Shown here piece after piece: positions 1 to 64,000 of a stretch of DNA of 64,000 nt. Under the pieces are notes generated by a model. That model made no database searches. It saw only the letters and a program-made list of their open reading frames with translations, and was not told the origin of the DNA. The translations under genes were made by a program, and so were the position numbers. The stretch is from Ruficoccus amylovorans. Lineage in GTDB: Bacteria; Verrucomicrobiota; Verrucomicrobiia; Opitutales; Cerasicoccaceae. The stretch's first letter is position 1; every line of letters begins with the position of its first letter. The stretch is from NCBI RefSeq assembly GCF_014230085.1, contig NZ_JACHVB010000021.1, forward strand, positions 72,501-136,500, in the 5' to 3' direction.

Positions 1-874
1 GCGGATCGCCAGCGCGGTTTCCCGGAAGGGCAACCAGAAACTTTTGCAGGCTTTTATCCAGTCGATTACATCGCTGCGGCCCACATTGACGCTCAACACC
101 GAGGGCGCGCCGGTCATTGGGCTGGACGCCCAGGCGGTAAAAACACCTTCCGGGCTGGAGCCGATCCTGGATTTTTTGTGCTCGGATTATTCCTCACCGG
201 AAACGGTGGTCGTTTTTGACGAGTTCCAGTCGATTCTGAATCTGCCCGATTCTCGCGAAGTTCAGGCCATCATGCGCGGCAAAATCCAGCAGCAAAGCGG
301 CGCTTTCGTATTTCTTGGTAGTATCCGGCAGGAAATGCGCCTGCTTTTCACCGATTACGAGAGTCCGTTTAAGGATTCGGCCGTGCTGATGGAGGTCGGC
401 TATCTTCCCTGGGATAAGTTCCAGCGTTTTTTGGAAAAGAAATTTGCCGAGAGTGATTTTACGGTGGATGAGGCGGTTTGGCCGGTCATTTTTGATATAA
501 CTCGCGGGCATCCCAATGAGACCCAGAAGCTGTGCAGCGCACTGTGGATGGGGAATATGGACACCCACCGGGTCACTCTGGACAACCTGCGCGAGGGCTA
601 TGAGTTGATTTTCGCCATGCAGCGTGCGCAGTTCGAGCGCGACTGGGCCAGCCTGACCGGAATCCAGCAGCGGGTGCTGCGGACGGTGGCTCGGGTGGGT
701 GGCAAGCAGTTGACGGGTAAGGACTTCCTGCGGGCGAGTGATGTCGCTCATGGCCCGACGGTGCTCCGGGCGCTGGATCGGCTCAACGATTTGGAAATCC
801 TCATTGAGCGCGACGGAGAGCAATGTTTTACTGATCCGTTTTTCCGGCTTTGGCTACTGGAAAAAGGCTATTGA
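1..874 (+). CDS. AAA/archaeal-type ATPase, 5'-truncated
   Basis: The frame is open from the window edge (first complete codon at position 2) with no obvious start, so the N-terminus with the Walker A loop is missing. A Walker B strand (VVVFDEFQ) and a sensor-like FLGSIR segment are visible, followed by a helical lid and a C-terminal winged-helix-like region ending at LLEKGY. This order fits the ATPase_2 (archaeal-type ATPase) family, whose members are P-loop NTPases of mostly unknown cellular role, often found near mobile DNA. The family call rests on motif recognition only. The gene is followed by a strong bidirectional terminator. Confidence 0.7.
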   Translation, partial: RIASAVSRKGNQKLLQAFIQSITSLRPTLTLNTEGAPVIGLDAQAVKTPSGLEPILDFLCSDYSSPETVVVFDEFQSILNLPDSREVQAIMRGKIQQQSGAFVFLGSIRQEMRLLFTDYESPFKDSAVLMEVGYLPWDKFQRFLEKKFAESDFTVDEAVWPVIFDITRGHPNETQKLCSALWMGNMDTHRVTLDNLREGYELIFAMQRAQFERDWASLTGIQQRVLRTVARVGGKQLTGKDFLRASDVAHGPTVLRALDRLNDLEILIERDGEQCFTDPFFRLWLLEKGY

Positions 875-922
875 GTGTTCGGGCAGATGTTCCTGTGTCT
901 GTCAGCCTGAACCTGGCCATAA

Positions 923-954
923 AAAAAACGCGCCTGTCGACAGGCGCGTTTTTT
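923..954. terminator. Bidirectional rho-independent terminator
   Basis: A perfect 32-bp palindrome: a GC-rich stem (ACGCGCCTG with CAGGCGCGT) flanked by A6 on the left and T6 on the right. It lies between convergent genes, so it can terminate both the ATPase gene and the DUF805 gene. Confidence 0.9.
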
Positions 955-988
955 ATGGAAAGCGTTGATGGTAGCTTCGGTTAAGGGC

Positions 989-1360
989 TTAGGCCCCGGC
1001 CAACGGATCTTCACCGAAGCGGTTCGGGCCTTCGGTGCCTTTGAGGAAGCCGCACTCGACGAGCACCCAGATCGGGCCGACCAGCGGAATGAGGCCGATG
1101 AGGATCCACCAGGCCGACTTGTCGCGGTCGTGCCAGCGTTTGCCGTACACGCAGATGCTCGGATAGATGAGAATCAACTGCCAGATACCGAGGATCGCGA
1201 ACCCGGCCATGTTGGGGTTATTCGGATCGGAACCCATCATCACACCGGCGATGATATTGATCACAATGCTGACGATGACGACCGGGAGCACGAATTTGAG
1301 CCAGAAGGTGGAGCGGTTGATGCGCCCGTCGATAGAGAGATAGAGCTGTTTGAAGTCCAT
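989..1360 (-). CDS. DUF805 family inner-membrane protein
   Basis: 123 aa. It begins MDFKQLYLSIDGRINR, the typical N-terminus of DUF805 proteins, in which a short amphipathic segment with GR.NR precedes the first membrane helix. Three or four hydrophobic segments follow, with the conserved KRWHDRDKSAWW loop between them and a soluble tail. The open frame continues upstream to 1459, but the family signature starts at the ATG at 1358-1360, so that start is used. The molecular function of the family is not known. It ends against the shared terminator at 923-954. Confidence 0.85.
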   Translation of the reverse strand: MDFKQLYLSIDGRINRSTFWLKFVLPVVIVSIVINIIAGVMMGSDPNNPNMAGFAILGIWQLILIYPSICVYGKRWHDRDKSAWWILIGLIPLVGPIWVLVECGFLKGTEGPNRFGEDPLAGA

Positions 1361-1501
1361 AGTTGCGAGTGGATTAGGTTGGTAAGGTCGCCTGGGCTGT
1401 TTCTCAGCTTCAGGCTTTGCCCGGAAGCCAGTGAAGCAGAAAAAGCTACGGACTGGCAATGCCGATGTGAATGCATTTTTCTTCCTGTGCGCGGGGGAGA
1501 C

Positions 1502-2239
1502 TTACCCCGCCGGCGGGGGCACGAAGCGCTCAGGATGGTCGGTGATGAGAAAGTCGAAGCCGGATTTTTCCCAAAACTGGCGGCGGGCGGGGTCGTTCTC
1601 GGTCCACACGGCCAGAATGGCTCCAGCCCCGGAGAGGGCGTCGAGGGTGGCGGCGGGGATGTCGAGCTTGTGCGAGAAGCCGATCCCGTGGACGGGCAGG
1701 GCATCGGAGGGGACGCGCGGCGGGATTTTCGGGGGGATGCGGTTGAGCTTGTCTGCGAGCAGGAGCAGGGTCAGGTCCGGGAAGTGGCCCTGGAGCGACC
1801 AGAGCAGGTCCGGGAAAAAGCTCATGAAATAAACCTGGCGCGAGGCGATGAATTCCTGATGCCGCTTGAGAATGGGGGTGAGGGCGCGGGCCAGGTCGTG
1901 CGCGGGCACGTCCTTGACCTCAATGAGCAGGGTCTTGCGGGGTGGGACCGTGGCCAGGACTTCCTCCAGCGTGGGGATGGTTTCACCGGCGTAGGCGGGG
2001 TCTTTCCAGTCGCCGACATCGATGCGTTTGAGCTCCTCCAGGGTGAGGTCGGCGATGGAGTGATCCTCGTCGGAAAGGCGGCCAGTGCGGGCGTCGTGGC
2101 TACAGACGGGGACGCCGTCGCGGGTCAGGTGGATATCGATCTCCACGCCGTCGGCCCCGATCTGCCAAGCCCGGCGAATGGCGGCCAGGGTGTTTTCAGG
2201 GGCCAGGCCGGAGGCGCCGCGGTGTGCGATGATAAGCAT
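1502..2239 (-). CDS. Glycerophosphodiester phosphodiesterase (GDPD)
   Basis: 245 aa from MLIIAHRGASG. It is expected to hydrolyse glycerophosphodiesters to glycerol-3-phosphate and an alcohol in phospholipid turnover. The TIM-barrel GDPD signature is clear: HRGASGLAPENT at residues 6-17 (catalytic His, substrate-binding Arg), a metal-binding EID (GVEIDIHLT) and a second catalytic His in CSHD. The barrel closes with AVWTEND and FLITDHPERF. No signal peptide is seen, so it is probably cytoplasmic, as in UgpQ. The open frame extends upstream to 2317, but the family starts at this Met. The gene is divergent from the antiporter gene. Confidence 0.9.
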   Translation of the reverse strand: MLIIAHRGASGLAPENTLAAIRRAWQIGADGVEIDIHLTRDGVPVCSHDARTGRLSDEDHSIADLTLEELKRIDVGDWKDPAYAGETIPTLEEVLATVPPRKTLLIEVKDVPAHDLARALTPILKRHQEFIASRQVYFMSFFPDLLWSLQGHFPDLTLLLLADKLNRIPPKIPPRVPSDALPVHGIGFSHKLDIPAATLDALSGAGAILAVWTENDPARRQFWEKSGFDFLITDHPERFVPPPAG

Positions 2240-2413
2240 GGAGAAAAGGTTGGTTGCTAAGTTGCTGGAGGGCTGTGGGATAGGATAAGGTGCTGACCGA
2301 TTTCGCGCCGCGGGCACGTTTTTTTTGTAGCCAGCGCGGCAAGGTTTCGGATGCTGTGCCCAAAAGGGATAGCGAATGGCACGCCATCTGCAATCCGATC
2401 CCAGCTTTTCCCC

Positions 2414-4225
2414 ATGGAAATCTCTCTTTTTGGCACATTTGTTCTCGTTTTAGCCGTTGGCGCTGTCGCCCAGTGGGTGGGATGGCGGTTGAAAATACCC
2501 GCGATCCTTCTGCTTTTGGGGGCCGGTCTGGCCGCTGGTCCCGTGACCGGGCTGATTCAGCCGGATGAAGTTTTCGGGGACGTGCTGTTCCCGCTGGTCT
2601 CGGTCTCGGTCGCGATCATCCTGTTTGAAGGCGGGCTCAGCCTGAAACTGCGCGATCTGGCCAAGGGCGGGACTTCGATCCTCCGGCTGGTGACGATTGG
2701 CGGGGCGGTGACCTGGGCGCTGGCCGGGTGGTTGTCCTGGGCGTTGCTGGATTTTTCGCCCATCCTGTCCATCCTCTTCGGGGCGCTGTTGACGGTGACC
2801 GGCCCGACGGTGATCGGCCCCATGCTCCGGGCCATCCGGCCGAAGGGCAAGGTCAAGGCCATCGCGAAGTGGGAGGGCATCCTGAACGATCCGCTCGGCG
2901 TGCTGCTGGCGGTGTTGGTCTTCGAGGTTTATCTGTCCCAGCACTACGACGATGCCCCGGCGGTCATTTTGCTCGGGCTGGGGGAGACCCTGCTCACGAG
3001 CGTTGTGCTGGCGGGCGCGGCAGCGGGCTTCCTGCTGCTGCTGGTGCGGGCGAAGCTGATGCCCGAGTTTCTGCACAACCTGTTTGTGCTGGCGCTGGTG
3101 CTGGGGATTTTTGGCGCGTCCAATGCCATCCTGGAGGAGTCCGGCCTGCTCACGGTGACGCTCTTCGGGATCATCCTGGCCAACCAGTCCGTCTTCAACG
3201 TCCGCCACATCATCGACTTTAAGGAAAACCTCCAGGTGTTGCTGATTTCGTCGCTCTTTGTGGTGCTGGCGGCTCGGGTGGATTTTTCCGTTTTCGCCGG
3301 GCTGGGCTGGAAAAGCGCACTTTTTATCGCGGCGCTGATCGTGGTGGTGCGCCCGCTGGCGGTCGTGCTGGCCACCATCGGCTCGAAGCAGACGAGCTGG
3401 CGGGACCGGGTCCTGCTCATGCTGCTGGCCCCGCGTGGGATGGTGGCGATGGTCTTGACTTCGGTCTTCGCGCTGCGGATCGAGCAGCAGGGAGACCCGG
3501 CAGTGGGGGCAAACATGCTCGCCGTCATGCTGTTGGTGATTGTTTTGACGGTGTTGGTTTACGGCTTGCTGGCCGGGCCGGTTTCCTCGCGCCTGGGGCT
3601 TTCTAACCTCGACCCGCAAGGGGTGCTTTTTATCGGGGCGCACGAGTGGGCGCGGGCCATCGCAAGCGAGTTGAAATCGCTACAGGTCACGGTGCGCATG
3701 ATCGACTCGAACCGCTACCAGGTCGGCAAGGCCGTGCATGAGGGCATCAATGCCGACTGCGGCAACGTCTTTTCGGAAGCTTTTCTGGAAAACCTCGATC
3801 TCTCGGGCATCGGTCATGCCGTGGCCTTGACCGCCAACGACGAGGTCAACAGTTTCGCCGAGACGACGCTGGCCCACTACATCGAAAAGGGGGACATCTA
3901 CCCGCTCAAGGCCGAGCGCGAGATCGACGCTTCGGCCTCCTCCAAGGTCGTGAACCCGCCCTTTGGCCAGGACGTGACCTTTTCCTATCTCAAGCGCGAG
4001 TTCGAGCGCGGGGCGAAGCTCAACCACGTCACCCTGCGCGAGAATTTCGAGTTCCCCGAGTTCGAGGAGAGCTACGGCAAGAACGCCCTGCTGCTGTTCT
4101 GCATCGACGAGGACGGGCGGGTGCGGATTTTCAGCGCGAAGACCCGGATCAAGCCACGCCTCGGTTCGACGCTGGTCTTTCTGGAAACTGTGACCGAGCA
4201 GCGCGAAAAAACGCCGGTGGCGTAG
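2414..4225 (+). CDS. CPA1-type Na+(K+)/H+ antiporter with C-terminal RCK/TrkA-N domain
   Basis: 603 aa. The N-terminal ~400 residues form a polytopic exchanger of about 12 membrane helices. Helix 4 has TVTGPTVIGPML and helix 5 has the NDPLG ion-binding Asn-Asp pair of NhaP-type electroneutral antiporters. After the last helix a soluble TrkA-N-like Rossmann segment begins (VLFIGAHEWARAIA, then an acidic DSNR strand end and ALTANDEVN), followed by a TrkA-C-like tail. This suggests nucleotide-regulated cation/proton exchange at the inner membrane. The ATG at 2414 follows the 63-nt frame extension and begins directly with the first helix (MEISLFGTF). Ion specificity cannot be read from sequence. 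Confidence 0.88.
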   Translation: MEISLFGTFVLVLAVGAVAQWVGWRLKIPAILLLLGAGLAAGPVTGLIQPDEVFGDVLFPLVSVSVAIILFEGGLSLKLRDLAKGGTSILRLVTIGGAVTWALAGWLSWALLDFSPILSILFGALLTVTGPTVIGPMLRAIRPKGKVKAIAKWEGILNDPLGVLLAVLVFEVYLSQHYDDAPAVILLGLGETLLTSVVLAGAAAGFLLLLVRAKLMPEFLHNLFVLALVLGIFGASNAILEESGLLTVTLFGIILANQSVFNVRHIIDFKENLQVLLISSLFVVLAARVDFSVFAGLGWKSALFIAALIVVVRPLAVVLATIGSKQTSWRDRVLLMLLAPRGMVAMVLTSVFALRIEQQGDPAVGANMLAVMLLVIVLTVLVYGLLAGPVSSRLGLSNLDPQGVLFIGAHEWARAIASELKSLQVTVRMIDSNRYQVGKAVHEGINADCGNVFSEAFLENLDLSGIGHAVALTANDEVNSFAETTLAHYIEKGDIYPLKAEREIDASASSKVVNPPFGQDVTFSYLKREFERGAKLNHVTLRENFEFPEFEESYGKNALLLFCIDEDGRVRIFSAKTRIKPRLGSTLVFLETVTEQREKTPVA

Positions 4226-4268
4226 CCCGATCAGTGCTAAGCTGGCGAGACGATGCTGGTTCGCCCGT

Positions 4269-4715
4269 TCAGGCGAGGACTTCCTCGGCCAGCGGGGAGA
4301 GCTTTTCCAGGATGGCCGGGGGGAGGGCGAGGGAGCGCATCGGCCCGCCCGCAGTCGGTTTACAGACATAGACCGTGGTCATCTTGCCGGTGGCGACGTG
4401 GCGGCGCTGCTCGCCCGTGCCGGTATAGCACTTGGCCACGTATTCGACGGCCTTGAGCTTGATCGCCTTGACGAAGAGCTGGATCTCCAATTCGTCGCCG
4501 TAGCGCAGCGGTTCGTGGTAGGAGCACGAGGCCCGCACGCGGGGCCAGCCATAGTCGGTGGTGCCGTCGCTGGCCGTCAGCTCGACGCCGATTTCGCGCA
4601 GCAGGGCGGATTCGGCCGCCTCCATCCAGCGGAAATAGTTGGAAAAGTGCGCGATACCGGCCATGTCGGTCTCGGCGAAGTCCACCCGGCGGCGGTAGAT
4701 AAAAGGCTCGGCCAT
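4269..4715 (-). CDS. Acyl-CoA thioesterase, hotdog fold (YbgC/4HBT family)
   Basis: 148 aa from MAEPFIYRRRVDFAETDMAG. The N-terminal strand-loop D-x-x-x-T/D-x-x-G-x-x-x-x-x-x-Y-x-R-W-x-E is the 4-hydroxybenzoyl-CoA thioesterase signature, with a candidate catalytic Asp in the ETD motif. Members hydrolyse small acyl-CoA or acyl-ACP thioesters in the cytoplasm. The ATG at 4713-4715 has an AGGA about 10 nt upstream. Longer in-frame starts (to 4757) add residues not typical of the family. It is convergent with the antiporter gene, with only 43 bp between stops. Confidence 0.82.
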   Translation of the reverse strand: MAEPFIYRRRVDFAETDMAGIAHFSNYFRWMEAAESALLREIGVELTASDGTTDYGWPRVRASCSYHEPLRYGDELEIQLFVKAIKLKAVEYVAKCYTGTGEQRRHVATGKMTTVYVCKPTAGGPMRSLALPPAILEKLSPLAEEVLA

Positions 4716-4924
4716 ATCGGATTCATCCTGCCGGGGCATCGCTCTGCACGCCAGCAAGAAAAACGGGTGCGGACCGGTTTAAGCGTAGTTTGGAGGCAGC
4801 GCCGGGAGCGGGTTGCGGGGCCGCTTCAGAGTGAGCGAACGGGCGGGAACGGGGGGATGTTTTTTGGTTCCGGGCGGTTTTTTACATGGCCAGCGGCGTG
4901 AAAAGCTGAAAACGTCGGCTCCTT

Positions 4925-5509
4925 ATGTCAGAGCAAGCATCCGCACGCCACATCCTCGTTGCTACCGAAAAGGAGTGCAACGACCTCAAACAGCAAATCG
5001 CCGGCGGAGCCGACTTCGCCGACCTGGCTGCCAAGCACAGCAAATGCCCCTCGGGCAAGCGCGGCGGCGAACTGGGCACCTTCGGCAAGGGCCAGATGGT
5101 CAAGGAATTTGAAACCGTGGTCTTCTCGGCGCCGGTGAGCGAGGTGCAGGGCCCGGTCAAGACCGACTTCGGCTACCACCTGATCGAAGTCACCGCCCGC
5201 AGCGAGCCGGGCAAGCCGCTGCCGCCTCCCCCCGGCCAGGCCTCGGCACGCCACATCCTCGTCGCCAGCGAAAAGGATTGCGAAGACCTCAAGCAGCAGA
5301 TCGCCAGTGGGGCCGATTTCGCCGACTTGGCTGCCAAGCACAGCAAATGCCCCTCGGGCAAGCGCGGCGGCGAGCTGGGCACCTTCGGCAAGGGCCAGAT
5401 GGTCAAGGAATTTGAAACCGTGGTCTTCTCCGCGCCGGTGGGTGAGGTGCAGGGCCCGATCAAGACCGACTTCGGCTACCACCTGATCGAAGTCACCGCC
5501 CGCAGCTAA
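4925..5509 (+). CDS. Tandem-duplicated parvulin-type peptidyl-prolyl isomerase
   Basis: 194 aa made of two 89-residue PpiC/rotamase domains (residues 5-93 and 106-194) joined by a Pro-rich linker (EPGKPLPPPPGQ). Each domain shows ARHILV, HSKCPSGKRGGELG, F..G.MV.EFE and FGYHLIEV, the standard small cytoplasmic parvulin layout (PpiC is about 93 aa). The copies differ at only 6 of 89 positions, so duplication is recent or maintained by conversion. There is no signal peptide, so a cytoplasmic prolyl cis/trans isomerase is expected. Two linked active sites are unusual because PpiC is normally a single domain. Confidence 0.9.
   Translation: MSEQASARHILVATEKECNDLKQQIAGGADFADLAAKHSKCPSGKRGGELGTFGKGQMVKEFETVVFSAPVSEVQGPVKTDFGYHLIEVTARSEPGKPLPPPPGQASARHILVASEKDCEDLKQQIASGADFADLAAKHSKCPSGKRGGELGTFGKGQMVKEFETVVFSAPVGEVQGPIKTDFGYHLIEVTARS
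4937..5506 (+). repeat. Intragenic tandem duplication (2 x 267 bp)
   Basis: Positions 4937-5203 and 5240-5506 encode the two near-identical parvulin domains, separated by a 36-bp linker. DNA identity is high, including long identical runs across the central part. Confidence 0.9.
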
Positions 5510-5575
5510 GCGGCGACGGTCGGACTGCGAGACCGGGACGGCCCCGCTTTGGCCTGACTCAGACACGCATTTTCC

Positions 5576-5609
5576 AGCCTGCCGGGGTTTGTGCCCGGCG
5601 GGCTTTTTT
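5576..5609 (+). terminator. Rho-independent terminator of the parvulin gene
   Basis: An 11-bp stem (AGCCTGCCGGG with CCCGGCGGGCT, one G-T pair) with a short loop is followed by T6. Confidence 0.85.
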
Positions 5610-5675
5610 ATCCGCGTTTGACCACGTGGGGGAGCTTGCCGTTGGCAGAAGAAAGGTTTTTGCTGGGCCGCAGTC

Positions 5676-6479
5676 ATGTTGAATAAAGTGTCGTCTCCGC
5701 TGCATCCGAGTGATGCCGTTTTGTCCAAGGCCCGCCTGACCCCGTACTTTCTGGAGGACGGGGAGGATTTTGCCTGCATGCTCGTCCTGCCCGGAGGCGG
5801 GTACAGCCGCATCGCCGGGCACGAAGGAGGGCCGGTCGCGGGGTGGTTCAACTCGCTGGGGATTTCCGCCGCGGTCCTTGAGTACACGACCTGGGATGGC
5901 GCGCCCATCTACCCGAAGCCTCAGCAGCAAGCGCTCTACGCCATGCGGCTCCTGCGCGCCCAAGCCCGCGAGCACGGGATCGATCCGGCCCGCATCGGCG
6001 TGATCGGCTTTTCCGCCGGGGGGCACCTGGCGGCCTGCGTATCGCACGGCTTCGACCGCGAAGACTGGCTGCTCGACCCGGACGGCGAGCTGGCCGGGAT
6101 CAGCGCCCGCCCGGACGCCTCCATGCTGTGCTACGCGGTCACCTCTTCGGGGTTCTACGCGCATGTCAGCAGTTATAAAAACCTCCTCGGCCCCGATGTG
6201 ACCGAGGAGCAGGCTGACTTCATGAGCTGGGAAAAGCACGCCCACCCGCAGTGTCCGCCGACGTTTCTCTGGCACACGGCCGCGGACGAGACGGTCCCGG
6301 TCAACAACAGCTACCTGATGGCCCTGGCGCTTCAGGCCAATAAGACCCCGCACGAGCTGCACGTCTTCCCTGACGGGGCGCACGGGCGCGGGCTTGGGAC
6401 CTTTGCCGATCGCCGCCACCCGGTGGTGGGCCAGTGGCGCGGCCTGGCCGAGCGCTGGTTGCTCGGGCTCGGGTTCTGA
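5676..6479 (+). CDS. Alpha/beta hydrolase (esterase / acetyl-xylan-esterase-like)
   Basis: 267 aa. A hydrolase core is visible: oxyanion PGGGY at residues 39-43, nucleophile elbow GFSAGGH with Ser113, a candidate acid in HTAADETVPV and the catalytic His in FPDGAHGRG. This is the BD-FAE/XynB-like esterase arrangement seen in sugar-ester deacetylases. There is no signal peptide, so a cytoplasmic location is likely. Substrate is not determinable; an acetylated oligosaccharide is a guess from related proteins. It is followed 27 bp later by comF on the same strand. Confidence 0.82.
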   Translation: MLNKVSSPLHPSDAVLSKARLTPYFLEDGEDFACMLVLPGGGYSRIAGHEGGPVAGWFNSLGISAAVLEYTTWDGAPIYPKPQQQALYAMRLLRAQAREHGIDPARIGVIGFSAGGHLAACVSHGFDREDWLLDPDGELAGISARPDASMLCYAVTSSGFYAHVSSYKNLLGPDVTEEQADFMSWEKHAHPQCPPTFLWHTAADETVPVNNSYLMALALQANKTPHELHVFPDGAHGRGLGTFADRRHPVVGQWRGLAERWLLGLGF

Positions 6480-6506
6480 GCAGATCTTACGATTTATCGC
6501 TGAAAA

Positions 6507-7283
6507 ATGCCCACGTCCGTCCAACGCTCCCCGCTGTTGCGTACGCTTGTGCGGACGGGGCTGGACCTGATTTTTCCGCGCGACTGCGTGGTCACGGGCG
6601 AGCCGGTGGAGGAGGACTCCCCCTGCCGCTACCTCTCGCGAAAGGGGCTGGAGCAGGTGTTTTTTGTCAAAGAGCCGTGCTGCCCGACCTGCGGTTTCCC
6701 CTTTTTCGGGGAACTGCTGGCCAGTCGCGTCTGCCCGCATTGCCGGGAGCTGGAGCCTGCCTTCGGTCGCGGGCGCCCGCTCTTTCTGGCGCGCGACGCT
6801 GGGCGGGTGCTCGTGCACGAGTTAAAATACCACCGGGGCCGCTACTTGCTGCCTGACATCGCCACCCTGGCGGCAGGCTCGTCCGGCTTTTGCCAGCATC
6901 TGGCCGGGGCGGTGCTGGTGCCGGTCCCGCTGTACCCGCGCCGGGAACGCCAGCGCGGCTACAACCAGAGCCGCTGGCTGGCAGAGGTCTTCGCGGGCGT
7001 GGCGGGGGATTTTGAACAGACGCCGGGGGAACGCTGCCAAGTGGCCGACTTGCTGACGCGCATCCGAGACACCCCTTCGCAGACGAACTTCGACCGCGCC
7101 CAGCGCGAGGTCAACATGCGGGGCGCCTTTGGCCTGAAACCGGGTTCGCGTCCGGATGTGAGTCGCCGTCATGTCCTTGTGGACGATGTGTTTACGACCG
7201 GGGCCACGCTCAACGCCTGTGCCCGCGTCTTGCGCCGGGCCGGGGTGGAACGACTGGACGTGGCAACGCTGGCCCACGGTTGA
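6507..7283 (+). CDS. comF: ComF family phosphoribosyltransferase-like protein
   Basis: 258 aa. The N-terminal part has two paired cysteines (CPTC and CPHC) forming the ComF zinc ribbon. The C-terminal half is a type I phosphoribosyltransferase fold with the PRPP loop VLVDDVFTTGATL and the family segment RRERQRGYNQS. ComF proteins are linked to DNA uptake and ssDNA handling in naturally competent bacteria; the biochemical reaction is unsettled. Length is typical (about 230-260 aa). No other competence genes lie next to it. Confidence 0.88.
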   Translation: MPTSVQRSPLLRTLVRTGLDLIFPRDCVVTGEPVEEDSPCRYLSRKGLEQVFFVKEPCCPTCGFPFFGELLASRVCPHCRELEPAFGRGRPLFLARDAGRVLVHELKYHRGRYLLPDIATLAAGSSGFCQHLAGAVLVPVPLYPRRERQRGYNQSRWLAEVFAGVAGDFEQTPGERCQVADLLTRIRDTPSQTNFDRAQREVNMRGAFGLKPGSRPDVSRRHVLVDDVFTTGATLNACARVLRRAGVERLDVATLAHG

Positions 7284-7553
7284 CGGGATTTTCCGCCAAC
7301 CTCCGAATCCTCAAACCTTCATCTCGTTTGAAAACTTGAATGATAAAATCGGGAAATATCCTGTCCTGATTGCTTTTTTACAGGAAGAACGGGAAGTGAA
7401 GAAGGCGGCACCTCCGAGCAGACTTATCGTTCTTTCCGGCCTTCCTGTTAAATCTCAGCCTTTATCAAGGCTGCTGGAAAGTGGTATGAAACTCTTAAAC
7501 TCCCGGATTTTCACACTTTATTTTTCCTCCCCCTTGGTCCAATATCGGGCGCT

Positions 7554-8408
7554 ATGTCGATTTTCGGTAAGCCGAAGTACTCCACCGTCCGCGTCAAAAA
7601 GAAGGACATACCGACCGGTCTCTGGACGAAATGTCCCGAGACTGGCGAGATCATCTTCAACAAGGAGCTGGAGCAGAACTGGATGGTTGTGCCCAAGAGC
7701 GGTTATCATTTCCCGCTCAAGGCTCGCCGCCGGATCGAACTGCTGATCGACGACGGCACCTTCGAGGAGTACGACGCCGGGCTCGTCTCCGGCGACCCGC
7801 TGGAGTTCAAGGACAGTAAGCCCTATCCGCAGCGCCTGGCCCAGGCCCAGCAAAAGACGGGCGAAAATGACGCCGTCATCTGTGGCACGGGTGAGCTTGA
7901 GGGCCTGCCGGTCAGCCTCGCGGTGATGGATTTCAGCTTTATCGGGGCGAGCATGGGCTCGGTCGTTGGTGAAAAAATCACCCGCGCCATCGAGCGGGGG
8001 CTGCAAAACAAGTGCCCGGTCATCATCGTGTGCGCCTCCGGTGGGGCCCGCATGCAGGAGGGGATTCTCAGCCTGATGCAGATGGCCAAGACCAGCGCCG
8101 CGCTCAAGCGCCTTTCCGATGCCGGGCTGCCCTACATCGCCGTCCTGACCAATCCGACCATGGCCGGGGTCATGGCCAGCTTCGCTTCGCTCGGGGATGT
8201 CATCATCGCCGAGCCCAAGGCGCTGATTGGCTTTGCCGGGCCGCGCGTGATTAAGGAAACTACCCAGCAGGACCTGCCGGCGGGCTTCCAGACCTCGGAG
8301 TTTCTGTTGGAGCACGGGTTGATCGACCAGATCGTACACCGTCACCAGATGAAGGGCCGGATCGGCTCGCTCCTGCGCGCCTTTGGCGGCCAGAGCGCGG
8401 CGGTCTAA
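7554..8408 (+). CDS. accD: Acetyl-CoA carboxylase carboxyltransferase subunit beta
   Basis: 284 aa. AccD with AccA transfers the carboxyl group from carboxybiotin to acetyl-CoA, giving malonyl-CoA for fatty acid (and here probably polyene) synthesis. The crotonase-like core is intact ([31 protein letters not shown]). The N-terminal zinc ribbon is degenerate: in E. coli four cysteines bind zinc, whereas here only Cys27 (WTKCPET) remains and the other three positions are Thr30, Val46 and Ser49. The protein should still fold as carboxyltransferase but without zinc in that module. folC follows, an arrangement found in many bacteria. Confidence 0.95.
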
Positions 8409-8461
8409 GCGGTTTGGCCGATAAAAATCCCAGCGTCCCGGCCTGCCTGCCGGGGACTGCC

Positions 8462-9745
<1,284 letters not shown>

Positions 9746-9872
9746 GTGTTTCGTCCCGGCGGGGTGGGAAGAATTTTTTGCCCGCGAAGCCACGCGAAGT
9801 CTGCTGAAATACGCTGTTTCTGTTTTTGGGGCTGCGCGCCCCAAGCCTGCGGCAGGACAGAGTCCTGCACCT

Positions 9873-9896
9873 GTGATTCTTCGAATCACTCTTTTT
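9873..9896 (+). terminator. Rho-independent terminator after folC
   Basis: A 7-bp stem GTGATTC/GAATCAC with a 3-nt loop, then CTTTTT. The rest of the folC-FKBP interval also holds a GC hairpin (GGGGC/GCCCC, about 9828-9843) and CAGGAC/GTCCTG, but no gene. Confidence 0.75.
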
Positions 9897-9942
9897 AATT
9901 CCTTAAAAAAGGACTGAACCCCGGCTACCCGCTTGGGGCATG

Positions 9943-9976
9943 AAAAAAGCCGGAGTCCCGCGAGGGAACTCCGGCT
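9943..9976 (-). terminator. Rho-independent terminator of the FKBP gene
   Basis: On the minus strand an AGCCGGAGT/ACTCCGGCT stem is followed by T6 (A6 at 9943-9948 on the plus strand). Confidence 0.88.
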
Positions 9977-10001
9977 GGAGAAATAAGCGTGAGCGCCGCG
10001 G

Positions 10002-10697
10002 TTACTGCGGGTTCACTTCGACCATTTCAACCTCGAAGACGAGGGTGGAGCCCGGAGGGATCGGGCTGCCGGGCTGGGCGCGGTCGCCGTAGCCGAGCTC
10101 GGACGGGATGTAGAGCTTGACCTTGCCGCCCTTGCCGACGAGCTGGACGCCTTCGCCGAAGCCGGGCACGACGCCCGAGACCGGGAAGGTGGCGGGCTGG
10201 CCGCGCTTGTACGAGCTGTCGAACTCGGTGCCGTCCACCAGGGTGCCGACGTAGTCCACCTTGACGGTGTCATTCGGGCCGGCCTTGGGGCCTTCGCCTT
10301 CGGCGATGATTTCGTAGTAGAGGCCGGAGGCGGACTTCTTGACCTTCGGGTTGGACTTCAGGTCGTTGAGAAATTCCTTGCCCTTTTCCTTGTTCATTTC
10401 GACGAAGCGCTGGGTCAGGTACTGCTGGATTTCCTGCCAGGCGGCCTGCGGGTCGGCGGGGCCGGATTCGCCGTCGAGGTGGGCTTGCACGCCAGCGAGG
10501 AAGGCGGCCTTTTCCTCGTCGGAGATGCCGAGGCGGTCGGGGTCCGGGGTGACGATCCAGCCGTAGTTCTTGAGCAGCTCAGTGTTGGAGCCGCTGGTGG
10601 CCTTCGGCGCTTCGTCGTTGGTCTGGGCGCTGGCGCTCAGGGCGATAAGGCTGGCAGCGGCCAGAGTAGTTAGGGTTTTTCCGATGTACAATCTCAT
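10002..10697 (-). CDS. Exported FKBP-type peptidyl-prolyl isomerase
   Basis: 231 aa. A signal peptide (residues 1-24, ending ASA before QTNDE) directs it to the periplasm. A helical N-terminal dimerisation-like region of the FkpA/Mip type (about residues 35-125) is followed by the FKBP domain (about 130-230) with VKVDYVGTLVDGTEFDSS, VPGFGEGVQL, YIPSELGYGDR and a closing LVFEVEMVEV strand. It is expected to assist folding of exported proteins. Own terminator at 9943-9976. Confidence 0.92.
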   Translation of the reverse strand: MRLYIGKTLTTLAAASLIALSASAQTNDEAPKATSGSNTELLKNYGWIVTPDPDRLGISDEEKAAFLAGVQAHLDGESGPADPQAAWQEIQQYLTQRFVEMNKEKGKEFLNDLKSNPKVKKSASGLYYEIIAEGEGPKAGPNDTVKVDYVGTLVDGTEFDSSYKRGQPATFPVSGVVPGFGEGVQLVGKGGKVKLYIPSELGYGDRAQPGSPIPPGSTLVFEVEMVEVNPQ

Positions 10698-10736
10698 GAC
10701 GTGGTTGTGTGTTATCGAGGGTGAAAGCGTGTAATA

Positions 10737-11216
10737 TTAAGCTTTTGAAGGGCCGGTGCGAAGAAAATTCCCTTCCGGGTTCCGTTTAAGTTGTTCGATC
10801 AGGTTTTGCACGAGTTGTTCGATTTCCGGCAGGGCCTCCGCCGGGTCGGCGAAATCGATGTCGTGTACCTCCCAGTATTCGACCTGGTCGGCCAGTTCGG
10901 GGAAGGCCTTCCGCATCATCGGGTGATGCTCTGTCTTTTTGAGGACAATCGTATGGGCGGCGCGTTCCATATCTTCCCGTGTCAGTTGGGTACGCTTGCT
11001 GCCGGTGTGGTGCAGCGGTATGCCACGGGTGGCCAGCGCGGCGCGGGTGTGTGGGGAGAGGTCGCTGTTGTCCTCGACCCAGCCGGGGAAGAGCCCACGG
11101 GAAAATGCCCGCCAGGGCAGACCCTCGGCCTGCGCACCGTGGTTGAAGACGGCCTCAGCGAAGCGGCTTCGGTAGTAATTGCCGGTGCAGACAAACAGGA
11201 TATATCGCTCAGACAT
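10737..11216 (-). CDS. Low-molecular-weight protein tyrosine phosphatase family protein
   Basis: 159 aa from MSERYILFVCTGNYYRS. The P-loop C-x5-R is at Cys10-Arg16 directly after the first strand, as in LMW-PTP and arsenate reductases. No obvious arsenate-reductase cysteine pair is present, so a phosphatase role is favoured. Substrates could be phosphotyrosine proteins or small phosphoesters. The open frame reaches 11252, but the family N-terminus and the ATG at 11214-11216 fit better. No partner tyrosine kinase is adjacent. Confidence 0.8.
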   Translation of the reverse strand: MSERYILFVCTGNYYRSRFAEAVFNHGAQAEGLPWRAFSRGLFPGWVEDNSDLSPHTRAALATRGIPLHHTGSKRTQLTREDMERAAHTIVLKKTEHHPMMRKAFPELADQVEYWEVHDIDFADPAEALPEIEQLVQNLIEQLKRNPEGNFLRTGPSKA

Positions 11217-11349
11217 GGGGAGGTCGGTGACGCGGGTGGGGCTTAGCCACAAAGCCGCTACTATCGCCGTTCGCAGCGGACGGGTCGATCATTAAAAATA
11301 CGGCGGATGAAAGAGGCGGGGACTTTTTTGCCGTCAATTTCAATATCCC

Positions 11350-11386
11350 AAAAGTAAAACCACCTTCCCGGGGGGCGGGAAGGTGG
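11350..11386 (-). terminator. Minus-strand terminator ending the sigma-factor operon or a small RNA
   Basis: A 10-bp stem CCACCTTCCC/GGGAAGGTGG is followed on the minus strand by TTTTACTTTT. It sits about 275 nt beyond the stop codon of the last gene of the sigma/anti-sigma operon. Confidence 0.75.
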
Positions 11387-11659
11387 CTCCACTAATTTGA
11401 CAGAATCTCTGCTATGGAATCTGTCTCGCTACTTCGGTTGCTATGCTACGCTACTATCTGCCGTTTTCCCGTATGGGATTGGGCAAAAGTGTTCTGATAA
11501 CTTAGACGCTCAAAGATGGTTTTTGTTTCAAAAAAAGTTTAACGGACGAACTGAAGTTATGATCACAATATAGCTCAACTCGCGTAAAAATCCACTGTGC
11601 GCATGCAAAAAACAGTTTTTTTTACAACCACACCTGTTTGAACGGCAATGGAGCTGGTC
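11387..11659 (-). other. Gene-free 3' region with inverted repeats
   Basis: No convincing protein-coding frame. Read on the minus strand it contains CCC-ATAC-GGG, clustered GTAGC/ATAGC words and a GACAGA...TCTGTC hairpin before the terminator at 11350-11386. It could be a long 3' UTR or a separate small RNA; no known RNA family is recognised. Confidence 0.35.
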
Positions 11660-12391
11660 TTACTGGGCTGTGTCGGTGGTTTCGCCGGTTTGAGGGGTGG
11701 ATTCCCTGGTGGCATTGTCGGGGGGCGGAGGCGCGTCGGGCGGTCCGTCGCCGCGGCGTTGCTTGCCCGGATATGGGGGCCGGGAGGGAGGCGGAGGCAG
11801 GGTGCTTTCGTCAAAACCGGCCGCGCGCGCCCGTTCGAGCAGTTGCTGCTGGTGTTGCAGGCGTTCTTCGGGGCTGAGGCTTTTCATCTCCTCCCAGAGT
11901 TGCTTGCGCTCCTCGTCGGAAAGGCTGCGCCAGTACTGGTGAACGATCATGCGCTCCTCCCAGGGGATCTGGCGGTGCTGCTGCATGAGCTGCTGGCGGC
12001 GCTCGGCGTCCATGTCGCGGATGTTGCGGATGCTGGCGCGCAGTTCCTCTTTTTCCTCGTCGCTCATCTGCTCGATCCGGCTGATGAGGTTGCGGATCAT
12101 GGCGAGCTGTTCGGGCGACATGTTGAGGAACTTTTCCACTGCCGCCATTTCGTCGGACATGCCTTCGGGGCGGCGTTCGGAGTCAGAGTGGCCACGCGGG
12201 CCGAACCGGCCGGGAGCGCATTCTTCGGGCGGGGGTGGCGGGCTCTGCTCGCTGTTATTGGCGGTGGCAGAGACGGTTGGTGGGGCGCTGGCGCTGACGT
12301 CAGCGGCTGGGAGGGCAGGGGAGCCGAACAGCAACAGCGCGCTTGCCGGGAGGCTGAGGCGCAGGACTTGGATGAGTGGTGTCGGCTTCAT
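11660..12391 (-). CDS. Exported proline-rich protein with DUF3106-like helical core
   Basis: 243 aa. A signal peptide (about residues 1-29) is followed by a low-complexity Ser/Pro region. A charged helical core (about 80-200) has repeated M/L-S-P-E-E/Q and M-S-D-E-E-K motifs (NMSPEQLAMI, QMSDEEKEEL, SLSDEERKQL, SLSPEERLQ), and a Pro-rich tail closes the protein. The pattern resembles periplasmic DUF3106/Spy-like proteins that are chaperone-like or metal-responsive. It is the third gene of an operon with an ECF sigma factor and its presumed anti-sigma, so it may be a periplasmic sensor or effector of that system. The specific function is not known. Confidence 0.65.
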   Translation of the reverse strand: MKPTPLIQVLRLSLPASALLLFGSPALPAADVSASAPPTVSATANNSEQSPPPPPEECAPGRFGPRGHSDSERRPEGMSDEMAAVEKFLNMSPEQLAMIRNLISRIEQMSDEEKEELRASIRNIRDMDAERRQQLMQQHRQIPWEERMIVHQYWRSLSDEERKQLWEEMKSLSPEERLQHQQQLLERARAAGFDESTLPPPPSRPPYPGKQRRGDGPPDAPPPPDNATRESTPQTGETTDTAQ

Positions 12392-12441
12392 GGAGGTGAG
12401 TTTTATTCGGGTGTGTGCTTGGAAAAGGAGCGGTGGCGGGG

Positions 12442-13059
12442 TCAGTTGACCAGGATATCGACGGTCGCCAGCATGTTGGCGTCACTGAAGACGGCTACTG
12501 AGAGCAGCGCGTCCTGCATCATGATCAGGTCCGAGAGGTCGCCGGGGGTGCTGGTGGACTCCGCCACGAAAAGGAAATCAGGTGATTCGTCCGGTGCGTT
12601 CAGGCCCGCGTCAACCGGAGAGCTGGTCTGGCTGTCAGTGGCGGCGGGCGTTTTGCTTACGATGCCGAGTGTGCTGGTGGCCGGGGCGATATTTTCAGCC
12701 ATCGCCAGTTTGACCGCGGGTGTCTGCGGGTTGTCCTGCCGGAGCGCGACGGTGGTGAAGCCGCCGATAACCAGCGCGGCGACCATGGCCGTGGCCCAGG
12801 CCGGAAGGCCGAGGAAGCGCCGGGCGGCGGGACGGGGGCTGGAGGCGAGGACTTTTTCCGTGAAGTCATCGGTTGGGCTGAGCGGCATCCCGGCCAGCCA
12901 GGCGTCGAGTCGACGGTCGAACTCGTCCTCGGCCAGCGTTCCGGTGTCCCTGGCGCGGAGGCGGGCGAGGGTTTTCTCGGTAAAATTGGCCGAGGGGCGC
13001 AGGGGCTGACTGCCCAGCAGCCGCTCAAGCGGGTCTTTGCCTGTGTGGTCTGCGTTCAT
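12442..13059 (-). CDS. Probable membrane anti-sigma factor
   Basis: 205 aa. The N-terminal cytoplasmic part has two related segments, RPSANFTEKTLARL (about 21-34) and SPTDDFTEKVLASS (about 60-73). One membrane helix follows (about 83-103, AWATAMVAALVIGGFTTVAL), then a periplasmic tail. No ZAS zinc motif (HxxxCxxC) is seen. The role is inferred from position: its ATG overlaps the sigma-factor stop by 4 nt (ATGA), the usual coupling of ECF sigma/anti-sigma pairs. Function is otherwise unproven. Confidence 0.65.
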   Translation of the reverse strand: MNADHTGKDPLERLLGSQPLRPSANFTEKTLARLRARDTGTLAEDEFDRRLDAWLAGMPLSPTDDFTEKVLASSPRPAARRFLGLPAWATAMVAALVIGGFTTVALRQDNPQTPAVKLAMAENIAPATSTLGIVSKTPAATDSQTSSPVDAGLNAPDESPDFLFVAESTSTPGDLSDLIMMQDALLSVAVFSDANMLATVDILVN

Positions 13060-13640
13060 GAGGCGTGGTAAAAGTCTTTCAGTTCGGTTTTGAGGCGCTG
13101 CCGGGCGCGGTGAATCCAGCTTTTGACGGCGGTTTCGGTGGCGTCCATGGCGGCGGCGATTTCTTCGTAACTGAGCTCCTGCTGTTTGAGCAGGAGAATG
13201 GCGGTGCGCTGGTTTTCGGGCAGGGTTTCGAGGGCTTTTTCAAAGGCTTCCTCGATCTCAAGCATGGCCAGGCGGTCTCGGCCCGGCGTCTCGGCCGGGA
13301 GGTCGGCCGGATCGACGGCTTCCAGCGGCTTGCGCGACTGGCGACGGTATTCGTTAATCAGCAGCCGGCGGGCGATGTGAAAAAGGTAGGTGGAGAATTT
13401 CGCCTTCGGCTCGTAGCCGGCCGCCGCCCGGTGCACCCGGATGAAGACCATTTGAGCCAGGTCCTCGGCCTGTTCCGCCGAGCCGAGCGAGCGGTAAAAG
13501 AAATTGATGAGCGGCGTCTGCCATTTTTCGATGAGCATGCGCAGGGCCTGCTCGCTCCCGCCGGCGGCTTCCAGCATGAGGGAGGCGTCGGGATCGTCAC
13601 AGTGCTCGTTGTGGGCGGGCATTGCGGATACACTAGGCAT
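13056..13640 (-). CDS. ECF-family RNA polymerase sigma factor
   Basis: About 194 aa. Region 2 (LINFFYRSLGSAEQAEDLAQ, then FSTYLFHIARRLLINEYRR) and region 4 (LPENQRTAILL, LSYEEIAAAM, AVKSWIHRARQRLK) are clear and separated by a short linker. Region 1.1 and region 3 are absent, as in ECF factors. The start is uncertain: the ATG at 13638-13640 (MPSVSAMPAH) or 13620-13622 (MPAHNEH) fits better than the long frame up to 13778, which adds residues unlike the family. It is co-translated with the anti-sigma gene and probably controls envelope functions, including its own operon. Confidence 0.85.
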   Translation of the reverse strand: MPSVSAMPAHNEHCDDPDASLMLEAAGGSEQALRMLIEKWQTPLINFFYRSLGSAEQAEDLAQMVFIRVHRAAAGYEPKAKFSTYLFHIARRLLINEYRRQSRKPLEAVDPADLPAETPGRDRLAMLEIEEAFEKALETLPENQRTAILLLKQQELSYEEIAAAMDATETAVKSWIHRARQRLKTELKDFYHAS

Positions 13641-13947
13641 TGTCTGGGCGGGCAGCCAAGCCGGAAGCGGACTGGCGATTGCATTGTTCACACTGCATAT
13701 AACCCCTGCCTCACTCAAAAGTTGCAGGCCCCGGTGCGTGGCCGCACTGGATATTGAGGGGGCCGGCTGGACCAGCAATCACCCCTACGGAGCGAGAAAG
13801 GTTCTTACCCCTGCCGCTCTCGACGGGGTGTGAATAACTCGTGGATAAGAAAAAATAATTTACCCTTGTGGGAAGTTGGCCGGAGATTCCGTGCCGGTGT
13901 GAGGGAGCTTGGCGGGGTGGGCGGCTGTTATGAGATTTCGATGAAAC

Positions 13948-13994
13948 GATCTATATTTAGTAAGAATTTTCTAATAACAGACTATATCTAGGGG
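13948..13994 (+). promoter_or_regulatory. Paired NrdR-box-like sites upstream of nrdB
   Basis: CTATATTTAG at 13951-13960 and CTATATCTAG at 13982-13991, 31 bp apart start to start. NrdR, the ATP/dATP-sensing repressor of ribonucleotide reductase genes, binds pairs of AT-rich palindromes about 31-32 bp apart near nrd promoters. The first site contains a TATATT that could be the -10 element. The rest of the 13641-14127 interval has no gene. Confidence 0.6.
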
Positions 13995-14127
13995 CGACTG
14001 TTGACAGTCCGCGTAAGGCTGTTCAAGGTGTTTCCCGATTGCTTCGCGGGCAGTGTTACGGCCTTGTGGCTGTTGCGAATAACTCTGCTCCTCTCACCTG
14101 CCAACCCGGATTTTACGAACAAAACGC

Positions 14128-15219
14128 ATGGAAACGACCACGATCACGATCGGAAACAAGACCTTCATCCTCGACAAAGACAAAGCCGAAAAGGCGCTCG
14201 CGGCCAAGGCGGTCGTCAATGGCCGGGATACGATGTTTTTCAACATCCTGCCGCTGAAGTACCAGTGGGCCTACGACCTCTACAAGAACATGAAGGCCAA
14301 CCACTGGGAGCCCGAAGACGTGCCGATGCAGAAGGACTGTGAGCAGTGGCGGGATACCTCCGGGGCGATTTCCGACATTGACCGCTGGATCATTAAGATG
14401 GCCATCGGGTACTTCTCGGCGGCAGAGGGGATCGTCGGCGACAATATTATCCACGTCGTACGCGAGCTTGTCACCGCCTCCGAACTGAAGCTCGTGCTGG
14501 GCCGCCACGCACACGAGGAAAATATCCACGCCGACTCGCTCGTTTACATGGTCAGCTCGCTCGGGATCAACCCGCACGAGTGCGAGGCAATGTTCGCGGA
14601 CATCCCCACGATTGAAAAAAAGACCCACTTCGTCGTTTCCAATTCCCGCGGGATGCGCCGTGACATCGACCTGACCCAGACCCGCAACAAGCAGGATCTG
14701 GCCAAAAACATGTTCCTCTTCGGCCAGTGCATGGAGGGGACGCAGTTCTACGGGCTGTTCGGGATGGTGCTCTCGCTCTACCGCCAGAACAAGTTCCCCG
14801 GCATCGGGCAGATGTTTCGCTACACCCTGCGCGACGAGTCCAACCACATTGAGCTGCTGCGTAATCTCTTCATCGCGCTGGTGGACGAAAACCCCGAGAT
14901 GTGGACCCCGGAATTCCGCCAGGAGCTGGTGGACATGATGAAGGAAGCCATTGCCCTGGAAAAGGAATTCATCCGCGACTGCCTGCCGGTCAACGCGCTG
15001 GGCCTCTCCGCCGACGAGTTCGAGCAGTATATCGACTACATCGCCGACCGCCGTCTCGAAGGTTGCCGCCTGCCGATCCTCAACCCCGGCGTGACCAACC
15101 CCTTCCCCTGGCTCTCCGAAGCCATCGACATGAAGAAGGAGCAGAACTTCTTCGAGGGCCGCGTGACCGAGTACCAGAAGGCTTCCGCGCTGGAGTCGGT
15201 CGATGATGACGACCTCTGA
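14128..15219 (+). CDS. nrdB: Ribonucleoside-diphosphate reductase beta subunit, class Ic-like
   Basis: 363 aa. Small (radical-initiating) subunit of class I ribonucleotide reductase, partner of nrdA downstream. All six metal ligands are visible: Glu100 (SAAEG), Glu131 and His134 (EENIH), Glu203 (CMEGTQFY), Glu237 and His240 (RDESNH). The residue at the E. coli Tyr122 position is Leu138 (IHADSLVYM), and the first ligand is Glu instead of Asp. Both features mark the Mn/Fe class Ic type known from Chlamydia, so no tyrosyl radical at the usual position is expected. NrdR-like boxes precede the gene, and a terminator follows. Confidence 0.93.
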   Translation: METTTITIGNKTFILDKDKAEKALAAKAVVNGRDTMFFNILPLKYQWAYDLYKNMKANHWEPEDVPMQKDCEQWRDTSGAISDIDRWIIKMAIGYFSAAEGIVGDNIIHVVRELVTASELKLVLGRHAHEENIHADSLVYMVSSLGINPHECEAMFADIPTIEKKTHFVVSNSRGMRRDIDLTQTRNKQDLAKNMFLFGQCMEGTQFYGLFGMVLSLYRQNKFPGIGQMFRYTLRDESNHIELLRNLFIALVDENPEMWTPEFRQELVDMMKEAIALEKEFIRDCLPVNALGLSADEFEQYIDYIADRRLEGCRLPILNPGVTNPFPWLSEAIDMKKEQNFFEGRVTEYQKASALESVDDDDL

Positions 15220-15344
15220 GCCGACACGTCAGGCGCGGCCTCGACAACACTCGCCGGGTCCAGCATAGGAAAGCATGCCAATCTTTCTCTGGCACCGCAG
15301 TGGAGCCGGTGTTTCCGAGCGCGAAAGTACTCTAGCCATAAACA

Positions 15345-15380
15345 AGTCAGGCCGGGCAATTGCCCGGCCTGACTGTTTTT
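15345..15380. terminator. Strong terminator between nrdB and the PEP-CTERM gene
   Basis: A 15-bp perfect stem AGTCAGGCCGGGCAA/TTGCCCGGCCTGACT, then GTTTTT. It is flanked on the left by an A-rich stretch, so it may serve both convergent genes. Confidence 0.9.
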
Positions 15381-15422
15381 AAAGGAGAGGGGAAGGATGA
15401 CTTCTTAAGCGAAGTCCCGGCC

Positions 15423-16127
15423 TTACCGGAGCCGGCGGCGGATAACCAGCAGCCCGATGGCACCTAGCCCGGCCAGCAGCGCCCAGGTGCCCGGTTCGGG
15501 GACGGCGTTGAGCTGGATATTGTCGAAGTCCACGTGGCTGGCGAATTCGAAGATACTGGTGAAGGCGATCTGGACGCCGACGCTGGCCTTGTTATCCACC
15601 GTGTCGGGCAGGGTAAAGCTCGAGGTCGTCCAGGTGTTTGCCGTTGAATCTTCGATGCCATCGTAAGCAAGCGGAGTCAGATCCTGCCAGCCGTTTCCGT
15701 CGTCCACCCAGTAGCGGATGTGCATGCGCTCACCCCAGGAGATGAATGCGTTGGAATAAGAGGCGAAGGAAAAGGTCAGGTCGCTCAGGCCGCTCATGTT
15801 GATGCCGGTGATGGTGAGCGTGTTCGTGACCCCGGAGGAGACAAACGACCCGGTCGAGATGGCGTTGTTGGGAACGTTCGCGGGGGGGATGAGGTTTTCC
15901 GTCGTGCCGGGGACGCTGGTAACCGTGTTCCAGAAGCCAAGCGGATCAATCGCCATGACGATGGTGGTCGGATTTTCCTCGGTGCCCTTTTGGCTGCCCT
16001 CGTTGATGGCCAGCTTCGTTGTGACGTCTGGATCGTCCATGTTCCAGTACGCGAGCAGGTTTTGCGCGTTGGCGTTGGCGGCCAGCCCACAGGCGGCAAT
16101 GGTGAGCACAGCAACAAATTTCCCCAT
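15423..16127 (-). CDS. PEP-CTERM sorting-domain exported protein
   Basis: 234 aa. A signal peptide (1-21, ANANA before QNLLAYW) is followed by a beta-sandwich-like body of the kind found in PEP-CTERM proteins (NLLAYWNMDD, then alternating Thr/Ser-rich strands and a VDFDNIQL strand). The C-terminal tail has VPEPGTWALL, a hydrophobic helix and RRRLR. The tail is the substrate signal for exosortase-type processing and links such proteins to exopolysaccharide. No exosortase gene is in the window. The individual function is unknown. Confidence 0.85.
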   Translation of the reverse strand: MGKFVAVLTIAACGLAANANAQNLLAYWNMDDPDVTTKLAINEGSQKGTEENPTTIVMAIDPLGFWNTVTSVPGTTENLIPPANVPNNAISTGSFVSSGVTNTLTITGINMSGLSDLTFSFASYSNAFISWGERMHIRYWVDDGNGWQDLTPLAYDGIEDSTANTWTTSSFTLPDTVDNKASVGVQIAFTSIFEFASHVDFDNIQLNAVPEPGTWALLAGLGAIGLLVIRRRLR

Positions 16128-16244
16128 AAGTGCGTGTTATATAGGGGAAAAGCCTGGCATTTGTCGAGAGTGTTCTCTCATCTGTGCGCGGTGGGCTATT
16201 AGCCGTTGTGAACAGAAAGTTAAGAATTTTTGACTAAAAACGGT

Positions 16245-16305
16245 TTGACAGATTTGTTCACTAAATATTGTGTATGAGGCATCAGCCCGTTGGCATATCT
16301 AGTGC
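16245..16305 (+). promoter_or_regulatory. nrdA promoter with paired NrdR-box-like sites
   Basis: TTGACA at 16245-16250 is a perfect -35. A TATTGT at 16266-16271 could be the -10, though 15-bp spacing is short. The first NrdR-like box is TCACTAAATATTGTGT (16258-16273), close to the published ACAC-W-ATAT-ATTGTGT type consensus. A weaker second box, GCATATCTAG at 16293-16302, lies 32 bp on. The first box overlaps the -10, consistent with repression. The remaining 16306-16525 leader has no gene. Confidence 0.65.
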
Positions 16306-16525
16306 TCGCTCTCACTGACAGGCTTGGGGATAAGTATCAACAACTTGCCGTTGTTTTGTCCCGCCGTTTGGCGATAATACGCCCGTTTTCGACGGTGCGC
16401 ACACGATACATCGGTTCTGCCCCCACCAATCATACCCGCGAGGGGACTTTGCCTCCCCTCTGCTGTTCCCGGTTTTTGAATTCTGTAAACACTTCTCTAG
16501 AAACTTCTATCTGTAAAATTGCCAT

Positions 16526-19500
16526 ATGATACGTCACTTCTCATTCGATGAAGACCTCGCCCTGAAGCGTTTTGCCGCCACCCCGGCCGAGCAGAAACCG
16601 CGCTTTAATTGGCGTGAAGTCATGGCCGACTCCTCCGTCAAGCAGCCCGCCGTCAAGATCGAGCACGGCGGCGAGGAGCGGGATTTCGACGTGGCCGAGG
16701 TGGCCGAAATCATCGGTAACGCCCTGACCGACCTCATGCTCTCCCGGCAGGAGCAGGAGGAGAAAATCTTCACCGAGCAGAACCAGTCCTTCGTCGCCAA
16801 GGTCGCCCATGTCGTGGCCGACCGCCTGGCCCGCCAGATCAACGACGAGACTGGCATCAGCCTGACCCAGCGCGAAATCCACCAGATCATCGAGTCGGCG
16901 CTCGTCCAGCACGACGCCCATGACGTGGCCCGCAGCCTCGTGGCCAACTACTCGCGCCACGGCTCCGGTGCTGCCGAGGACGAGGAGCCGGAAATGACCG
17001 TGCGCCTCATCCGCCGTAACCGCCAGGTTGTCCCCTGGGATCCGAACAAGATCGAAGTGGCCGTGCGCAAGTCCTTCCTGGCGCTCCAGATGGATCCCGC
17101 GCCCGCCGTTGACATTGCCCGCGAGGTGACCGCCCGCGTCCGCAAGCTCGGTCAGGCCTTTGTTCATATTGAAGAGGTGCAGGACTTCGTGCAGGAGATA
17201 CTGATGAAGACCGGGCACTACAAGGTGGCCGAGTCCTACATTCTTTATCGTGCCCACCGCCGCCGCCTGCGCGAGCTGGAGTCCCTCGACGGCGATGGCG
17301 AGGATTCCCGTCAGGACGCCATGATTATGGTCAAGGGCGAGGACGGTTCCTCCTATTTCTGGGACCCGGCCGAGCTGCGCAAGCGCATCGAGTTCGCCTC
17401 CATCGGGCTGGACCTGTGCCTGTCCCGCGAGGAGACCGAGGCCGAACTGCGCCGTTCGCTCTACGCCGAGATGACCCGCGAGGACCTCAAGCGCACGATC
17501 ATCCTCAACGCCAAGGCCCTGATGGAGAAGGACGCCGACTTCGCGCGTTTCGCCGGTCGCATCCTGCTTTCCTATATCTATGAAGAAGTTCTCGGCTGGG
17601 ACATCCTGCAGGACGGGATCGAAGGTCTCCAGCGCGCCCACCAGCAGTATTTCAAGAATTACCTCAAACGCGCTGTCGAGATTGAGCGTCTCTCGCCCGA
17701 TCTGCTTGAGTACGACCTCGATCGCCTGGCCGTTGCGCTCGATCCCTCGGCCGACCTGGACTTCGACTACCTCGGCATTTCCACCATGTACGACCGCTAC
17801 CTGCTGGTGGACAAGACCACCAAGCCGGCCCGCCGTCTGGAGACGCCGCAGCTTTTCTGGATGCGCGTCAGCATGGGCCTCTTCCGGGAGGAGCAGGACG
17901 ACCGCGAGCATTGGGTGCTCCAGCTTTACAATCTCTATAAAAGCCGCCGCTTTTGCTCCTCCACGCCGACGCTGTTCAACTCCGGCACGCTCCACTCGCA
18001 GCTTTCCTCGTGCTACCTGTACCAGGTCAGCGACAGCATCGAAAGCATCATGGTGCGCGGTATCGCCGAAAACGCCTTCCTCTCGAAGTGGGCGGGCGGT
18101 CTCGGCGGCTCCTGGACGAGTGTCCGCGGCACCGGCAGCTACATCAAGGGCACCAACGGCGAATCCCAGGGCGTGATTCCGTTTCTCAAGCTGCACAATG
18201 ACCAGCTCGTGGCCGTCAATCAGGGCGGCAAGCGCCGGGGCTCCGGCTGCGCCTACCTGGAAACGTGGCACAACGACATCACGGACTTCCTCGAGCTGCG
18301 CCGCAACACCGGTGACGACCGCCGCCGCACGCACGACATGAACACCGCGAACTGGATTCCGGACCTGTTCATGAAGCGCATGGAGGCCCGCGAGGACTGG
18401 ACCCTTTTCCGCGCCAATGAGACCCCCGATCTGCACGAGTCCTACGGCAAGGCTTTCGAGGAAAAATATCTAGCTTACGAGGCCGCCGCCGACCGGGGCG
18501 AAATCTGGGGCCAGAAGGTCAAGGCCATCGACCTGTGGAAGTCCATGCTGCGCATGCTCTTCGAGACGGGCCACCCGTGGATTACCTTTAAGGACCCGTG
18601 CAATGTCCGCAGCCCGCAGGACCACGCCGGGGTCATTCACAGCTCCAACCTCTGCACCGAGATCACGCTCAACACCGGTCCCGACGAGACCGCCGTCTGT
18701 AACCTCGGCTCGGTCATCCTCGACTCGCACCTCGACCGCGACGGTCAGCTCGACCTGGAAAAGCTCCGCGAAACCGTCCGCATCGCCGTTCGCGCGCTCG
18801 ACAACGTGATCGACATCAACTTCTACCCGACCGGCCCGGCCAAGAACGCCAATTCGCGCCACCGCCCCGTCGGTCTCGGGGTCATGGGCCTGCAAAACGC
18901 CCTCTATAAGCGCGGTGTTTCCTTCGCCAGCCAGGAGGCGGTCGAGTTCAACGACGAGTTCATGGAGGCCATCGCTTACTACGCCTATGAGGCGTCGAGT
19001 GACCTGGCCGCCGAGCGCGGCAGCTACTCCACCTTCAAGGGCTCGAAGTGGGATCGCGGCCTCATGCCGCAGGACACGCTCGACCTGCTGGAGCAGGAGC
19101 GTGGCCAGCGCATCGATGTGCCCCGTACCGCCCGCATGGACTGGGACTCCCTGCGCTCCAAGATCCAGAAGCAGGGCATGCGCAACAGCAATGTCCTCGC
19201 CATCGCCCCGACCGCGACCATCTCGAACATCATGGGCACCAGCCCCTGCATCGAGCCCTACTACAAGAACCTCTACGTCAAGAGCAACCTGGGCGGCGAC
19301 TTCATCGTACTCAATCCGGCGCTGGTCAAGGACCTCAAGGCCCTCAACCTGTGGGACCAGGATATGATCGATCAGCTCAAGTACTTCGACGGCGAGCTGG
19401 ACAACATCGAGGGCATCCCCGAGGACATCCGCGCCAAGTACGCCACCGCCTTCGGCATCGATTACCAGTGGTTCATCGACGCGGCGGCCCGTCGTCAGAA

Positions 19501-19786
19501 GTGGATCGACCAGGCGCAGAGCGTGAACCTCTTCCTGAGCAAGCCCGACCTGAAGGCCCTCTCGCACATGTACCGCGACGCCTGGCACAAGGGCCTCAAG
19601 ACCACCTACTACCTGCGCACGCAGCAGGCCTCCAACATCGAGAAGTCCACTGTCTCGGTGAAGAAGGAAAATCGCGGCGCGACCGGCACCCAGGCCGAGG
19701 GCAAGCGCACCTACTCCGAGGAGGAGAAGCGCGCCTGCTCGCTGGAGGCCATGCGCAACGGCGAGGAGTGCGAAGCCTGCCAGTAA
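16526..19786 (+). CDS. nrdA: Ribonucleoside-diphosphate reductase alpha subunit with three ATP-cones
   Basis: 1086 aa, much longer than E. coli NrdA (761 aa). The N-terminus holds three consecutive ATP-cone-like domains: residues about 42-143 (divergent), 157-250 (VRLIRRNRQVVPWDPNKIEVAV, the canonical one) and 266-355 (aligned with the single E. coli cone). The catalytic core follows with the disulphide-forming cysteines (SSCYLYQ and ETAVCNLGS), the NLCTE thiyl-radical loop, and PTATISNIMG. A C-terminal C-E-A-C pair (EECEACQ) re-reduces the active site. It makes dNDPs with NrdB; the cones sense dATP/ATP. Large N-terminal cone arrays resemble chlamydial enzymes. Confidence 0.95.
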   Translation: MIRHFSFDEDLALKRFAATPAEQKPRFNWREVMADSSVKQPAVKIEHGGEERDFDVAEVAEIIGNALTDLMLSRQEQEEKIFTEQNQSFVAKVAHVVADRLARQINDETGISLTQREIHQIIESALVQHDAHDVARSLVANYSRHGSGAAEDEEPEMTVRLIRRNRQVVPWDPNKIEVAVRKSFLALQMDPAPAVDIAREVTARVRKLGQAFVHIEEVQDFVQEILMKTGHYKVAESYILYRAHRRRLRELESLDGDGEDSRQDAMIMVKGEDGSSYFWDPAELRKRIEFASIGLDLCLSREETEAELRRSLYAEMTREDLKRTIILNAKALMEKDADFARFAGRILLSYIYEEVLGWDILQDGIEGLQRAHQQYFKNYLKRAVEIERLSPDLLEYDLDRLAVALDPSADLDFDYLGISTMYDRYLLVDKTTKPARRLETPQLFWMRVSMGLFREEQDDREHWVLQLYNLYKSRRFCSSTPTLFNSGTLHSQLSSCYLYQVSDSIESIMVRGIAENAFLSKWAGGLGGSWTSVRGTGSYIKGTNGESQGVIPFLKLHNDQLVAVNQGGKRRGSGCAYLETWHNDITDFLELRRNTGDDRRRTHDMNTANWIPDLFMKRMEAREDWTLFRANETPDLHESYGKAFEEKYLAYEAAADRGEIWGQKVKAIDLWKSMLRMLFETGHPWITFKDPCNVRSPQDHAGVIHSSNLCTEITLNTGPDETAVCNLGSVILDSHLDRDGQLDLEKLRETVRIAVRALDNVIDINFYPTGPAKNANSRHRPVGLGVMGLQNALYKRGVSFASQEAVEFNDEFMEAIAYYAYEASSDLAAERGSYSTFKGSKWDRGLMPQDTLDLLEQERGQRIDVPRTARMDWDSLRSKIQKQGMRNSNVLAIAPTATISNIMGTSPCIEPYYKNLYVKSNLGGDFIVLNPALVKDLKALNLWDQDMIDQLKYFDGELDNIEGIPEDIRAKYATAFGIDYQWFIDAAARRQKWIDQAQSVNLFLSKPDLKALSHMYRDAWHKGLKTTYYLRTQQASNIEKSTVSVKKENRGATGTQAEGKRTYSEEEKRACSLEAMRNGEECEACQ

Positions 19787-19856
19787 CACCCGGTGGTGGA
19801 CAGTTTTCCCAAGCAGAGGTAGATACGCAGACTGACAAACTGACTGAAACACTTCG

Positions 19857-19887
19857 GGCGGCCCCTTCAGCAAGGGCCGCCTTTTTT
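19857..19887 (+). terminator. Rho-independent terminator after nrdA
   Basis: An 8-bp stem GGCGGCCC/GGGCCGCC with a 9-nt loop, then T6. Confidence 0.9.
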
Positions 19888-20015
19888 GTGTCCACTCGCC
19901 GGGCCGTGTCACGTGCATACGTGACATGCCGAGTTCTGGAATCGTGCTATAATGTTGACGCTGTATTCAGTGTTAAACCCGAAGCCCCAACAACCCTCAC
20001 CCCATCGCATGCCCA

Positions 20016-21059
20016 ATGAAAATCCCTGCTAACACACGTCCTTTTTCTGTTTCACGCTCCTGGTTTGCGGCCGCCGGTCTGCTGGCCAGCCTCAGCCTTG
20101 CCCCCGCGTATGGTGCGAATATCGACTTGGGGACCAGTGGTGACTGGTCAGTTCCTGGTAACTGGGTTGGCGGTGTACTCCCGTCCGATCTTGATACTGC
20201 TGTTATTAAGAATGACCTCACTGCCACGATCGGGTCCTATACCGTGACGGTAAATGGTGCCACCGTAGGTACCACTTCTAATAATTCGACCGTAGGTACA
20301 TTGAACGTCAATACTGGAGGAGCGCTCGTCACGGTTGGCTCCCATCTTACCGTGGGGAATCGTGGTATCGGTACTGTGAATGTAAATGGGGGAACGATCA
20401 ACGCCGGCGGTGCTAGCGTAAACAAAGATATCTGGCTTGGTCAGAATAGTAATTCATCCGACAGTGGAAGCGGTACGCTCAACCTATATAGTGGGACTGT
20501 GACGACAAGAACGCTTATGCTGGGGCGATCAAATGGAAATTACTATTATAGTGAAGGGTTTCTTAATATATACGATGGGTCGCTGACTGCCAGTGTGCTG
20601 AGCGTGGGGCTTACGACCAATTATTCCGTAGCTACCTATGGTGAGATCCTGATCAGTGGTGCGTTGGCTACGGTAACAGTGAACGGAGATATTGTTTTGG
20701 ATAACTCGAAGATCACCTATGCGCTGGCCGATGAAGGTGTCACTAAAATCACCGCAACCGGTAATGTCACTCTCGCTGGCGAACTGGCGCTCGAGGTACT
20801 GAGCGGCGTAGGCGTGCTCCCCAGCTCGATCATCCTGCTTGAGACCGATACCTCACAAACAATCACGGGTACCTTTGACGGCTACACTTCCGGCGAGACC
20901 TATACGTGGGGAAGTATCACGGGAACCTACGTCATTGATGATGTTCTGAAGCAGGTGCGTATTGATAATATTTCAATCCCCGAGCCGGCTTCGACTGCCC
21001 TTATGGTCGGCGGGCTGGCTGCGTTGCTGGTTTTCCTGCAGCGCCGTCGTCGCCGCTAG
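20016..21059 (+). CDS. Beta-helix PEP-CTERM protein (autotransporter-repeat-like)
   Basis: 347 aa. A signal peptide ends at AYGA. The body is rich in Gly, Thr, Asn and Val with repeated strand motifs (GTLNVNTGGALVTVGS, LTVGNRGIGTVNVNGG, SGTLNLYSGTVTTRT), the pattern of passenger-associated beta-helix repeats. The tail IPEPASTALMVGGLAALLVFLQ plus RRRRR is a PEP-CTERM sorting signal; there is no autotransporter beta-barrel. It is probably a surface or matrix protein. Base composition is clearly lower in GC than the neighbouring nrdA, with more T-ending codons, so the gene may be acquired or under relaxed codon selection. Confidence 0.85.
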   Translation: MKIPANTRPFSVSRSWFAAAGLLASLSLAPAYGANIDLGTSGDWSVPGNWVGGVLPSDLDTAVIKNDLTATIGSYTVTVNGATVGTTSNNSTVGTLNVNTGGALVTVGSHLTVGNRGIGTVNVNGGTINAGGASVNKDIWLGQNSNSSDSGSGTLNLYSGTVTTRTLMLGRSNGNYYYSEGFLNIYDGSLTASVLSVGLTTNYSVATYGEILISGALATVTVNGDIVLDNSKITYALADEGVTKITATGNVTLAGELALEVLSGVGVLPSSIILLETDTSQTITGTFDGYTSGETYTWGSITGTYVIDDVLKQVRIDNISIPEPASTALMVGGLAALLVFLQRRRRR

Positions 21060-21096
21060 AACCGGTTGGTTGACTTGTAAGTTTGATCAGGATTGC

Positions 21097-21134
21097 CGAG
21101 GGGCAGGGAGTGATTCCTGCCCCTCGCTGTTTTC
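21097..21134 (+). terminator. Terminator after the beta-helix gene
   Basis: An 11-bp perfect stem CGAGGGGCAGG/CCTGCCCCTCG with an 8-nt loop, followed by CTGTTTTC. Confidence 0.85.
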
Positions 21135-21195
21135 AGGGCCTTTTTCGTTTAGTTGATCCGGTCCTGAAGCCTGGTATTTGCGATTGGAGAAACTA

Positions 21196-21248
21196 ACTTT
21201 GCAATAGAAAGTTATTGTATTGACTTCTTGGTTTGCGATGCAAAGTAT
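21196..21248 (+). promoter_or_regulatory. Promoter with flanking inverted repeat
   Basis: TTGACT (21220-21225), 17 bp, AAGTAT (21243-21248). A perfect 8-bp inverted repeat ACTTTGCA (21196-21203)/TGCAAAGT (21239-21246) brackets the promoter and covers most of the -10, so it is a good operator candidate, possibly for the winged-helix regulator at the end of this operon. The predicted start of transcription falls close to the ATG at 21255. Confidence 0.45.
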
Positions 21249-21254
21249 TTGCGC

Positions 21255-21647
21255 ATGGCGACTATAAAAACGTTGTGTGTAGGGGAGTCGCGCCGCTGCG
21301 GCGCATGGGAGGAACGCTTTTTGTCGCCAAGCGGGATGCTGGTGCGGTGCGTTCGCCTTCGGCGGATGATCGCAACGAAGGGAGCGGAATGGAGAAACGG
21401 ATTTCCCTACGAGGGGGATGCGGCTGAAGTGCTTGAATTGGCCGGGCTGTGGAGTCGGAGCGAGTGGGGACGGTTCCTCCTCCGCCTCGGAGATGTCACC
21501 CCGGGAGACCGGATCAGCTGGCGTCTGCGCAAACTGCGGAGAATAGCCGGAGAGATTGCCCGGGCTGACTTGCTAATCTGCGACGAGGAGCAGTCCTGTG
21601 TTTACCGGATTCAACTGTGTCGTCCCGGAGGGTACCGTCATGGATAA
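21255..21647 (+). CDS. Hypothetical protein, first gene of the DUF4173 operon
   Basis: 130 aa, rich in Arg and Trp, with no recognised domain. The C-terminal half (GDVTPGDRISWRLRKLRRIAGEI, given here in pieces GDVTPGDRIS and RLRKLRRIAGEI) looks helical and basic, ending in a short strand pair. Its stop overlaps the next start by 8 nt (ATGGATAA), which supports real translation. An in-frame TTG at 21228 would lie inside the predicted promoter, so the ATG at 21255 is used, implying a very short or absent leader. The function is unknown. Confidence 0.5.
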   Translation: MATIKTLCVGESRRCGAWEERFLSPSGMLVRCVRLRRMIATKGAEWRNGFPYEGDAAEVLELAGLWSRSEWGRFLLRLGDVTPGDRISWRLRKLRRIAGEIARADLLICDEEQSCVYRIQLCRPGGYRHG

Positions 21648-23211
21648 CCGTACTCCGATCAAACAGCCGGTACCGTCAGCGCTCCCCCTCCTGGCTGAAG
21701 TGCCGCTGCGACGCTTCGAGCCGGTAGCAGGTGCGGCGCGTATGGCGTTTTTTCTGGTCGGGCTTGTGGCACTGGGAAACTGGCTGCTGTGGGAGCAATT
21801 GCCTGGGGCTGGCTCCGGCCTCTACGCGCTGTGTCTGGGGGGAGCTATTTTGCTTAATCGCCCCGGTCTGAAATCCTCGCCGCGCCACGCGGTGATGCTG
21901 ACGCTGCTGGTGCTCGCCGCTGTGCAAACGGCAATCCGGCCCAGCATGAGCAACGCGCTTGTCTCTTGGGGACTTCTACTGGTCCTGGCCGGGGATACAG
22001 GTTTACCGGGATTGAAGCCGGTTTGGCTGCGGTGGTTGCGGGTTTGTGTGGCGGCAGTGGAGTTTGTGGCCGCGTGGGTGGTTTTCATCCGCAGTCTCTA
22101 TTGCCGTATGGCGGATGGGGGTGGACGGATTGGAGGCCAGGTTGCCCGCGTCTGGAACGCCTCATGGCTGGCGCTTTTGCTGGCGGCAGGGTTTGGGGGC
22201 CTTCTTGTCTCGGGGAACGCCGTCCTGAAAAACGTATTCGAAAAATTATACACATGGCTTATCCGGGCAGAGTGGGACATTCCAATGCCGGGGTTTGTGC
22301 AGATTCTTTTCTGGGGAGCGCTGGCAACGGCGGCGCTCGTGCTGCTGCTGCCGCGCGCGGGCAAGTGGACGGGCGCGCGCTGCCGACAGGAGGTGCCGTC
22401 TTTTGAAGTGAAGGATCCGCAGCTGGCCCGGCTGAGGTCGCTGCTCGCCTTTGCTGCCGTGAACGTGATTTTTCTTCTCGTTAACAGCCTCGATGTCTTC
22501 GTGCTGTGGCTGGATGGACGGTTGCCAGAAGGTGTGGGTTATGCGAGCTACCTGCACAGTGGCGTGTGGAGCCTGATCTTCGCGGTACTGCTTTCGGCGG
22601 TTGTAATGACTCTGATCTTTCAACAGGACGCCTCGGTTTCACATTCGCGGTGGCTGAAGGGGCTCGCGCTGGTGTGGATCGGGCAAAATTTGTTTCTCGT
22701 ACTGGGCGTGGTGCTGCGTCTTGCGCTCTATATCGATGCCTATACCTACCTGACGCCAAGGCGTGTTTATGTAGTGGTTTTTCTGATACTGGTGGTAGCC
22801 GGGTACGGGCTGTTGACGCGGCATATTTTCTTCCGACGGAGCCTGAAACAACTCTTGCTTGGCAACGTGCTGGCGGTCTTTGTCCTGTTCTACCTCTTGC
22901 AGTTCGTCAATGTGCCGCGCTTGGTGGCGGATTGCGATTACCGAAAGTGGTTGGAAAATCCCGAGGTAAACATTGTGCAATCCGACCTGGAAGGTGTGCT
23001 GGGCGTGGAGATGATTCCGTTGCTGATCCGGGTGGCCGAGAGCGGCTTGGAGGTCGAGGCCGTGAGCGACGCGCAAAACGAACTCCGTTTCGGGGACGAG
23101 TTTAAAAGTTATGACGCGTGGTGGCTGCTGGCTGACTGGCAGTCGTGGACACTGCACCGCGCTCAACTCGCATCGTTGTTAGAGGCGTATCGCGAGGAGA
23201 ATTTGAATTGA
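21640..23211 (+). CDS. Polytopic membrane protein, DUF4173/DUF4153-like
   Basis: 523 aa. The ATG at 21640 has GGAGGG 8-9 nt upstream. About 12 membrane helices span residues 30-430, followed by a soluble C-terminal domain (about 440-523, LVADCDYRKWLENPEVNIVQ). The helix pattern and NSLDVFVLW / GVGYASYLHSGVWSL segments match DUF4173 proteins. The molecular role of the family is not known. It sits in an operon with an unknown small protein, a second membrane protein and a winged-helix regulator. Confidence 0.75.
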   Translation: MDNRTPIKQPVPSALPLLAEVPLRRFEPVAGAARMAFFLVGLVALGNWLLWEQLPGAGSGLYALCLGGAILLNRPGLKSSPRHAVMLTLLVLAAVQTAIRPSMSNALVSWGLLLVLAGDTGLPGLKPVWLRWLRVCVAAVEFVAAWVVFIRSLYCRMADGGGRIGGQVARVWNASWLALLLAAGFGGLLVSGNAVLKNVFEKLYTWLIRAEWDIPMPGFVQILFWGALATAALVLLLPRAGKWTGARCRQEVPSFEVKDPQLARLRSLLAFAAVNVIFLLVNSLDVFVLWLDGRLPEGVGYASYLHSGVWSLIFAVLLSAVVMTLIFQQDASVSHSRWLKGLALVWIGQNLFLVLGVVLRLALYIDAYTYLTPRRVYVVVFLILVVAGYGLLTRHIFFRRSLKQLLLGNVLAVFVLFYLLQFVNVPRLVADCDYRKWLENPEVNIVQSDLEGVLGVEMIPLLIRVAESGLEVEAVSDAQNELRFGDEFKSYDAWWLLADWQSWTLHRAQLASLLEAYREENLN

Positions 23212-23233
23212 GAAAAGTGCGCGCGTTGTCATC

Positions 23234-23887
23234 ATGAACCCTATGCAACACCCGATCCACCAGGCCCTGCGCGAAGTGCGCGAACTGCGGCAGCGCATCC
23301 TGGAGAAGCAGCGTTTCAAGGGCTACTCCGGGCGCGCGCGCGCGCTGGGCGGCTGCGTGGCGCTGGTGATGGGGCTGCTGCTGGCTGGCGGTTTTTTACC
23401 CGACACGCCACGCGTCAGCCTGTTGGGATGGGGACTTGTCCTGCTGGCGGCGTTGGCGCTCAACTTCGGGGCGCTCGTGTACTGGTTTCTTTATGACCCC
23501 GAGGTCGAGCGCGACTGGCGCCGGTTGAAACCGGCCCTGGAGGCGATGCCTGTCCTCGCAGCCGGGGCGGCGCTTACGGTGGCGCTGGTGCGTGAGGGGC
23601 AGCTAGATCTTTTGTTCGGCCTGTGGATGACCCTCTACGGCCTGGTTAACTTCACCTCCCGCCGAATTCTCCCGCGCAACATTGTCTGGGTCGGCGCGTA
23701 CTACCTGCTGGCCGGGGCCGTGTGCCTGCTGCACCCCGCCATCGGCTTCCATCAACCGCTGGTGATGGGGGGCGTATTTTTCGTGGGCGAGTGGTTCGGC
23801 GGGCTTGTCCTGCATTTCGACGAACGCACCAACAGCGTGTGGGCTTTCTTTGGCCTGCCCAATCCCCCTCAACGTCACGATGGCTAG
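23234..23887 (+). CDS. Hypothetical membrane protein
   Basis: 217 aa. A charged N-terminal helix (VRELRQRILEKQRFKGYSGRA, about residues 15-35) precedes about six membrane segments, including RALGGCVALVMGLLLAGGF and LLGWGLVLLAALALNFGALV. No domain is recognised. Its stop overlaps the start of the regulator gene by 8 nt (ATGGCTAG), so the two are translationally coupled. It is likely to work with the neighbouring DUF4173-like protein. Confidence 0.65.
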   Translation: MNPMQHPIHQALREVRELRQRILEKQRFKGYSGRARALGGCVALVMGLLLAGGFLPDTPRVSLLGWGLVLLAALALNFGALVYWFLYDPEVERDWRRLKPALEAMPVLAAGAALTVALVREGQLDLLFGLWMTLYGLVNFTSRRILPRNIVWVGAYYLLAGAVCLLHPAIGFHQPLVMGGVFFVGEWFGGLVLHFDERTNSVWAFFGLPNPPQRHDG

Positions 23888-24251
23888 ATCCACCAATCCG
23901 ATCGACAATCTCGAGCGCAGCATGCACGAGCCCAAGCGGCTCGCGATCCTCTCTACCGTGGCCTCAGAGCCCGAGGGCGTGAGCTTCGCCGAACTCAAGG
24001 AGAGCTGCGAACTGACGGACGGTAACCTCAACCGTCACCTCAAGGTGTTGGAAGAGGAGAGTATCGTGCGCTTGAAAAAAATCACCGGCGAGGGGCGGGC
24101 GCGTACCATGGTCATCATGACTGCTGCCGGGCGAAAAAAATTCATCGCCTATCTGGACTCGCTGGAAGCCGCGCTGGTGCAGGCGGCCCAGTCGGCGGGA
24201 AGGCCGGTTAACCTGGGACATGTTTCCGGGGCGAATCCCCGGCCTGCGTAA
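23880..24251 (+). CDS. Winged-helix transcriptional regulator
   Basis: 123 aa from MARSTNPIDNLERSMHEPKRLAIL. A winged helix-turn-helix of the MarR/ArsR-like (HTH_27) type covers about residues 15-95: EPKRLAILSTV, FAELKESCELTDGNLNRHLK (recognition helix), then a basic wing with RLKKITGEGRARTMVIMT. In this family the regulator commonly controls the adjacent membrane-protein operon. No ligand-binding domain is visible. Coupled to the preceding gene by an 8-nt overlap. Confidence 0.8.
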   Translation: MARSTNPIDNLERSMHEPKRLAILSTVASEPEGVSFAELKESCELTDGNLNRHLKVLEEESIVRLKKITGEGRARTMVIMTAAGRKKFIAYLDSLEAALVQAAQSAGRPVNLGHVSGANPRPA

Positions 24252-24264
24252 AGAAGCTGTGTAC

Positions 24265-24293
24265 CGTGCGTGTGTACGATCACGCACGTCTTT
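24265..24293. terminator. Terminator between convergent genes
   Basis: A perfect 8-bp stem CGTGCGTG/CACGCACG with an 8-nt loop followed by TCTTT. The T tract is short, so strength is uncertain. Confidence 0.55.
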
Positions 24294-24741
24294 AACCCTG
24301 GAAGCCGTACTCGTCGAGCATGTCCGAGACGAGGTCGCGTAGGGGCGGCTTTTCCGCCAGGGAGGGGAGGCTCTCCACGCTGCATCCGAGGTAACCGAGC
24401 ATGGTGCTGAACGCGCCCGTGCGCTGGTTCTGCTCCAGCCAATCATAGAAGTATTCCAGCGCCTCGACCCATTCGCCCAGATCGTAGGGGGAGTCGTTGA
24501 CCTGCTCGGCCAGCCGGGTGAAGCCGTTGGCGTCATCCGGGTTTTCCTTGGCGTGCTGGTCGAGGGCCTCGACCAGCATGGCAAACTGCCGGGGGCTTTC
24601 GCAGGCTTCGGCCAGTTGGCGGAAGGAACGCTCGCCAAGGCGGGCTTCGTCCTGGAGGCTGCGGCCTTCGGAAAGGGCGTCGAGCCACTGCATGTAGGCG
24701 TGGCCGGTGGCGTTGGCGCGGGCTTGAGCCAGGTTTTTCAT
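24292..24741 (-). CDS. Hypothetical cytoplasmic protein
   Basis: 149 aa, acidic and mostly helical by composition, with no signal peptide and no membrane segment. Conserved-looking parts are GEWVEALEYFYDWLEQNQ and a C-terminal PPLRDLVSDMLDEYG. No family is recognised. Coding is supported by high-GC third positions and a clean start (MKNLAQARANA). It is divergent from the peroxiredoxin gene. Confidence 0.6.
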   Translation of the reverse strand: MKNLAQARANATGHAYMQWLDALSEGRSLQDEARLGERSFRQLAEACESPRQFAMLVEALDQHAKENPDDANGFTRLAEQVNDSPYDLGEWVEALEYFYDWLEQNQRTGAFSTMLGYLGCSVESLPSLAEKPPLRDLVSDMLDEYGFQG

Positions 24742-24878
24742 AAGCGGGTGGAGAGGGCTTGTCTGCGTCGCGGGTGCGGTGCTAGGGTTTAGCGCAAGAA
24801 AGATTGGCCTCGACTATAGACGCTCGCGGGCGACTTTCAAACCCACAAACGCCCTAACTTTGAATTCGTTTCCCCCCT

Positions 24879-25355
24879 ATGATTAAACCCGGCGATAAAC
24901 TCGACACCGACCTCGAACTCCAGGCCGTTATCAATGGCGAGACCCGTGCCTGCAAGCTCTCGGACCTGCTCAAACGGCGGACGATCATCTCTATCTACAT
25001 GAAAAACAACACCGGCGGCTGCGACCTGCAAACGCACGCGCTGGCACAGACGGTGGAGGACTTCGACCAGCTAGGCTGGGACATCATCGCGGTGAGCAAG
25101 GATACCTGCGGTTCGCATCAGAAATACGCGCAGAAGCAGGGAATCGGTTTCGCCCTTGTATCCGATCCTGAATACAAAATCGCCACAGCGGCGGATGCGC
25201 TGGTCGAGAAGTCGATGTACGGGCGCAAGTTCACTGGCCCGGCCCGCTGCGCGCTGCTCGTGGAAGCGGACGGCACCGTGCTGGGCGTGATCGAAAAGAT
25301 CAACACCAAGGCTCACGCCGAGGAGTTGAAGGCGCTCATCGCGCGGATCGGGTAG
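24879..25355 (+). CDS. Peroxiredoxin (AhpC/TSA, BCP-like)
   Basis: 158 aa, standard BCP length. Thiol peroxidase that reduces H2O2 and organic peroxides using thioredoxin-type donors. The peroxidatic Cys is in NNTGGC (about residue 48), where the family usually has P-x-x-x-T-P-G-C; here the first Pro is Met and the second is Gly. The resolving-type Cys occurs in KDTCGSH, and the active-site Arg in GPARCALLV. The altered active loop may change peroxide specificity. Monocistronic by context. Confidence 0.8.
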   Translation: MIKPGDKLDTDLELQAVINGETRACKLSDLLKRRTIISIYMKNNTGGCDLQTHALAQTVEDFDQLGWDIIAVSKDTCGSHQKYAQKQGIGFALVSDPEYKIATAADALVEKSMYGRKFTGPARCALLVEADGTVLGVIEKINTKAHAEELKALIARIG

Positions 25356-25357
25356 GG

Positions 25358-28042
<2,685 letters not shown>

Positions 28043-28093
28043 CGGGTGGTGGAGGAAATTATTTTAACGGATTGCGGGCGGGAAGCGCCGGGC

Positions 28094-29182
28094 TCAGTCG
28101 ATGGTAAGACCTTCGAGGCCGGAGAGGCGCAGGTGCGGGGCGAAGCTCGGGACCTTGCGCGGCGGGTATTTCGAGGCTTCCTTGACCACGGCGGCGATGT
28201 GCGCGGGCGTGGTTCCGCAGCAGCCGCCCACGATGTTGATGAAACCGCTGGAGGCGTATTCGCCCAGGGCGGCGGAAATGCTCTCGGGTGTTTCGTCGTA
28301 GCCGGTGGGGGCGAGCGGGTTGGGCAGACCGGCGTTGGGGTAGCAGGAGGTGTAGCAGTCGGCCAGCGAGGAAAGCTCCTTCATGTACGGGCGCATGAGG
28401 TCGGCCCCGAGTGCACAGTTGATGCCGACCGAGAGCGGCGCGGCGTGCCGGATGGAGTGCCAGAACGCCTCCACCGTCTGCCCCGAGAGAGTGCGGCCCG
28501 ACTGGTCGGTGATGGTGACCGAGATCATGACGGGCAGCCGCTCTTCGCGGGTGTCGAAGAATTGCTCGATGGCAAAGAGGGCGGCCTTGGCGTTGAGGGT
28601 GTCGAAGATGGTTTCTACCAGCAGGAGGTCGGCCCCGCCGTCCACGAGGCCGCGGATCTGCTCGGTGTAGGTCGCCACGAGGCCGTCGAAGGTGACGTTG
28701 CGGAACTCCGGGCGCTCGACATCGGGCGAGAGCGAGCAGGTGCGGTTGGTCGGGCCGATAGACCCGGCCACGAAGCAGGTGCGCTCCGGGTGCTCGGCCA
28801 CAAACTCGTCGATGGTTTTGCGGGCCAGCTCGACTGCGGTCTTGTTCAGGTCGTAAACGATGTGCTCGAGCCCGTAGTCGGCCTGGGCGATGGAGGTGGC
28901 GGAGAAAGTGTTCGACTCGATGATGTCGGAGCCTGCCTCCAGGAAGGCGCGGTGGATGCCGGCGATGACGTCGGGCCGGGTGAAGACGAGCAGGTCGTTG
29001 TTGCCCTTGAGGGGCTTTTCGGCGTCCTTGAACTTGTCCCCACGGAAGTCTTCCTCCGTGAGCTTGTGCTGCTGGATCATGGTGCCCATGGCCCCGTCGA
29101 GGAAGACGATGCGCTGCTGCAAAAGATCAAGAAGCTGTTGGCCACGCGCCGACAGCGGTTTGTCGTGAGAAGATGTTTTCAT
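28094..29182 (-). CDS. metH: Methionine synthase, homocysteine S-methyltransferase subunit (MetH N-part)
   Basis: 362 aa from [15 protein letters not shown] single Zn-dependent homocysteine-methyltransferase barrel: [13 protein letters not shown] near the start, the first zinc Cys in GINCALG and the Cys pair in GGCCGTTP near the C-terminus. It stops after [12 protein letters not shown], where one-chain MetH would run into the pterin domain. The next gene follows after 51 bp, with no frameshift signature, so this is a genuine split. The long open frame up to 29671 lacks family similarity; the ATG at 29180-29182 is chosen. Confidence 0.93.
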
Positions 29183-29192
29183 GCCTGAGTTC

Positions 29193-29220
29193 GCATCAAC
29201 ATATCCGGATGGATTGATGC
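29193..29220 (-). promoter_or_regulatory. Inverted repeat in the metH leader
   Basis: GCATCAA (29193-29199) and TTGATGC (29214-29220) form a 7-bp inverted repeat around an ATCCGGAT palindrome, just upstream of the metH start and in the divergent interval. It could be an operator or an RNA hairpin. It does not match a SAM or cobalamin riboswitch that I can recognise. Confidence 0.35.
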
Positions 29221-29302
29221 ATGGCAAGCCCGAGTTGAGATTTTTATGTGCATGCCGAGTGGGCTTGAAGTGTGCGCCGCTTGTGCCCATGTTCAAGGCC
29301 GG

Positions 29303-30982
29303 ATGCGTAAGAAGTTGATCATCACCATCGTGATCCTGGCCGTGATTGTGGCGGGGCTGTGGTCGATCCTGGGCTGGTATAAAGGGGAACAGCAGGCCGA
29401 TTTGCTGCGACAGGCACAGGTGGATTATGAGGCCGGGCACAGGGACTGGATGATTGACCGGTTGCGTGAGGCCCTCGCGCTCGCTCCCAACAATCTGGAG
29501 GCACTGGCGACGCAGGCCCGGTTGCTGGACGCGGTTGACGACCCGGCGTGTCTCAATGCCTATCGTCGCCTGAGTGAGCTTCAGCCTGCTGACCAGGAGG
29601 CGCTGACGGCGTGGCTGGCAGCGCTGGTCCGCTATGAACGCACCTCGGAGGCAATCGAAGTTTACGAGCAAATGGCTGGCGGGAAGAGTCCGCTGGCCCC
29701 GACTGCCGGGTTCTCACGGCTGGGGGCGAATCTGGCCGGTTCGGCGGGCGATACCGCTGCCCAACTGCGTTACCTGCGGGAGGCTTACCAGCGTGACCCG
29801 GAGGATGTCGAAACCGGCCTGGGGCTTTCACTGGCGGAGGCGCAGTCGCTCCCGGTGGCAGAATTGGCCCCCACGCAAGCCCGGCTGGCAAAGCTCCTCG
29901 ACCGGCCCGAAGTCCGGACGCAGGCGGCGGCTCTCCTGCTGGCGATCGAGGCGCAGGCGGGGGATCAGGCGGCTCTGCAGGCATCTGCCGAGCACATCTG
30001 GGAACTGGGCTACGACGATGTTGAACTGCGCTTGCTGGCGCTGGACGCGTTTTACCAAATTGACCGCGAACTTTTTGAGAAAAAGCTGGCTCTCCTGCTG
30101 GACCGGGAGCAGCGCGACAACGAGAGTCTGACCGCGATTTTTGACTGGCTGCTCGCTCATGAGGAGTACGACACGATCATCCGCATGGCGACGGAGGAGG
30201 GGGCGAGCATGGGGAACCTGAAACGTCCCCCCGTGGCCAACCGCGTGGTCGAGGCCATGATCCTGACCGACCAGCTCAAAGCCCTGCGCCGCTACAACGC
30301 CGGGGTGGCCTGGACCGGGGCCGAGGGTTTCGCTTCGCTGCTCCCGCCGTTGGTCAGCACGCTGGACCGGGAGAAGGCCCGCGACTTTCCGAACCCGTCC
30401 TTCACCCGTTGGCTGGCGGTGGCCACGCTGCCGCAGTTGCGGGAGATCCTCCCGGTGACCGAGCGGCTGGACTTTCCGGCCGAACGGGCCGCCATCCTGC
30501 AGGAAATTATCCGTGACGATCCGTGGGATCGTGAGGCGTACCGGCAGCTTTACGCCATGCGCTCGGCGGAACGGGATTCGCTCGGGATGCTCAAGCTCTT
30601 GCAGGAGGAGCGGGCGAACTTCCCGCAGGACCGCGAGATCGCGGACGAATATGCCTGGATCACGCTCGTGCTCAATGTGGACCGGCGCGGCTCCGAGCAG
30701 ATCGCGAAGCTGAACTTCAGCTCAGATCCGACCGACCCGGAATTTCGGGTGACCTGGGCGCTGGCCCAGTGCTTGTCCAAAGACCCGACTGCCGCCCTGA
30801 AAACCCTGGAGCCCCTGAAGGAACCCGGCGTGCGCGCCCGACTGGTAAAGGCGCTTGCCTACCGGCTACTCGATGACAAGGCGGCCTCCGACGAGGTGCT
30901 GGCCGGGGAAGATATGGCAAACTTGTTGCCGGATGAACGGCGGTTGGTTTTGGAGTCGCGTCCGCTGCCCAAAGACGACTAG
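29303..30982 (+). CDS. Membrane-anchored TPR-like protein
   Basis: 559 aa from [18 protein letters not shown]. One N-terminal membrane helix is followed by a long helical region. The first part has recognisable tetratricopeptide spacing ([52 protein letters not shown], then [20 protein letters not shown]). More helices continue to the C-terminus. It is probably an envelope-facing scaffold whose partner is unknown. rsmG starts 12 bp downstream, suggesting one transcript. Confidence 0.7.
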
Positions 30983-30994
30983 CCTGCGCGCCAT

Positions 30995-31666
30995 ATGTCG
31001 AGTGTATGGGAGCAATTGCAGGAGCGCCTGCCCGCCGTCCCGGCGGAATCCTGGGAGAAACTTGCCCGTTGGGCGGAACTGATGCGCGAGTGGAACGAAC
31101 GCGTCAACCTCGTCTCGCGCAAGGATATCGACCAGCTAGAGATCCACCACCTCGCGCCCTGTCTGGCCGTGACCACCGACCTGAAGCTCATGAACGGCGC
31201 TCGCGTAATCGACGTGGGCACTGGCGGCGGTCTGCCCGGCATTCCCATGGCCATCTGCTACCCGCAGGCGCGCTTTACGCTGGTGGATTCCGTGGGCAAG
31301 AAAATCCGCGTGGTCGAGGATATCGCCGCCCGGCTTGACCTCAAAAACGTCGAAGTGCGCAACTGTCGCGTCGAGACGATGAAGAGCAAGTTCGACTTTG
31401 TGACGGGCCGCGCGGTCACGGACCTGGCTGCGTTCATCAACTGGATCCGCCCCTTGCTCAATCGGGGCAGCAAGCACTCGCTGGCCAACGGGCTGCTCTA
31501 CTGGCGCGGGGGCGACGTGCAGGCCGAAGCCGCCGGGCTGCGTTCGCGGCTCACGCGCACCATCAGCCTGGAGGAGCGCTTGGCCGATCCGTATTTCGAG
31601 AGCAAATACATCCTGCACTTCCGCACCGAGGAGCTTTACCGCGAAGTGACGGAGAAACCGGTCTGA
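30995..31666 (+). CDS. rsmG: 16S rRNA (guanine527-N7)-methyltransferase
   Basis: 223 aa. It methylates N7 of G527 in 16S rRNA with SAM. The family signature is present: WNERVNLVSRKD near residue 35, the SAM loop VIDVGTGGGLPGIPMAI, VDSVGKKIRV and the GRAVTDLAAF segment. Length matches GidB/RsmG (about 210-240 aa). The more common gid/parAB neighbours are absent here. Confidence 0.92.
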   Translation: MSSVWEQLQERLPAVPAESWEKLARWAELMREWNERVNLVSRKDIDQLEIHHLAPCLAVTTDLKLMNGARVIDVGTGGGLPGIPMAICYPQARFTLVDSVGKKIRVVEDIAARLDLKNVEVRNCRVETMKSKFDFVTGRAVTDLAAFINWIRPLLNRGSKHSLANGLLYWRGGDVQAEAAGLRSRLTRTISLEERLADPYFESKYILHFRTEELYREVTEKPV

Positions 31667-32028
31667 GGTTTTCGGGGGGGATTTTTTTTAGTTAACCACA
31701 GAGGACACAGAGATTTTTGTTAAGGGAGACGTCTTGGGACATCTTCCTCGCTTTGCGGCCTTCCTGTTAGAGCGGTTTCAATAAAGCCGCAGCCATCACT
31801 GGAAGGTCAAATGGCTAAATGTTGTTTTCTACGTTTCGCATCCAACAATCAACCATTGGCCATTTAACCATTTAGCCATTATGGCTACAGTGCTTTTTAA
31901 GGGGCTCGTAATCATAAGAAAAGCAAAGGCACGGCCACTTTGTGTTCCCTTTGTGTCTTTGCGCCTTTGCGGTCAAAAACAGAAACCGCCGTTAGCGACG
32001 ATGAGGCGGGCAGTGCCGCGCCTGTTTT
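31667..32028. repeat. Gene-free interval with dispersed-repeat-like sequences
   Basis: No coding frame is convincing. At the left is ACCACAGAGGACACAGAG (31695-31712 region), a word common in intergenic repeats of environmental bacteria. At the right (about 31930-31976), read on the minus strand, is the related CGCAAAGGCGCAAAGACACA. Between them a perfect 12-bp inverted repeat AATGGCTAAATG (about 31809)/CATTTAGCCATT (about 31869) encloses about 48 bp. The layout suggests REP-like or MITE-like debris. Confidence 0.45.
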
Positions 32029-33777
32029 CTACGGGTTGTTCTGCCCGGCGAGCAGGTGGGCGAAGAAGCCGTCGAGCTTGGCCAGTTCCTCGAAGGAGCC
32101 GCTTTCCTTGACCACGCCCTTGTGCAGGACGACGATCCGGTCCGCCTCCCGCACGGTGGAGAGCCGGTGGGCGATGGTGATGACGGTGCGGCCCTCGGCC
32201 AGGTTGGCCAGGGCGGCCTGGACCTGACGTTCGCTCTCGTAGTCGAGCGCGGAGGTGGCCTCGTCGAGGATGAGGATGCGCGGGTTGCGCAGCAGGGCGC
32301 GGGCGATGGAAATGCGCTGGCGCTGGCCGCCGGAGAGGCTGACCCCGCGCTCCCCGACCTTGGTTTCATAACCCTGGTCGAGTTGCTCGATAAAGCCGTC
32401 GGCGTAGGCCAGACGGGCGGCTTCGCGGACCTCCTCCTCGGTGGCGTCGGGGCGACCGAAGCGGATGTTGTCGGTGATGGTGCCCGAGAGCAGCAGGCTG
32501 TCCTGCATGACGATCGCACAATTGCGGCGGAAGGCGCGCATGGCGATGCGCTCCTGCGGCATGCCGTCGATGAGGATACGGCCCTCGCGCGGGGCGTAAA
32601 CCCCGAGGATGAGGCTGACCAGCGTGCTCTTGCCCGAGCCGGAGGGGCCGACGAAGGCCACATGCTCGCCGGGCTTGACGGTGAGCGAGAAGTGCTGCAG
32701 CACGTCGGGCTTGCCCTCTTCGTAGGCGAAACTCACGTCCTCAAAGGTGATCTCCCCACGCAGATGCTTAAAGGTGTAGTCGCCGGTCCACTTCTCGACG
32801 TAGCCGCTGTCGAGCAGTTCGCAGATGCTGCGGTAGCTTTCCTGCCCCAGGTAGTACTGCTGGCTGAAGGCGGTGATCTGGTTGATCGGGCGCAGGATGA
32901 TCGGCAGCGAGGCCTGAAAGGCAACCAGGGTGCCGATGCTGGCGTGCCCGGTGATGACGAGGATCGCGCTCAGGGCGATGACGATCACCGAGAGTACTTC
33001 GGTCGAGACGAAGCTGAAGGTGCCGAAGTTCTGGTTGAGCAGGATCTGGCGCTCGCGCCCCTCGCGGAAGCCCTCGCTGTGTGTGTCCATATAGCTGTGG
33101 ACGGCCTGTTCTTCACCCAGACTGCGCACCAGCCGCAGGGCCGAGATATACTCACTGGCCGCCCCGGTGAGGCGTTCGCGGGCCAGCCGCACGTTGCGGT
33201 TGGTCTGCATGATGCGCTTCATGAACAGCCAGCGCATGACGAAGATCAGCGGCACCACGCAGATGATGACGGCCGAGAGCAGCGGGCTGATGAAGATTAA
33301 AATGACAATCAGGCTTCCGGCGTAGAGGAGTTCAGGCAGGATGGTGTTGATGATCGGGATGAGCGCACCCTCGACCTGCTGGGTGTCGAAGGCGTACTTG
33401 GAGAGCAGCCGCCCGGTCTTGGTCCGGTCGAGGAACCCGAAATGCATGAACTGGAGCTTGTGGAAAATCCGCGCCCGCAGGTCCAGCAGCATGGTCGGGA
33501 TGCGCATGGAGACGAGTTTGTTGCCGCCCCGGGCGAAGACCATGTGCAGCGCGATCAGCGCCAGGATGACGCCGCTGAGCAGGAAGACCAGGCCGATGTC
33601 CTTGCCCGCGAGGGCGTGGTCGATGATGGCTTTGGTTACCATCGGGATCGGCGCGATAGCCAGCGAGCGGATCATGGTCAGCACGAGAATGCCGCCGAGG
33701 CGCTTGCGCTCGCTCCAGATGAATTCAATCAGGCCGGGCTCCTTGCGTCCGGGCGGTGGGTGGGCTGCTGCGTTCAT
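32029..33777 (-). CDS. ABC transporter, fused permease/ATPase (MsbA-like exporter)
   Basis: 582 aa from MNAAAHPPPGRKEPGLIEF. Six membrane helices (about residues 25-310) of the type I exporter fold are followed by a nucleotide-binding domain with Walker A GPSGSGKST, Q-loop (IVMQDSLL), signature LSGGQRQR, Walker B ILILDEATSALD and the H-loop IAHRLST. It works as a homodimer at the inner membrane exporting lipids or drugs. The substrate is not determinable. The frame extends upstream to 33954 without family similarity, so the ATG at 33775-33777 is used. Confidence 0.9.
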   Translation of the reverse strand: MNAAAHPPPGRKEPGLIEFIWSERKRLGGILVLTMIRSLAIAPIPMVTKAIIDHALAGKDIGLVFLLSGVILALIALHMVFARGGNKLVSMRIPTMLLDLRARIFHKLQFMHFGFLDRTKTGRLLSKYAFDTQQVEGALIPIINTILPELLYAGSLIVILIFISPLLSAVIICVVPLIFVMRWLFMKRIMQTNRNVRLARERLTGAASEYISALRLVRSLGEEQAVHSYMDTHSEGFREGRERQILLNQNFGTFSFVSTEVLSVIVIALSAILVITGHASIGTLVAFQASLPIILRPINQITAFSQQYYLGQESYRSICELLDSGYVEKWTGDYTFKHLRGEITFEDVSFAYEEGKPDVLQHFSLTVKPGEHVAFVGPSGSGKSTLVSLILGVYAPREGRILIDGMPQERIAMRAFRRNCAIVMQDSLLLSGTITDNIRFGRPDATEEEVREAARLAYADGFIEQLDQGYETKVGERGVSLSGGQRQRISIARALLRNPRILILDEATSALDYESERQVQAALANLAEGRTVITIAHRLSTVREADRIVVLHKGVVKESGSFEELAKLDGFFAHLLAGQNNP

Positions 33778-34037
33778 GGTCGGCGGCTGGGCCGCTTGTC
33801 GGAGCCGTTGCGGGGGAGGCTTTGCGCGGGTTGATGGAAGCGCAGGCGCCGGGCAACGGACTTCGATCCTCCTTTGCCGTCCAAGGATGCCGCCGCTCTC
33901 CGCGCACAGGCAAGCCCATTTTGGCAAAACCGTTTCGTCCGGAGGATGTTGCACCGGGGTGGGGAACTCTATGTACGGCGGCGAAGAGCGCAGAAACGCA
34001 TTGCCGCGGAAGGTGAAGCCGTGCAGGCTTTTTGCCC

Positions 34038-34580
34038 ATGACCCACCGGGAACGTCTTGAACATTACCTCAACCAGGAACCGCAGATCGACGAGTCGGCC
34101 TTCGCGCATCCGAACGCCGTCATCATGGGTGCGGTCACGCTCGCGCCGAAAAGCAGTGTGTGGCCCTGCGTGGTCCTGCGCGGCGACATCAACTCGATCG
34201 AGATCGGCGAGGGCAGCAACGTGCAGGACGGCTCCGTCGTGCACCTGGCGGACGACTACGGGGTCAAGGTCGGCAAGTACGTCACCATCGGCCACATGGC
34301 GATGATCCACGCCTGTACGATCGAAGACGAGTGCCTGATCGGGATGCACGCGACGATTCTCGACGGGGCCGTCATCGGGGCACGCTCCATCGTCGGGGCC
34401 GGTGCGCTGGTGACGAAAAACACGCACATCCCGCCCGGCTCGCTCGTGCTGGGCTCCCCGGCCAAGGTGGTCAAGACGCTCTCCGAAGAACAGCAGGCGG
34501 ACATTCGCCACTGGGCCGAGAAGTACGTCGAAGTCGCCGCCTTCCACAAGGCCAAGCTGGAGCGCGACCAGAAGGAATAG
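34038..34580 (+). CDS. Gamma-class carbonic-anhydrase-like hexapeptide protein
   Basis: 180 aa. The left-handed beta-helix hexapeptide repeats run over about residues 22-150 (VVLRGDINSIEIGEGSNVQD). The three zinc His positions of gamma-carbonic anhydrases are present (VVH, IGHM and MIH). A C-terminal helix caps the trimer. Typical of the YrdA/CaiE-like family; CO2 hydration is possible but many such members are inactive. An in-frame TTG lies 6 nt upstream of the ATG at 34038. Confidence 0.82.
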   Translation: MTHRERLEHYLNQEPQIDESAFAHPNAVIMGAVTLAPKSSVWPCVVLRGDINSIEIGEGSNVQDGSVVHLADDYGVKVGKYVTIGHMAMIHACTIEDECLIGMHATILDGAVIGARSIVGAGALVTKNTHIPPGSLVLGSPAKVVKTLSEEQQADIRHWAEKYVEVAAFHKAKLERDQKE

Positions 34581-34646
34581 GCGAGCTGAGGTTCAAACGA
34601 AAGCGCCCTGGCTGACCGACGGGTCGGGCAACATTACACCACGACA

Positions 34647-35054
34647 ATGAAGCGGGTTCTACTTGTCACCCTCGCGGTTTCTCTCCTGCTGCTGATTCCC
34701 GCCCTCGGTATAATCAGGGGCTGCTCGCACCGGCACAACGCCATGATGATAGAGTTGTTTCCCGATAAGTACTATGCCTACGTGCATACCACAGGTGCGC
34801 ATCCGGTTACCTGGAGCGAGTTTGCCCGCTGGTTTGAGGGCAACGGGACTCCTCTGGGATGGACGGCTGAGGACTTGAGCGCGACATTCCGCCTGCCGGT
34901 GGAGGCTGCGGATGGGCGGTTGCTCATCATCGCCCCCCGCTACACGGATTTGCAGGAATACGTTGACCGGCGGATGTCTGAGGCGAGCCGTCCGAATTTC
35001 AAGGCGGACTGGTCAGGGGACAACTCCCGACAAGACGAGACCCAACCGGATTGA
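34647..35054 (+). CDS. Hypothetical membrane-anchored or exported protein
   Basis: 135 aa. The N-terminus is a strong hydrophobic signal/anchor (MKRVLLVTLAVSLLLLIPA), followed by a 110-residue soluble part with WSEFARWFEGNG and GRLLIIAPRYTDLQEYVDRR. No domain is recognised. Located between the carbonic-anhydrase-like gene and the convergent M14 gene. Confidence 0.6.
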   Translation: MKRVLLVTLAVSLLLLIPALGIIRGCSHRHNAMMIELFPDKYYAYVHTTGAHPVTWSEFARWFEGNGTPLGWTAEDLSATFRLPVEAADGRLLIIAPRYTDLQEYVDRRMSEASRPNFKADWSGDNSRQDETQPD

Positions 35055-35189
35055 CGGGTTCGGTCGTGTCATGTTGGTCAAGTTCCTGCATCATTTGGGT
35101 ATGCACTCAGTTTTGATGCCTCAGGGTCCGGCTGGATCAGCAATCAGGGGTAGCGGCCTTTATGGACGCGTAGGGGAACTTTGTTCCCC

Positions 35190-35984
35190 TCAGTGCCACC
35201 GGGTGCAACCCGGCGGCGCGGGCTTGGTCAAAGCGTCGGCCACGACCTTGAGCGCGGCGAGATGGGCGTTAACCCGGGTGTCGAGATCGCGGGCACTGGG
35301 GGCCTCGACGGTATAGACGGCGGGGCAGAGTCCTTCGCCGAGGTAAAGGGCTTCGGCCCAGCCGCCGCCGAGGTCTTCGGGTTTGACCGTGCCGGGGCGG
35401 CTGGAGATCAGCCCTCGGTCGGCGGGGCGGTCTTCGATCACGGGGGCCAGGTCGAGCCCGCAGATGGGCTCCGCCGCTTCAAGGATGGCGCGGCCCAGGC
35501 CGGGCTTGCCGCGTTCGACGTGTTCATAGACGTAGTAGCCCGCGCTCTCCCAGTCTTCGTGCAGGCACAGGGCCAGGTCGTAGCGCAGAGCGAGCTTTTT
35601 CAGGCAGGCGAGATGGGCGCGCACATGCGGCGAGGACAGGGCGAGGTAGTCGCGGTTGAGGTCGCCGTACTGCGGATGCTCGCGGGTGTTGGCGCGGAGG
35701 CCCTCCGGGTTGAGCAGGGGAAAGGCGACGACTCCGGCACCGGCGGGCAGGAGGTTCTCCTGCAAGGCCGCGAGCAGGGCGAGGGGGCCGGCGGGCTCGT
35801 CGCCGTGGATGCCGGTGGAGAGGTACAGCCAGGGGGCGCCGGGGGCGGGGTCACGGACAGCGAAAGGCAGGCTCAAGCCCTCCTCCTGCCCGAATATCCC
35901 GGTCCGGAAACCCGCGCCGCTGGCGGCAGGTTCCCAGCTCTTTTCGAATGCTGTCAGGTTGAGGGCGGTTCCGGTGTAGGCCAT
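35190..35984 (-). CDS. M14-family metallo-deacylase/peptidase (succinylglutamate desuccinylase/MpaA-like)
   Basis: 264 aa. Zinc ligands are visible: H-x-x-E in STGIHGDEPAG (about residues 56-66) and a later His in LCLHEDWES. A substrate-binding Arg/Asn set (LNPEGLRANTREH, GDLNRDY) and a catalytic Glu near the C-terminus (VYTVEAPS) complete an M14 fold. Members remove amino-acid or acyl groups from small peptides (MpaA acts on murein peptides). There is no signal peptide. A small hairpin (AGGGGAAC/GTTCCCCT, 35172-35190) abuts the stop codon. Confidence 0.78.
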   Translation of the reverse strand: MAYTGTALNLTAFEKSWEPAASGAGFRTGIFGQEEGLSLPFAVRDPAPGAPWLYLSTGIHGDEPAGPLALLAALQENLLPAGAGVVAFPLLNPEGLRANTREHPQYGDLNRDYLALSSPHVRAHLACLKKLALRYDLALCLHEDWESAGYYVYEHVERGKPGLGRAILEAAEPICGLDLAPVIEDRPADRGLISSRPGTVKPEDLGGGWAEALYLGEGLCPAVYTVEAPSARDLDTRVNAHLAALKVVADALTKPAPPGCTRWH

Positions 35985-36076
35985 GCTGGTGTCTTTCTGG
36001 ATTGAACATCAGGGAAAATCCTGTCCTTGTCAGTTGCAAGCTGAAGCCGTTAATCCTCTCTCTTCCGGTTGTTGCC

Positions 36077-37474
36077 ATGAGAAAACCTCCGCTGTGCTGT
36101 CTTCTTTTTCTGGGGTGTGCGCTGGGCATCTGTTTTGCCACGCCGTTGCAGGGGCGCGAACTGCGGGCCCAGGAAAAACTCCTTGCGCGGGAGGAGAGCG
36201 GAGCATCCGGCTCTCCGGAAGCTGCTGCCTCCGCCAACTCCGCGCCTAAGCCCGGCGCTGGGCTGGGCGCGAAGAATCCGCGCATCCCGGAGGTGGAACG
36301 CAAGCAATTACTGGAGGTGGCGAGCGAAAGCGCTGCGGTGGGCGAGGAGCGCCTGCGCGAACTGCTGCGCGAGTACTCGACGCGGTTTCCGGGGTTGATC
36401 GGGGCAGCAGGGGTGACCCTGCGCCGCGAGCGTGGAGATTTTAAATTCAAGCGCGACGCCGTGATCTGGCAGTATGCCTGCGTCTCGAACGTCAACAGCA
36501 TCACCATCCAGCCCAACCCGCGCGTCGCCCTGATCGACCTTGTCACGTACACGACCCGTGCTCTTGACTACGTGTCGAGCGAGGGCGGCAAGGAGTTTCT
36601 GGGCGAGTACCAGCAGGCCTATGTCGATGTTATGAAAACCGCTGACGAGTGGGCCTGGTGGCTGGCCGACTACGTGCTCGGCGACAAGGAATATGCGCTC
36701 TTGCGCACGGAGGTGGTCAAGTGGTGTGAGGAAAACCCGATGACCTCCTTCATGGGGCGCGAGAACATCGGCGTGCTCGCCGGAGACCGCTTCGTTCCGC
36801 CGCCGTCAGTCAAGCTGGAGAGCAGCCTCTTTTTCGGGGGGTTGGAGGAGGGCCTCGGCAACACCTACACCGAGCTTCAGCAGGCCAACCGCACGCTGGA
36901 TAATTTCTACGTCCTGATGGACTGGATGCCGGTTTACGCCTACTGGACGACGGAGATCGGCGTTTACAACCTGATGGACTCCGAGGCCGGGCAGTCTTTC
37001 ATGTCCTTCGTGGACGGGCTGGACGAGACCCAGATGCGCCTCAACGAGACTGCTGAATATTTCTCGACCCTGAACGATTTTTTTGAGCCCTTCGCCGACG
37101 AGTTGGCCAAGCCCGAGTTCAAGCAACTGCCTGCCGAACTGCTTGCCTTTGCCAACCGTTCGGCAGCTCTGTCCGAGGAGCTTGAGCGTCTGGAGCGGGA
37201 CTTGGACGCGCTTATCAATGATGCCGGAGGCCAGCCGTTGGGCCAGCGGATCGCGTCCATCGACGGCAGCCTGGCAAGCATGGCCGTGACGGCTCAGGAG
37301 CTTAAGAAACTCAGCCCGCTCCTTGACGAGTTGGAGCAGCCCGAGGCGGTGTCGGATGCCCTTGAAGGGATGGTCATGCGGGTGATTCTTCTGTTTTTTG
37401 TCTGCTTGCTGGTTTCGCAGGTGCTGGCTGCCTGGCTGGTGGAGAAAATTCGCCGTAAATCCTCCGGAGCCTGA
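36077..37474 (+). CDS. Hypothetical exported protein with C-terminal membrane anchor
   Basis: 465 aa from MRKPPLCCLLFLGCALGICFA (first 20 residues are a signal peptide). A Ser/Pro/Ala-rich stretch follows, then a long helical periplasmic body (about 80-420) with coiled-coil-like segments (ALSEELERLERDLDALI). One C-terminal membrane helix and RRK complete the protein. No family is recognised. The earlier in-frame start at 36002 adds residues ahead of the signal peptide and is not used. Confidence 0.65.
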   Translation: MRKPPLCCLLFLGCALGICFATPLQGRELRAQEKLLAREESGASGSPEAAASANSAPKPGAGLGAKNPRIPEVERKQLLEVASESAAVGEERLRELLREYSTRFPGLIGAAGVTLRRERGDFKFKRDAVIWQYACVSNVNSITIQPNPRVALIDLVTYTTRALDYVSSEGGKEFLGEYQQAYVDVMKTADEWAWWLADYVLGDKEYALLRTEVVKWCEENPMTSFMGRENIGVLAGDRFVPPPSVKLESSLFFGGLEEGLGNTYTELQQANRTLDNFYVLMDWMPVYAYWTTEIGVYNLMDSEAGQSFMSFVDGLDETQMRLNETAEYFSTLNDFFEPFADELAKPEFKQLPAELLAFANRSAALSEELERLERDLDALINDAGGQPLGQRIASIDGSLASMAVTAQELKKLSPLLDELEQPEAVSDALEGMVMRVILLFFVCLLVSQVLAAWLVEKIRRKSSGA

Positions 37475-37546
37475 TCGCGCTCAATCCCTCATATACGCTG
37501 CGTTTGACATTGACGGAGACGCCTGTCGGACTGATTATTACAGATC

Positions 37547-38242
37547 ATGAAACTTACACCACTAGTTATTCTCTCGCTCGCACCGTTTCTGCTGAATGCT
37601 GAAACTACACTCGATAAGGAACTGGCTCAGGCCAAGGACATCATCTCTCAGTCCGACGATGTGCTGGCTGCCATTCAGGCTGATGAAAAGACGGCCATCC
37701 CCTCGGAGATTCTGGCTGAGTCCGAGGCCGTCCTCATCGTGAAGCTCGACTCCGCCATGGTTGGCGTCGGCGGTTACGGCGGTGCCGGTATCGCCATGAT
37801 GAACAACATCGATAACTGGAGCCCGCCCGCCGTGTACACCGTCGGTGGTGGTAGCCTCGGGATCGAGATCGGCGCGACCGAAACCCACATGGTGGCCCTG
37901 TTCATGAACAAGAAGGCCACGCGCGCCCTCTACACCAGCTCCATCCGCTGGGGTGTCGGTTTCTCGGTCAAGGCTGGTCCGGTCGGTGGCACCCTTGCTG
38001 CTTCGCAGTGGAAGGATGCCGATGTGCTCGTCTATCGCGTGAAGAAGGGTTTCGCCCTGGGCGTCTCCTTCTCCGGCGGCACCCTTGACTTCAGCGAGAA
38101 GATCAACTCCGCCCTCTACGGCGTGCCCGGCATCAAGGCTGAAGACATCTTCGGCATGCGCGTGCCGATGCCCGAGGAAGCCAACGACGTGAGCACCGAA
38201 CTGCGCAAGCTCTCCTACCTGGACACCACCCTGTCCAAGTAA
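37547..38242 (+). CDS. SYLF (YSC84) lipid-binding domain protein, exported
   Basis: 231 aa. A signal peptide (1-18, LNA) precedes the SYLF domain: [16 protein letters not shown] near residue 50, a Gly-rich core ([30 protein letters not shown]) and [21 protein letters not shown] proteins bind phosphoinositides in eukaryotes; bacterial ones are periplasmic or outer-membrane proteins of unknown role. It ends with its own terminator. Confidence 0.88.
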
Positions 38243-38272
38243 GCGCGCCGCAGGCTTCGCTGATTCTTTCCA

Positions 38273-38304
38273 AACCCGCCGGACCGGTTCCGGCGGGTTT
38301 TTTT
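38273..38304 (+). terminator. Rho-independent terminator after the SYLF gene
   Basis: A 10-bp stem ACCCGCCGGA/TCCGGCGGGT with a 5-nt loop, then T7. Confidence 0.92.
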
Positions 38305-38444
38305 GTGGACGCATGGTTCGACGCGAAGCGCCCTTTACAGCGCGGGCTTTTTTCGTCAGTATCAGCGGTTTTGCTTCACCCGAGCCCCGCGCCCCGGTTG
38401 CGGCATTCATTTTTCAACCACCACTAATCCAGTCCTTTTCGACC

Positions 38445-39806
38445 ATGTCCGACGTCCGCGTACGATTCGCCCCGAGCCCGACCGGCTTCTTCCATATCGG
38501 CAGTGCCCGCACCGCGCTGTTCAACTGGCTCTACGCCCGGCACACCGGCGGCACCTTTGTCCTGCGCATCGAGGACACCGACTCGGTCCGCAACACCCCG
38601 GAGGCGCTGCAGGCGCTGCTGGAGGGGATGCGTTGGCTCGGGCTGGACTGGGATGAAGGCCCGGAAAAAGGCGGCGACTTTGGGCCGTACTTCCAGAGCG
38701 AGCGCACAGGCGTGTACGAGGACTACCTCGCCCGCCTGACCGCCGCCGGGCGCACCTACGAGCAGGACGGCGCTGTCTTTTTCAAACTCCTGGGCGAGCG
38801 CTACACGGAGTTTGACAAGTACAAGAACGCGGAGGTGGAAAAAGTCCGCAGCGAGCCGGTTGTGGTCGAAGACGCCGTGCGCGGGCGCGTCGAGCGCGTG
38901 GTCGATCAGGACTTCGTCATCCGCCGCAGCAACGGCGACTTTGGCTTCCACTTCGTCAACGTGGTGGACGACCTGGCGATGAAGATCACGCACGTCATTC
39001 GCGGGGAGGACCATCTCTCCAACACCGCCCGGCACATCGAACTTTACAAGGCCTTCGGGGCGCAGCCGCCGATTTTCGCCCACATCCCGCTGATTCTCAA
39101 AAGCGACGGTCGCGGCAAGATGAGCAAGCGCGAGTCCGGCGCGCTGATTGAGGAGTACGTCAGCCGGCACTTCCTGGCGCAGGCCGTGCGCAACTACCTT
39201 TGCCTGCTGGGCTGGAACCCGAAGGACGACCGCGAAATCATGCCCATCGAGGAGATCATCGAGCGCTTCGACTTTGCCGGGATCAACAAGGACGGCGCAC
39301 GCTTCGACGAGCAGAAGCTCGCCCACGTGAACACCGAGTACCTGCGCGCCCTGCCGCTGGAAACCTTTGTCTGGATGGCCGCGCCGGTGCTGGAAAACGC
39401 CGGGCTGGTGGATGCCTCGACCGACGAGGACTACCTCCAGCGCGTGCTGGCGCTGTGCCAGCCCAAGGCGCGCTCGCTGGAGACGATGCCCGAGTTGGTC
39501 GTGCCGTTTTTCAAGGACGACTTCGAGACCGATGCCGCCGCGCGGGAGAAGATCTTTAAAAAGGGCGACCCGGCGGCCCGGTTGGCCGAGCTGCTGCCCG
39601 CCCTCGAAGCCCTCGATGCCTGGACAGAGGCCGGGCTGGAACAGGCATACGGCGCGGTGGCCGAGGCCAACGGGCAGAAGCCGACTGCGTATTTCCCCAT
39701 CTCGCGTCTGGCCGTGAGCGGGCAGGGCGGGGGCGTTCCTCTCTTTGGGCTGCTGGACGTGCTTGGCCGCGAGCGCGTGCTCACCCGGATGAAGGCTTTC
39801 GCTTGA
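38445..39806 (+). CDS. gltX: Glutamyl-tRNA synthetase
   Basis: 453 aa. It charges tRNA-Glu (or tRNA-Glu/Gln). The HIGH-type motif is [15 protein letters not shown] near residue 17, the KMSKS-type motif is KMSKRESG, and the anticodon-binding C-terminal domain follows. The ATG at 38445 starts exactly at the family N-terminus ([19 protein letters not shown]). Longer frames to 38313 are not conserved. No second gltX or gatCAB is in the window, so discrimination cannot be judged. Confidence 0.95.
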
Positions 39807-39893
39807 TCCGGCCCTTGATCGCCGGAAACGTGCGCCTCACAAACCCGACAGCAACACTTGAACTAGCCGCAACGATTCTGTAAACTGATTCTC

Positions 39894-40310
39894 ATGATGA
39901 CTAAAGCTGCTCTCATTCCCTGCCTTGCCTCGTTCGCCCTTTTCACGCTGGCCGGTTGCAATACCGCGATCCGCGGGGATGCCGACGTGGCCGAGTACAA
40001 CGCCCAGCCGCTGAGCATGCCGATCCCCTCCGACGTGTCGGGAAGCGTGCTGGAAGACGCGATGAAATCGACCTTCCAGGGCCGCCACTGGACAGTGGTC
40101 TCGTCCTCCTCGGACAAGGTGACCGCGGTGCTCAACCACAACGGCTACGAGGCCAAGGCCTCGATGGTGCGTGAAGGCGACACGGTGAAAATCTACTCCG
40201 ACTCGACCATGACAGACCCGAAAACGGGTGAGCAAATCCAGGCGGTGCCGTTGGGCTGGCTGGAAAATCTCCAGAAGGACTTCCCCCGCCGTCTGGCTCA
40301 GGCCAGCTAA
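39894..40310 (+). CDS. Small lipoprotein
   Basis: 138 aa. A lipoprotein signal ends in the lipobox LAGC (Cys22). The mature part is a small alpha/beta-like domain (VSGSVLEDAMKSTFQGRHW, SSDKVTAVLNHNGYEAKASM). The family is not recognised. It lies 21 bp before the chorismatase gene on the same strand, so it could share that transcript, but nothing ties it functionally to the cluster. Confidence 0.65.
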   Translation: MMTKAALIPCLASFALFTLAGCNTAIRGDADVAEYNAQPLSMPIPSDVSGSVLEDAMKSTFQGRHWTVVSSSSDKVTAVLNHNGYEAKASMVREGDTVKIYSDSTMTDPKTGEQIQAVPLGWLENLQKDFPRRLAQAS

Positions 40311-40331
40311 GGTCCGAGGGACGAATCCGCC

Positions 40332-41264
40332 ATGCCGACCAGCCTCCGATTTGGGGCGAGCCGCACTCGTCTGCATCCCGGGGACGCGGGCATTGAGCTG
40401 GCCGTCCCGCTGCTTGCCGGGACCGCCGACGAACGTCTCTGGCCGGGCACACTTGAACGTGTGGACGGCGATCTGCTGACCGGCTCCGAGGGGCCGTGGC
40501 GCTGTGTCGCGTTGAGCGTTCCGGTGACGCAGGACATGCGCGAGACGACCCGCTCGGCTTATGCCCGCCTGCTGGCCGCGCTCGGCCCGGCCCATAGCCT
40601 GCGGATCTGGAACTACGTCCCCGCCATCAATGAGGAGGCCGAGGGGCTGGAAAATTACCGGGCCTTTTGCGCCGGGCGGCACGAGGCTTTTGCCGCCTTC
40701 GCCGGAGCCGGGTTTGAGCGGCATTTCTGTGCGGCCTCGGCGGTGGGAACAGTGGAGCCGCGCTTGAGCGTGATCGCGCTGGCCACGGAATTTTCCGTCG
40801 AGCATCTGGAAAACCCCTTCCAATGCCCGGCCTACCATTACCCGCCGGAGTACGGGCCGCGTTCGCCGAGCTTTAGCCGGGCCAGCGTCGTGGCCGGGAG
40901 CGAACCGGTCTTTTATATCTCGGGCACGTCGGCGGTGCTGGGAGCGGCCAGCGTGGCTCCGGGCGACTTGCCGGGACAACTCGCCTCCACCGGCGAAAAC
41001 CTCCTGCGCATGCTCGCGCAGGGGCGGCGCGTGCTCGGAGCGGAGACCTTGGCCGGGCTGGAAGCTCCCTTCTGCCGAGTGTACCTGCGCCGGCCGGAGG
41101 ATGTTCCTGTGGTGCAGGCCTGGCTAGAAAAACAGCCGTGGTTCGACGCCGGGCAGTACATGATCGTGCAGGCCGACATCTGCCGCCGCGAACTGCTGGT
41201 CGAGATCGAGCTTTCCTGGGCCGCGCATGTGCTCAATCCGTCGGCTGACACGATGCCGGCGTAG
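40332..41264 (+). CDS. Chorismatase (FkbO/Hyg5/XanB2 family), hydroxybenzoate-forming
   Basis: 310 aa. Chorismatases hydrolyse chorismate to 3-/4-hydroxybenzoate or dihydroxycyclohexadiene carboxylate plus pyruvate. The family landmarks are present: IWNYVPAINE (93-101), NYRAFCAGR (108-116), PPEYGPRSPSFSRA (171-184), the FYISGTSAVLGAAS loop (194-207) with GDLPGQ after it, and the C-terminal ADICRRELLVEIE (281-293) carrying the catalytic acid. It opens the pigment cluster and would supply its aromatic starter, as XanB2 does for xanthomonadin. Which product is formed cannot be fixed here; neighbours favour a hydroxybenzoate. Confidence 0.85.
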   Translation: MPTSLRFGASRTRLHPGDAGIELAVPLLAGTADERLWPGTLERVDGDLLTGSEGPWRCVALSVPVTQDMRETTRSAYARLLAALGPAHSLRIWNYVPAINEEAEGLENYRAFCAGRHEAFAAFAGAGFERHFCAASAVGTVEPRLSVIALATEFSVEHLENPFQCPAYHYPPEYGPRSPSFSRASVVAGSEPVFYISGTSAVLGAASVAPGDLPGQLASTGENLLRMLAQGRRVLGAETLAGLEAPFCRVYLRRPEDVPVVQAWLEKQPWFDAGQYMIVQADICRRELLVEIELSWAAHVLNPSADTMPA

Positions 41265-41335
41265 TTCCTCCGGGGAGCTTCAGCCATCAACTTGAAACTC
41301 GCCATGAGGGGGCGATGCGGCCAAAGCTTCTTCCC

Positions 41336-42586
41336 ATGTCTGCAACCCGTTATGACTGTCTCGTGATCGGTGCCGGGCCTGCGGGTTCGGCGGCGGGCAC
41401 CTTGTTGGCCCAGGCGGGCAAGCGGGTGCTGATCGTGGAGCGGGCGCAGTATCCGCGTTTTCACATCGGCGAGTCGCTCATCCCGGCGGCGAACCGCGTC
41501 CTGCGCAAGATGAACGCCTGGGAGCGGGTCGAGCAGGCCGGTTTTGTGCGCAAGGAGGGAGCGGAGTTCACCTGCGGGGCCGGGGCCTTGCGCGTGCACA
41601 ACCGCTTTCGTGACGGCTTGATCCCCGGACTCGACTACACCTATCAGGTCGAGCGGTCGGTTTTTGACCGGCTCCTGCTGGAGCGGGCGGTCGAGGCCGG
41701 TTGCGAGCTGCGCCAGCCGGTGGAGGCAAAATCCGCCCGCTGGACGGGCGGATGCTGGCAAGTCGAACTCGCCGTGGACGGCAGCACGGAGACGGTCGAG
41801 GCGGACTGGCTGGTCGATGCCGCCGGGCGCGGGCGTTGGCTGGGGCGTCAGTTGGGCATCCCGACCGATCCGATCCCGCTTCCCAAGCGCTTCGCGGTCT
41901 ACAACCACTTTCGCGGAGTCGCCCGGGCACCGGAGCCGGAGGGCGGCAATATCATCATCACGCGGGTCCCGGGTGGATGGTTCTGGTCGATCCCACTCGA
42001 TACCGAACGCACCTCAGTAGGGCTGGTCCTGATCCCCGGCGAGGACCGTACGCCGCCGGAGGAGCTTTTTCACCAGCGCGTCGCCGCCAACCCGTGGATG
42101 CGCAAGTGCATGGCTCAGGCCGAGACGCTGGACTGCTTCCGGGTGGAGGCGGATTATTCCTTTGTCAACCGGCAGTTCGCCGGGGAGCGTTGGGTGATGC
42201 TGGGGGACGCGGCGGGGTTCATCGACCCGGTGTTTTCCTCCGGGGTCTATCTGGCGCTGGAATCCGCCGACCTCGCAGTGGGCGAAATCCTGCGTGCCGC
42301 CCCCGGCAAGGGGCTGGGCGGGCGCGCCCGTGGCCGCTACGAGCGCGAGCTGCGCGGCCGGATGCGGGTTATGCTCGACCTGATCGACGTTTATTACGAC
42401 GAAAAGTCGTTCGCGGTTTTCATGAGCCCGACGAACCGTTTCAGCCTCTTCGCGGCGGTCAACGCCGTGGTCGCCGGATACACGCGGATGCCTTTCCGGC
42501 TGAAATGGCGCTACAAGCTTTTCCTGACCATTGCCCGGCTGAACCGGCGCTGGCGGATCGCTCCGCCGCTCAAGCTGCGCAGTTGA
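41336..42586 (+). CDS. Flavin-dependent halogenase-like monooxygenase
   Basis: 416 aa from MSATRYDCLVIGAGPAG. The FAD-binding GxGxxG is at residues 12-17 and a second FAD contact is GDAAGFIDPVFSSG. The flavin halogenase motif W-x-W-x-I-P is intact (Trp215, Trp217, Ile219, Pro220). A Lys in F-x-x-K-x-G-A-x-F context (Lys73) matches the catalytic Lys of these enzymes. It probably chlorinates or brominates a phenol or ACP-bound aryl group, fitting xanthomonadins, which are brominated. Related proteins can be plain oxidoreductases. TGATG overlap with the next gene. Confidence 0.82.
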   Translation: MSATRYDCLVIGAGPAGSAAGTLLAQAGKRVLIVERAQYPRFHIGESLIPAANRVLRKMNAWERVEQAGFVRKEGAEFTCGAGALRVHNRFRDGLIPGLDYTYQVERSVFDRLLLERAVEAGCELRQPVEAKSARWTGGCWQVELAVDGSTETVEADWLVDAAGRGRWLGRQLGIPTDPIPLPKRFAVYNHFRGVARAPEPEGGNIIITRVPGGWFWSIPLDTERTSVGLVLIPGEDRTPPEELFHQRVAANPWMRKCMAQAETLDCFRVEADYSFVNRQFAGERWVMLGDAAGFIDPVFSSGVYLALESADLAVGEILRAAPGKGLGGRARGRYERELRGRMRVMLDLIDVYYDEKSFAVFMSPTNRFSLFAAVNAVVAGYTRMPFRLKWRYKLFLTIARLNRRWRIAPPLKLRS

Positions 42587-43227
42587 TGAAAACGCCCGCT
42601 ACCTCCGTCCGCTGGCTGCCCTGGACGCTCGCCTTGCTCGGGCTGGCGGCCCTGTGCTGGGCGCTGGTGCTGTGGGGGGCGGACTGGCGGGCCTTTATCG
42701 AGGCGCACCCGGAGGCGGGGGCGGCAGTTTTCTGCGGGCTGATGATCGTGCTCCCACTGGTTGGGTTTCCGATTTCGGCCTTTTACGTTTTCGCGGGGCT
42801 GACTTTTTCCGTGCCGGTGGCGCTGGCCGCCGGGGGCGTCGGGCTGGCCGCGAACATGAGCCTCGGCTACCTGCTGGCCCGCACGGTCTGGCGGGAACCG
42901 CTGCGGCGGCGTCTGGAGCCGCGCTGGCCCCGGCTGTTCGCGCTCGACCGCAACGCCTGCGCCCAAGTCACGCTGCTGGTGCGGGCCGTGCCGGGGGTGC
43001 CCTTCACCGCGCAGAACTATCTGCTGGGCGTGTTGGCGGTGCCTTTCGGGCTGTACCTGGCGCTTTCGTGGGCGGTCCAGTTTGTCTTTTTGACGGGCGT
43101 GGTGCTGACCACGCGCGGGGTCATGGACAAGGACGGAGCCCAGGCCCTCTGGGGCGGGCTGGCTGTGGCCGTGGCCCTGATCGGAACGCGGCTGGTCTGG
43201 CGGCGTTGGAAGCGCAACAGCATTTGA
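42586..43227 (+). CDS. VTT-domain (TVP38/DedA-like) membrane protein
   Basis: 213 aa from MKTPATSVRWLPWTLALL. About five membrane segments; the central part (PLVGFPISAFYVFAGLTFSV, GLAANMSLGYLLAR, LLVRAVPGVPFTAQNYLLGV) follows the VTT/SNARE-associated family with its re-entrant loops and an Arg near a Pro. VTT/DedA proteins are linked to lipid scrambling or undecaprenyl-phosphate recycling. Its start overlaps the halogenase stop by 1 nt (TGATG). It may help move the lipid-linked product; this is not a standard aryl-polyene gene. Confidence 0.78.
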   Translation: MKTPATSVRWLPWTLALLGLAALCWALVLWGADWRAFIEAHPEAGAAVFCGLMIVLPLVGFPISAFYVFAGLTFSVPVALAAGGVGLAANMSLGYLLARTVWREPLRRRLEPRWPRLFALDRNACAQVTLLVRAVPGVPFTAQNYLLGVLAVPFGLYLALSWAVQFVFLTGVVLTTRGVMDKDGAQALWGGLAVAVALIGTRLVWRRWKRNSI

Positions 43228-43268
43228 CTTGAGGCTGGTCCGCAGTTCGCTATTGCTAGCTCTATCTT

Positions 43269-43535
43269 ATGGGAGACGATTTAAAAGACCGTTTGAAGAC
43301 GCTTATCATCGAGGCGTTGTCTCTGGAGGATGTCGATCCGGACGAACTGACCGACGATACCCCGCTGATGGACTCGGGCCTCGGGCTCGACTCGATTGAC
43401 GCGCTCGAACTGGTCGTGAGCGTGGAAAAGGAATTCTCGATCAAGATCAAGAACAGCGAAGAGGCCCGTGCCGCCTTGCAGAGTATTGACACGCTGGCGG
43501 CCTTCATCCGCGAGCGACAGGCGGCTTCGGCTTGA
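43269..43535 (+). CDS. Acyl carrier protein
   Basis: 88 aa, acidic. The phosphopantetheine site is Ser42 in LDSIDALEL. A four-helix ACP layout is apparent, with the usual acidic helix II. Placed directly before the ketosynthase, it is the presumed carrier of the growing aryl-polyene chain. Aryl-polyene clusters often have two ACP genes; only one is seen here. The role as carrier for this pathway is inferred from position. Confidence 0.92.
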   Translation: MGDDLKDRLKTLIIEALSLEDVDPDELTDDTPLMDSGLGLDSIDALELVVSVEKEFSIKIKNSEEARAALQSIDTLAAFIRERQAASA

Positions 43536-43568
43536 GCCGACGGGCTTTGCGGCTATATTGGTCTTGTT

Positions 43569-44675
43569 ATGGCAAACCGCGCAGCGAGCATCCGGGTCTG
43601 TATCGATGCCTGTGATTGTCTGACCGCGCTCGGTGATGCCGTCACAACCTGCTCCCGGCTGCGCGAGGGAGAGATCGCGCTGGAGCTTCACTCCGCGCCG
43701 GGCGAAGGCCCGGAGCGCGTCCCGCTGGCCCTGACTGGCCCATGTGTGGTGGAGACACCGCCTCGCTGGCTCGCCCCCTGTCGTGAGCTGCTGGCTCGCG
43801 TCCCCGAGGCCCCCTGGGGGATGGCGGGCTACCCGGTGATTGTGTCGAGCAGCAACTTCGGAATCGATCAGATGCTGGCCGCTTACCAAACGGGGGATGA
43901 GCGCTACCATGCCGCCTCGACCCCGACCCGCGCGGTGCGGATGCTGGCCGAGGCCGTCGGCTGGGGGCCGAACCGTTTCATCGTGTCCAACGCCTGTGTT
44001 TCGGCCCAACTGGCGTTGATTCAGGCCCAGCGGATGCTGGAAGCCAGGCTGGCCGAGCGGGTGCTGGTCTTTTCTTTCGACTTTTTGAGCGACTTCGTTG
44101 TGGGCGGCTTTCACGCCCTGAAAATTCTTAACGCGGACTTCCCTCAGCCCTATGCCTGCCGGGAAACCGGCTCTATCGGCCTGGGCGACGGGGCCGCGTT
44201 TGCCGTGCTCAGCCGTGAGTCGGGCGGATTCCAGTTGGCCGCTTCGGCTGCGCTGTCGGAAAATTACCACATGACTGCCAACGACCCGACCGGGGCCGGT
44301 TTTCGGGGGGTGCTGGAGCGGGTGGCCCCGGCTCTTCCCGCCGGGCGCGTCTGGGTCAAGGGCCACGGTACGGGCACGCTGGAAGCGGGCCGTCTGGAGG
44401 CTGAGACCGTTGCCAGCTTGTTGCCGGAGAGTCCACTGGTCGCGTGGAAGGGCTCGCTCGGGCACACGCTCGGCTCCTGCGGGCTGGTCGAGCTGGCGGT
44501 GGCGTTGGAGGCGATGCGAACGGGAGAAATCCCCGGCACTGTCGGGGCGGAGGCTCCGTTTTTCACCGGCAATGTCAGCCGCGACAACTTTTCCGCCGCC
44601 GGTTACGGTGGCTTCATCCTTTTAAGCAGCGCCTTTGGGGGAGCCCAGGCCGCGCACCTTGTCACCCGTGATTAA
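43569..44675 (+). CDS. Beta-ketoacyl-ACP synthase (aryl-polyene type)
   Basis: 368 aa. Thiolase-fold condensing enzyme. The catalytic residues are in place: Cys143 (NACVSAQ), His266 (VKGHGTGT), and Lys294 with His299 (WKGSLGHTLGS). It performs decarboxylative condensation of malonyl-ACP with the acyl/aryl-ACP chain. It is slightly shorter than FabF (about 410 aa). It is followed in overlap by a chain-length-factor-like protein, matching the KS/CLF heterodimers of aryl-polyene and type II aromatic systems. Confidence 0.9.
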   Translation: MANRAASIRVCIDACDCLTALGDAVTTCSRLREGEIALELHSAPGEGPERVPLALTGPCVVETPPRWLAPCRELLARVPEAPWGMAGYPVIVSSSNFGIDQMLAAYQTGDERYHAASTPTRAVRMLAEAVGWGPNRFIVSNACVSAQLALIQAQRMLEARLAERVLVFSFDFLSDFVVGGFHALKILNADFPQPYACRETGSIGLGDGAAFAVLSRESGGFQLAASAALSENYHMTANDPTGAGFRGVLERVAPALPAGRVWVKGHGTGTLEAGRLEAETVASLLPESPLVAWKGSLGHTLGSCGLVELAVALEAMRTGEIPGTVGAEAPFFTGNVSRDNFSAAGYGGFILLSSAFGGAQAAHLVTRD

Positions 44676-45336
44676 GCGCTTCATCACCCGTCTCGCCGTG
44701 GCCGAACCGGGCCGGGAACTCGACCCGGAACGGCGCAAGGCCCTGCGTAAAAACTTCGGCCCGCTGGCCGCGCGGCGCATGAGCGACCTCTCGCTGCTCA
44801 TCGGCGAGGTGACGGATGGCCTGGAGGCCGGGGCGGACGACGAGTGGATCTACGCCTCGCGCTTTGGCGGGACCCAGAGCCTGGAGCGTTACCTGGCCAG
44901 CTTTCCCGCGCCCAGCCCGCTGCATTTTCAGAACTCGATCCACCCCGGCGCGCTTGACCTGGTGAGCGTCGCCCGGCGGCAAAGCTCGGCCTTGTTTTCT
45001 CCGCTGTGCGGACTGGAGACGCTGGTGGCCGACGCGCTGTTGGCCGCTCTGATCGCGCCGCCGGAGACGCCGGTCCATCTAGTCGGTGGGGACGAGTACG
45101 AGCACTGGTGCACCGCCCATAGCTGGGGCGGGGAGGAAACTTTTGCCTTTTACCTGCGGTTGGACTCTGCCGCCCAGGAACAGGTGCTCGGGGAGGTCAT
45201 ATTCACGCCGGGGGAGGAACTGGCGAACGCGCCCACTGCTCCGACGCTGCCTGAGTTTCACGCCGCGCTGGCGGAGCGCCGGCCACTGGCATTTTTCACT
45301 CCCGAACGGGGAACCTTCCGTCTGTCATGGGCCTGA
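44668..45336 (+). CDS. Ketosynthase chain-length-factor-like protein (KS N-terminal-like)
   Basis: About 222 aa. It begins at GTG 44668, overlapping the KS stop by 8 nt (GTGATTAA); an upstream TTG at 44635 is possible. The segment IYASRFGGTQSLERYLASF, then NSIHPGALDLVSVARRQSSALFS matches the beta-ketoacyl-synthase-like N-terminal family found as the chain-length factor in aryl-polyene clusters. There is no active-site Cys motif, so it is probably a non-catalytic partner of the KS that sets polyene length. Confidence 0.78.
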   Translation: MIKRFITRLAVAEPGRELDPERRKALRKNFGPLAARRMSDLSLLIGEVTDGLEAGADDEWIYASRFGGTQSLERYLASFPAPSPLHFQNSIHPGALDLVSVARRQSSALFSPLCGLETLVADALLAALIAPPETPVHLVGGDEYEHWCTAHSWGGEETFAFYLRLDSAAQEQVLGEVIFTPGEELANAPTAPTLPEFHAALAERRPLAFFTPERGTFRLSWA

Positions 45337-46259
45337 GTGAACCCAGAAATCCGGGTCCCTGGGGCGGGTACCGGCTCATGTCGCTGTGCGACCGCGTGCT
45401 GCCCGGCTGGCTGCTGGAGGCAGCGATGCGGACAGGGGTATTTATCGCCTTCGCCCTGATGCGGGAGCAGCGTCGCCATTCGCGCGCCTATCTGGAAACA
45501 CTGCGGGGTCATCCCGTCGGCTGGCGGGAGAGCTACCGGCATTTTCGGGCGCTGGCCGATATGCTCCGGCTCAAGCTGCGGGCCGGGCGCGGCGATCCCG
45601 TCCCGATGGAGTGGGCGGACGAGGAGAGCAGCCGCAACGGCCTCCTGATCCGGGGCCGTACGCCGATGCTGGTGGGGACTTTCCATGTCGGGGCCTCGGA
45701 CCTGCTCGGTTTCGGGCTGGACAAGTTCGAGCGTTCGATCTGCATGGTGCGCCAGCGCGTGCGCAACTCCGAGGACATTGACCGGTTGCTGCGGCAGGCG
45801 GCGGGACAGGTCGAGGTCATCTGGGTCAATGACGAGCGGGACATTATTTTCGGCCTGCGCGACGCCCTCGATGCGGGCAAGACTCTGGCCATGCAGTGCG
45901 ACCGGTTGGAGCACACCTCGAAAGTCGCGGCTTTCGAGTTTCTGGGAGAGCGTCGGCTTTTCCCGGTCACGATTTACCACCTGGCCGCGCTCTATGGGCG
46001 TCCCGTTCAGTTCTCGGTGGCGCTGCCGGACCCGGCGGGAGCAGGCTACCTCGTGCATGCCTGTGATCCGTTCGTCCCCGAAGGGCGTCACCGCCAGGAG
46101 GATGTTCAGGCCGGAGTGGCGCATTTCCAGATGGTCCTGCACTGGCTGGAAAAGCTCCTGCTCCGACACCCGTACCAGTGGTTCAACTTTCTCCCGCTCA
46201 ACCCGTCCGCACCCGCCGGCGGGCTTTCGTCCGGGGCCGGTATGGCCGCTAGCGACTGA
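45327..46259 (+). CDS. LpxL/HtrB-like lysophospholipid acyltransferase
   Basis: 310 aa. The acyltransferase H-x4-D motif is in GTFHVGASDLL. Further family blocks include VIWVNDERDIIF and LAMQCDRLEHTSKVAAFEFLG. The domain resembles lipid A late acyltransferases, but in aryl-polyene and xanthomonadin clusters such enzymes attach the polyene to a lipid-like carrier. The ATG overlaps the preceding stop by 10 nt. The exact acceptor is unknown. Confidence 0.82.
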   Translation: MGLSEPRNPGPWGGYRLMSLCDRVLPGWLLEAAMRTGVFIAFALMREQRRHSRAYLETLRGHPVGWRESYRHFRALADMLRLKLRAGRGDPVPMEWADEESSRNGLLIRGRTPMLVGTFHVGASDLLGFGLDKFERSICMVRQRVRNSEDIDRLLRQAAGQVEVIWVNDERDIIFGLRDALDAGKTLAMQCDRLEHTSKVAAFEFLGERRLFPVTIYHLAALYGRPVQFSVALPDPAGAGYLVHACDPFVPEGRHRQEDVQAGVAHFQMVLHWLEKLLLRHPYQWFNFLPLNPSAPAGGLSSGAGMAASD

Positions 46260-46265
46260 TCCGCC

Positions 46266-47042
46266 ATGTCTGCCACCCCCAGTTATAAGCCGTCCCGCTC
46301 GCTCGGACTTTACCTGCGCTATCTGGCGATGATCGTGCTGTTCGGACTGTGGGCCTTCGCGCTCAACGTCCTGTGCGCACTCCTGCTGCCGCTGGGGCTG
46401 GAAAGGCGTTCGCCGGGGAGCATCCGGCGTATCCTGGCCGACTCCATGCGCCGCTACACACGACTGCTGGCGATGATGGGAATGGGACGGGTGCGCTTCA
46501 CCGGGCTGGATAAAATCCCCGCCGGCCCCTGCCTGCTGGTGGCCAACCACACGGGGCTGCTCGACGCGCTTTTTCTCATGATCGAGCGCCCGCAGATGGT
46601 CTGCGTGTTTAAATCCAGCCTGCGCCGCAACCCGTTTTTCCGCTACATGATCCGGCAGGGCGGCTTTATTGCCAATCGCGACGGGATGGAGTCGCTGCGC
46701 GCGATGGAGAAAGCCCTCGGCGAAGGCCGCCAGGTGCTGGTCTTCCCCGAGGGGACGCGGACCGCTGTCCCGCCCCTGAACCGCTTCAAGGCCGGATTCG
46801 GCTGGGTGGCGAAGGAGACCGGCGTCCCCGTCTGCGCCCTGCTCATCCGCAACCCCTCGGGCCTGCTGTGCAAGGGCGGGGGGCTTTTCGGGCGCTACGC
46901 CTTTCCCTTTACCTGCGAGTTCCGCTACCTGGGTGAGTTCCGTCCCGCCCCCGATGAGCCGCCCCCGCTCTTTGCCCGACGGATGGAGGACTTTTACCGC
47001 GAACAACTGGCGAAGGAGGATTTTTCCCTGTGGCCGAAGTGA
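46266..47042 (+). CDS. PlsC-like 1-acylglycerol-3-phosphate acyltransferase family protein
   Basis: 258 aa. One N-terminal membrane segment (about 15-45) is followed by the PlsC fold: NHTGLLDAL (NH-x4-D), the FPEGTRT acceptor motif, and KAGFGWVAKETGVPV. It is in the aryl-polyene gene order as the second acyltransferase. It probably acylates a glycerol-type acceptor or prepares the lipid anchor of the pigment. It starts 6 bp after the LpxL-like gene and overlaps the dehydratase gene by 13 bp. Confidence 0.85.
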   Translation: MSATPSYKPSRSLGLYLRYLAMIVLFGLWAFALNVLCALLLPLGLERRSPGSIRRILADSMRRYTRLLAMMGMGRVRFTGLDKIPAGPCLLVANHTGLLDALFLMIERPQMVCVFKSSLRRNPFFRYMIRQGGFIANRDGMESLRAMEKALGEGRQVLVFPEGTRTAVPPLNRFKAGFGWVAKETGVPVCALLIRNPSGLLCKGGGLFGRYAFPFTCEFRYLGEFRPAPDEPPPLFARRMEDFYREQLAKEDFSLWPK

Positions 47043-47329
47043 TCGTCGAACGCATCGCCGTGACCGAAGCCAACGGCTTCTGCGACGGGCATTTCCCCGG
47101 TCACCCCCTCGTTCCGGCGGCGGCGCAGGCGCAGTGGGCGCTGGTCGCGCTCGAACGCATAGCCGGGGCAGGCAAGCGCTGGGAAATGCGTCAGGGGAAA
47201 TTCCTGCGCGAACTGCGCCCCGGCTGCACGGTGGAGCTTCGCCTGAGCCGGGAGAAACGCGGCTGGCGTGCGCAGGTGGTTGACGCGGAGGGGGCTTATG
47301 CCGATATGCTGTGGGTGCCACATGAATGA
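47030..47329 (+). CDS. Hotdog-fold 3-hydroxyacyl-ACP dehydratase-like (ApeI-like)
   Basis: 99 aa, starting at GTG 47030 with GGAGGA 8-9 nt upstream. The FabZ-type strand-turn GHFPGHPLVPA contains the catalytic-type His and frames the hotdog core. Together with the second hotdog gene downstream it could form a heterodimer, as ApeI and ApeP do, dehydrating 3-hydroxyacyl-ACPs to trans double bonds. The C-terminal overlap with the glycosyltransferase gene is 8 nt. Confidence 0.75.
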   Translation: MAEVIVERIAVTEANGFCDGHFPGHPLVPAAAQAQWALVALERIAGAGKRWEMRQGKFLRELRPGCTVELRLSREKRGWRAQVVDAEGAYADMLWVPHE

Positions 47330-48119
47330 TTCCGCGACCCACGTGCTCGTCCTGCCCTCGTACAACACCGGCCCCATCCTGGAGCGCACGGTGCGGGAGG
47401 CGCTGCGCTACTGGCGTCCGCTCTGGCTCTTTATCGACGGCTCCACCGATGGGGCGCACGAGGTCTTTTTGAAAAAACCGGAGGAGTGGCCCGGGCTGCG
47501 GGTCTTTGTCAGCCAAACCAATCGCGGCAAGGGGGCAACGGCGGCCTGGGCGGCGGATGAGGCGGCGCGGGCAGGCTTCACCCACCTGTTGCTGATGGAT
47601 GCCGACGGGCAGCACCCCGCTGACCGGGTGCCGGAACTGATGAGCCTCTCTGCACAAAGGCCGGAGGCGTGTGTCATGGGGCAACCGGATTTCGGCCCGG
47701 ACGCGCCCTGGGTGCGACTGGCCGGGCGGCAGTTGAGTGTCGGGCTGACTCAGTTCGAAACCCTCTGGGGCGGCCTGGCCGACCCCTTGTTCGGGATGCG
47801 CGTGTACCCGGTCGGGCCGTTGCGGGAGGTTTTTAAGGGAACGCGCTTCGCGCGGCGCTATGACTTCGACCCCGAGGTGGCGGTTCGGCTTTTCTGGGCC
47901 GGGGTGCCTCCGCTGCGCTGCCGGGTGCCGGTGCGCTATGTGCCCGCCGAAGAGGGCGGGGTGAGCCACTTTCACTATCTGCGTGACAACGCCTTTATGC
48001 TCTGGCTCCATGTCAGGCTGTTGCTTTCATTTGTTCCACGATGCTTTTCCGTCGCCCGACTCAGCCGCCGTTTTCGCCGTCAGCAGGACGGTGGAGGCGG
48101 GCCGTTGTGTTCCTGTTGA
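47322..48119 (+). CDS. Family 2 glycosyltransferase
   Basis: 265 aa from MNDSATHVLVLPSYNTG. A GT-A fold is visible: VLPSYNTG, LFIDGSTDG, NRGKGATAAWAADEAARAG and the DxD-type MDADGQHP motif. The rest has FGMRVYPVGPL and a membrane-associating C-terminal helix (LWLHVRLLLSFV). In aryl-polyene clusters a GT2 domain (often fused to an acyltransferase) modifies the polyene head or its carrier; here it is a separate gene. Overlaps both neighbours (8 and 79 nt). Confidence 0.85.
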   Translation: MNDSATHVLVLPSYNTGPILERTVREALRYWRPLWLFIDGSTDGAHEVFLKKPEEWPGLRVFVSQTNRGKGATAAWAADEAARAGFTHLLLMDADGQHPADRVPELMSLSAQRPEACVMGQPDFGPDAPWVRLAGRQLSVGLTQFETLWGGLADPLFGMRVYPVGPLREVFKGTRFARRYDFDPEVAVRLFWAGVPPLRCRVPVRYVPAEEGGVSHFHYLRDNAFMLWLHVRLLLSFVPRCFSVARLSRRFRRQQDGGGGPLCSC

Positions 48120-48745
48120 GCTGCCTGTGTCTGTCCGTGGAGGGTGAAACGCCCTCCCGCCCAAGCACTGAACCCGCATCGACCACTCCGGCTGAAGTGT
48201 CCGAAGTGTCTGCCCCGACTGCATCGCGCGTCTCGCTGGAGGCGCTGGCCTGGCCGCAGGGCGAGGAGGTGGCGCGGGTCGCGTTCACCGAGGAGCGGCA
48301 GTTCCCGTTTCGCCGCTTTCCGAAGCGCTTCAGCGGCACGCTGGATCGTTCACCTCAGGGAGAGCTTGTCCTTTGCTACACCGAGCCGGGCCGCGAGCGC
48401 CTGCTCATCCTCGCCGACGGGATCTACTTTGAAGGCTCCGATGGCCAGCGCCGTGAACTCCCCGCCGAGGCCGGTTATGTGCGCGTGCTGCGCGACCTGA
48501 TCGGAGGTGACCAGACCGCGCTGCGCCGCGACTGGCGGGCCGAACTGGCGTCTGGCGGGTTTACGCTTTATCCGGCAACGCCCGAGATGGACCGCACGCT
48601 CAAGCGCGTCGAGGTCGGCGTCGAGGATGGGCGGGTGAGTACGGTGCAGGTCTTTCTCAGCGACGGGGTGGTGCGACGTTATAAGTTTGGCCCTCTCCAG
48701 TGGGTGCCGCTGGCGCAGTTCGGCCAGCCCGCGAAATCCTCATGA
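48041..48745 (+). CDS. LolA-like outer-membrane lipoprotein-carrier family protein
   Basis: 234 aa. A signal-peptide-like start (RRAVVFLLSCLCLSVEGE) and a Ser/Thr/Pro-rich linker precede a LolA-type half-barrel with FRRFPKRFSGTLDRSPQG, LLILADGIYFEGSDGQ and GGDQTALRRDW. In aryl-polyene clusters a LolA-like periplasmic chaperone transfers the finished lipid to the outer membrane. Its start lies 79 nt inside the GT gene; a later GTG at 48107 has a good GGAGG but would lose the basic signal start. ATGA-coupled to the MMPL gene. Confidence 0.78.
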   Translation: MLFRRPTQPPFSPSAGRWRRAVVFLLSCLCLSVEGETPSRPSTEPASTTPAEVSEVSAPTASRVSLEALAWPQGEEVARVAFTEERQFPFRRFPKRFSGTLDRSPQGELVLCYTEPGRERLLILADGIYFEGSDGQRRELPAEAGYVRVLRDLIGGDQTALRRDWRAELASGGFTLYPATPEMDRTLKRVEVGVEDGRVSTVQVFLSDGVVRRYKFGPLQWVPLAQFGQPAKSS

Positions 48746-51060
48746 GCGGAAAAAAAACCAGTCCTGTCCGTCGCTTCGGACCCGCTGCTCTGGCGCTGAC
48801 GGTCCTGCTAGTGCTGCCGCTGGCCTACCTGCTGACGCGGGACTGGAGCCAGGCGCTCAACGAGGACATCCGCGCCTCCATTCCCGAGCTGGCGGAACCG
48901 CTCCAGGCGCGTGAAATTCGCCAGTCCCTTCAGGCGCAGGCCACCAACAGCGTGCTGCTCAAGGTGGACGCGCCGGGCGCGGAACCGGAGCAAGTTCGCG
49001 CGGCCATCCGTGAAGCCGCTGCCGCGCAACCGATTTTTGGCGAAGTCTTTTTCCCCGGCGATGCCGATACGATGAAGGAGCTGGGCCGCTTCATCTACGA
49101 GCACCGCGAGACACTCTTTTTCCCCGGCTGGTTGCAGGAGCGCTGGTTGGAGTTCGGGGGCACCGGCCAGCCCGAATCGGATTTTACCCTCTGGCTGGCG
49201 CGACGGGCGGCGGGGGAACTGGACGCCTTTCTCGACCGCTCCGAGGCGACCGCCTACGCCCAACTGATTCCCGACGACCCGCTGTTGCTCATCCCGACGG
49301 CGCGGGAGGCGCTGCCCGAGGCCGCATCCGGTGAGGACGGCGCAGTGCTGGCGTGGTTGCCGGTCGGGGCGGACTCGCTCAGCCCGGCGGGGCAAGCCGC
49401 CATCGGGGCCTCCGTCGAAGCGGTCAAGGCCTCCCTGCGCGTACGCTGGCCCGAGGCTCATCTCACCAGTGGCGGGGTTTATGAAATCGCCGCCGCGACC
49501 GAGACGCGAACCCGGCACGAGGTGACGCTGCTGAACGTCGTCATGGGGGCAGTGATCTTTTTCTTCCTGGCGCTGCTCATGCGGCGCTTGTCCGACCTGC
49601 TGCTGGTGCTGATCCCGTTGGCGGCGGCTGTACTGTGCTCGGCGGGGGTTGGGTTGTTGGTTTTCGGGCGCATCCATGTGCTCGCCCTCGGCATCGCCAG
49701 TGTGGTGCTCGGGCTGGCGGTGGACTACGCCGTGCACCTGCTGGCCAACCGCCGGGCGGATGGTCTCCTGTCCGCGTGGAAGCGTATCCAAAAACCACTA
49801 CTGGCCGGTTGTCTCTCGTCCTGCCTCGGACTGGCTTTCCTCTGGCTGGCCCCGTTGCCGTCCATTCGGCAGGTTGGGGTCATGGTCCCCGCCGGGCTTC
49901 TGGCCGCGCTGGCGGCGGTGCGTTGGGTCATGCCCTATGCGGGCGCGGGTGGCGGAAAACCCGCCCTGCGCGCTTTCCTTTACCAGTTGCGCAAACGGCC
50001 CTTGCCGCGTGTGTGGCTATTGCTGCCAGCGCTTCTCTGGACGGTGGCGCTCGCCGTACTGGCCGGGTGGCTGCGCTTCGATGACCGGATCGCGGGCTAC
50101 CAGATCCCGGTGCCCGGCGAGATGGAGCGCTACCAGTCGTTACTGACCGTGTTGGGGCAGTCGGACGAAACGGTACGCAGCCGCTGGTTCACCTTTTCGG
50201 AGTCACCAGTCGGCCTGCTTCAGAACCTCAACGATGTCCGTGCCTCCGGGGTGGAACTCTCCGGCCCCGCCTCCCTGCTGGGGCGGGCGCAGGGCAGCGA
50301 GGCTTGGCTGGCCTTCGAGCCGCAGCGGGAGGCGTTTGGGGAGGCGCTGCTGGCTGAGTTGAAGGCGCTTGGTTTTGACGAGGGAGCGTTTGAAGATTTT
50401 GCCGCGGGTTTGAAAAATCTGCCCGCCCGCGTGGCGGACCCGGCGGCGGACGAAGCCATCCGCGAACTGGCCTCGCGCCTGCGCGGCCCGATGCGGGCCG
50501 CGCTGATGAGCGACGGGGTTGACTGGGTGGGGACATTCGGGGTGCGAGACCGTGACGAGGTGCCAGTGTCATTAAAAACCACTACATACGTCCTCGACGA
50601 GCGCGTCGCGCTGGACCGGGCGCTGGCGCTCTCGCGGAAGATCGTCCTGCGCAACGCGCTCTGGGGCTTCCTCTGCGTGGGGGCGGTGTTGCTGTGGGTC
50701 TTCGGCTGGCGGGGCGGGTTGGCGGCGGCGCTGCTGCCGGTGTGGGCGGTCACGCTCGGGCTGGCCGTGACCGTGCTGCTGGGCGGGAGCCTGAGCCTGC
50801 TCGCCGTGATCGGGGCAGTGCTGGCCTATTGCCTCGGGCTGGATTACGGGGCGTTTTCGGTGCACTTTCACGGGCGCGCTCCGGTCTCGGTTCGCGTGTC
50901 CGCCCTGACCAGCGCGGGCGCTTTCGCCGTGCTCGGGTTCAGCGAGATCAAGGCGGTCAGCGATCTCGGCATCGTGGTAGCCGCGACAGTCTTTTTCGCC
51001 TGGATGGGGGCCGAGTTCATAGGGTTGCAACGTGGGGCTTCTACAGCAGAGGATGATTGA
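48742..51060 (+). CDS. MMPL/RND-type exporter
   Basis: 772 aa from MSGKKTSPVRRFG. Two half-repeats: each has one membrane helix, a large periplasmic domain and about five more helices (for example LLVLIPLAAAVLCSAGVGLLVF, written in part, and AALLPVWAVTLGLAVTVLLG). Conserved Asp residues are present in GLAVDYAVHLL and CLGLDYGAFSVHF, the proton-relay positions of MMPL/RND pumps. It probably exports the lipid-linked polyene across the inner membrane. It overlaps the LolA-like gene by 4 nt and the dehydratase gene by 8 nt. Confidence 0.9.
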   Translation: MSGKKTSPVRRFGPAALALTVLLVLPLAYLLTRDWSQALNEDIRASIPELAEPLQAREIRQSLQAQATNSVLLKVDAPGAEPEQVRAAIREAAAAQPIFGEVFFPGDADTMKELGRFIYEHRETLFFPGWLQERWLEFGGTGQPESDFTLWLARRAAGELDAFLDRSEATAYAQLIPDDPLLLIPTAREALPEAASGEDGAVLAWLPVGADSLSPAGQAAIGASVEAVKASLRVRWPEAHLTSGGVYEIAAATETRTRHEVTLLNVVMGAVIFFFLALLMRRLSDLLLVLIPLAAAVLCSAGVGLLVFGRIHVLALGIASVVLGLAVDYAVHLLANRRADGLLSAWKRIQKPLLAGCLSSCLGLAFLWLAPLPSIRQVGVMVPAGLLAALAAVRWVMPYAGAGGGKPALRAFLYQLRKRPLPRVWLLLPALLWTVALAVLAGWLRFDDRIAGYQIPVPGEMERYQSLLTVLGQSDETVRSRWFTFSESPVGLLQNLNDVRASGVELSGPASLLGRAQGSEAWLAFEPQREAFGEALLAELKALGFDEGAFEDFAAGLKNLPARVADPAADEAIRELASRLRGPMRAALMSDGVDWVGTFGVRDRDEVPVSLKTTTYVLDERVALDRALALSRKIVLRNALWGFLCVGAVLLWVFGWRGGLAAALLPVWAVTLGLAVTVLLGGSLSLLAVIGAVLAYCLGLDYGAFSVHFHGRAPVSVRVSALTSAGAFAVLGFSEIKAVSDLGIVVAATVFFAWMGAEFIGLQRGASTAEDD

Positions 51061-51484
51061 CGCCATGCCTGCCGAGTTTCCGCCCATTGAAGACCTGATC
51101 CCGCATCGCGGCCCGATGTGCCTGCTGCGGCGGATCGTCGCGCTCGACGGATGCGAAGTCACCGCCGAGGCCCTGCTGCCGCCGGAAGCGGGCGTTCTGT
51201 CCGGGGCTGCCGGATCTCAAGCGTGGTCGGTGGAAATCGTGGCGCAGGCCGCGGCGGCCTTCATCGGTTGGCATCACCGGGAGCGCGGTTGGCGCTCGGG
51301 GCGGTTGATTAAAGTCGTCCGCTGGGAACTTTCGCCGGAGCCGCTACCTGGCGGGGAAATTTTAACTGTGTATTCAAAACTGGGTACGTGGAGCGAGGCG
51401 GGGCTGTTTCGTTTCGACGGCCAACTGAGTGCCGCCTCCGGTCATCGGTTGGCGGCTGGGCAATTGACCATCCTGACCTCATGA
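51053..51484 (+). CDS. Hotdog-fold dehydratase-like protein (ApeP-like)
   Basis: About 143 aa. Start at ATG 51053 (MIDAMPAEFPP), overlapping the MMPL stop by 8 nt; the ATG at 51065 is also possible. The motif LIPHRGPMCLLRRIVALDG is the ApeP/FabA-like hotdog signature with the catalytic-type His, and WSVEIVAQAAAAFIGWHH is the central helix. It probably pairs with the small dehydratase at 47030. ATGA overlap with the ligase gene. Confidence 0.78.
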   Translation: MIDAMPAEFPPIEDLIPHRGPMCLLRRIVALDGCEVTAEALLPPEAGVLSGAAGSQAWSVEIVAQAAAAFIGWHHRERGWRSGRLIKVVRWELSPEPLPGGEILTVYSKLGTWSEAGLFRFDGQLSAASGHRLAAGQLTILTS

Positions 51485-52905
51485 GCACCCAGCAGGAGAA
51501 AAAGACACGCGAGGCGAGCGACCCCCTGTTGTGCGGCTGGGAAGCGGTCCTGCGTCGCCAGGGTGAGCGACTGGCGGTGATCGATGCGGCTACGGGCGCG
51601 GCGGTGAGCTTTATCGAACTGGAGGCGCGGGCGCGGGATTGGGAAACACGGCTGGCTCCGCATCAGCTCAATCGGCGGGGGGTGGTTTTTCGCCTGCCAA
51701 ACGGCGCCGACTGGCTGGCGGCGTTTATCGCGCTGCGGCGGGCCGGGGCGGTGGTCATCCCGCTCGACGCCGGAGCTCCAGCGCAGGAGTTGGCGACCGC
51801 CCAGCGGCTGCTTGCGCCTGCCTTGCAGGTGACGGAGGGCGGGCTGGAGACGCTGTCCGGCTCCCGGCATTGGAAAGCGGGTACAGCCTTGGTCAAGCTG
51901 ACTTCCGGCTCGACTGGCGCGCCCAAGCCGATTCCCTTCACTGGCGGCGAACTGTGCGCCGACGCGGCCAATATTCTTTCGACGATGGGCTTCGGCCCGG
52001 ACGACCTGAACTTCGCGCTCCTGCCCTTCGCCCACTCCTACGCGTTGGGAAATCTTGTCGCACCACTGCTGGCCTTTGGGGTGCCGCTGGTGGTGGGGAG
52101 CGCGGCCTTCCCGCATGTCATCGCCGAGGAAGTGGCCCGCTACCGGGCGACGGTGTTGCCCACGGTTCCGGCGGTGTTGGAGGGCTTGTGCCGGGGTGGG
52201 GAGATTTCCCTGAAACCCCTGCGGCTGGTGATCTCGGCGGCGGCTCCGCTCAGCCCGGATCTGGCCCGGCGGTTTTACGAGGCGACAGGCTTGCTGGTGC
52301 ATAATTTTTACGGTTCCAGCGAGACCGGGGGCATCGCCTACGACCGGGACGGGCATGCCGGGCTGAAGGGCGACTGCGTCGGCACGGCGATGGACGGGGT
52401 GCGTCTGACGCGCATGCCGGACGGGCGGTTGCGGGTGTGTTCCGCCGCGGTCAGCTCTTATGGCAGCGTTGGTGGGGAAATGTCACTGACCGGAGAAGCT
52501 GCGTCGGCTGGCAAAAAAAGCCTCGCTGCGTTCACGTTGGCCGACCGGGTGAGCTTTACCGAAACCGGCGGGGTGGTCATCCACGGGCGGGCCGACCGGA
52601 TCGTCAAATGCGCGGGCGTCCGGCTCGATCTGGCCCGGCTGGAGCAGGTGACTGCCGCCTTGGACGGGGTCCGGCAAGCAGTGGCCTTTTACGAGCCGGA
52701 GGGGGAGCGCCTTTTGCTCGCCTATGAGGGAGACGCGCAGGTGGCGGCTGTGCTGGCGGGATTGCGGGCGGCTTTTCCTCGTCTCGGGCGTCGTCTGCAG
52801 GTGCGTCGGTTGGAGGTGCTTCCCCGGACCGCACGGGGAAAGATCGACCAGCGGGCACTTCGGCGAGGCTGGGGGGATAAATCCTCCGGGGCAAAAGGGG
52901 CTTAG
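51481..52905 (+). CDS. AMP-dependent acyl/aryl-ACP ligase
   Basis: 474 aa from MSTQQEKKTREASDP. The ANL-superfamily motifs are present: LTSGSTGAPKPIPF (AMP loop), YGSSETGGIAYD, DRIVKCAGVRLD (hinge) and RGKIDQRALRR with the catalytic Lys. It is shorter than acetyl-CoA synthetase but like the cluster ligases that load the aromatic starter (4-hydroxybenzoate or coumarate) on ACP. It would activate the product of the chorismatase encoded at the other end of the cluster. Confidence 0.87.
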   Translation: MSTQQEKKTREASDPLLCGWEAVLRRQGERLAVIDAATGAAVSFIELEARARDWETRLAPHQLNRRGVVFRLPNGADWLAAFIALRRAGAVVIPLDAGAPAQELATAQRLLAPALQVTEGGLETLSGSRHWKAGTALVKLTSGSTGAPKPIPFTGGELCADAANILSTMGFGPDDLNFALLPFAHSYALGNLVAPLLAFGVPLVVGSAAFPHVIAEEVARYRATVLPTVPAVLEGLCRGGEISLKPLRLVISAAAPLSPDLARRFYEATGLLVHNFYGSSETGGIAYDRDGHAGLKGDCVGTAMDGVRLTRMPDGRLRVCSAAVSSYGSVGGEMSLTGEAASAGKKSLAAFTLADRVSFTETGGVVIHGRADRIVKCAGVRLDLARLEQVTAALDGVRQAVAFYEPEGERLLLAYEGDAQVAAVLAGLRAAFPRLGRRLQVRRLEVLPRTARGKIDQRALRRGWGDKSSGAKGA

Positions 52906-52964
52906 CAGTAACGCGCGAGTGGTGGTGATTTTTCGGGTGGTATCTGTGCCCGCGCCAGCCAAGG

Positions 52965-53005
52965 CCCGGTTCCGCCCGCTCAGGCATGGACGGGGCGGAA
53001 CCGGG
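52965..53005 (+). terminator. Large hairpin at the end of the pigment cluster
   Basis: A perfect 13-bp stem CCCGGTTCCGCCC/GGGCGGAACCGGG with a 15-nt loop, 60 nt after the ligase stop, followed by TCACTTTT. The T tract is weak, but position suggests transcript termination or 3' end protection. The remainder of the 52906-53304 interval has no gene. Confidence 0.6.
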
Positions 53006-53168
53006 TCACTTTTGGCTATCGCATTGCGAGAGATGACGGGAAGCCCTCCGCCCGGCCGTTAACCACGCCATGATCTTCTGCAGGCAAGTGCAGGTGATCA
53101 TGAATTCGGAGCCGCAGCGGCGCTTCATGGTTTGGATTAAAAGAAGATGAGTGGCTTCGTGTCGAGTT

Positions 53169-53196
53169 TTAATGGCATGAATGTGCCATTAATTTT
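53169..53196 (+). promoter_or_regulatory. AT-rich inverted repeat upstream of purH
   Basis: TTAATGGCA (53169-53177) and TGCCATTAA (53184-53192) form a perfect 9-bp inverted repeat with a 6-nt loop followed by TTTT, 110 bp upstream of purH. It could be an operator or an attenuator-like hairpin. No known purine repressor site is assigned. Confidence 0.4.
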
Positions 53197-53304
53197 GCGA
53201 CTTATGGTTGGTTATATCACTGCTAATATGGAGGGCGGATTGGTCGTGAGCAAGTGATGAGCTTTTGACTTGCGCCGGAGGGAAGGCGGGGCAGGGTAGT
53301 TCGG

Positions 53305-54846
53305 ATGAGTAAATGGGCGCTAATTTCGGTCAGCGATAAAACCGGCCTCGTGGATTTCGCGAAGGGCCTCGTCGAACAACACGGCTACGGCATCCTCTCC
53401 ACCGGGGGCACGGCCAAGCTCCTGCGGGAGCAGGGGCTCCCCGTCACCGACGTGAGCGAGTACACCGGCTTTCCGGAAATGATGGAGGGGCGGATCAAGA
53501 CCCTGCACCCGAAGGTCCACGGCGGCCTGCTCTGCCGCCGCGATAAGGAGGACCACCTCGCCCAGGCCAAGGAGCACGGGATCGACATGATCGACCTGGT
53601 CTGCGTGAACCTTTATCCCTTTGAGGAAACCGTCGCTCGCCGCGACTGCACGTTTGAGGAAGCCATCGAAAACATCGACATCGGCGGCCCCTCCATGCTC
53701 CGTTCCGCCGCGAAGAACCACGCCAGCGTGACCGTTGTCTGTGACGCGGACGACTACGCGCCCGTGCTCGACGCCCTCGCCGCCGGTGGCGACGCGCTCA
53801 CCCTCCTGCGCCGCAAGCTCGCGCTCAAGGTCTTCCAGCGCACCTCCTCCTACGACGGTGCCATCGCCGCCTACCTCGAAGGCCAGGTGGGCGAAAGCTC
53901 GGCCCTCGGCCTGCCCGAGCGCCTGAGCCTTCAGCTCCCCCGCGCCCAGGTCCTGCGCTATGGCGAAAACCCCCACCAGCAGGCGGCGCTCTACGGGCGC
54001 TTCCACGAGTGCTTCGAGCAGCTTCAGGGGAAGGAACTTTCCTACAACAACATCATCGACATCACCGCCGCCACTTACCTGATCGGCGAGTTCGAGAAGC
54101 CCACCGTCGCCATCCTCAAGCACACCAACCCCTGCGGCGTGGCCAGCGAGATGGACCTGCTCACCTGCTGGGAACAGGCCTTCGAGACGGACAAGCAGGC
54201 TCCCTTCGGCGGTATCATCGTCTCGAACCGCACCATCGACGCCGATCTGGCCAAGGTGATTGCCGGGATTTTCTGCGAAGTCATCATCGCGCCCGAGTTC
54301 ACGCCCGCCGCGCGCGAGGTTTTCGGGAAAAAGAAGAACCTGCGCCTGATGGTCGCCCGCGACTACCTCAGAGCCGACTCGCTGACCGAGGTCAAGTCCG
54401 TCGTCGGTGGCCTGCTCCTGCAGGACCGCGACCAGTACCCGGACAAGCCCTCGGACTGGAAGGTCGTGACCGAACGCCAGCCCACGGAAGAGGAATGGGC
54501 GGCCATGCGCTTTGGCTGGAAAGTCGTCAAACACGTCAAGTCCAACGCCATCGTTTACGCCGGGGCCGAGCGCACGCTGGGCATCGGTGCCGGACAGATG
54601 AGCCGGGTGGACAGCTCCCAGATCGCCGTCTGGAAGGCCGGTCAGGCCGGACTGTCGCTCAAGGGCTCGGTGGTCGCCTCCGACGCGTTCTTCCCCTTCG
54701 CCGACGGCCTCATCGCCGCCGCCGAGGCCGGGGCCACCGCCGCCATCCAGCCGGGCGGCTCCGTCCGCGACGAGGAAGTCATCAAGGCCGCCAACGAACG
54801 CGGCCTGGCCATGGTCTTCACCGGTAAACGGCATTTCAAACATTGA
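53305..54846 (+). CDS. purH: Bifunctional AICAR formyltransferase / IMP cyclohydrolase
   Basis: 513 aa. Catalyses the last two steps of IMP synthesis. The N-terminal MGS-like cyclohydrolase ([38 protein letters not shown]) precedes the formyltransferase domain with [12 protein letters not shown], the catalytic LKHTNPCG and [11 protein letters not shown]. The protein ends in GKRHFKH, as in the family. An 18-bp gap leads to the next gene. Confidence 0.96.
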
Positions 54847-54864
54847 TGAAGTAAAGGCACGTCA

Positions 54865-55209
54865 ATGCCGAGACGTCTGACGGACGATATTTATCCGTAT
54901 GTCTTGGCCATTACCGGCTTGTGCTGGATGGCAACCTGCACGTTTTGCCTCTACTTGTTGACGGTCTGGGTCGGTTTTCACGCTACGCCGAACCAGACCA
55001 TTGTCAGTTTGTATATGCTTCGGGGATGGGATGCTCCCGAGGAGGAACTGAAGCTGTTCTTCCGGACGGTCGAGCAGACGGATGTTCACGTTGCTTATAT
55101 TTCCTGTGTGATAAGGGCATCGTTGTGGACTTTTGTCGGCGTTTCAGTGATTCTGTGCATAACCTTCTTCCGCTATATATATCTGTTGATCAGATTCATT
55201 CTGAGATAG
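54865..55209 (+). CDS. Small hypothetical membrane protein
   Basis: 114 aa with two membrane helices ([20 protein letters not shown] and [18 protein letters not shown]) separated by a 45-residue loop containing [17 protein letters not shown]. No family is recognised. Lower GC than purH and the peptidase gene around it. The 18-bp and 21-bp gaps suggest it is co-transcribed with them. Confidence 0.6.
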
Positions 55210-55230
55210 CGGCCTTATCTGAATATTCCC

Positions 55231-56616
55231 ATGGCTATTGACCCGATTCCCTTTCTGACCAAGTACGCGAGCTTTCCCAGTGTCTCGACCGATTCCGCCT
55301 ATTCGGCGGGGATGAAGGGCGCGCGCGACTACGTTAAACACGCGCTCGCCGGGCTCGGCTTCGAGGTGGAGGAAGTCGCCACGCCGAAGCACCCGATCAT
55401 GCTGGCCGAGCGCGGCCCGGATCGCGACGACGTGCCACACATTGTCATTTACGGGCACTACGACGTGCAGCCCGCCGATCCCTTTGAGTTGTGGAAGAGC
55501 CCGGCCTTCGAGCCGGAGGTGCGCGACGGGCGTTTGTACGGGCGCGGCACCGCCGACAACAAGGGGCCGCAGGCCGTGCAGTTGACCGCGCTCTCGCGCC
55601 TGCTGGAGAAGCACCCGGACCTGCCGCTGCGGATAACCTTCCTGATCGAAGGCGAGGAGGAGATGGGTAGCCCGAGTTTCCCCGGTTTTCTGGAAAAATA
55701 CGCTGATCGCCTCTCGAAGGCGGACATGATCCTGGTCTCGGATACGGGCAGCCCCGGCACGGAGCAAATCGTGATCACGACCGGCCTGCGCGGCATGGTC
55801 GGGATGGAAGTCACGCTGACCGGCCCGGCGGTGGACCTGCACTCGGGCGTGAACGGCGGCCCCGTGCTCAACCCGATTCAGGCGTTGGCTACGTTGTGCG
55901 CCTCGCTGCACGATGGGGACGGGCGGGTCAATGTGCCCGGCTTTTACGACGCGGTGGGCGAACCGCTCCAATGGGAACGCGAGGAACTGGCCCGCCTGCC
56001 CGGTACGGAGGAGCAGTACCGCGACCTGCTGGGCGTGCCCGGTTTTCTCAGCCCCGGCGGGGCGACGCCGTTCGAGTTGGTGCGCTTTTTCCCGACGCTG
56101 GAGTTCAATGGTATCGGCGGCGGCTACCAGGGGGAGGGGAGCAAGACCGTGATCCCGTCAAAAGCCTTTGTCAAAATCACCTGTCGGCTGGTGCCGGATC
56201 AGGAGGAGGACGATATCGTGGCCAAGGTCAAGGCCATGCTGCTGGAGCGCTGCCCGCCCGAGGTGTCCATCGAAGTCAAGGTGGACAAAGGGGGCAGCCC
56301 CTACTACGTGGCGCCTCCCGGCCGCCCGAACACCGCTTCGGACCTCTCGCCGGTCTTTGCCCGCGCCTGCGCGGCGGCGGAACTGGCCATCGAGGGCGCG
56401 TTCGGGAAAAAGCCCCTCTACCTGCGCGAGGGCGGGAGCATCCCGATCATCCGCGACATGAAGGAAAAGACCGGGCTGGATTCGCTCATGATCGGGCTGT
56501 TTACCCCGCGCGACAACCTGCACGCGCCCAATGAGAGCTTTGAGCTCGATATGATGGAGAAGGGGATCAACGCCTATGAGGATATCCTCTACCGGATGGC
56601 CTATCCGGCGGATTGA
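55231..56616 (+). CDS. M20-family dipeptidase/carboxypeptidase
   Basis: 461 aa. Metallo-aminoacyl hydrolase of the M20 clan. Zinc ligands and catalytic residues are visible: YGHYDVQP (His, Asp), GRGTADNKG (bridging Asp), EGEEEMGS (catalytic and ligand Glu), SDTG (Asp) and LHAPNE (His). The dimerisation lid domain covers about 195-350. It probably hydrolyses dipeptides in the cytoplasm; no signal peptide is seen. A bidirectional terminator follows. Confidence 0.9.
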   Translation: MAIDPIPFLTKYASFPSVSTDSAYSAGMKGARDYVKHALAGLGFEVEEVATPKHPIMLAERGPDRDDVPHIVIYGHYDVQPADPFELWKSPAFEPEVRDGRLYGRGTADNKGPQAVQLTALSRLLEKHPDLPLRITFLIEGEEEMGSPSFPGFLEKYADRLSKADMILVSDTGSPGTEQIVITTGLRGMVGMEVTLTGPAVDLHSGVNGGPVLNPIQALATLCASLHDGDGRVNVPGFYDAVGEPLQWEREELARLPGTEEQYRDLLGVPGFLSPGGATPFELVRFFPTLEFNGIGGGYQGEGSKTVIPSKAFVKITCRLVPDQEEDDIVAKVKAMLLERCPPEVSIEVKVDKGGSPYYVAPPGRPNTASDLSPVFARACAAAELAIEGAFGKKPLYLREGGSIPIIRDMKEKTGLDSLMIGLFTPRDNLHAPNESFELDMMEKGINAYEDILYRMAYPAD

Positions 56617-56684
56617 CGGGCCGTGGGGCCCGACCCTGCGCGGCAACGCGACCAGGGATGGATTTATCGGCTATACCGGCCAAC

Positions 56685-56716
56685 AAAAAAACCTCCGCAT
56701 GCAGCGGAGGTTTTTT
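56685..56716. terminator. Bidirectional rho-independent terminator
   Basis: ACCTCCGC/GCGGAGGT stem, 5-nt loop, A6-7 on the left and T6 on the right. It lies between convergent peptidase and Pal-like genes. Confidence 0.92.
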
Positions 56717-56744
56717 GTGATGAAAGGGTTCAGTCGAAGGCCGG

Positions 56745-57308
56745 TTATTCGACCACTTTGACTTCGACCCGGCGGTCGTCGATGACGCGGGAGTCGGTCT
56801 TGGGCAGGTCCTGGTCGGCTTCGAGTTCGCCGAGGGAGAGAACTTCGATGCGGGTCGGGGCGATGCCCTGGCGCACAAGGTAGTCCATGACAGCGCGGGC
56901 GCGGCGGTCACCGAGGCCGAGGTTGTACTCGGTCGTGCCGTACCAGTCGGTGTGCCCTTCGCAGATGGCGCGGGAGTTCGGGTTGCTGTTCATGAAGTTG
57001 ACGACTTCATTGAGCTTGCCGTGCTCGGAGGGCTGGACGGTGAACTCGTCGAAGCCGAATTGCACGATGGCCATGACACTGTCGTCCCCGGCGATACCGC
57101 CGTTCATATCTGAAAAGCGTGCGTCGCGCATGGTCAGGGAGTCACCGCTGTTGGCGCTGATCGCGTCCGGGTTGATCCAGTCGGGGCGGTCGGCGCCGAC
57201 GGTGCTGGAGAGCGTATCTTCCGGTGTGATTTCGGGATCGGATTCGCACCCACTGAACAGAACGGCGCAAAGACTGAGGCTGGCGAGGTAAAGACTGACC
57301 TTCTTCAT
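56745..57308 (-). CDS. OmpA-family peptidoglycan-associated lipoprotein (Pal-like)
   Basis: 187 aa. A lipobox FSGC (Cys21) marks outer-membrane attachment. After an acidic linker, an OmpA-like domain (about 80-187) has FGFDEFTV, CEGHTDWYGTTEYNLGLG and the peptidoglycan-contact R-A-x-A-V pattern (DRRARAVMDYLV), ending RRVEVKVVE. Pal-type proteins tether the outer membrane to murein and interact with Tol. The tol/ybgF genes are not adjacent. Confidence 0.9.
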   Translation of the reverse strand: MKKVSLYLASLSLCAVLFSGCESDPEITPEDTLSSTVGADRPDWINPDAISANSGDSLTMRDARFSDMNGGIAGDDSVMAIVQFGFDEFTVQPSEHGKLNEVVNFMNSNPNSRAICEGHTDWYGTTEYNLGLGDRRARAVMDYLVRQGIAPTRIEVLSLGELEADQDLPKTDSRVIDDRRVEVKVVE

Positions 57309-57364
57309 TTGATTCTTACTGATGTTTGAATCTTATTGTCTGGGCAAGGAATTTCGTAACGCAC

Positions 57365-58213
57365 ATGTTAAAACAGGGCAAAAACGATGACAAGCCGGTT
57401 TATCTGCTGGTAGATAATGGATCTCTGCGTCCAGAGGCAACCCTAAGTCTGCGGGAGTTGGCGGTGGCGCTGGGGAGTGCCGTTGGCGAGCAGGTGCACG
57501 CGGTCTCTCTCCAGCACTCCGACCGGGTGGACCCGGAGCGACTCGGCGGGAAACCGGCCTGGAGCTTTGTTCCGTTTATCGAGGATCAACTGAAACTGGG
57601 AAAACGGGATTTCCGGGTGGTTCCGCTTTTTCTGGGGCCGAGCCGGGCCTTGACCGTTTTTATCCCGGCCCAGAGCGCGACCTTGCAGGAAAAAGCGCCG
57701 GATCTGTGTGTGACGACCGCTCCCTGTCTGTGTCCGCCTGACGGCTCCGGTGACGAGGTTGTCGCTGGCATGCTGGCGCGTGCGGTCCACGCAACGATGG
57801 CCGAGCAGGGGTTGACGCGCCCTCGGGTCGCGCTGGTGGACCACGGTTCGCCGATCGAGGCCGTGACGCAGGTGCGTGACCGCCTGGCGGCCCAAGTGGG
57901 GTGCTTGCTGGGGGAGGAGGTAGAGTTGGTCGCCCCCTGCTCGATGGAGCGGCGCGAGGGCGTAAAATATGACTTTAACGAGCCGCTGCTGGAAAAACTC
58001 CTCGTGCAGCCGGCTTGGCGGGAAGCGTCCGTTGTCGTGAGCATGCTCTTTCTCCAGCCAGGTCGCCACGCCGGAGCGGAGGGAGACGTTGCCGGTATCT
58101 GTGCGCGAGCCGAGGCCGAGTCGCCTGCCTTGAAAACTTTCCGAACCGCGCTGCTGGCCGAGGATCCCGCCTTGATTGAGCTGTTGGTGCGGCGTTTACG
58201 CCAGTTGGTCTGA
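57365..58213 (+). CDS. CbiX/SirB-like two-domain chelatase family protein
   Basis: 282 aa with two CbiX-type half domains. The second has VALVDHGSP and FLQPGRHAGAEGDV, carrying both metal-binding His of cobalt/iron chelatases. In the first, the corresponding motifs are LLVDNGSLRP (His replaced by Asn) and PLFLGPSRAL (no His), so only the C-terminal half looks catalytic. It could insert Co2+ or Fe2+ into sirohydrochlorin; no other tetrapyrrole genes are nearby. The ATG at 57365 begins just before the first domain. Confidence 0.75.
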   Translation: MLKQGKNDDKPVYLLVDNGSLRPEATLSLRELAVALGSAVGEQVHAVSLQHSDRVDPERLGGKPAWSFVPFIEDQLKLGKRDFRVVPLFLGPSRALTVFIPAQSATLQEKAPDLCVTTAPCLCPPDGSGDEVVAGMLARAVHATMAEQGLTRPRVALVDHGSPIEAVTQVRDRLAAQVGCLLGEEVELVAPCSMERREGVKYDFNEPLLEKLLVQPAWREASVVVSMLFLQPGRHAGAEGDVAGICARAEAESPALKTFRTALLAEDPALIELLVRRLRQLV

Positions 58214-58394
58214 TACGGTCAGCCCTATTCGGGGGGAGTTCGCTTTGAATGCTTCACGGGGATAACGGCTAACCATTGCGGCACACCGCGCATCTCCGAG
58301 ACGATGCGTCAGCATTCAAAAGACAGCTTGTAAGAGGCTTGCTCCAGAAAAATCTGCCCTGCCACAGGAGGGAGGCTGGGACGCTTGAACCGCC

Positions 58395-59060
58395 TCAGGC
58401 TTCGCTTGTGACGGGGAGGACGCCCTCGATCAGGCCCTGCTGGATGGCGTAGCGGGTGAGGCTGGCCACATCGTGCAGGTCGAGCTTCTTCATCAGGTTT
58501 GTACGGTGGTTTTCGGCCGTTTTTACGCTGATGTTAAGCTTTTGGGCGACTTCCTTCGTGCTGTGGCTTTCGGCGATGAGTTGGAGGATTTCGCGCTCGC
58601 GGGCCGTCAGCACATCCACGCCCTTACGGTTGGAGGCATTGGGATTGAGCACGGCTTCGCGCAGCATCTGGGCGACTTCGGGGCCGAAATAGCTGCCGCC
58701 GTTGGCGACGATCTCGATACCCTTCTTCAACTCGCTCAGGGGGGCTGATTTCTCGACAAAGCCGTGGGCACCGGCCTGGAGGAGTTCACGCACGAGGGAC
58801 GGGTTCTGATAGCCGGAGAAGACAAGCACCCGCGTGTTTTTCAGGTGCTTGGCGAAGCGCCGCAGGACTTCGGCGCCGTTGAGGCCGGGAAGCATGACGT
58901 CGAGGATCACGAAGTCGGGCTTCAGCTCCATGACGAGGTTGTAGGCTTCCTGACCGTCGCCGGGTTCGGCGACTACTTCAAAGGACGGGTCAGACTGAAC
59001 GATTTGGGAGATCATCTCCCGGACGGCAGTCTGATCCTCTACGATAACAACTTTCTTCAT
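58395..59060 (-). CDS. LuxR/NarL-family response regulator
   Basis: 221 aa. The receiver domain (1-120) has the acidic pocket at Glu8/Asp9, phosphoacceptor Asp54 (VILDVMLPG), conserved Thr/Ser at FSGY and Lys104 (FVEKSA). The C-terminal helix-turn-helix (about 150-215) has [14 protein letters not shown] and [16 protein letters not shown]. It is an orphan here: no histidine kinase is adjacent. The in-frame start at 59114 adds a non-family stretch. Confidence 0.92.
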
Positions 59061-59276
59061 GTGAGAGCTTTTGAATGGCAAATAAACAGAAATACAGCGG
59101 GTACGCGAGCCCAATTAGGGTTTAGCCTGAAGTGTGCCCTTCAGCAGGCCTGCACTCCAGTGGGCTAAACGGTTTAGTATGATCCCCTCATTGTAAAGTA
59201 TTTTTAACCTGTTGTTCCCATCACGGGATTTTTAAGAATTCCTTTACAAAGCTCCCTCGTGGACAGGGGAGAAAAA

Positions 59277-59352
59277 TGGTAGGCCGGCTGGGACTCGAAC
59301 CCAGAACCAATGGCTTAAAAGGCCACTGCTCTACCGATTGAGCTACCGACCC
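59277..59352 (-). tRNA. tRNA-Lys (UUU)
   Basis: Read on the minus strand it folds as a cloverleaf: acceptor GGGTCGG/CCGGCCT, D arm GCTC...GAGC, anticodon stem GTGGC/GCCAT with loop CTTTTAA, giving anticodon UUU, T arm CTGGG-TTCGAGT-CCCAG. The 3' CCA is encoded (59277-59279). The mobile element described below begins right next to its 5' side. Confidence 0.97.
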
Positions 59353-59432
59353 ATCTGATTGAAAATCAGTATGTTATGACTCTTTGCAAACTTTAACTTG
59401 TCACCCATACCTGTAACCGCATCCTCAAAACC

Positions 59433-60500
59433 GTGTCAAGTTCTCCAGAGTACGTAAAGGTAGCTGAGTGCCTTTATCGCCATTCGCAAAGCGGGGTTTA
59501 CTACGCTCTCGTCAAGAGGGCTGGCAAGCAAATTCGTCGATCTTTACGGACAAAGGACCGCAAGCTGGCCGAGCGCAAGCTGGTCGATTTCCGCCGCAAG
59601 GTAGATAGAATGTACAAGCAGGCCGGGGACAAGGCTGTCACCTTCAAGGAATTTTCTTTGACGTGGCTGAACATTTCCCAGGCCGGTCACAAGAGCCGCA
59701 CAAACACGCGCCGGGAGGCTTCGGTCAAACAACTCACCTATTACTTTGGCATCAAGCGGGTGCGGGATATCACGATCCGCGATTGCGAGGCTTGGCATGT
59801 GGGGCGTAGTCCTGACGTTTCAGCTTCGACCTTCAATAAGGAACGGGATGCCCTCATCGGCATTCTTGATATGGCCGTGCGCGATGGGCTGATTCTCGAC
59901 AACCCGGCCCGGCAGATCGACCGGCGCAAGATTGCGAAGCCGCAGATCATTATCCCGACTCGGGAGCAATATCGCCTGCTGTTGCAAACCATGCGCGAGG
60001 ATAACCCTCGGGCAGTGCGGACGGCGAAGGGGGCCTTTCTGGTGGAATGCCTTGCCTGTTCGGGGATGCGGGTAGGGGAGGCTACGGCCATGCGCTGGGG
60101 AGATATCGACTTTCAGCGCGAACTATTCACCGTCACTGGTGGGCAGGCAGGTACCAAAAACGGGGATGTGCGGGTTGTGCCGTTGTTCCCGGGCTTCAAG
60201 GATTTCCTCAAGCGGCTCAAGAAGGCGGTCGGGGGACGGCCTGCCGCTTCGGATTTACTTATTGGCATAGACAGTGCCAAGCAAGCCCTGCAATCGGCCT
60301 GCGCCAAAGCTGAGTTGCCACACTTCACGCATCATTCCATGCGCCATTATTTCGTCAGCAACGCCATCGAAGCCGGAATCGATTTTAAGACCATTGCGGC
60401 TTGGGTCGGTCACAAAGACGGTGGCTTGCTGGTCGCTAAAACCTACGGCCATCTGCGCGATACCCATTCCGCCGAAATGGCCAAACTGATGAAAGCTTAA
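59433..60500 (+). CDS. Tyrosine recombinase/integrase
   Basis: 355 aa from GTG 59433. An Arm/SAM-like N-terminal domain (residues about 20-160) is followed by the catalytic domain: first Arg in ACSGMRVGEA, H-x-x-R in HHSMRHYF, the GHK segment and the nucleophile Tyr in AKTYGHLRD. It should integrate and excise the element by strand exchange through a phosphotyrosine. It starts 80 bp from tRNA-Lys, which is the likely target. Confidence 0.93.
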   Translation: MSSSPEYVKVAECLYRHSQSGVYYALVKRAGKQIRRSLRTKDRKLAERKLVDFRRKVDRMYKQAGDKAVTFKEFSLTWLNISQAGHKSRTNTRREASVKQLTYYFGIKRVRDITIRDCEAWHVGRSPDVSASTFNKERDALIGILDMAVRDGLILDNPARQIDRRKIAKPQIIIPTREQYRLLLQTMREDNPRAVRTAKGAFLVECLACSGMRVGEATAMRWGDIDFQRELFTVTGGQAGTKNGDVRVVPLFPGFKDFLKRLKKAVGGRPAASDLLIGIDSAKQALQSACAKAELPHFTHHSMRHYFVSNAIEAGIDFKTIAAWVGHKDGGLLVAKTYGHLRDTHSAEMAKLMKA

Positions 60501-60521
60501 CCATCAACCGAAAGTATCAAT

Positions 60522-60815
60522 ATGAGCGTTACAGCCATCAAAGAAGTACATAGTCATGGAAACAGCGACGTTTCCATTTTCTCCAAGACTCAGTTCACCG
60601 TCGAGTTTACCCAAGAGGAAGCCGATGGGATACGCAGGATCGCAAAGCTGACAAGCATTCCAGAGGAAACGATCATCCGCTTTTCGCTTCGGGATTCTTT
60701 GGGGTTCAATCAGTATGAAGGGTTCAGTCAGGAGGACGTTTTTAACGCCATGGCCAATTGCATGGAGGACGGCAGGATTACACATGAAAGAAGCCGCCTT
60801 GAAGCTACATACTGA
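60522..60815 (+). CDS. Small element-borne protein A (possible ribbon-helix-helix)
   Basis: 97 aa. It shares its layout with the next gene: an N-terminal H-S-H-G-N/S motif, a strand KTQFTVEFTQEEA, helix GIRRIAKLTS, a turn, helix ETIIRFSLRDSLGF and a conserved C-terminal acidic segment (EDVFNAMANCMEDG). Strand-helix-helix order fits MetJ/Arc-type DNA-binding proteins, but I do not recognise a named family. It lies 21 bp after the integrase gene. Confidence 0.55.
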   Translation: MSVTAIKEVHSHGNSDVSIFSKTQFTVEFTQEEADGIRRIAKLTSIPEETIIRFSLRDSLGFNQYEGFSQEDVFNAMANCMEDGRITHERSRLEATY

Positions 60816-60868
60816 CGAGAATGCGTTAAGGCTAATGGACTCATAATCAATAAATAAAGGATACGAAA

Positions 60869-61156
60869 ATGAGCGATACAACTGTTGTAGAGATGCAAAG
60901 TCATGGAAGCCAGAGCGCATCCATTCCCGCCAAGACTCAATTTGCCATCGAATTCACCCAAGAAGAGGCCAAGGGCATCAGAAATATTGCCGAGGCTCTT
61001 GATGTATGCGAAGAGGACATCGTGAAGTTCTCACTCCGGCACTGCCTTGGCTTCAATTGTTACAAGAACTTTAGCCGTGAAGATATCTTTGTGGGGCTTG
61101 TCAGTCATATTGAGGATGGGGAGTTTGATCGAGAATGGTACACTATTAATTTCTAA
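60869..61156 (+). CDS. Small element-borne protein B, paralog of A
   Basis: 95 aa. About 40% identical to the preceding protein through FTQEEAKGIRNIAEAL and VKFSLRHCLGFN, so this is a tandem duplication that has diverged. AAGGA about 8 nt before ATG. It may form heterodimers with protein A or control element genes; this is only inferred from the possible ribbon-helix-helix fold. Confidence 0.55.
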   Translation: MSDTTVVEMQSHGSQSASIPAKTQFAIEFTQEEAKGIRNIAEALDVCEEDIVKFSLRHCLGFNCYKNFSREDIFVGLVSHIEDGEFDREWYTINF

Positions 61157-61178
61157 ACGATATTAGGTAATAAACATT

Positions 61179-61206
61179 GCGGGTCGGGTTATGATTCCCG
61201 GCCCGC
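61179..61206 (+). terminator. Hairpin, possible terminator after the paralog pair
   Basis: A 10-bp stem GCGGGTCGGG/CCCGGCCCGC (one T-G pair) with an 8-nt loop, followed by only TTCAATT. It places the ATG at 61191 inside a loop and favours ATG 61221 as the start of the next gene. Confidence 0.55.
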
Positions 61207-61220
61207 TTCAATTGGGTGCT

Positions 61221-62315
61221 ATGAAAAAACCAGCTATGCTACCAGAGTCCGAATGGACTTTTGATTCTGCGGTTGCTGAATGGGGCCTGTGCCTTGTGTT
61301 TTGCTACGAATACGCAAGGACTGCCTGCACGCTGTACCCTGAGTTTGCGAAACTTATCGAAGAAGTCTGCTATGTCGGCAATGTGCCGAGCCCAATTCCT
61401 TGGGAAGGGTACAAGGATTACGGGATAGAGACACCCGAAGAGGGAGAAGACTTGGATGCTCGGATGATGAAAAGGCGTGACGAGCTTGCAGGCCACCATT
61501 TAGGCCCATTTCTATTGGCTGTGCTTCGGTATCTCAAGAACCCCAAGTTGGGTGAGAATAAGCCAATCTCGATAGCAAATCCATTTGTAGATTGGTTCGT
61601 ACGATATGCTCGGAATTGGAGTAATCGTTCACCAAATCCACTCTATTTCATGCATCCCGGCAGAGGGAATGCTCATGTGTGGACAAGCTACATGGGTGAG
61701 GCATGCGACGTCGAAAATGATACAGCATGGATGGCTCCGTCAACTTACCGCCCGACTGATCGGCCACTCAAGCCTCTGGTACATGGTTTTACAACCGCAT
61801 CGTTGATGGAGGTCAATTGGGCCTACCCAGACAAAATACTGATGAAGTACTTTGAGCAGTTTTTGCGAGAGAATCGGCCACCTCGCTATAGATATGGAAG
61901 AGGCCCAGCCGCACTCTACACCAGCAAGCAAATCGGTGTTTACGGTCAGCCATTTCCTTTTGACCAAAATCAAGGACTCGAATGGCTTTCAGTCTTTAGA
62001 CGCCGCAATGCAATACTTGATTATGCATGGGATGAGTATTTCGCACTGTATGATCCGATCAAGGGAAACGAAAATGAACTCAGCTACCTAAAAAGGAAAG
62101 AAGCGTCCCAAGAACGCTTGGCCGTTCAGATGAATAAAGCGGAGGTGATCCTCAAATGGTTTGCCCATGGCGGTTACATTGCTAAACGCAAAAGCAATTC
62201 AGAGCCACTGTGGAAGCACATCAAAAGCCTCGAAGAGTTGGAACCAGACGGAGAGTGGTCCAGTGGACTGGGATGGATACAAAAACCGGAGTTCGACTTT
62301 GATGATGACGAGTAG
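61221..62315 (+). CDS. Unknown element-borne protein
   Basis: 364 aa, soluble, with no signal peptide or membrane helix. Aromatic- and charge-rich; visible blocks are WTFDSAVAEWGLCLVFCYEYARTA, given in part, LYFMHPGRGNAHVW, GFTTASLMEVNWAYPDKIL and an acidic C-terminus (FDFDDDE). GC is clearly lower than host genes. No domain is recognised. It is single-copy cargo of the element, placed between the paralog pair and the replication genes. It could be a defence or accessory function, but nothing in the sequence shows which. Confidence 0.6.
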   Translation: MKKPAMLPESEWTFDSAVAEWGLCLVFCYEYARTACTLYPEFAKLIEEVCYVGNVPSPIPWEGYKDYGIETPEEGEDLDARMMKRRDELAGHHLGPFLLAVLRYLKNPKLGENKPISIANPFVDWFVRYARNWSNRSPNPLYFMHPGRGNAHVWTSYMGEACDVENDTAWMAPSTYRPTDRPLKPLVHGFTTASLMEVNWAYPDKILMKYFEQFLRENRPPRYRYGRGPAALYTSKQIGVYGQPFPFDQNQGLEWLSVFRRRNAILDYAWDEYFALYDPIKGNENELSYLKRKEASQERLAVQMNKAEVILKWFAHGGYIAKRKSNSEPLWKHIKSLEELEPDGEWSSGLGWIQKPEFDFDDDE

Positions 62316-62367
62316 CTGAATTGTCCAAGGAGAGGGTTATTTCAATAACCCTCACTGTGACAGTTGT

Positions 62368-62393
62368 ATGCAGGCGTGAGAGCGTGCCTGCAT
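62368..62393 (+). promoter_or_regulatory. Inverted repeat overlapping the HTH-gene start codon
   Basis: ATGCAGGC (62368-62375) and GCCTGCAT (62386-62393) are perfect complements separated by 10 nt; the right arm includes the first two bases of the start codon. As RNA it would mask the start, and as DNA it could be an operator for the small HTH protein. Confidence 0.5.
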
Positions 62394-62619
62394 GTCCACC
62401 GCAACACCCGACAATAACACCTCCGTACCTTTGCAGGGCAGGCTTGCTCTGACGAGGGATGAAACTGCCCAGGCATTGGGGATTTGCCCCAAGTCTGTTG
62501 ACCGGCTCCGGCAGCGTGGTTTGCTTCGCGCATCCTACGCCTTGGGGCGACCCCGGTTCGCTGTTCGCGAGATTCAGCGCTTTCTGGATGAAACATCGCA
62601 ACCCGTGGAGGTTGCGTGA
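62392..62619 (+). CDS. Small helix-turn-helix protein (excisionase/MerR-like HTH_17)
   Basis: 75 aa. The HTH_17 pattern LTRDETAQALGICPKSVDRL, RGLLRASYALGRPRF and IQRFLDE covers residues about 19-68. Such proteins act as recombination directionality factors or repressors in integrated elements. The stop overlaps the GTG start of the Rep gene (GTGA). The start codon is inside an inverted repeat, so it may control itself. Confidence 0.8.
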   Translation: MSTATPDNNTSVPLQGRLALTRDETAQALGICPKSVDRLRQRGLLRASYALGRPRFAVREIQRFLDETSQPVEVA

Positions 62620-64000
62620 TAACCGGCCCTCCAGATAAAAGAGAAGCCCGAGAGGCGGCCACCTCTCAGGCTTCAGGAAAATCCAGTTTTTGCGGATCGG
62701 ATTCTTGTGACAGAAAGACATTTGCGTCCCCGTCTGTCAAGGCGGAATGCCTGTCGGCTGTTTGCGACAACAGCAATTCGCTTGCTGATTGCAGCGCAAA
62801 TGAGCGTTCCGCAACGAGCGCCGCAAATGATCGTTGTGCCCATGCAACCCGCATAAATACGGGAAGCAAATCATTTGCGACTGGCCAGGCAAACCCCGGT
62901 TCAACCGATGATTGCAAGTCCGGTTTGTGTGTTGTTGCTGCCGGCGAGTCACAACCGCAAACCGCAAACGCGTGGGATTTGCTGGAGCGGTTGGGTTTTG
63001 AGGGTACTGAAACCGAAGATTTCCGGGCTCCCGAGTCTGAATATCTGGATATTTGCCGTTCCTACAGCGGAGAGAGCATTCCGGTTGAGTCCTATGAGAA
63101 GCTGGTTGCCGATCAGGCGGAATTGATCCGCATGTCAGATGAAATCGCAACACGCTTGGCCGATGGGTATTATGATGCCGAACTTGAGCAGTCGGTATCT
63201 CGCAATCCGTGGCCGGAATCAGCACAACCATTGTGGCGTTATTCGGCTCTGACGAAGTGCAAACAACGGCTTCCCACCTACCGGAACATCCGGTTCCTGC
63301 CTTGGCAGGCGAAGATGCGCCGGGGCACGCACTTGAAGTTCCTCGAATGGTGGTGCAACCGCCATCCGTTTGCGAGGATGTTTGTGCCCACAACGGGCGC
63401 ACGTTGTTGTGTCGATGAATTGCGGGAGCGCATTCAGGATTTGCAGCGCAAAACCTCGAAGCTGAACGCAAAGCCGTGGTTCAAAAAGCACTATGAGATT
63501 GTGTGGCGGTCCACGGAGATCGGGACGCCTGAGCAGGATGAGGCGGGGGAGTGGACCTTTCACCCACACGCGCACATCATCGTCAACCAGAAGCATTTTA
63601 TCCCGCCCGAGCAATGGCAGGTCTTGCGTGCTCGGATCAAGGCGCACTTTGGCGGCAATTACTTTCGGGAATCAGGCAAGCTCGCCAAGCCGCGCGAGGC
63701 TTGTAAGTACGTGGTCAAGCCGCAGGCCGTGCTTGAGCTGGACAACAAGACGTTGATCGAGTTGTACGATGCCCTGTTCAAGTTGCGGCTATGCCAGCCG
63801 CTCGGCTCCCTGAAAGAGTCGATCAATCACTTTAAGGAACACCGCTTGAAGCTGGTTCGCCCGTGTAAGTCGAACGGTTGGAAGTGGCGCACAGTCAAAG
63901 ACTGGAACCGCCATTGCGAAAAGGACAAGGATGACGCCGAGCTTTCCGACGAAGAACTTGTTGAGGGCAATATCGCGATCAGCGAGCCGGGAAACGGCGG
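62616..64000 (+). CDS. Rolling-circle-type HUH replication initiator (Rep), 3' end outside window
   Basis: The frame is open from GTG 62616 (GGAGG 4 nt upstream) to the window edge, giving 461 residues so far. The N-terminal 110 residues are low complexity (Ser/Ala/Asn/Cys-rich), and the region carries iteron-like DNA. The conserved part has motif II HPHAHIIV (His318 and His320, HUH) and motif III KYVVK (Tyr365, Lys368; Y-x-x-K), as in Rep_1 of pUB110-type plasmids. It would nick one strand at the origin through Tyr365. The start could be later, but the GTGA coupling supports 62616. Confidence 0.82.
   Translation, partial: MITGPPDKREAREAATSQASGKSSFCGSDSCDRKTFASPSVKAECLSAVCDNSNSLADCSANERSATSAANDRCAHATRINTGSKSFATGQANPGSTDDCKSGLCVVAAGESQPQTANAWDLLERLGFEGTETEDFRAPESEYLDICRSYSGESIPVESYEKLVADQAELIRMSDEIATRLADGYYDAELEQSVSRNPWPESAQPLWRYSALTKCKQRLPTYRNIRFLPWQAKMRRGTHLKFLEWWCNRHPFARMFVPTTGARCCVDELRERIQDLQRKTSKLNAKPWFKKHYEIVWRSTEIGTPEQDEAGEWTFHPHAHIIVNQKHFIPPEQWQVLRARIKAHFGGNYFRESGKLAKPREACKYVVKPQAVLELDNKTLIELYDALFKLRLCQPLGSLKESINHFKEHRLKLVRPCKSNGWKWRTVKDWNRHCEKDKDDAELSDEELVEGNIAISEPGNG
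62719..62879. repeat. Iteron-like CGCAAATG repeats in the Rep 5' region
   Basis: The 8-mer CGCAAATG occurs at 62795-62802 and 62822-62829 (direct, extended to CGCAAATGA-N-CGTT at 27 bp spacing) and inverted at 62719-62726 and 62872-62879. A TGACAGA/TCTGTCA inverted repeat (62708-62739) and a GAAGCC...GGCTTC hairpin (62644-62674) lie beside them. This is a candidate replication origin or Rep binding array. Confidence 0.5.

Follow-up and report, generated by a model that had tools for sequence, protein, structure and literature searches.

The analysed window, a stretch of 64,000 nt from Ruficoccus amylovorans (G000:C21:72501-136500), contains close to its end the first part of an integrated element, and its position in the contig allows a frame to be traced beyond the window edge. 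Positions past that edge are given here as window equivalents, together with coordinates of the locus L002 (window coordinate minus 56000). The element measures 10,484 bp between two exact 42-bp copies of the 3' part of a tRNA-Lys gene and has a G+C content of 53%, compared with 63% in the surrounding DNA. Its target is a tRNA-Lys(TTT) gene on the minus strand (59277..59352). Repeat comparison places attL at 59312..59353 (L002:3312-3353) and attR outside the window at 69796-69837 (L002:13796-13837), and an uninterrupted tRNA-Lys locus, i.e., the empty site, is found in two congeners (G001 and G002). These attachment repeats and empty sites bear out the earlier proposal, made from the letters of the window, that the replication frame described below is part of an element.

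From the integrase through the KAP gene, all genes are co-directional on the plus strand, separated by no more than 77 nt. The tyrosine integrase (355 aa, 59433..60500) has relatives of 42-59% identity in tRNA-integrated elements of other species. It is followed by a 97-aa protein of unknown function (60522..60815, from the ORF list and profile search), its likewise unknown 95-aa paralogue (60869..61156), a 374-aa cargo protein that gave no convincing family match in the profile search (61191..62315), an excisionase/AlpA-like HTH_17 protein (62392..62619), the Rep protein, two proteins of 77 and 156 aa, and a KAP NTPase resembling PDC-S20. A 179-aa protein matching HEC-09 is encoded on the opposite strand thereafter. 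A MITE-like insert of ~155 bp (L002:10486-10645, window equivalent 66486-66645), present in ~20 copies in the genome, disrupts the KAP gene, and this copy of the element may therefore be decaying. No relaxase family was found among the element proteins scanned, and it is possible that Rep itself serves as relaxase. Neither capsid nor secretion families were recognised among the element proteins, KAP was the sole NTPase recognised, with no packaging ATPase, and a genome search for a PM2-type major capsid protein gave no P2_N match. A 4.56-kb sibling element in G003 carries the same integrase (in two frames), the 95-aa gene, and a Fic gene, without HTH or Rep. Just past attR, a fragment resembling an integrase start (L002:13936-14199, window equivalent 69936-70199) is probably what remains of an earlier insertion. 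The same genome has two more integrases of this family, one at a tRNA-Arg gene with its integrase interrupted by a stop (L069, G000:C63) and one of 3.9 kb at a tRNA-Leu gene without HTH or Rep (L071, G000:C35).

The rep frame begins at GTG 62616 on the plus strand, is stop-free up to 64000, and closes at the window equivalent of 64589 (L002:8589), which yields a protein of 657 aa. The sequence-only reading had described it as an unlisted GTG-started frame without a stop to the window edge; the contig sequence keeps this frame intact. The full protein matches Pfam Rep_1 (PF01446) with an E-value of 2.6e-10 and 40.6 bits (curated cut-off 33.2), so that the family proposed from two motifs stands; HPHAH lies at residues 316-320 and KYVVK at 364-368, with the tyrosine named earlier at residue 365. 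Seven of 12 members of the Rep family match Rep_1 at E<=0.01. An undisputed Rep_1 protein (L054, E=1e-64) served as alignment reference, and both the HUH and the YxxxK motif are present in Rep in this alignment. All aligned sequences, the reference included, share Glu301, His316, His318, Glu361, Lys364, Tyr365, and Lys368; Glu301, Glu361, and Tyr365 are also invariant across the Rep family. The catalytic residues of pC194 RepA are Tyr214, Glu210, and Glu142 (PMC5703833). Glu361 precedes Tyr365 by four residues, the same spacing as that of Glu210 in pC194, and the set Glu301/Glu361/Tyr365 would correspond to Glu142/Glu210/Tyr214, where Glu301 is matched to Glu142 by its place in the alignment and the comparison runs via L054, not the pC194 sequence itself. 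The predicted Rep model (pLDDT 73) resembles microvirus replication initiators in BFVD (E about 2e-4); a PDB fold search with the model gave no significant match, and a PDB sequence search gave no relative. Judged by its sequence, the frame is confirmed as a real gene for a predicted Rep_1-type rolling-circle replication protein.

Searches with the integrase and HTH genes as queries revealed a wider element family. Of 373 genomes in the order, 17 encode close integrases, the genome of the window among them, and 8 of the 11 integrase loci read combine a tRNA and an integrase with an HTH or initiator gene; in most of the loci read, the end of the tRNA recurs 4-12 kb away as a 34-41-bp repeat. 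The general plan is a tRNA-targeted element of 4-12 kb with integrase, HTH_17, rolling-circle initiator, and cargo, often defence genes. As cargo, sister elements carry SIR2 proteins, a DNA methyltransferase, type IIG-like enzymes, and, in L075, Cas9, which directly follows the HTH-Rep module and is itself followed by cas1- and cas2-like genes (L075:2907-8612). The HTH proteins of sister elements are 42-49% identical to that of the window and usually precede an initiator of the REP_ORF2-G2P family (above cut-off in L067, L068, L070, L072, L075, L076, L081, and L082; Pfam RepSA matches weakly in L070 and L082). An HTH-only search gave further loci, three of them with a 4-nt overlap (L078, L079, L084). 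As judged from these sequences, HTH and Rep act as a module open to exchange, in which the HTH stays and the initiator family changes.

The HTH stop codon overlaps the following start by 4 nt in 8 of the 16 HTH loci, opening frames of 269-657 codons. Five of these eight frames exceed a Pfam cut-off as initiators (window, L067, L070, L075, L076), and the other three match weakly (L084 to REP_ORF2-G2P, L078 and L079 to Rep_trans). The coupling of HTH and rep that had been read from the window therefore gains weight from the recurrence of the overlap with other initiators, whereas the role of the HTH as an excisionase does not: HTH_17 genes also precede rep with a 4-nt overlap in a TAV2 provirus without a recognised integrase (L029) and accompany a related Rep on a free 5.5-kb Roseivivax plasmid. 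In L026, L027, and L040, the HTH gene overlaps the integrase gene instead of rep. A single int-HTH-rep transcript is plausible because of the co-directional, closely spaced genes, although in the sister L019 a hairpin resembling a terminator stands between HTH and rep.

Thirteen members of the Rep family, window included, were found in Verrucomicrobiota. Six of them are capsid-less, and the rest are Vinavirales (PM2-like) proviruses: L017, L020, L021, and L029 have PM2-type capsid genes that exceed the Pfam cut-off, and L018/L028, L030, and L031 have homologues of capsid and/or packaging ATPase. The Rep tree requires at least two changes between capsid-less and provirus states and does not put the window Rep within the virus clade. 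Integrase (58%) and HTH (45-48%) mark the element in L019 as sister to that of the window, but the L019 Rep belongs to the other major branch, which indicates that the initiator was exchanged, a kind of replacement also reported for Vinavirales (PMC9502842). Searches of viral_contigs and phage records with Rep gave no relative. ORFs adjoining rep in L016, L026, and L027 were considered as partner genes and rejected, as they appear to read through att/tRNA sequence. It was also observed that four PM2-like proviruses carry a dif-like site (ACGCACAAN6TTATGTNTAAT) immediately ahead of their replication genes (L017:11630, L018:11691, L029:9084, L030:2664), in three of which (L017, L018, L029, from three genera and with no recognised integrase) it is next to malQ. 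This suggests XerCD-dependent integration of these proviruses; a search for the second junction of the site found none.

Where Rep starts and what its first codons encode are connected questions. Codons 1-120 have a weak coding signal without periodicity, and no homologue of them was found; as the ~135 C-terminal codons score poorly as well, the actual termini of the protein may differ from those of the frame. Codons 1-120 were initially viewed as noncoding and the GTG overlap as chance, and in its explicit form this reading has rep initiate at an internal TTG (62979 or 62991) behind a chance-open intergenic origin. The sister L019, where HTH and rep are 628 nt apart and the spacer contains a terminator-like hairpin, would fit such an arrangement. 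However, a GGAGG (62607..62611, plus strand) lies 4 nt upstream of GTG 62616, whereas only 0.8% of NTG codons across the element have a GGAGG in range, the GTG overlaps the end of the HTH gene (62392-62619, stop codon TGA) by 4 nt exactly as in seven sister loci, and a comparable stretch remains open in only 3.3% of dinucleotide shuffles. Because of the ribosome-binding site and the recurring overlap, we returned to GTG 62616 as the probable start, which is now better supported than in the sequence-only reading that first pointed out the overlap, if not certain, and an internal start appears unlikely. A 177-codon Cys-rich frame is open in the AT-rich DNA between HTH and rep of L019 (L019:13586-14119).

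Just inside the rep frame, the hairpin scan identified a 32-nt hairpin (62643..62674), a candidate part of the double-strand origin, followed within the weakly coding N-terminus by eight TTTGCG/CGCAAA motifs on both strands (62689..62968; shuffle mean 0.8). Together they form a candidate origin at the rep 5' end, and a rep gene carrying its own origin would explain the odd N-terminus. A second TTTGCG array (L002:12538-12838, window equivalent 68538-68838) is partly conserved in the rep-less G003 sibling, with changes at all codon positions. TTTGCG arrays were rejected as a family-wide origin repeat since sister elements show no enrichment and the array is peculiar to this element. In the 130 nt that follow the HTH stop, the best hairpin ranks among the strongest 5% of its own locus in 10 of 16 loci, with p-values that are nominal because the test was devised after the pattern had been seen and some loci are related; L067, L072, L074, L075, L076, and L080 have no unusual hairpin there. 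The hairpin could instead control translation or transcription of rep, an explanation that we take seriously and to which we give somewhat less than even odds. It is consistent with the location directly after the start codon and with the terminator-like form in L019 and, on the minus strand, in the window. Against it, hairpin and flanks track the type of initiator, as expected of a Rep target: CTTCCTTGTC adjoins the hairpin in L070, L082, and L084 (a 10-mer common to three loci arose in 0 of 300 shuffles), and in L068/L073 the hairpin core is kept while the outer stem differs in sequence yet pairs, likewise in L078/L079.

The nature of the element as a whole has also to be weighed. PICMI phage satellites carry defence genes, and their search model consists of integrase and AlpA (PF05930/PF12728) (PMC10803314). 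The window element could be a similar satellite that relies on a helper phage for packaging, its HTH protein serving as activator beside the integrase, the replication gene, and anti-phage cargo: the logic is the same, its Rep is shared with Vinavirales proviruses, and capsid, relaxase, and secretion genes were not recognised in it. Nevertheless, it has no primase or fis site, no packaging signal was recognised, the shared Rep may reflect ordinary exchange of modules, and the genome has no P2-type capsid gene and therefore no resident helper of that type, the ground on which a satellite of a resident PM2-like provirus was rejected; we consider a PICMI-like satellite decidedly unlikely. Verrucomicrobia prophages are known within Vinavirales, where rep is replaced together with short upstream genes, including by divergent Rep_1 (PMC9502842). 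A capsid-less remnant of such a provirus, its structural genes lost, would account for the proviruses in which Rep relatives occur alongside genes for a PM2-type capsid and/or a packaging ATPase. This already disfavoured origin is very improbable, as the architecture of integrase, HTH, and tRNA fits capsid-less sisters with unrelated initiators and the tree does not nest the window Rep in the virus clade.

We therefore prefer, with a probability of roughly 0.7, to regard the frame as the replication initiator of a mobile, non-conjugative element that sits in tRNA-Lys, with a proposed excision-replication cycle. The element ends, empty sites, Rep family with its predicted catalytic residues, conserved HTH, changing initiators, and recurrent overlap and hairpin can be read from the DNA, and we infer from them excision, replication, the identity of the origin, and co-regulation. 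In the proposed cycle, the integrase would excise the element as a circle with the help of a small DNA-binding protein, perhaps the HTH. The HTH-rep unit, linked by the 4-nt overlap and translated in concert, would provide the Rep_1-type nickase, which would nick the origin via Tyr365 so that rolling-circle copies follow. As in pC194, termination would proceed by hydrolysis, here promoted by Glu361, and the circle would integrate again at tRNA-Lys. More tentatively, and with considerable doubt, the family may represent widespread verrucomicrobial defence-carrying satellites or integrative plasmids based on an interchangeable HTH-Rep cassette, with a fixed HTH and swapped initiators from several families, each with its own origin hairpin inside the coding start.

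The frequent replacement of replication genes is already known from small phages; here it would occur in non-viral integrated elements in which the regulator stays constant. An initiator family common to integrated elements and tailless phages implies that one exchangeable replicon unit ties together integrative elements, plasmids, and Vinavirales, and the element family would be a vehicle that moves anti-phage systems, a Cas9 locus included, between Verrucomicrobiota. Furthermore, a concrete candidate origin is now available for testing.

Integrative elements of actinomycetes such as pSAM2 combine a tRNA target, an integrase, an excisionase, and a rolling-circle initiator. The window element shares with them the tRNA target, the integrase, and the initiator type, but has no FtsK-like DNA translocase and differs in phylum and gene order. 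Its Rep resembles Rep_1 proteins of the pC194/pUB110 kind in the HUH motif, the single predicted catalytic tyrosine, the glutamate four residues earlier, and the upstream glutamate, whereas it is only ~21% identical to the aligned Rep_1 protein (L054), has long extra termini, and has its gene downstream of an HTH gene within an integrated element. Like PICMI satellites (PMC10803314), the element is small and integrated and carries an integrase, an HTH_17/AlpA-type protein, a replication gene, and defence cargo; in contrast to them, it has an HUH initiator instead of a primase and tRNA-Lys instead of fis. Finally, it differs from the Vinavirales clade A prophages with divergent Rep_1 (PMC9502842) in having its own integrase at a tRNA and no capsid or packaging gene, yet its Rep belongs to the same broad initiator family as theirs.
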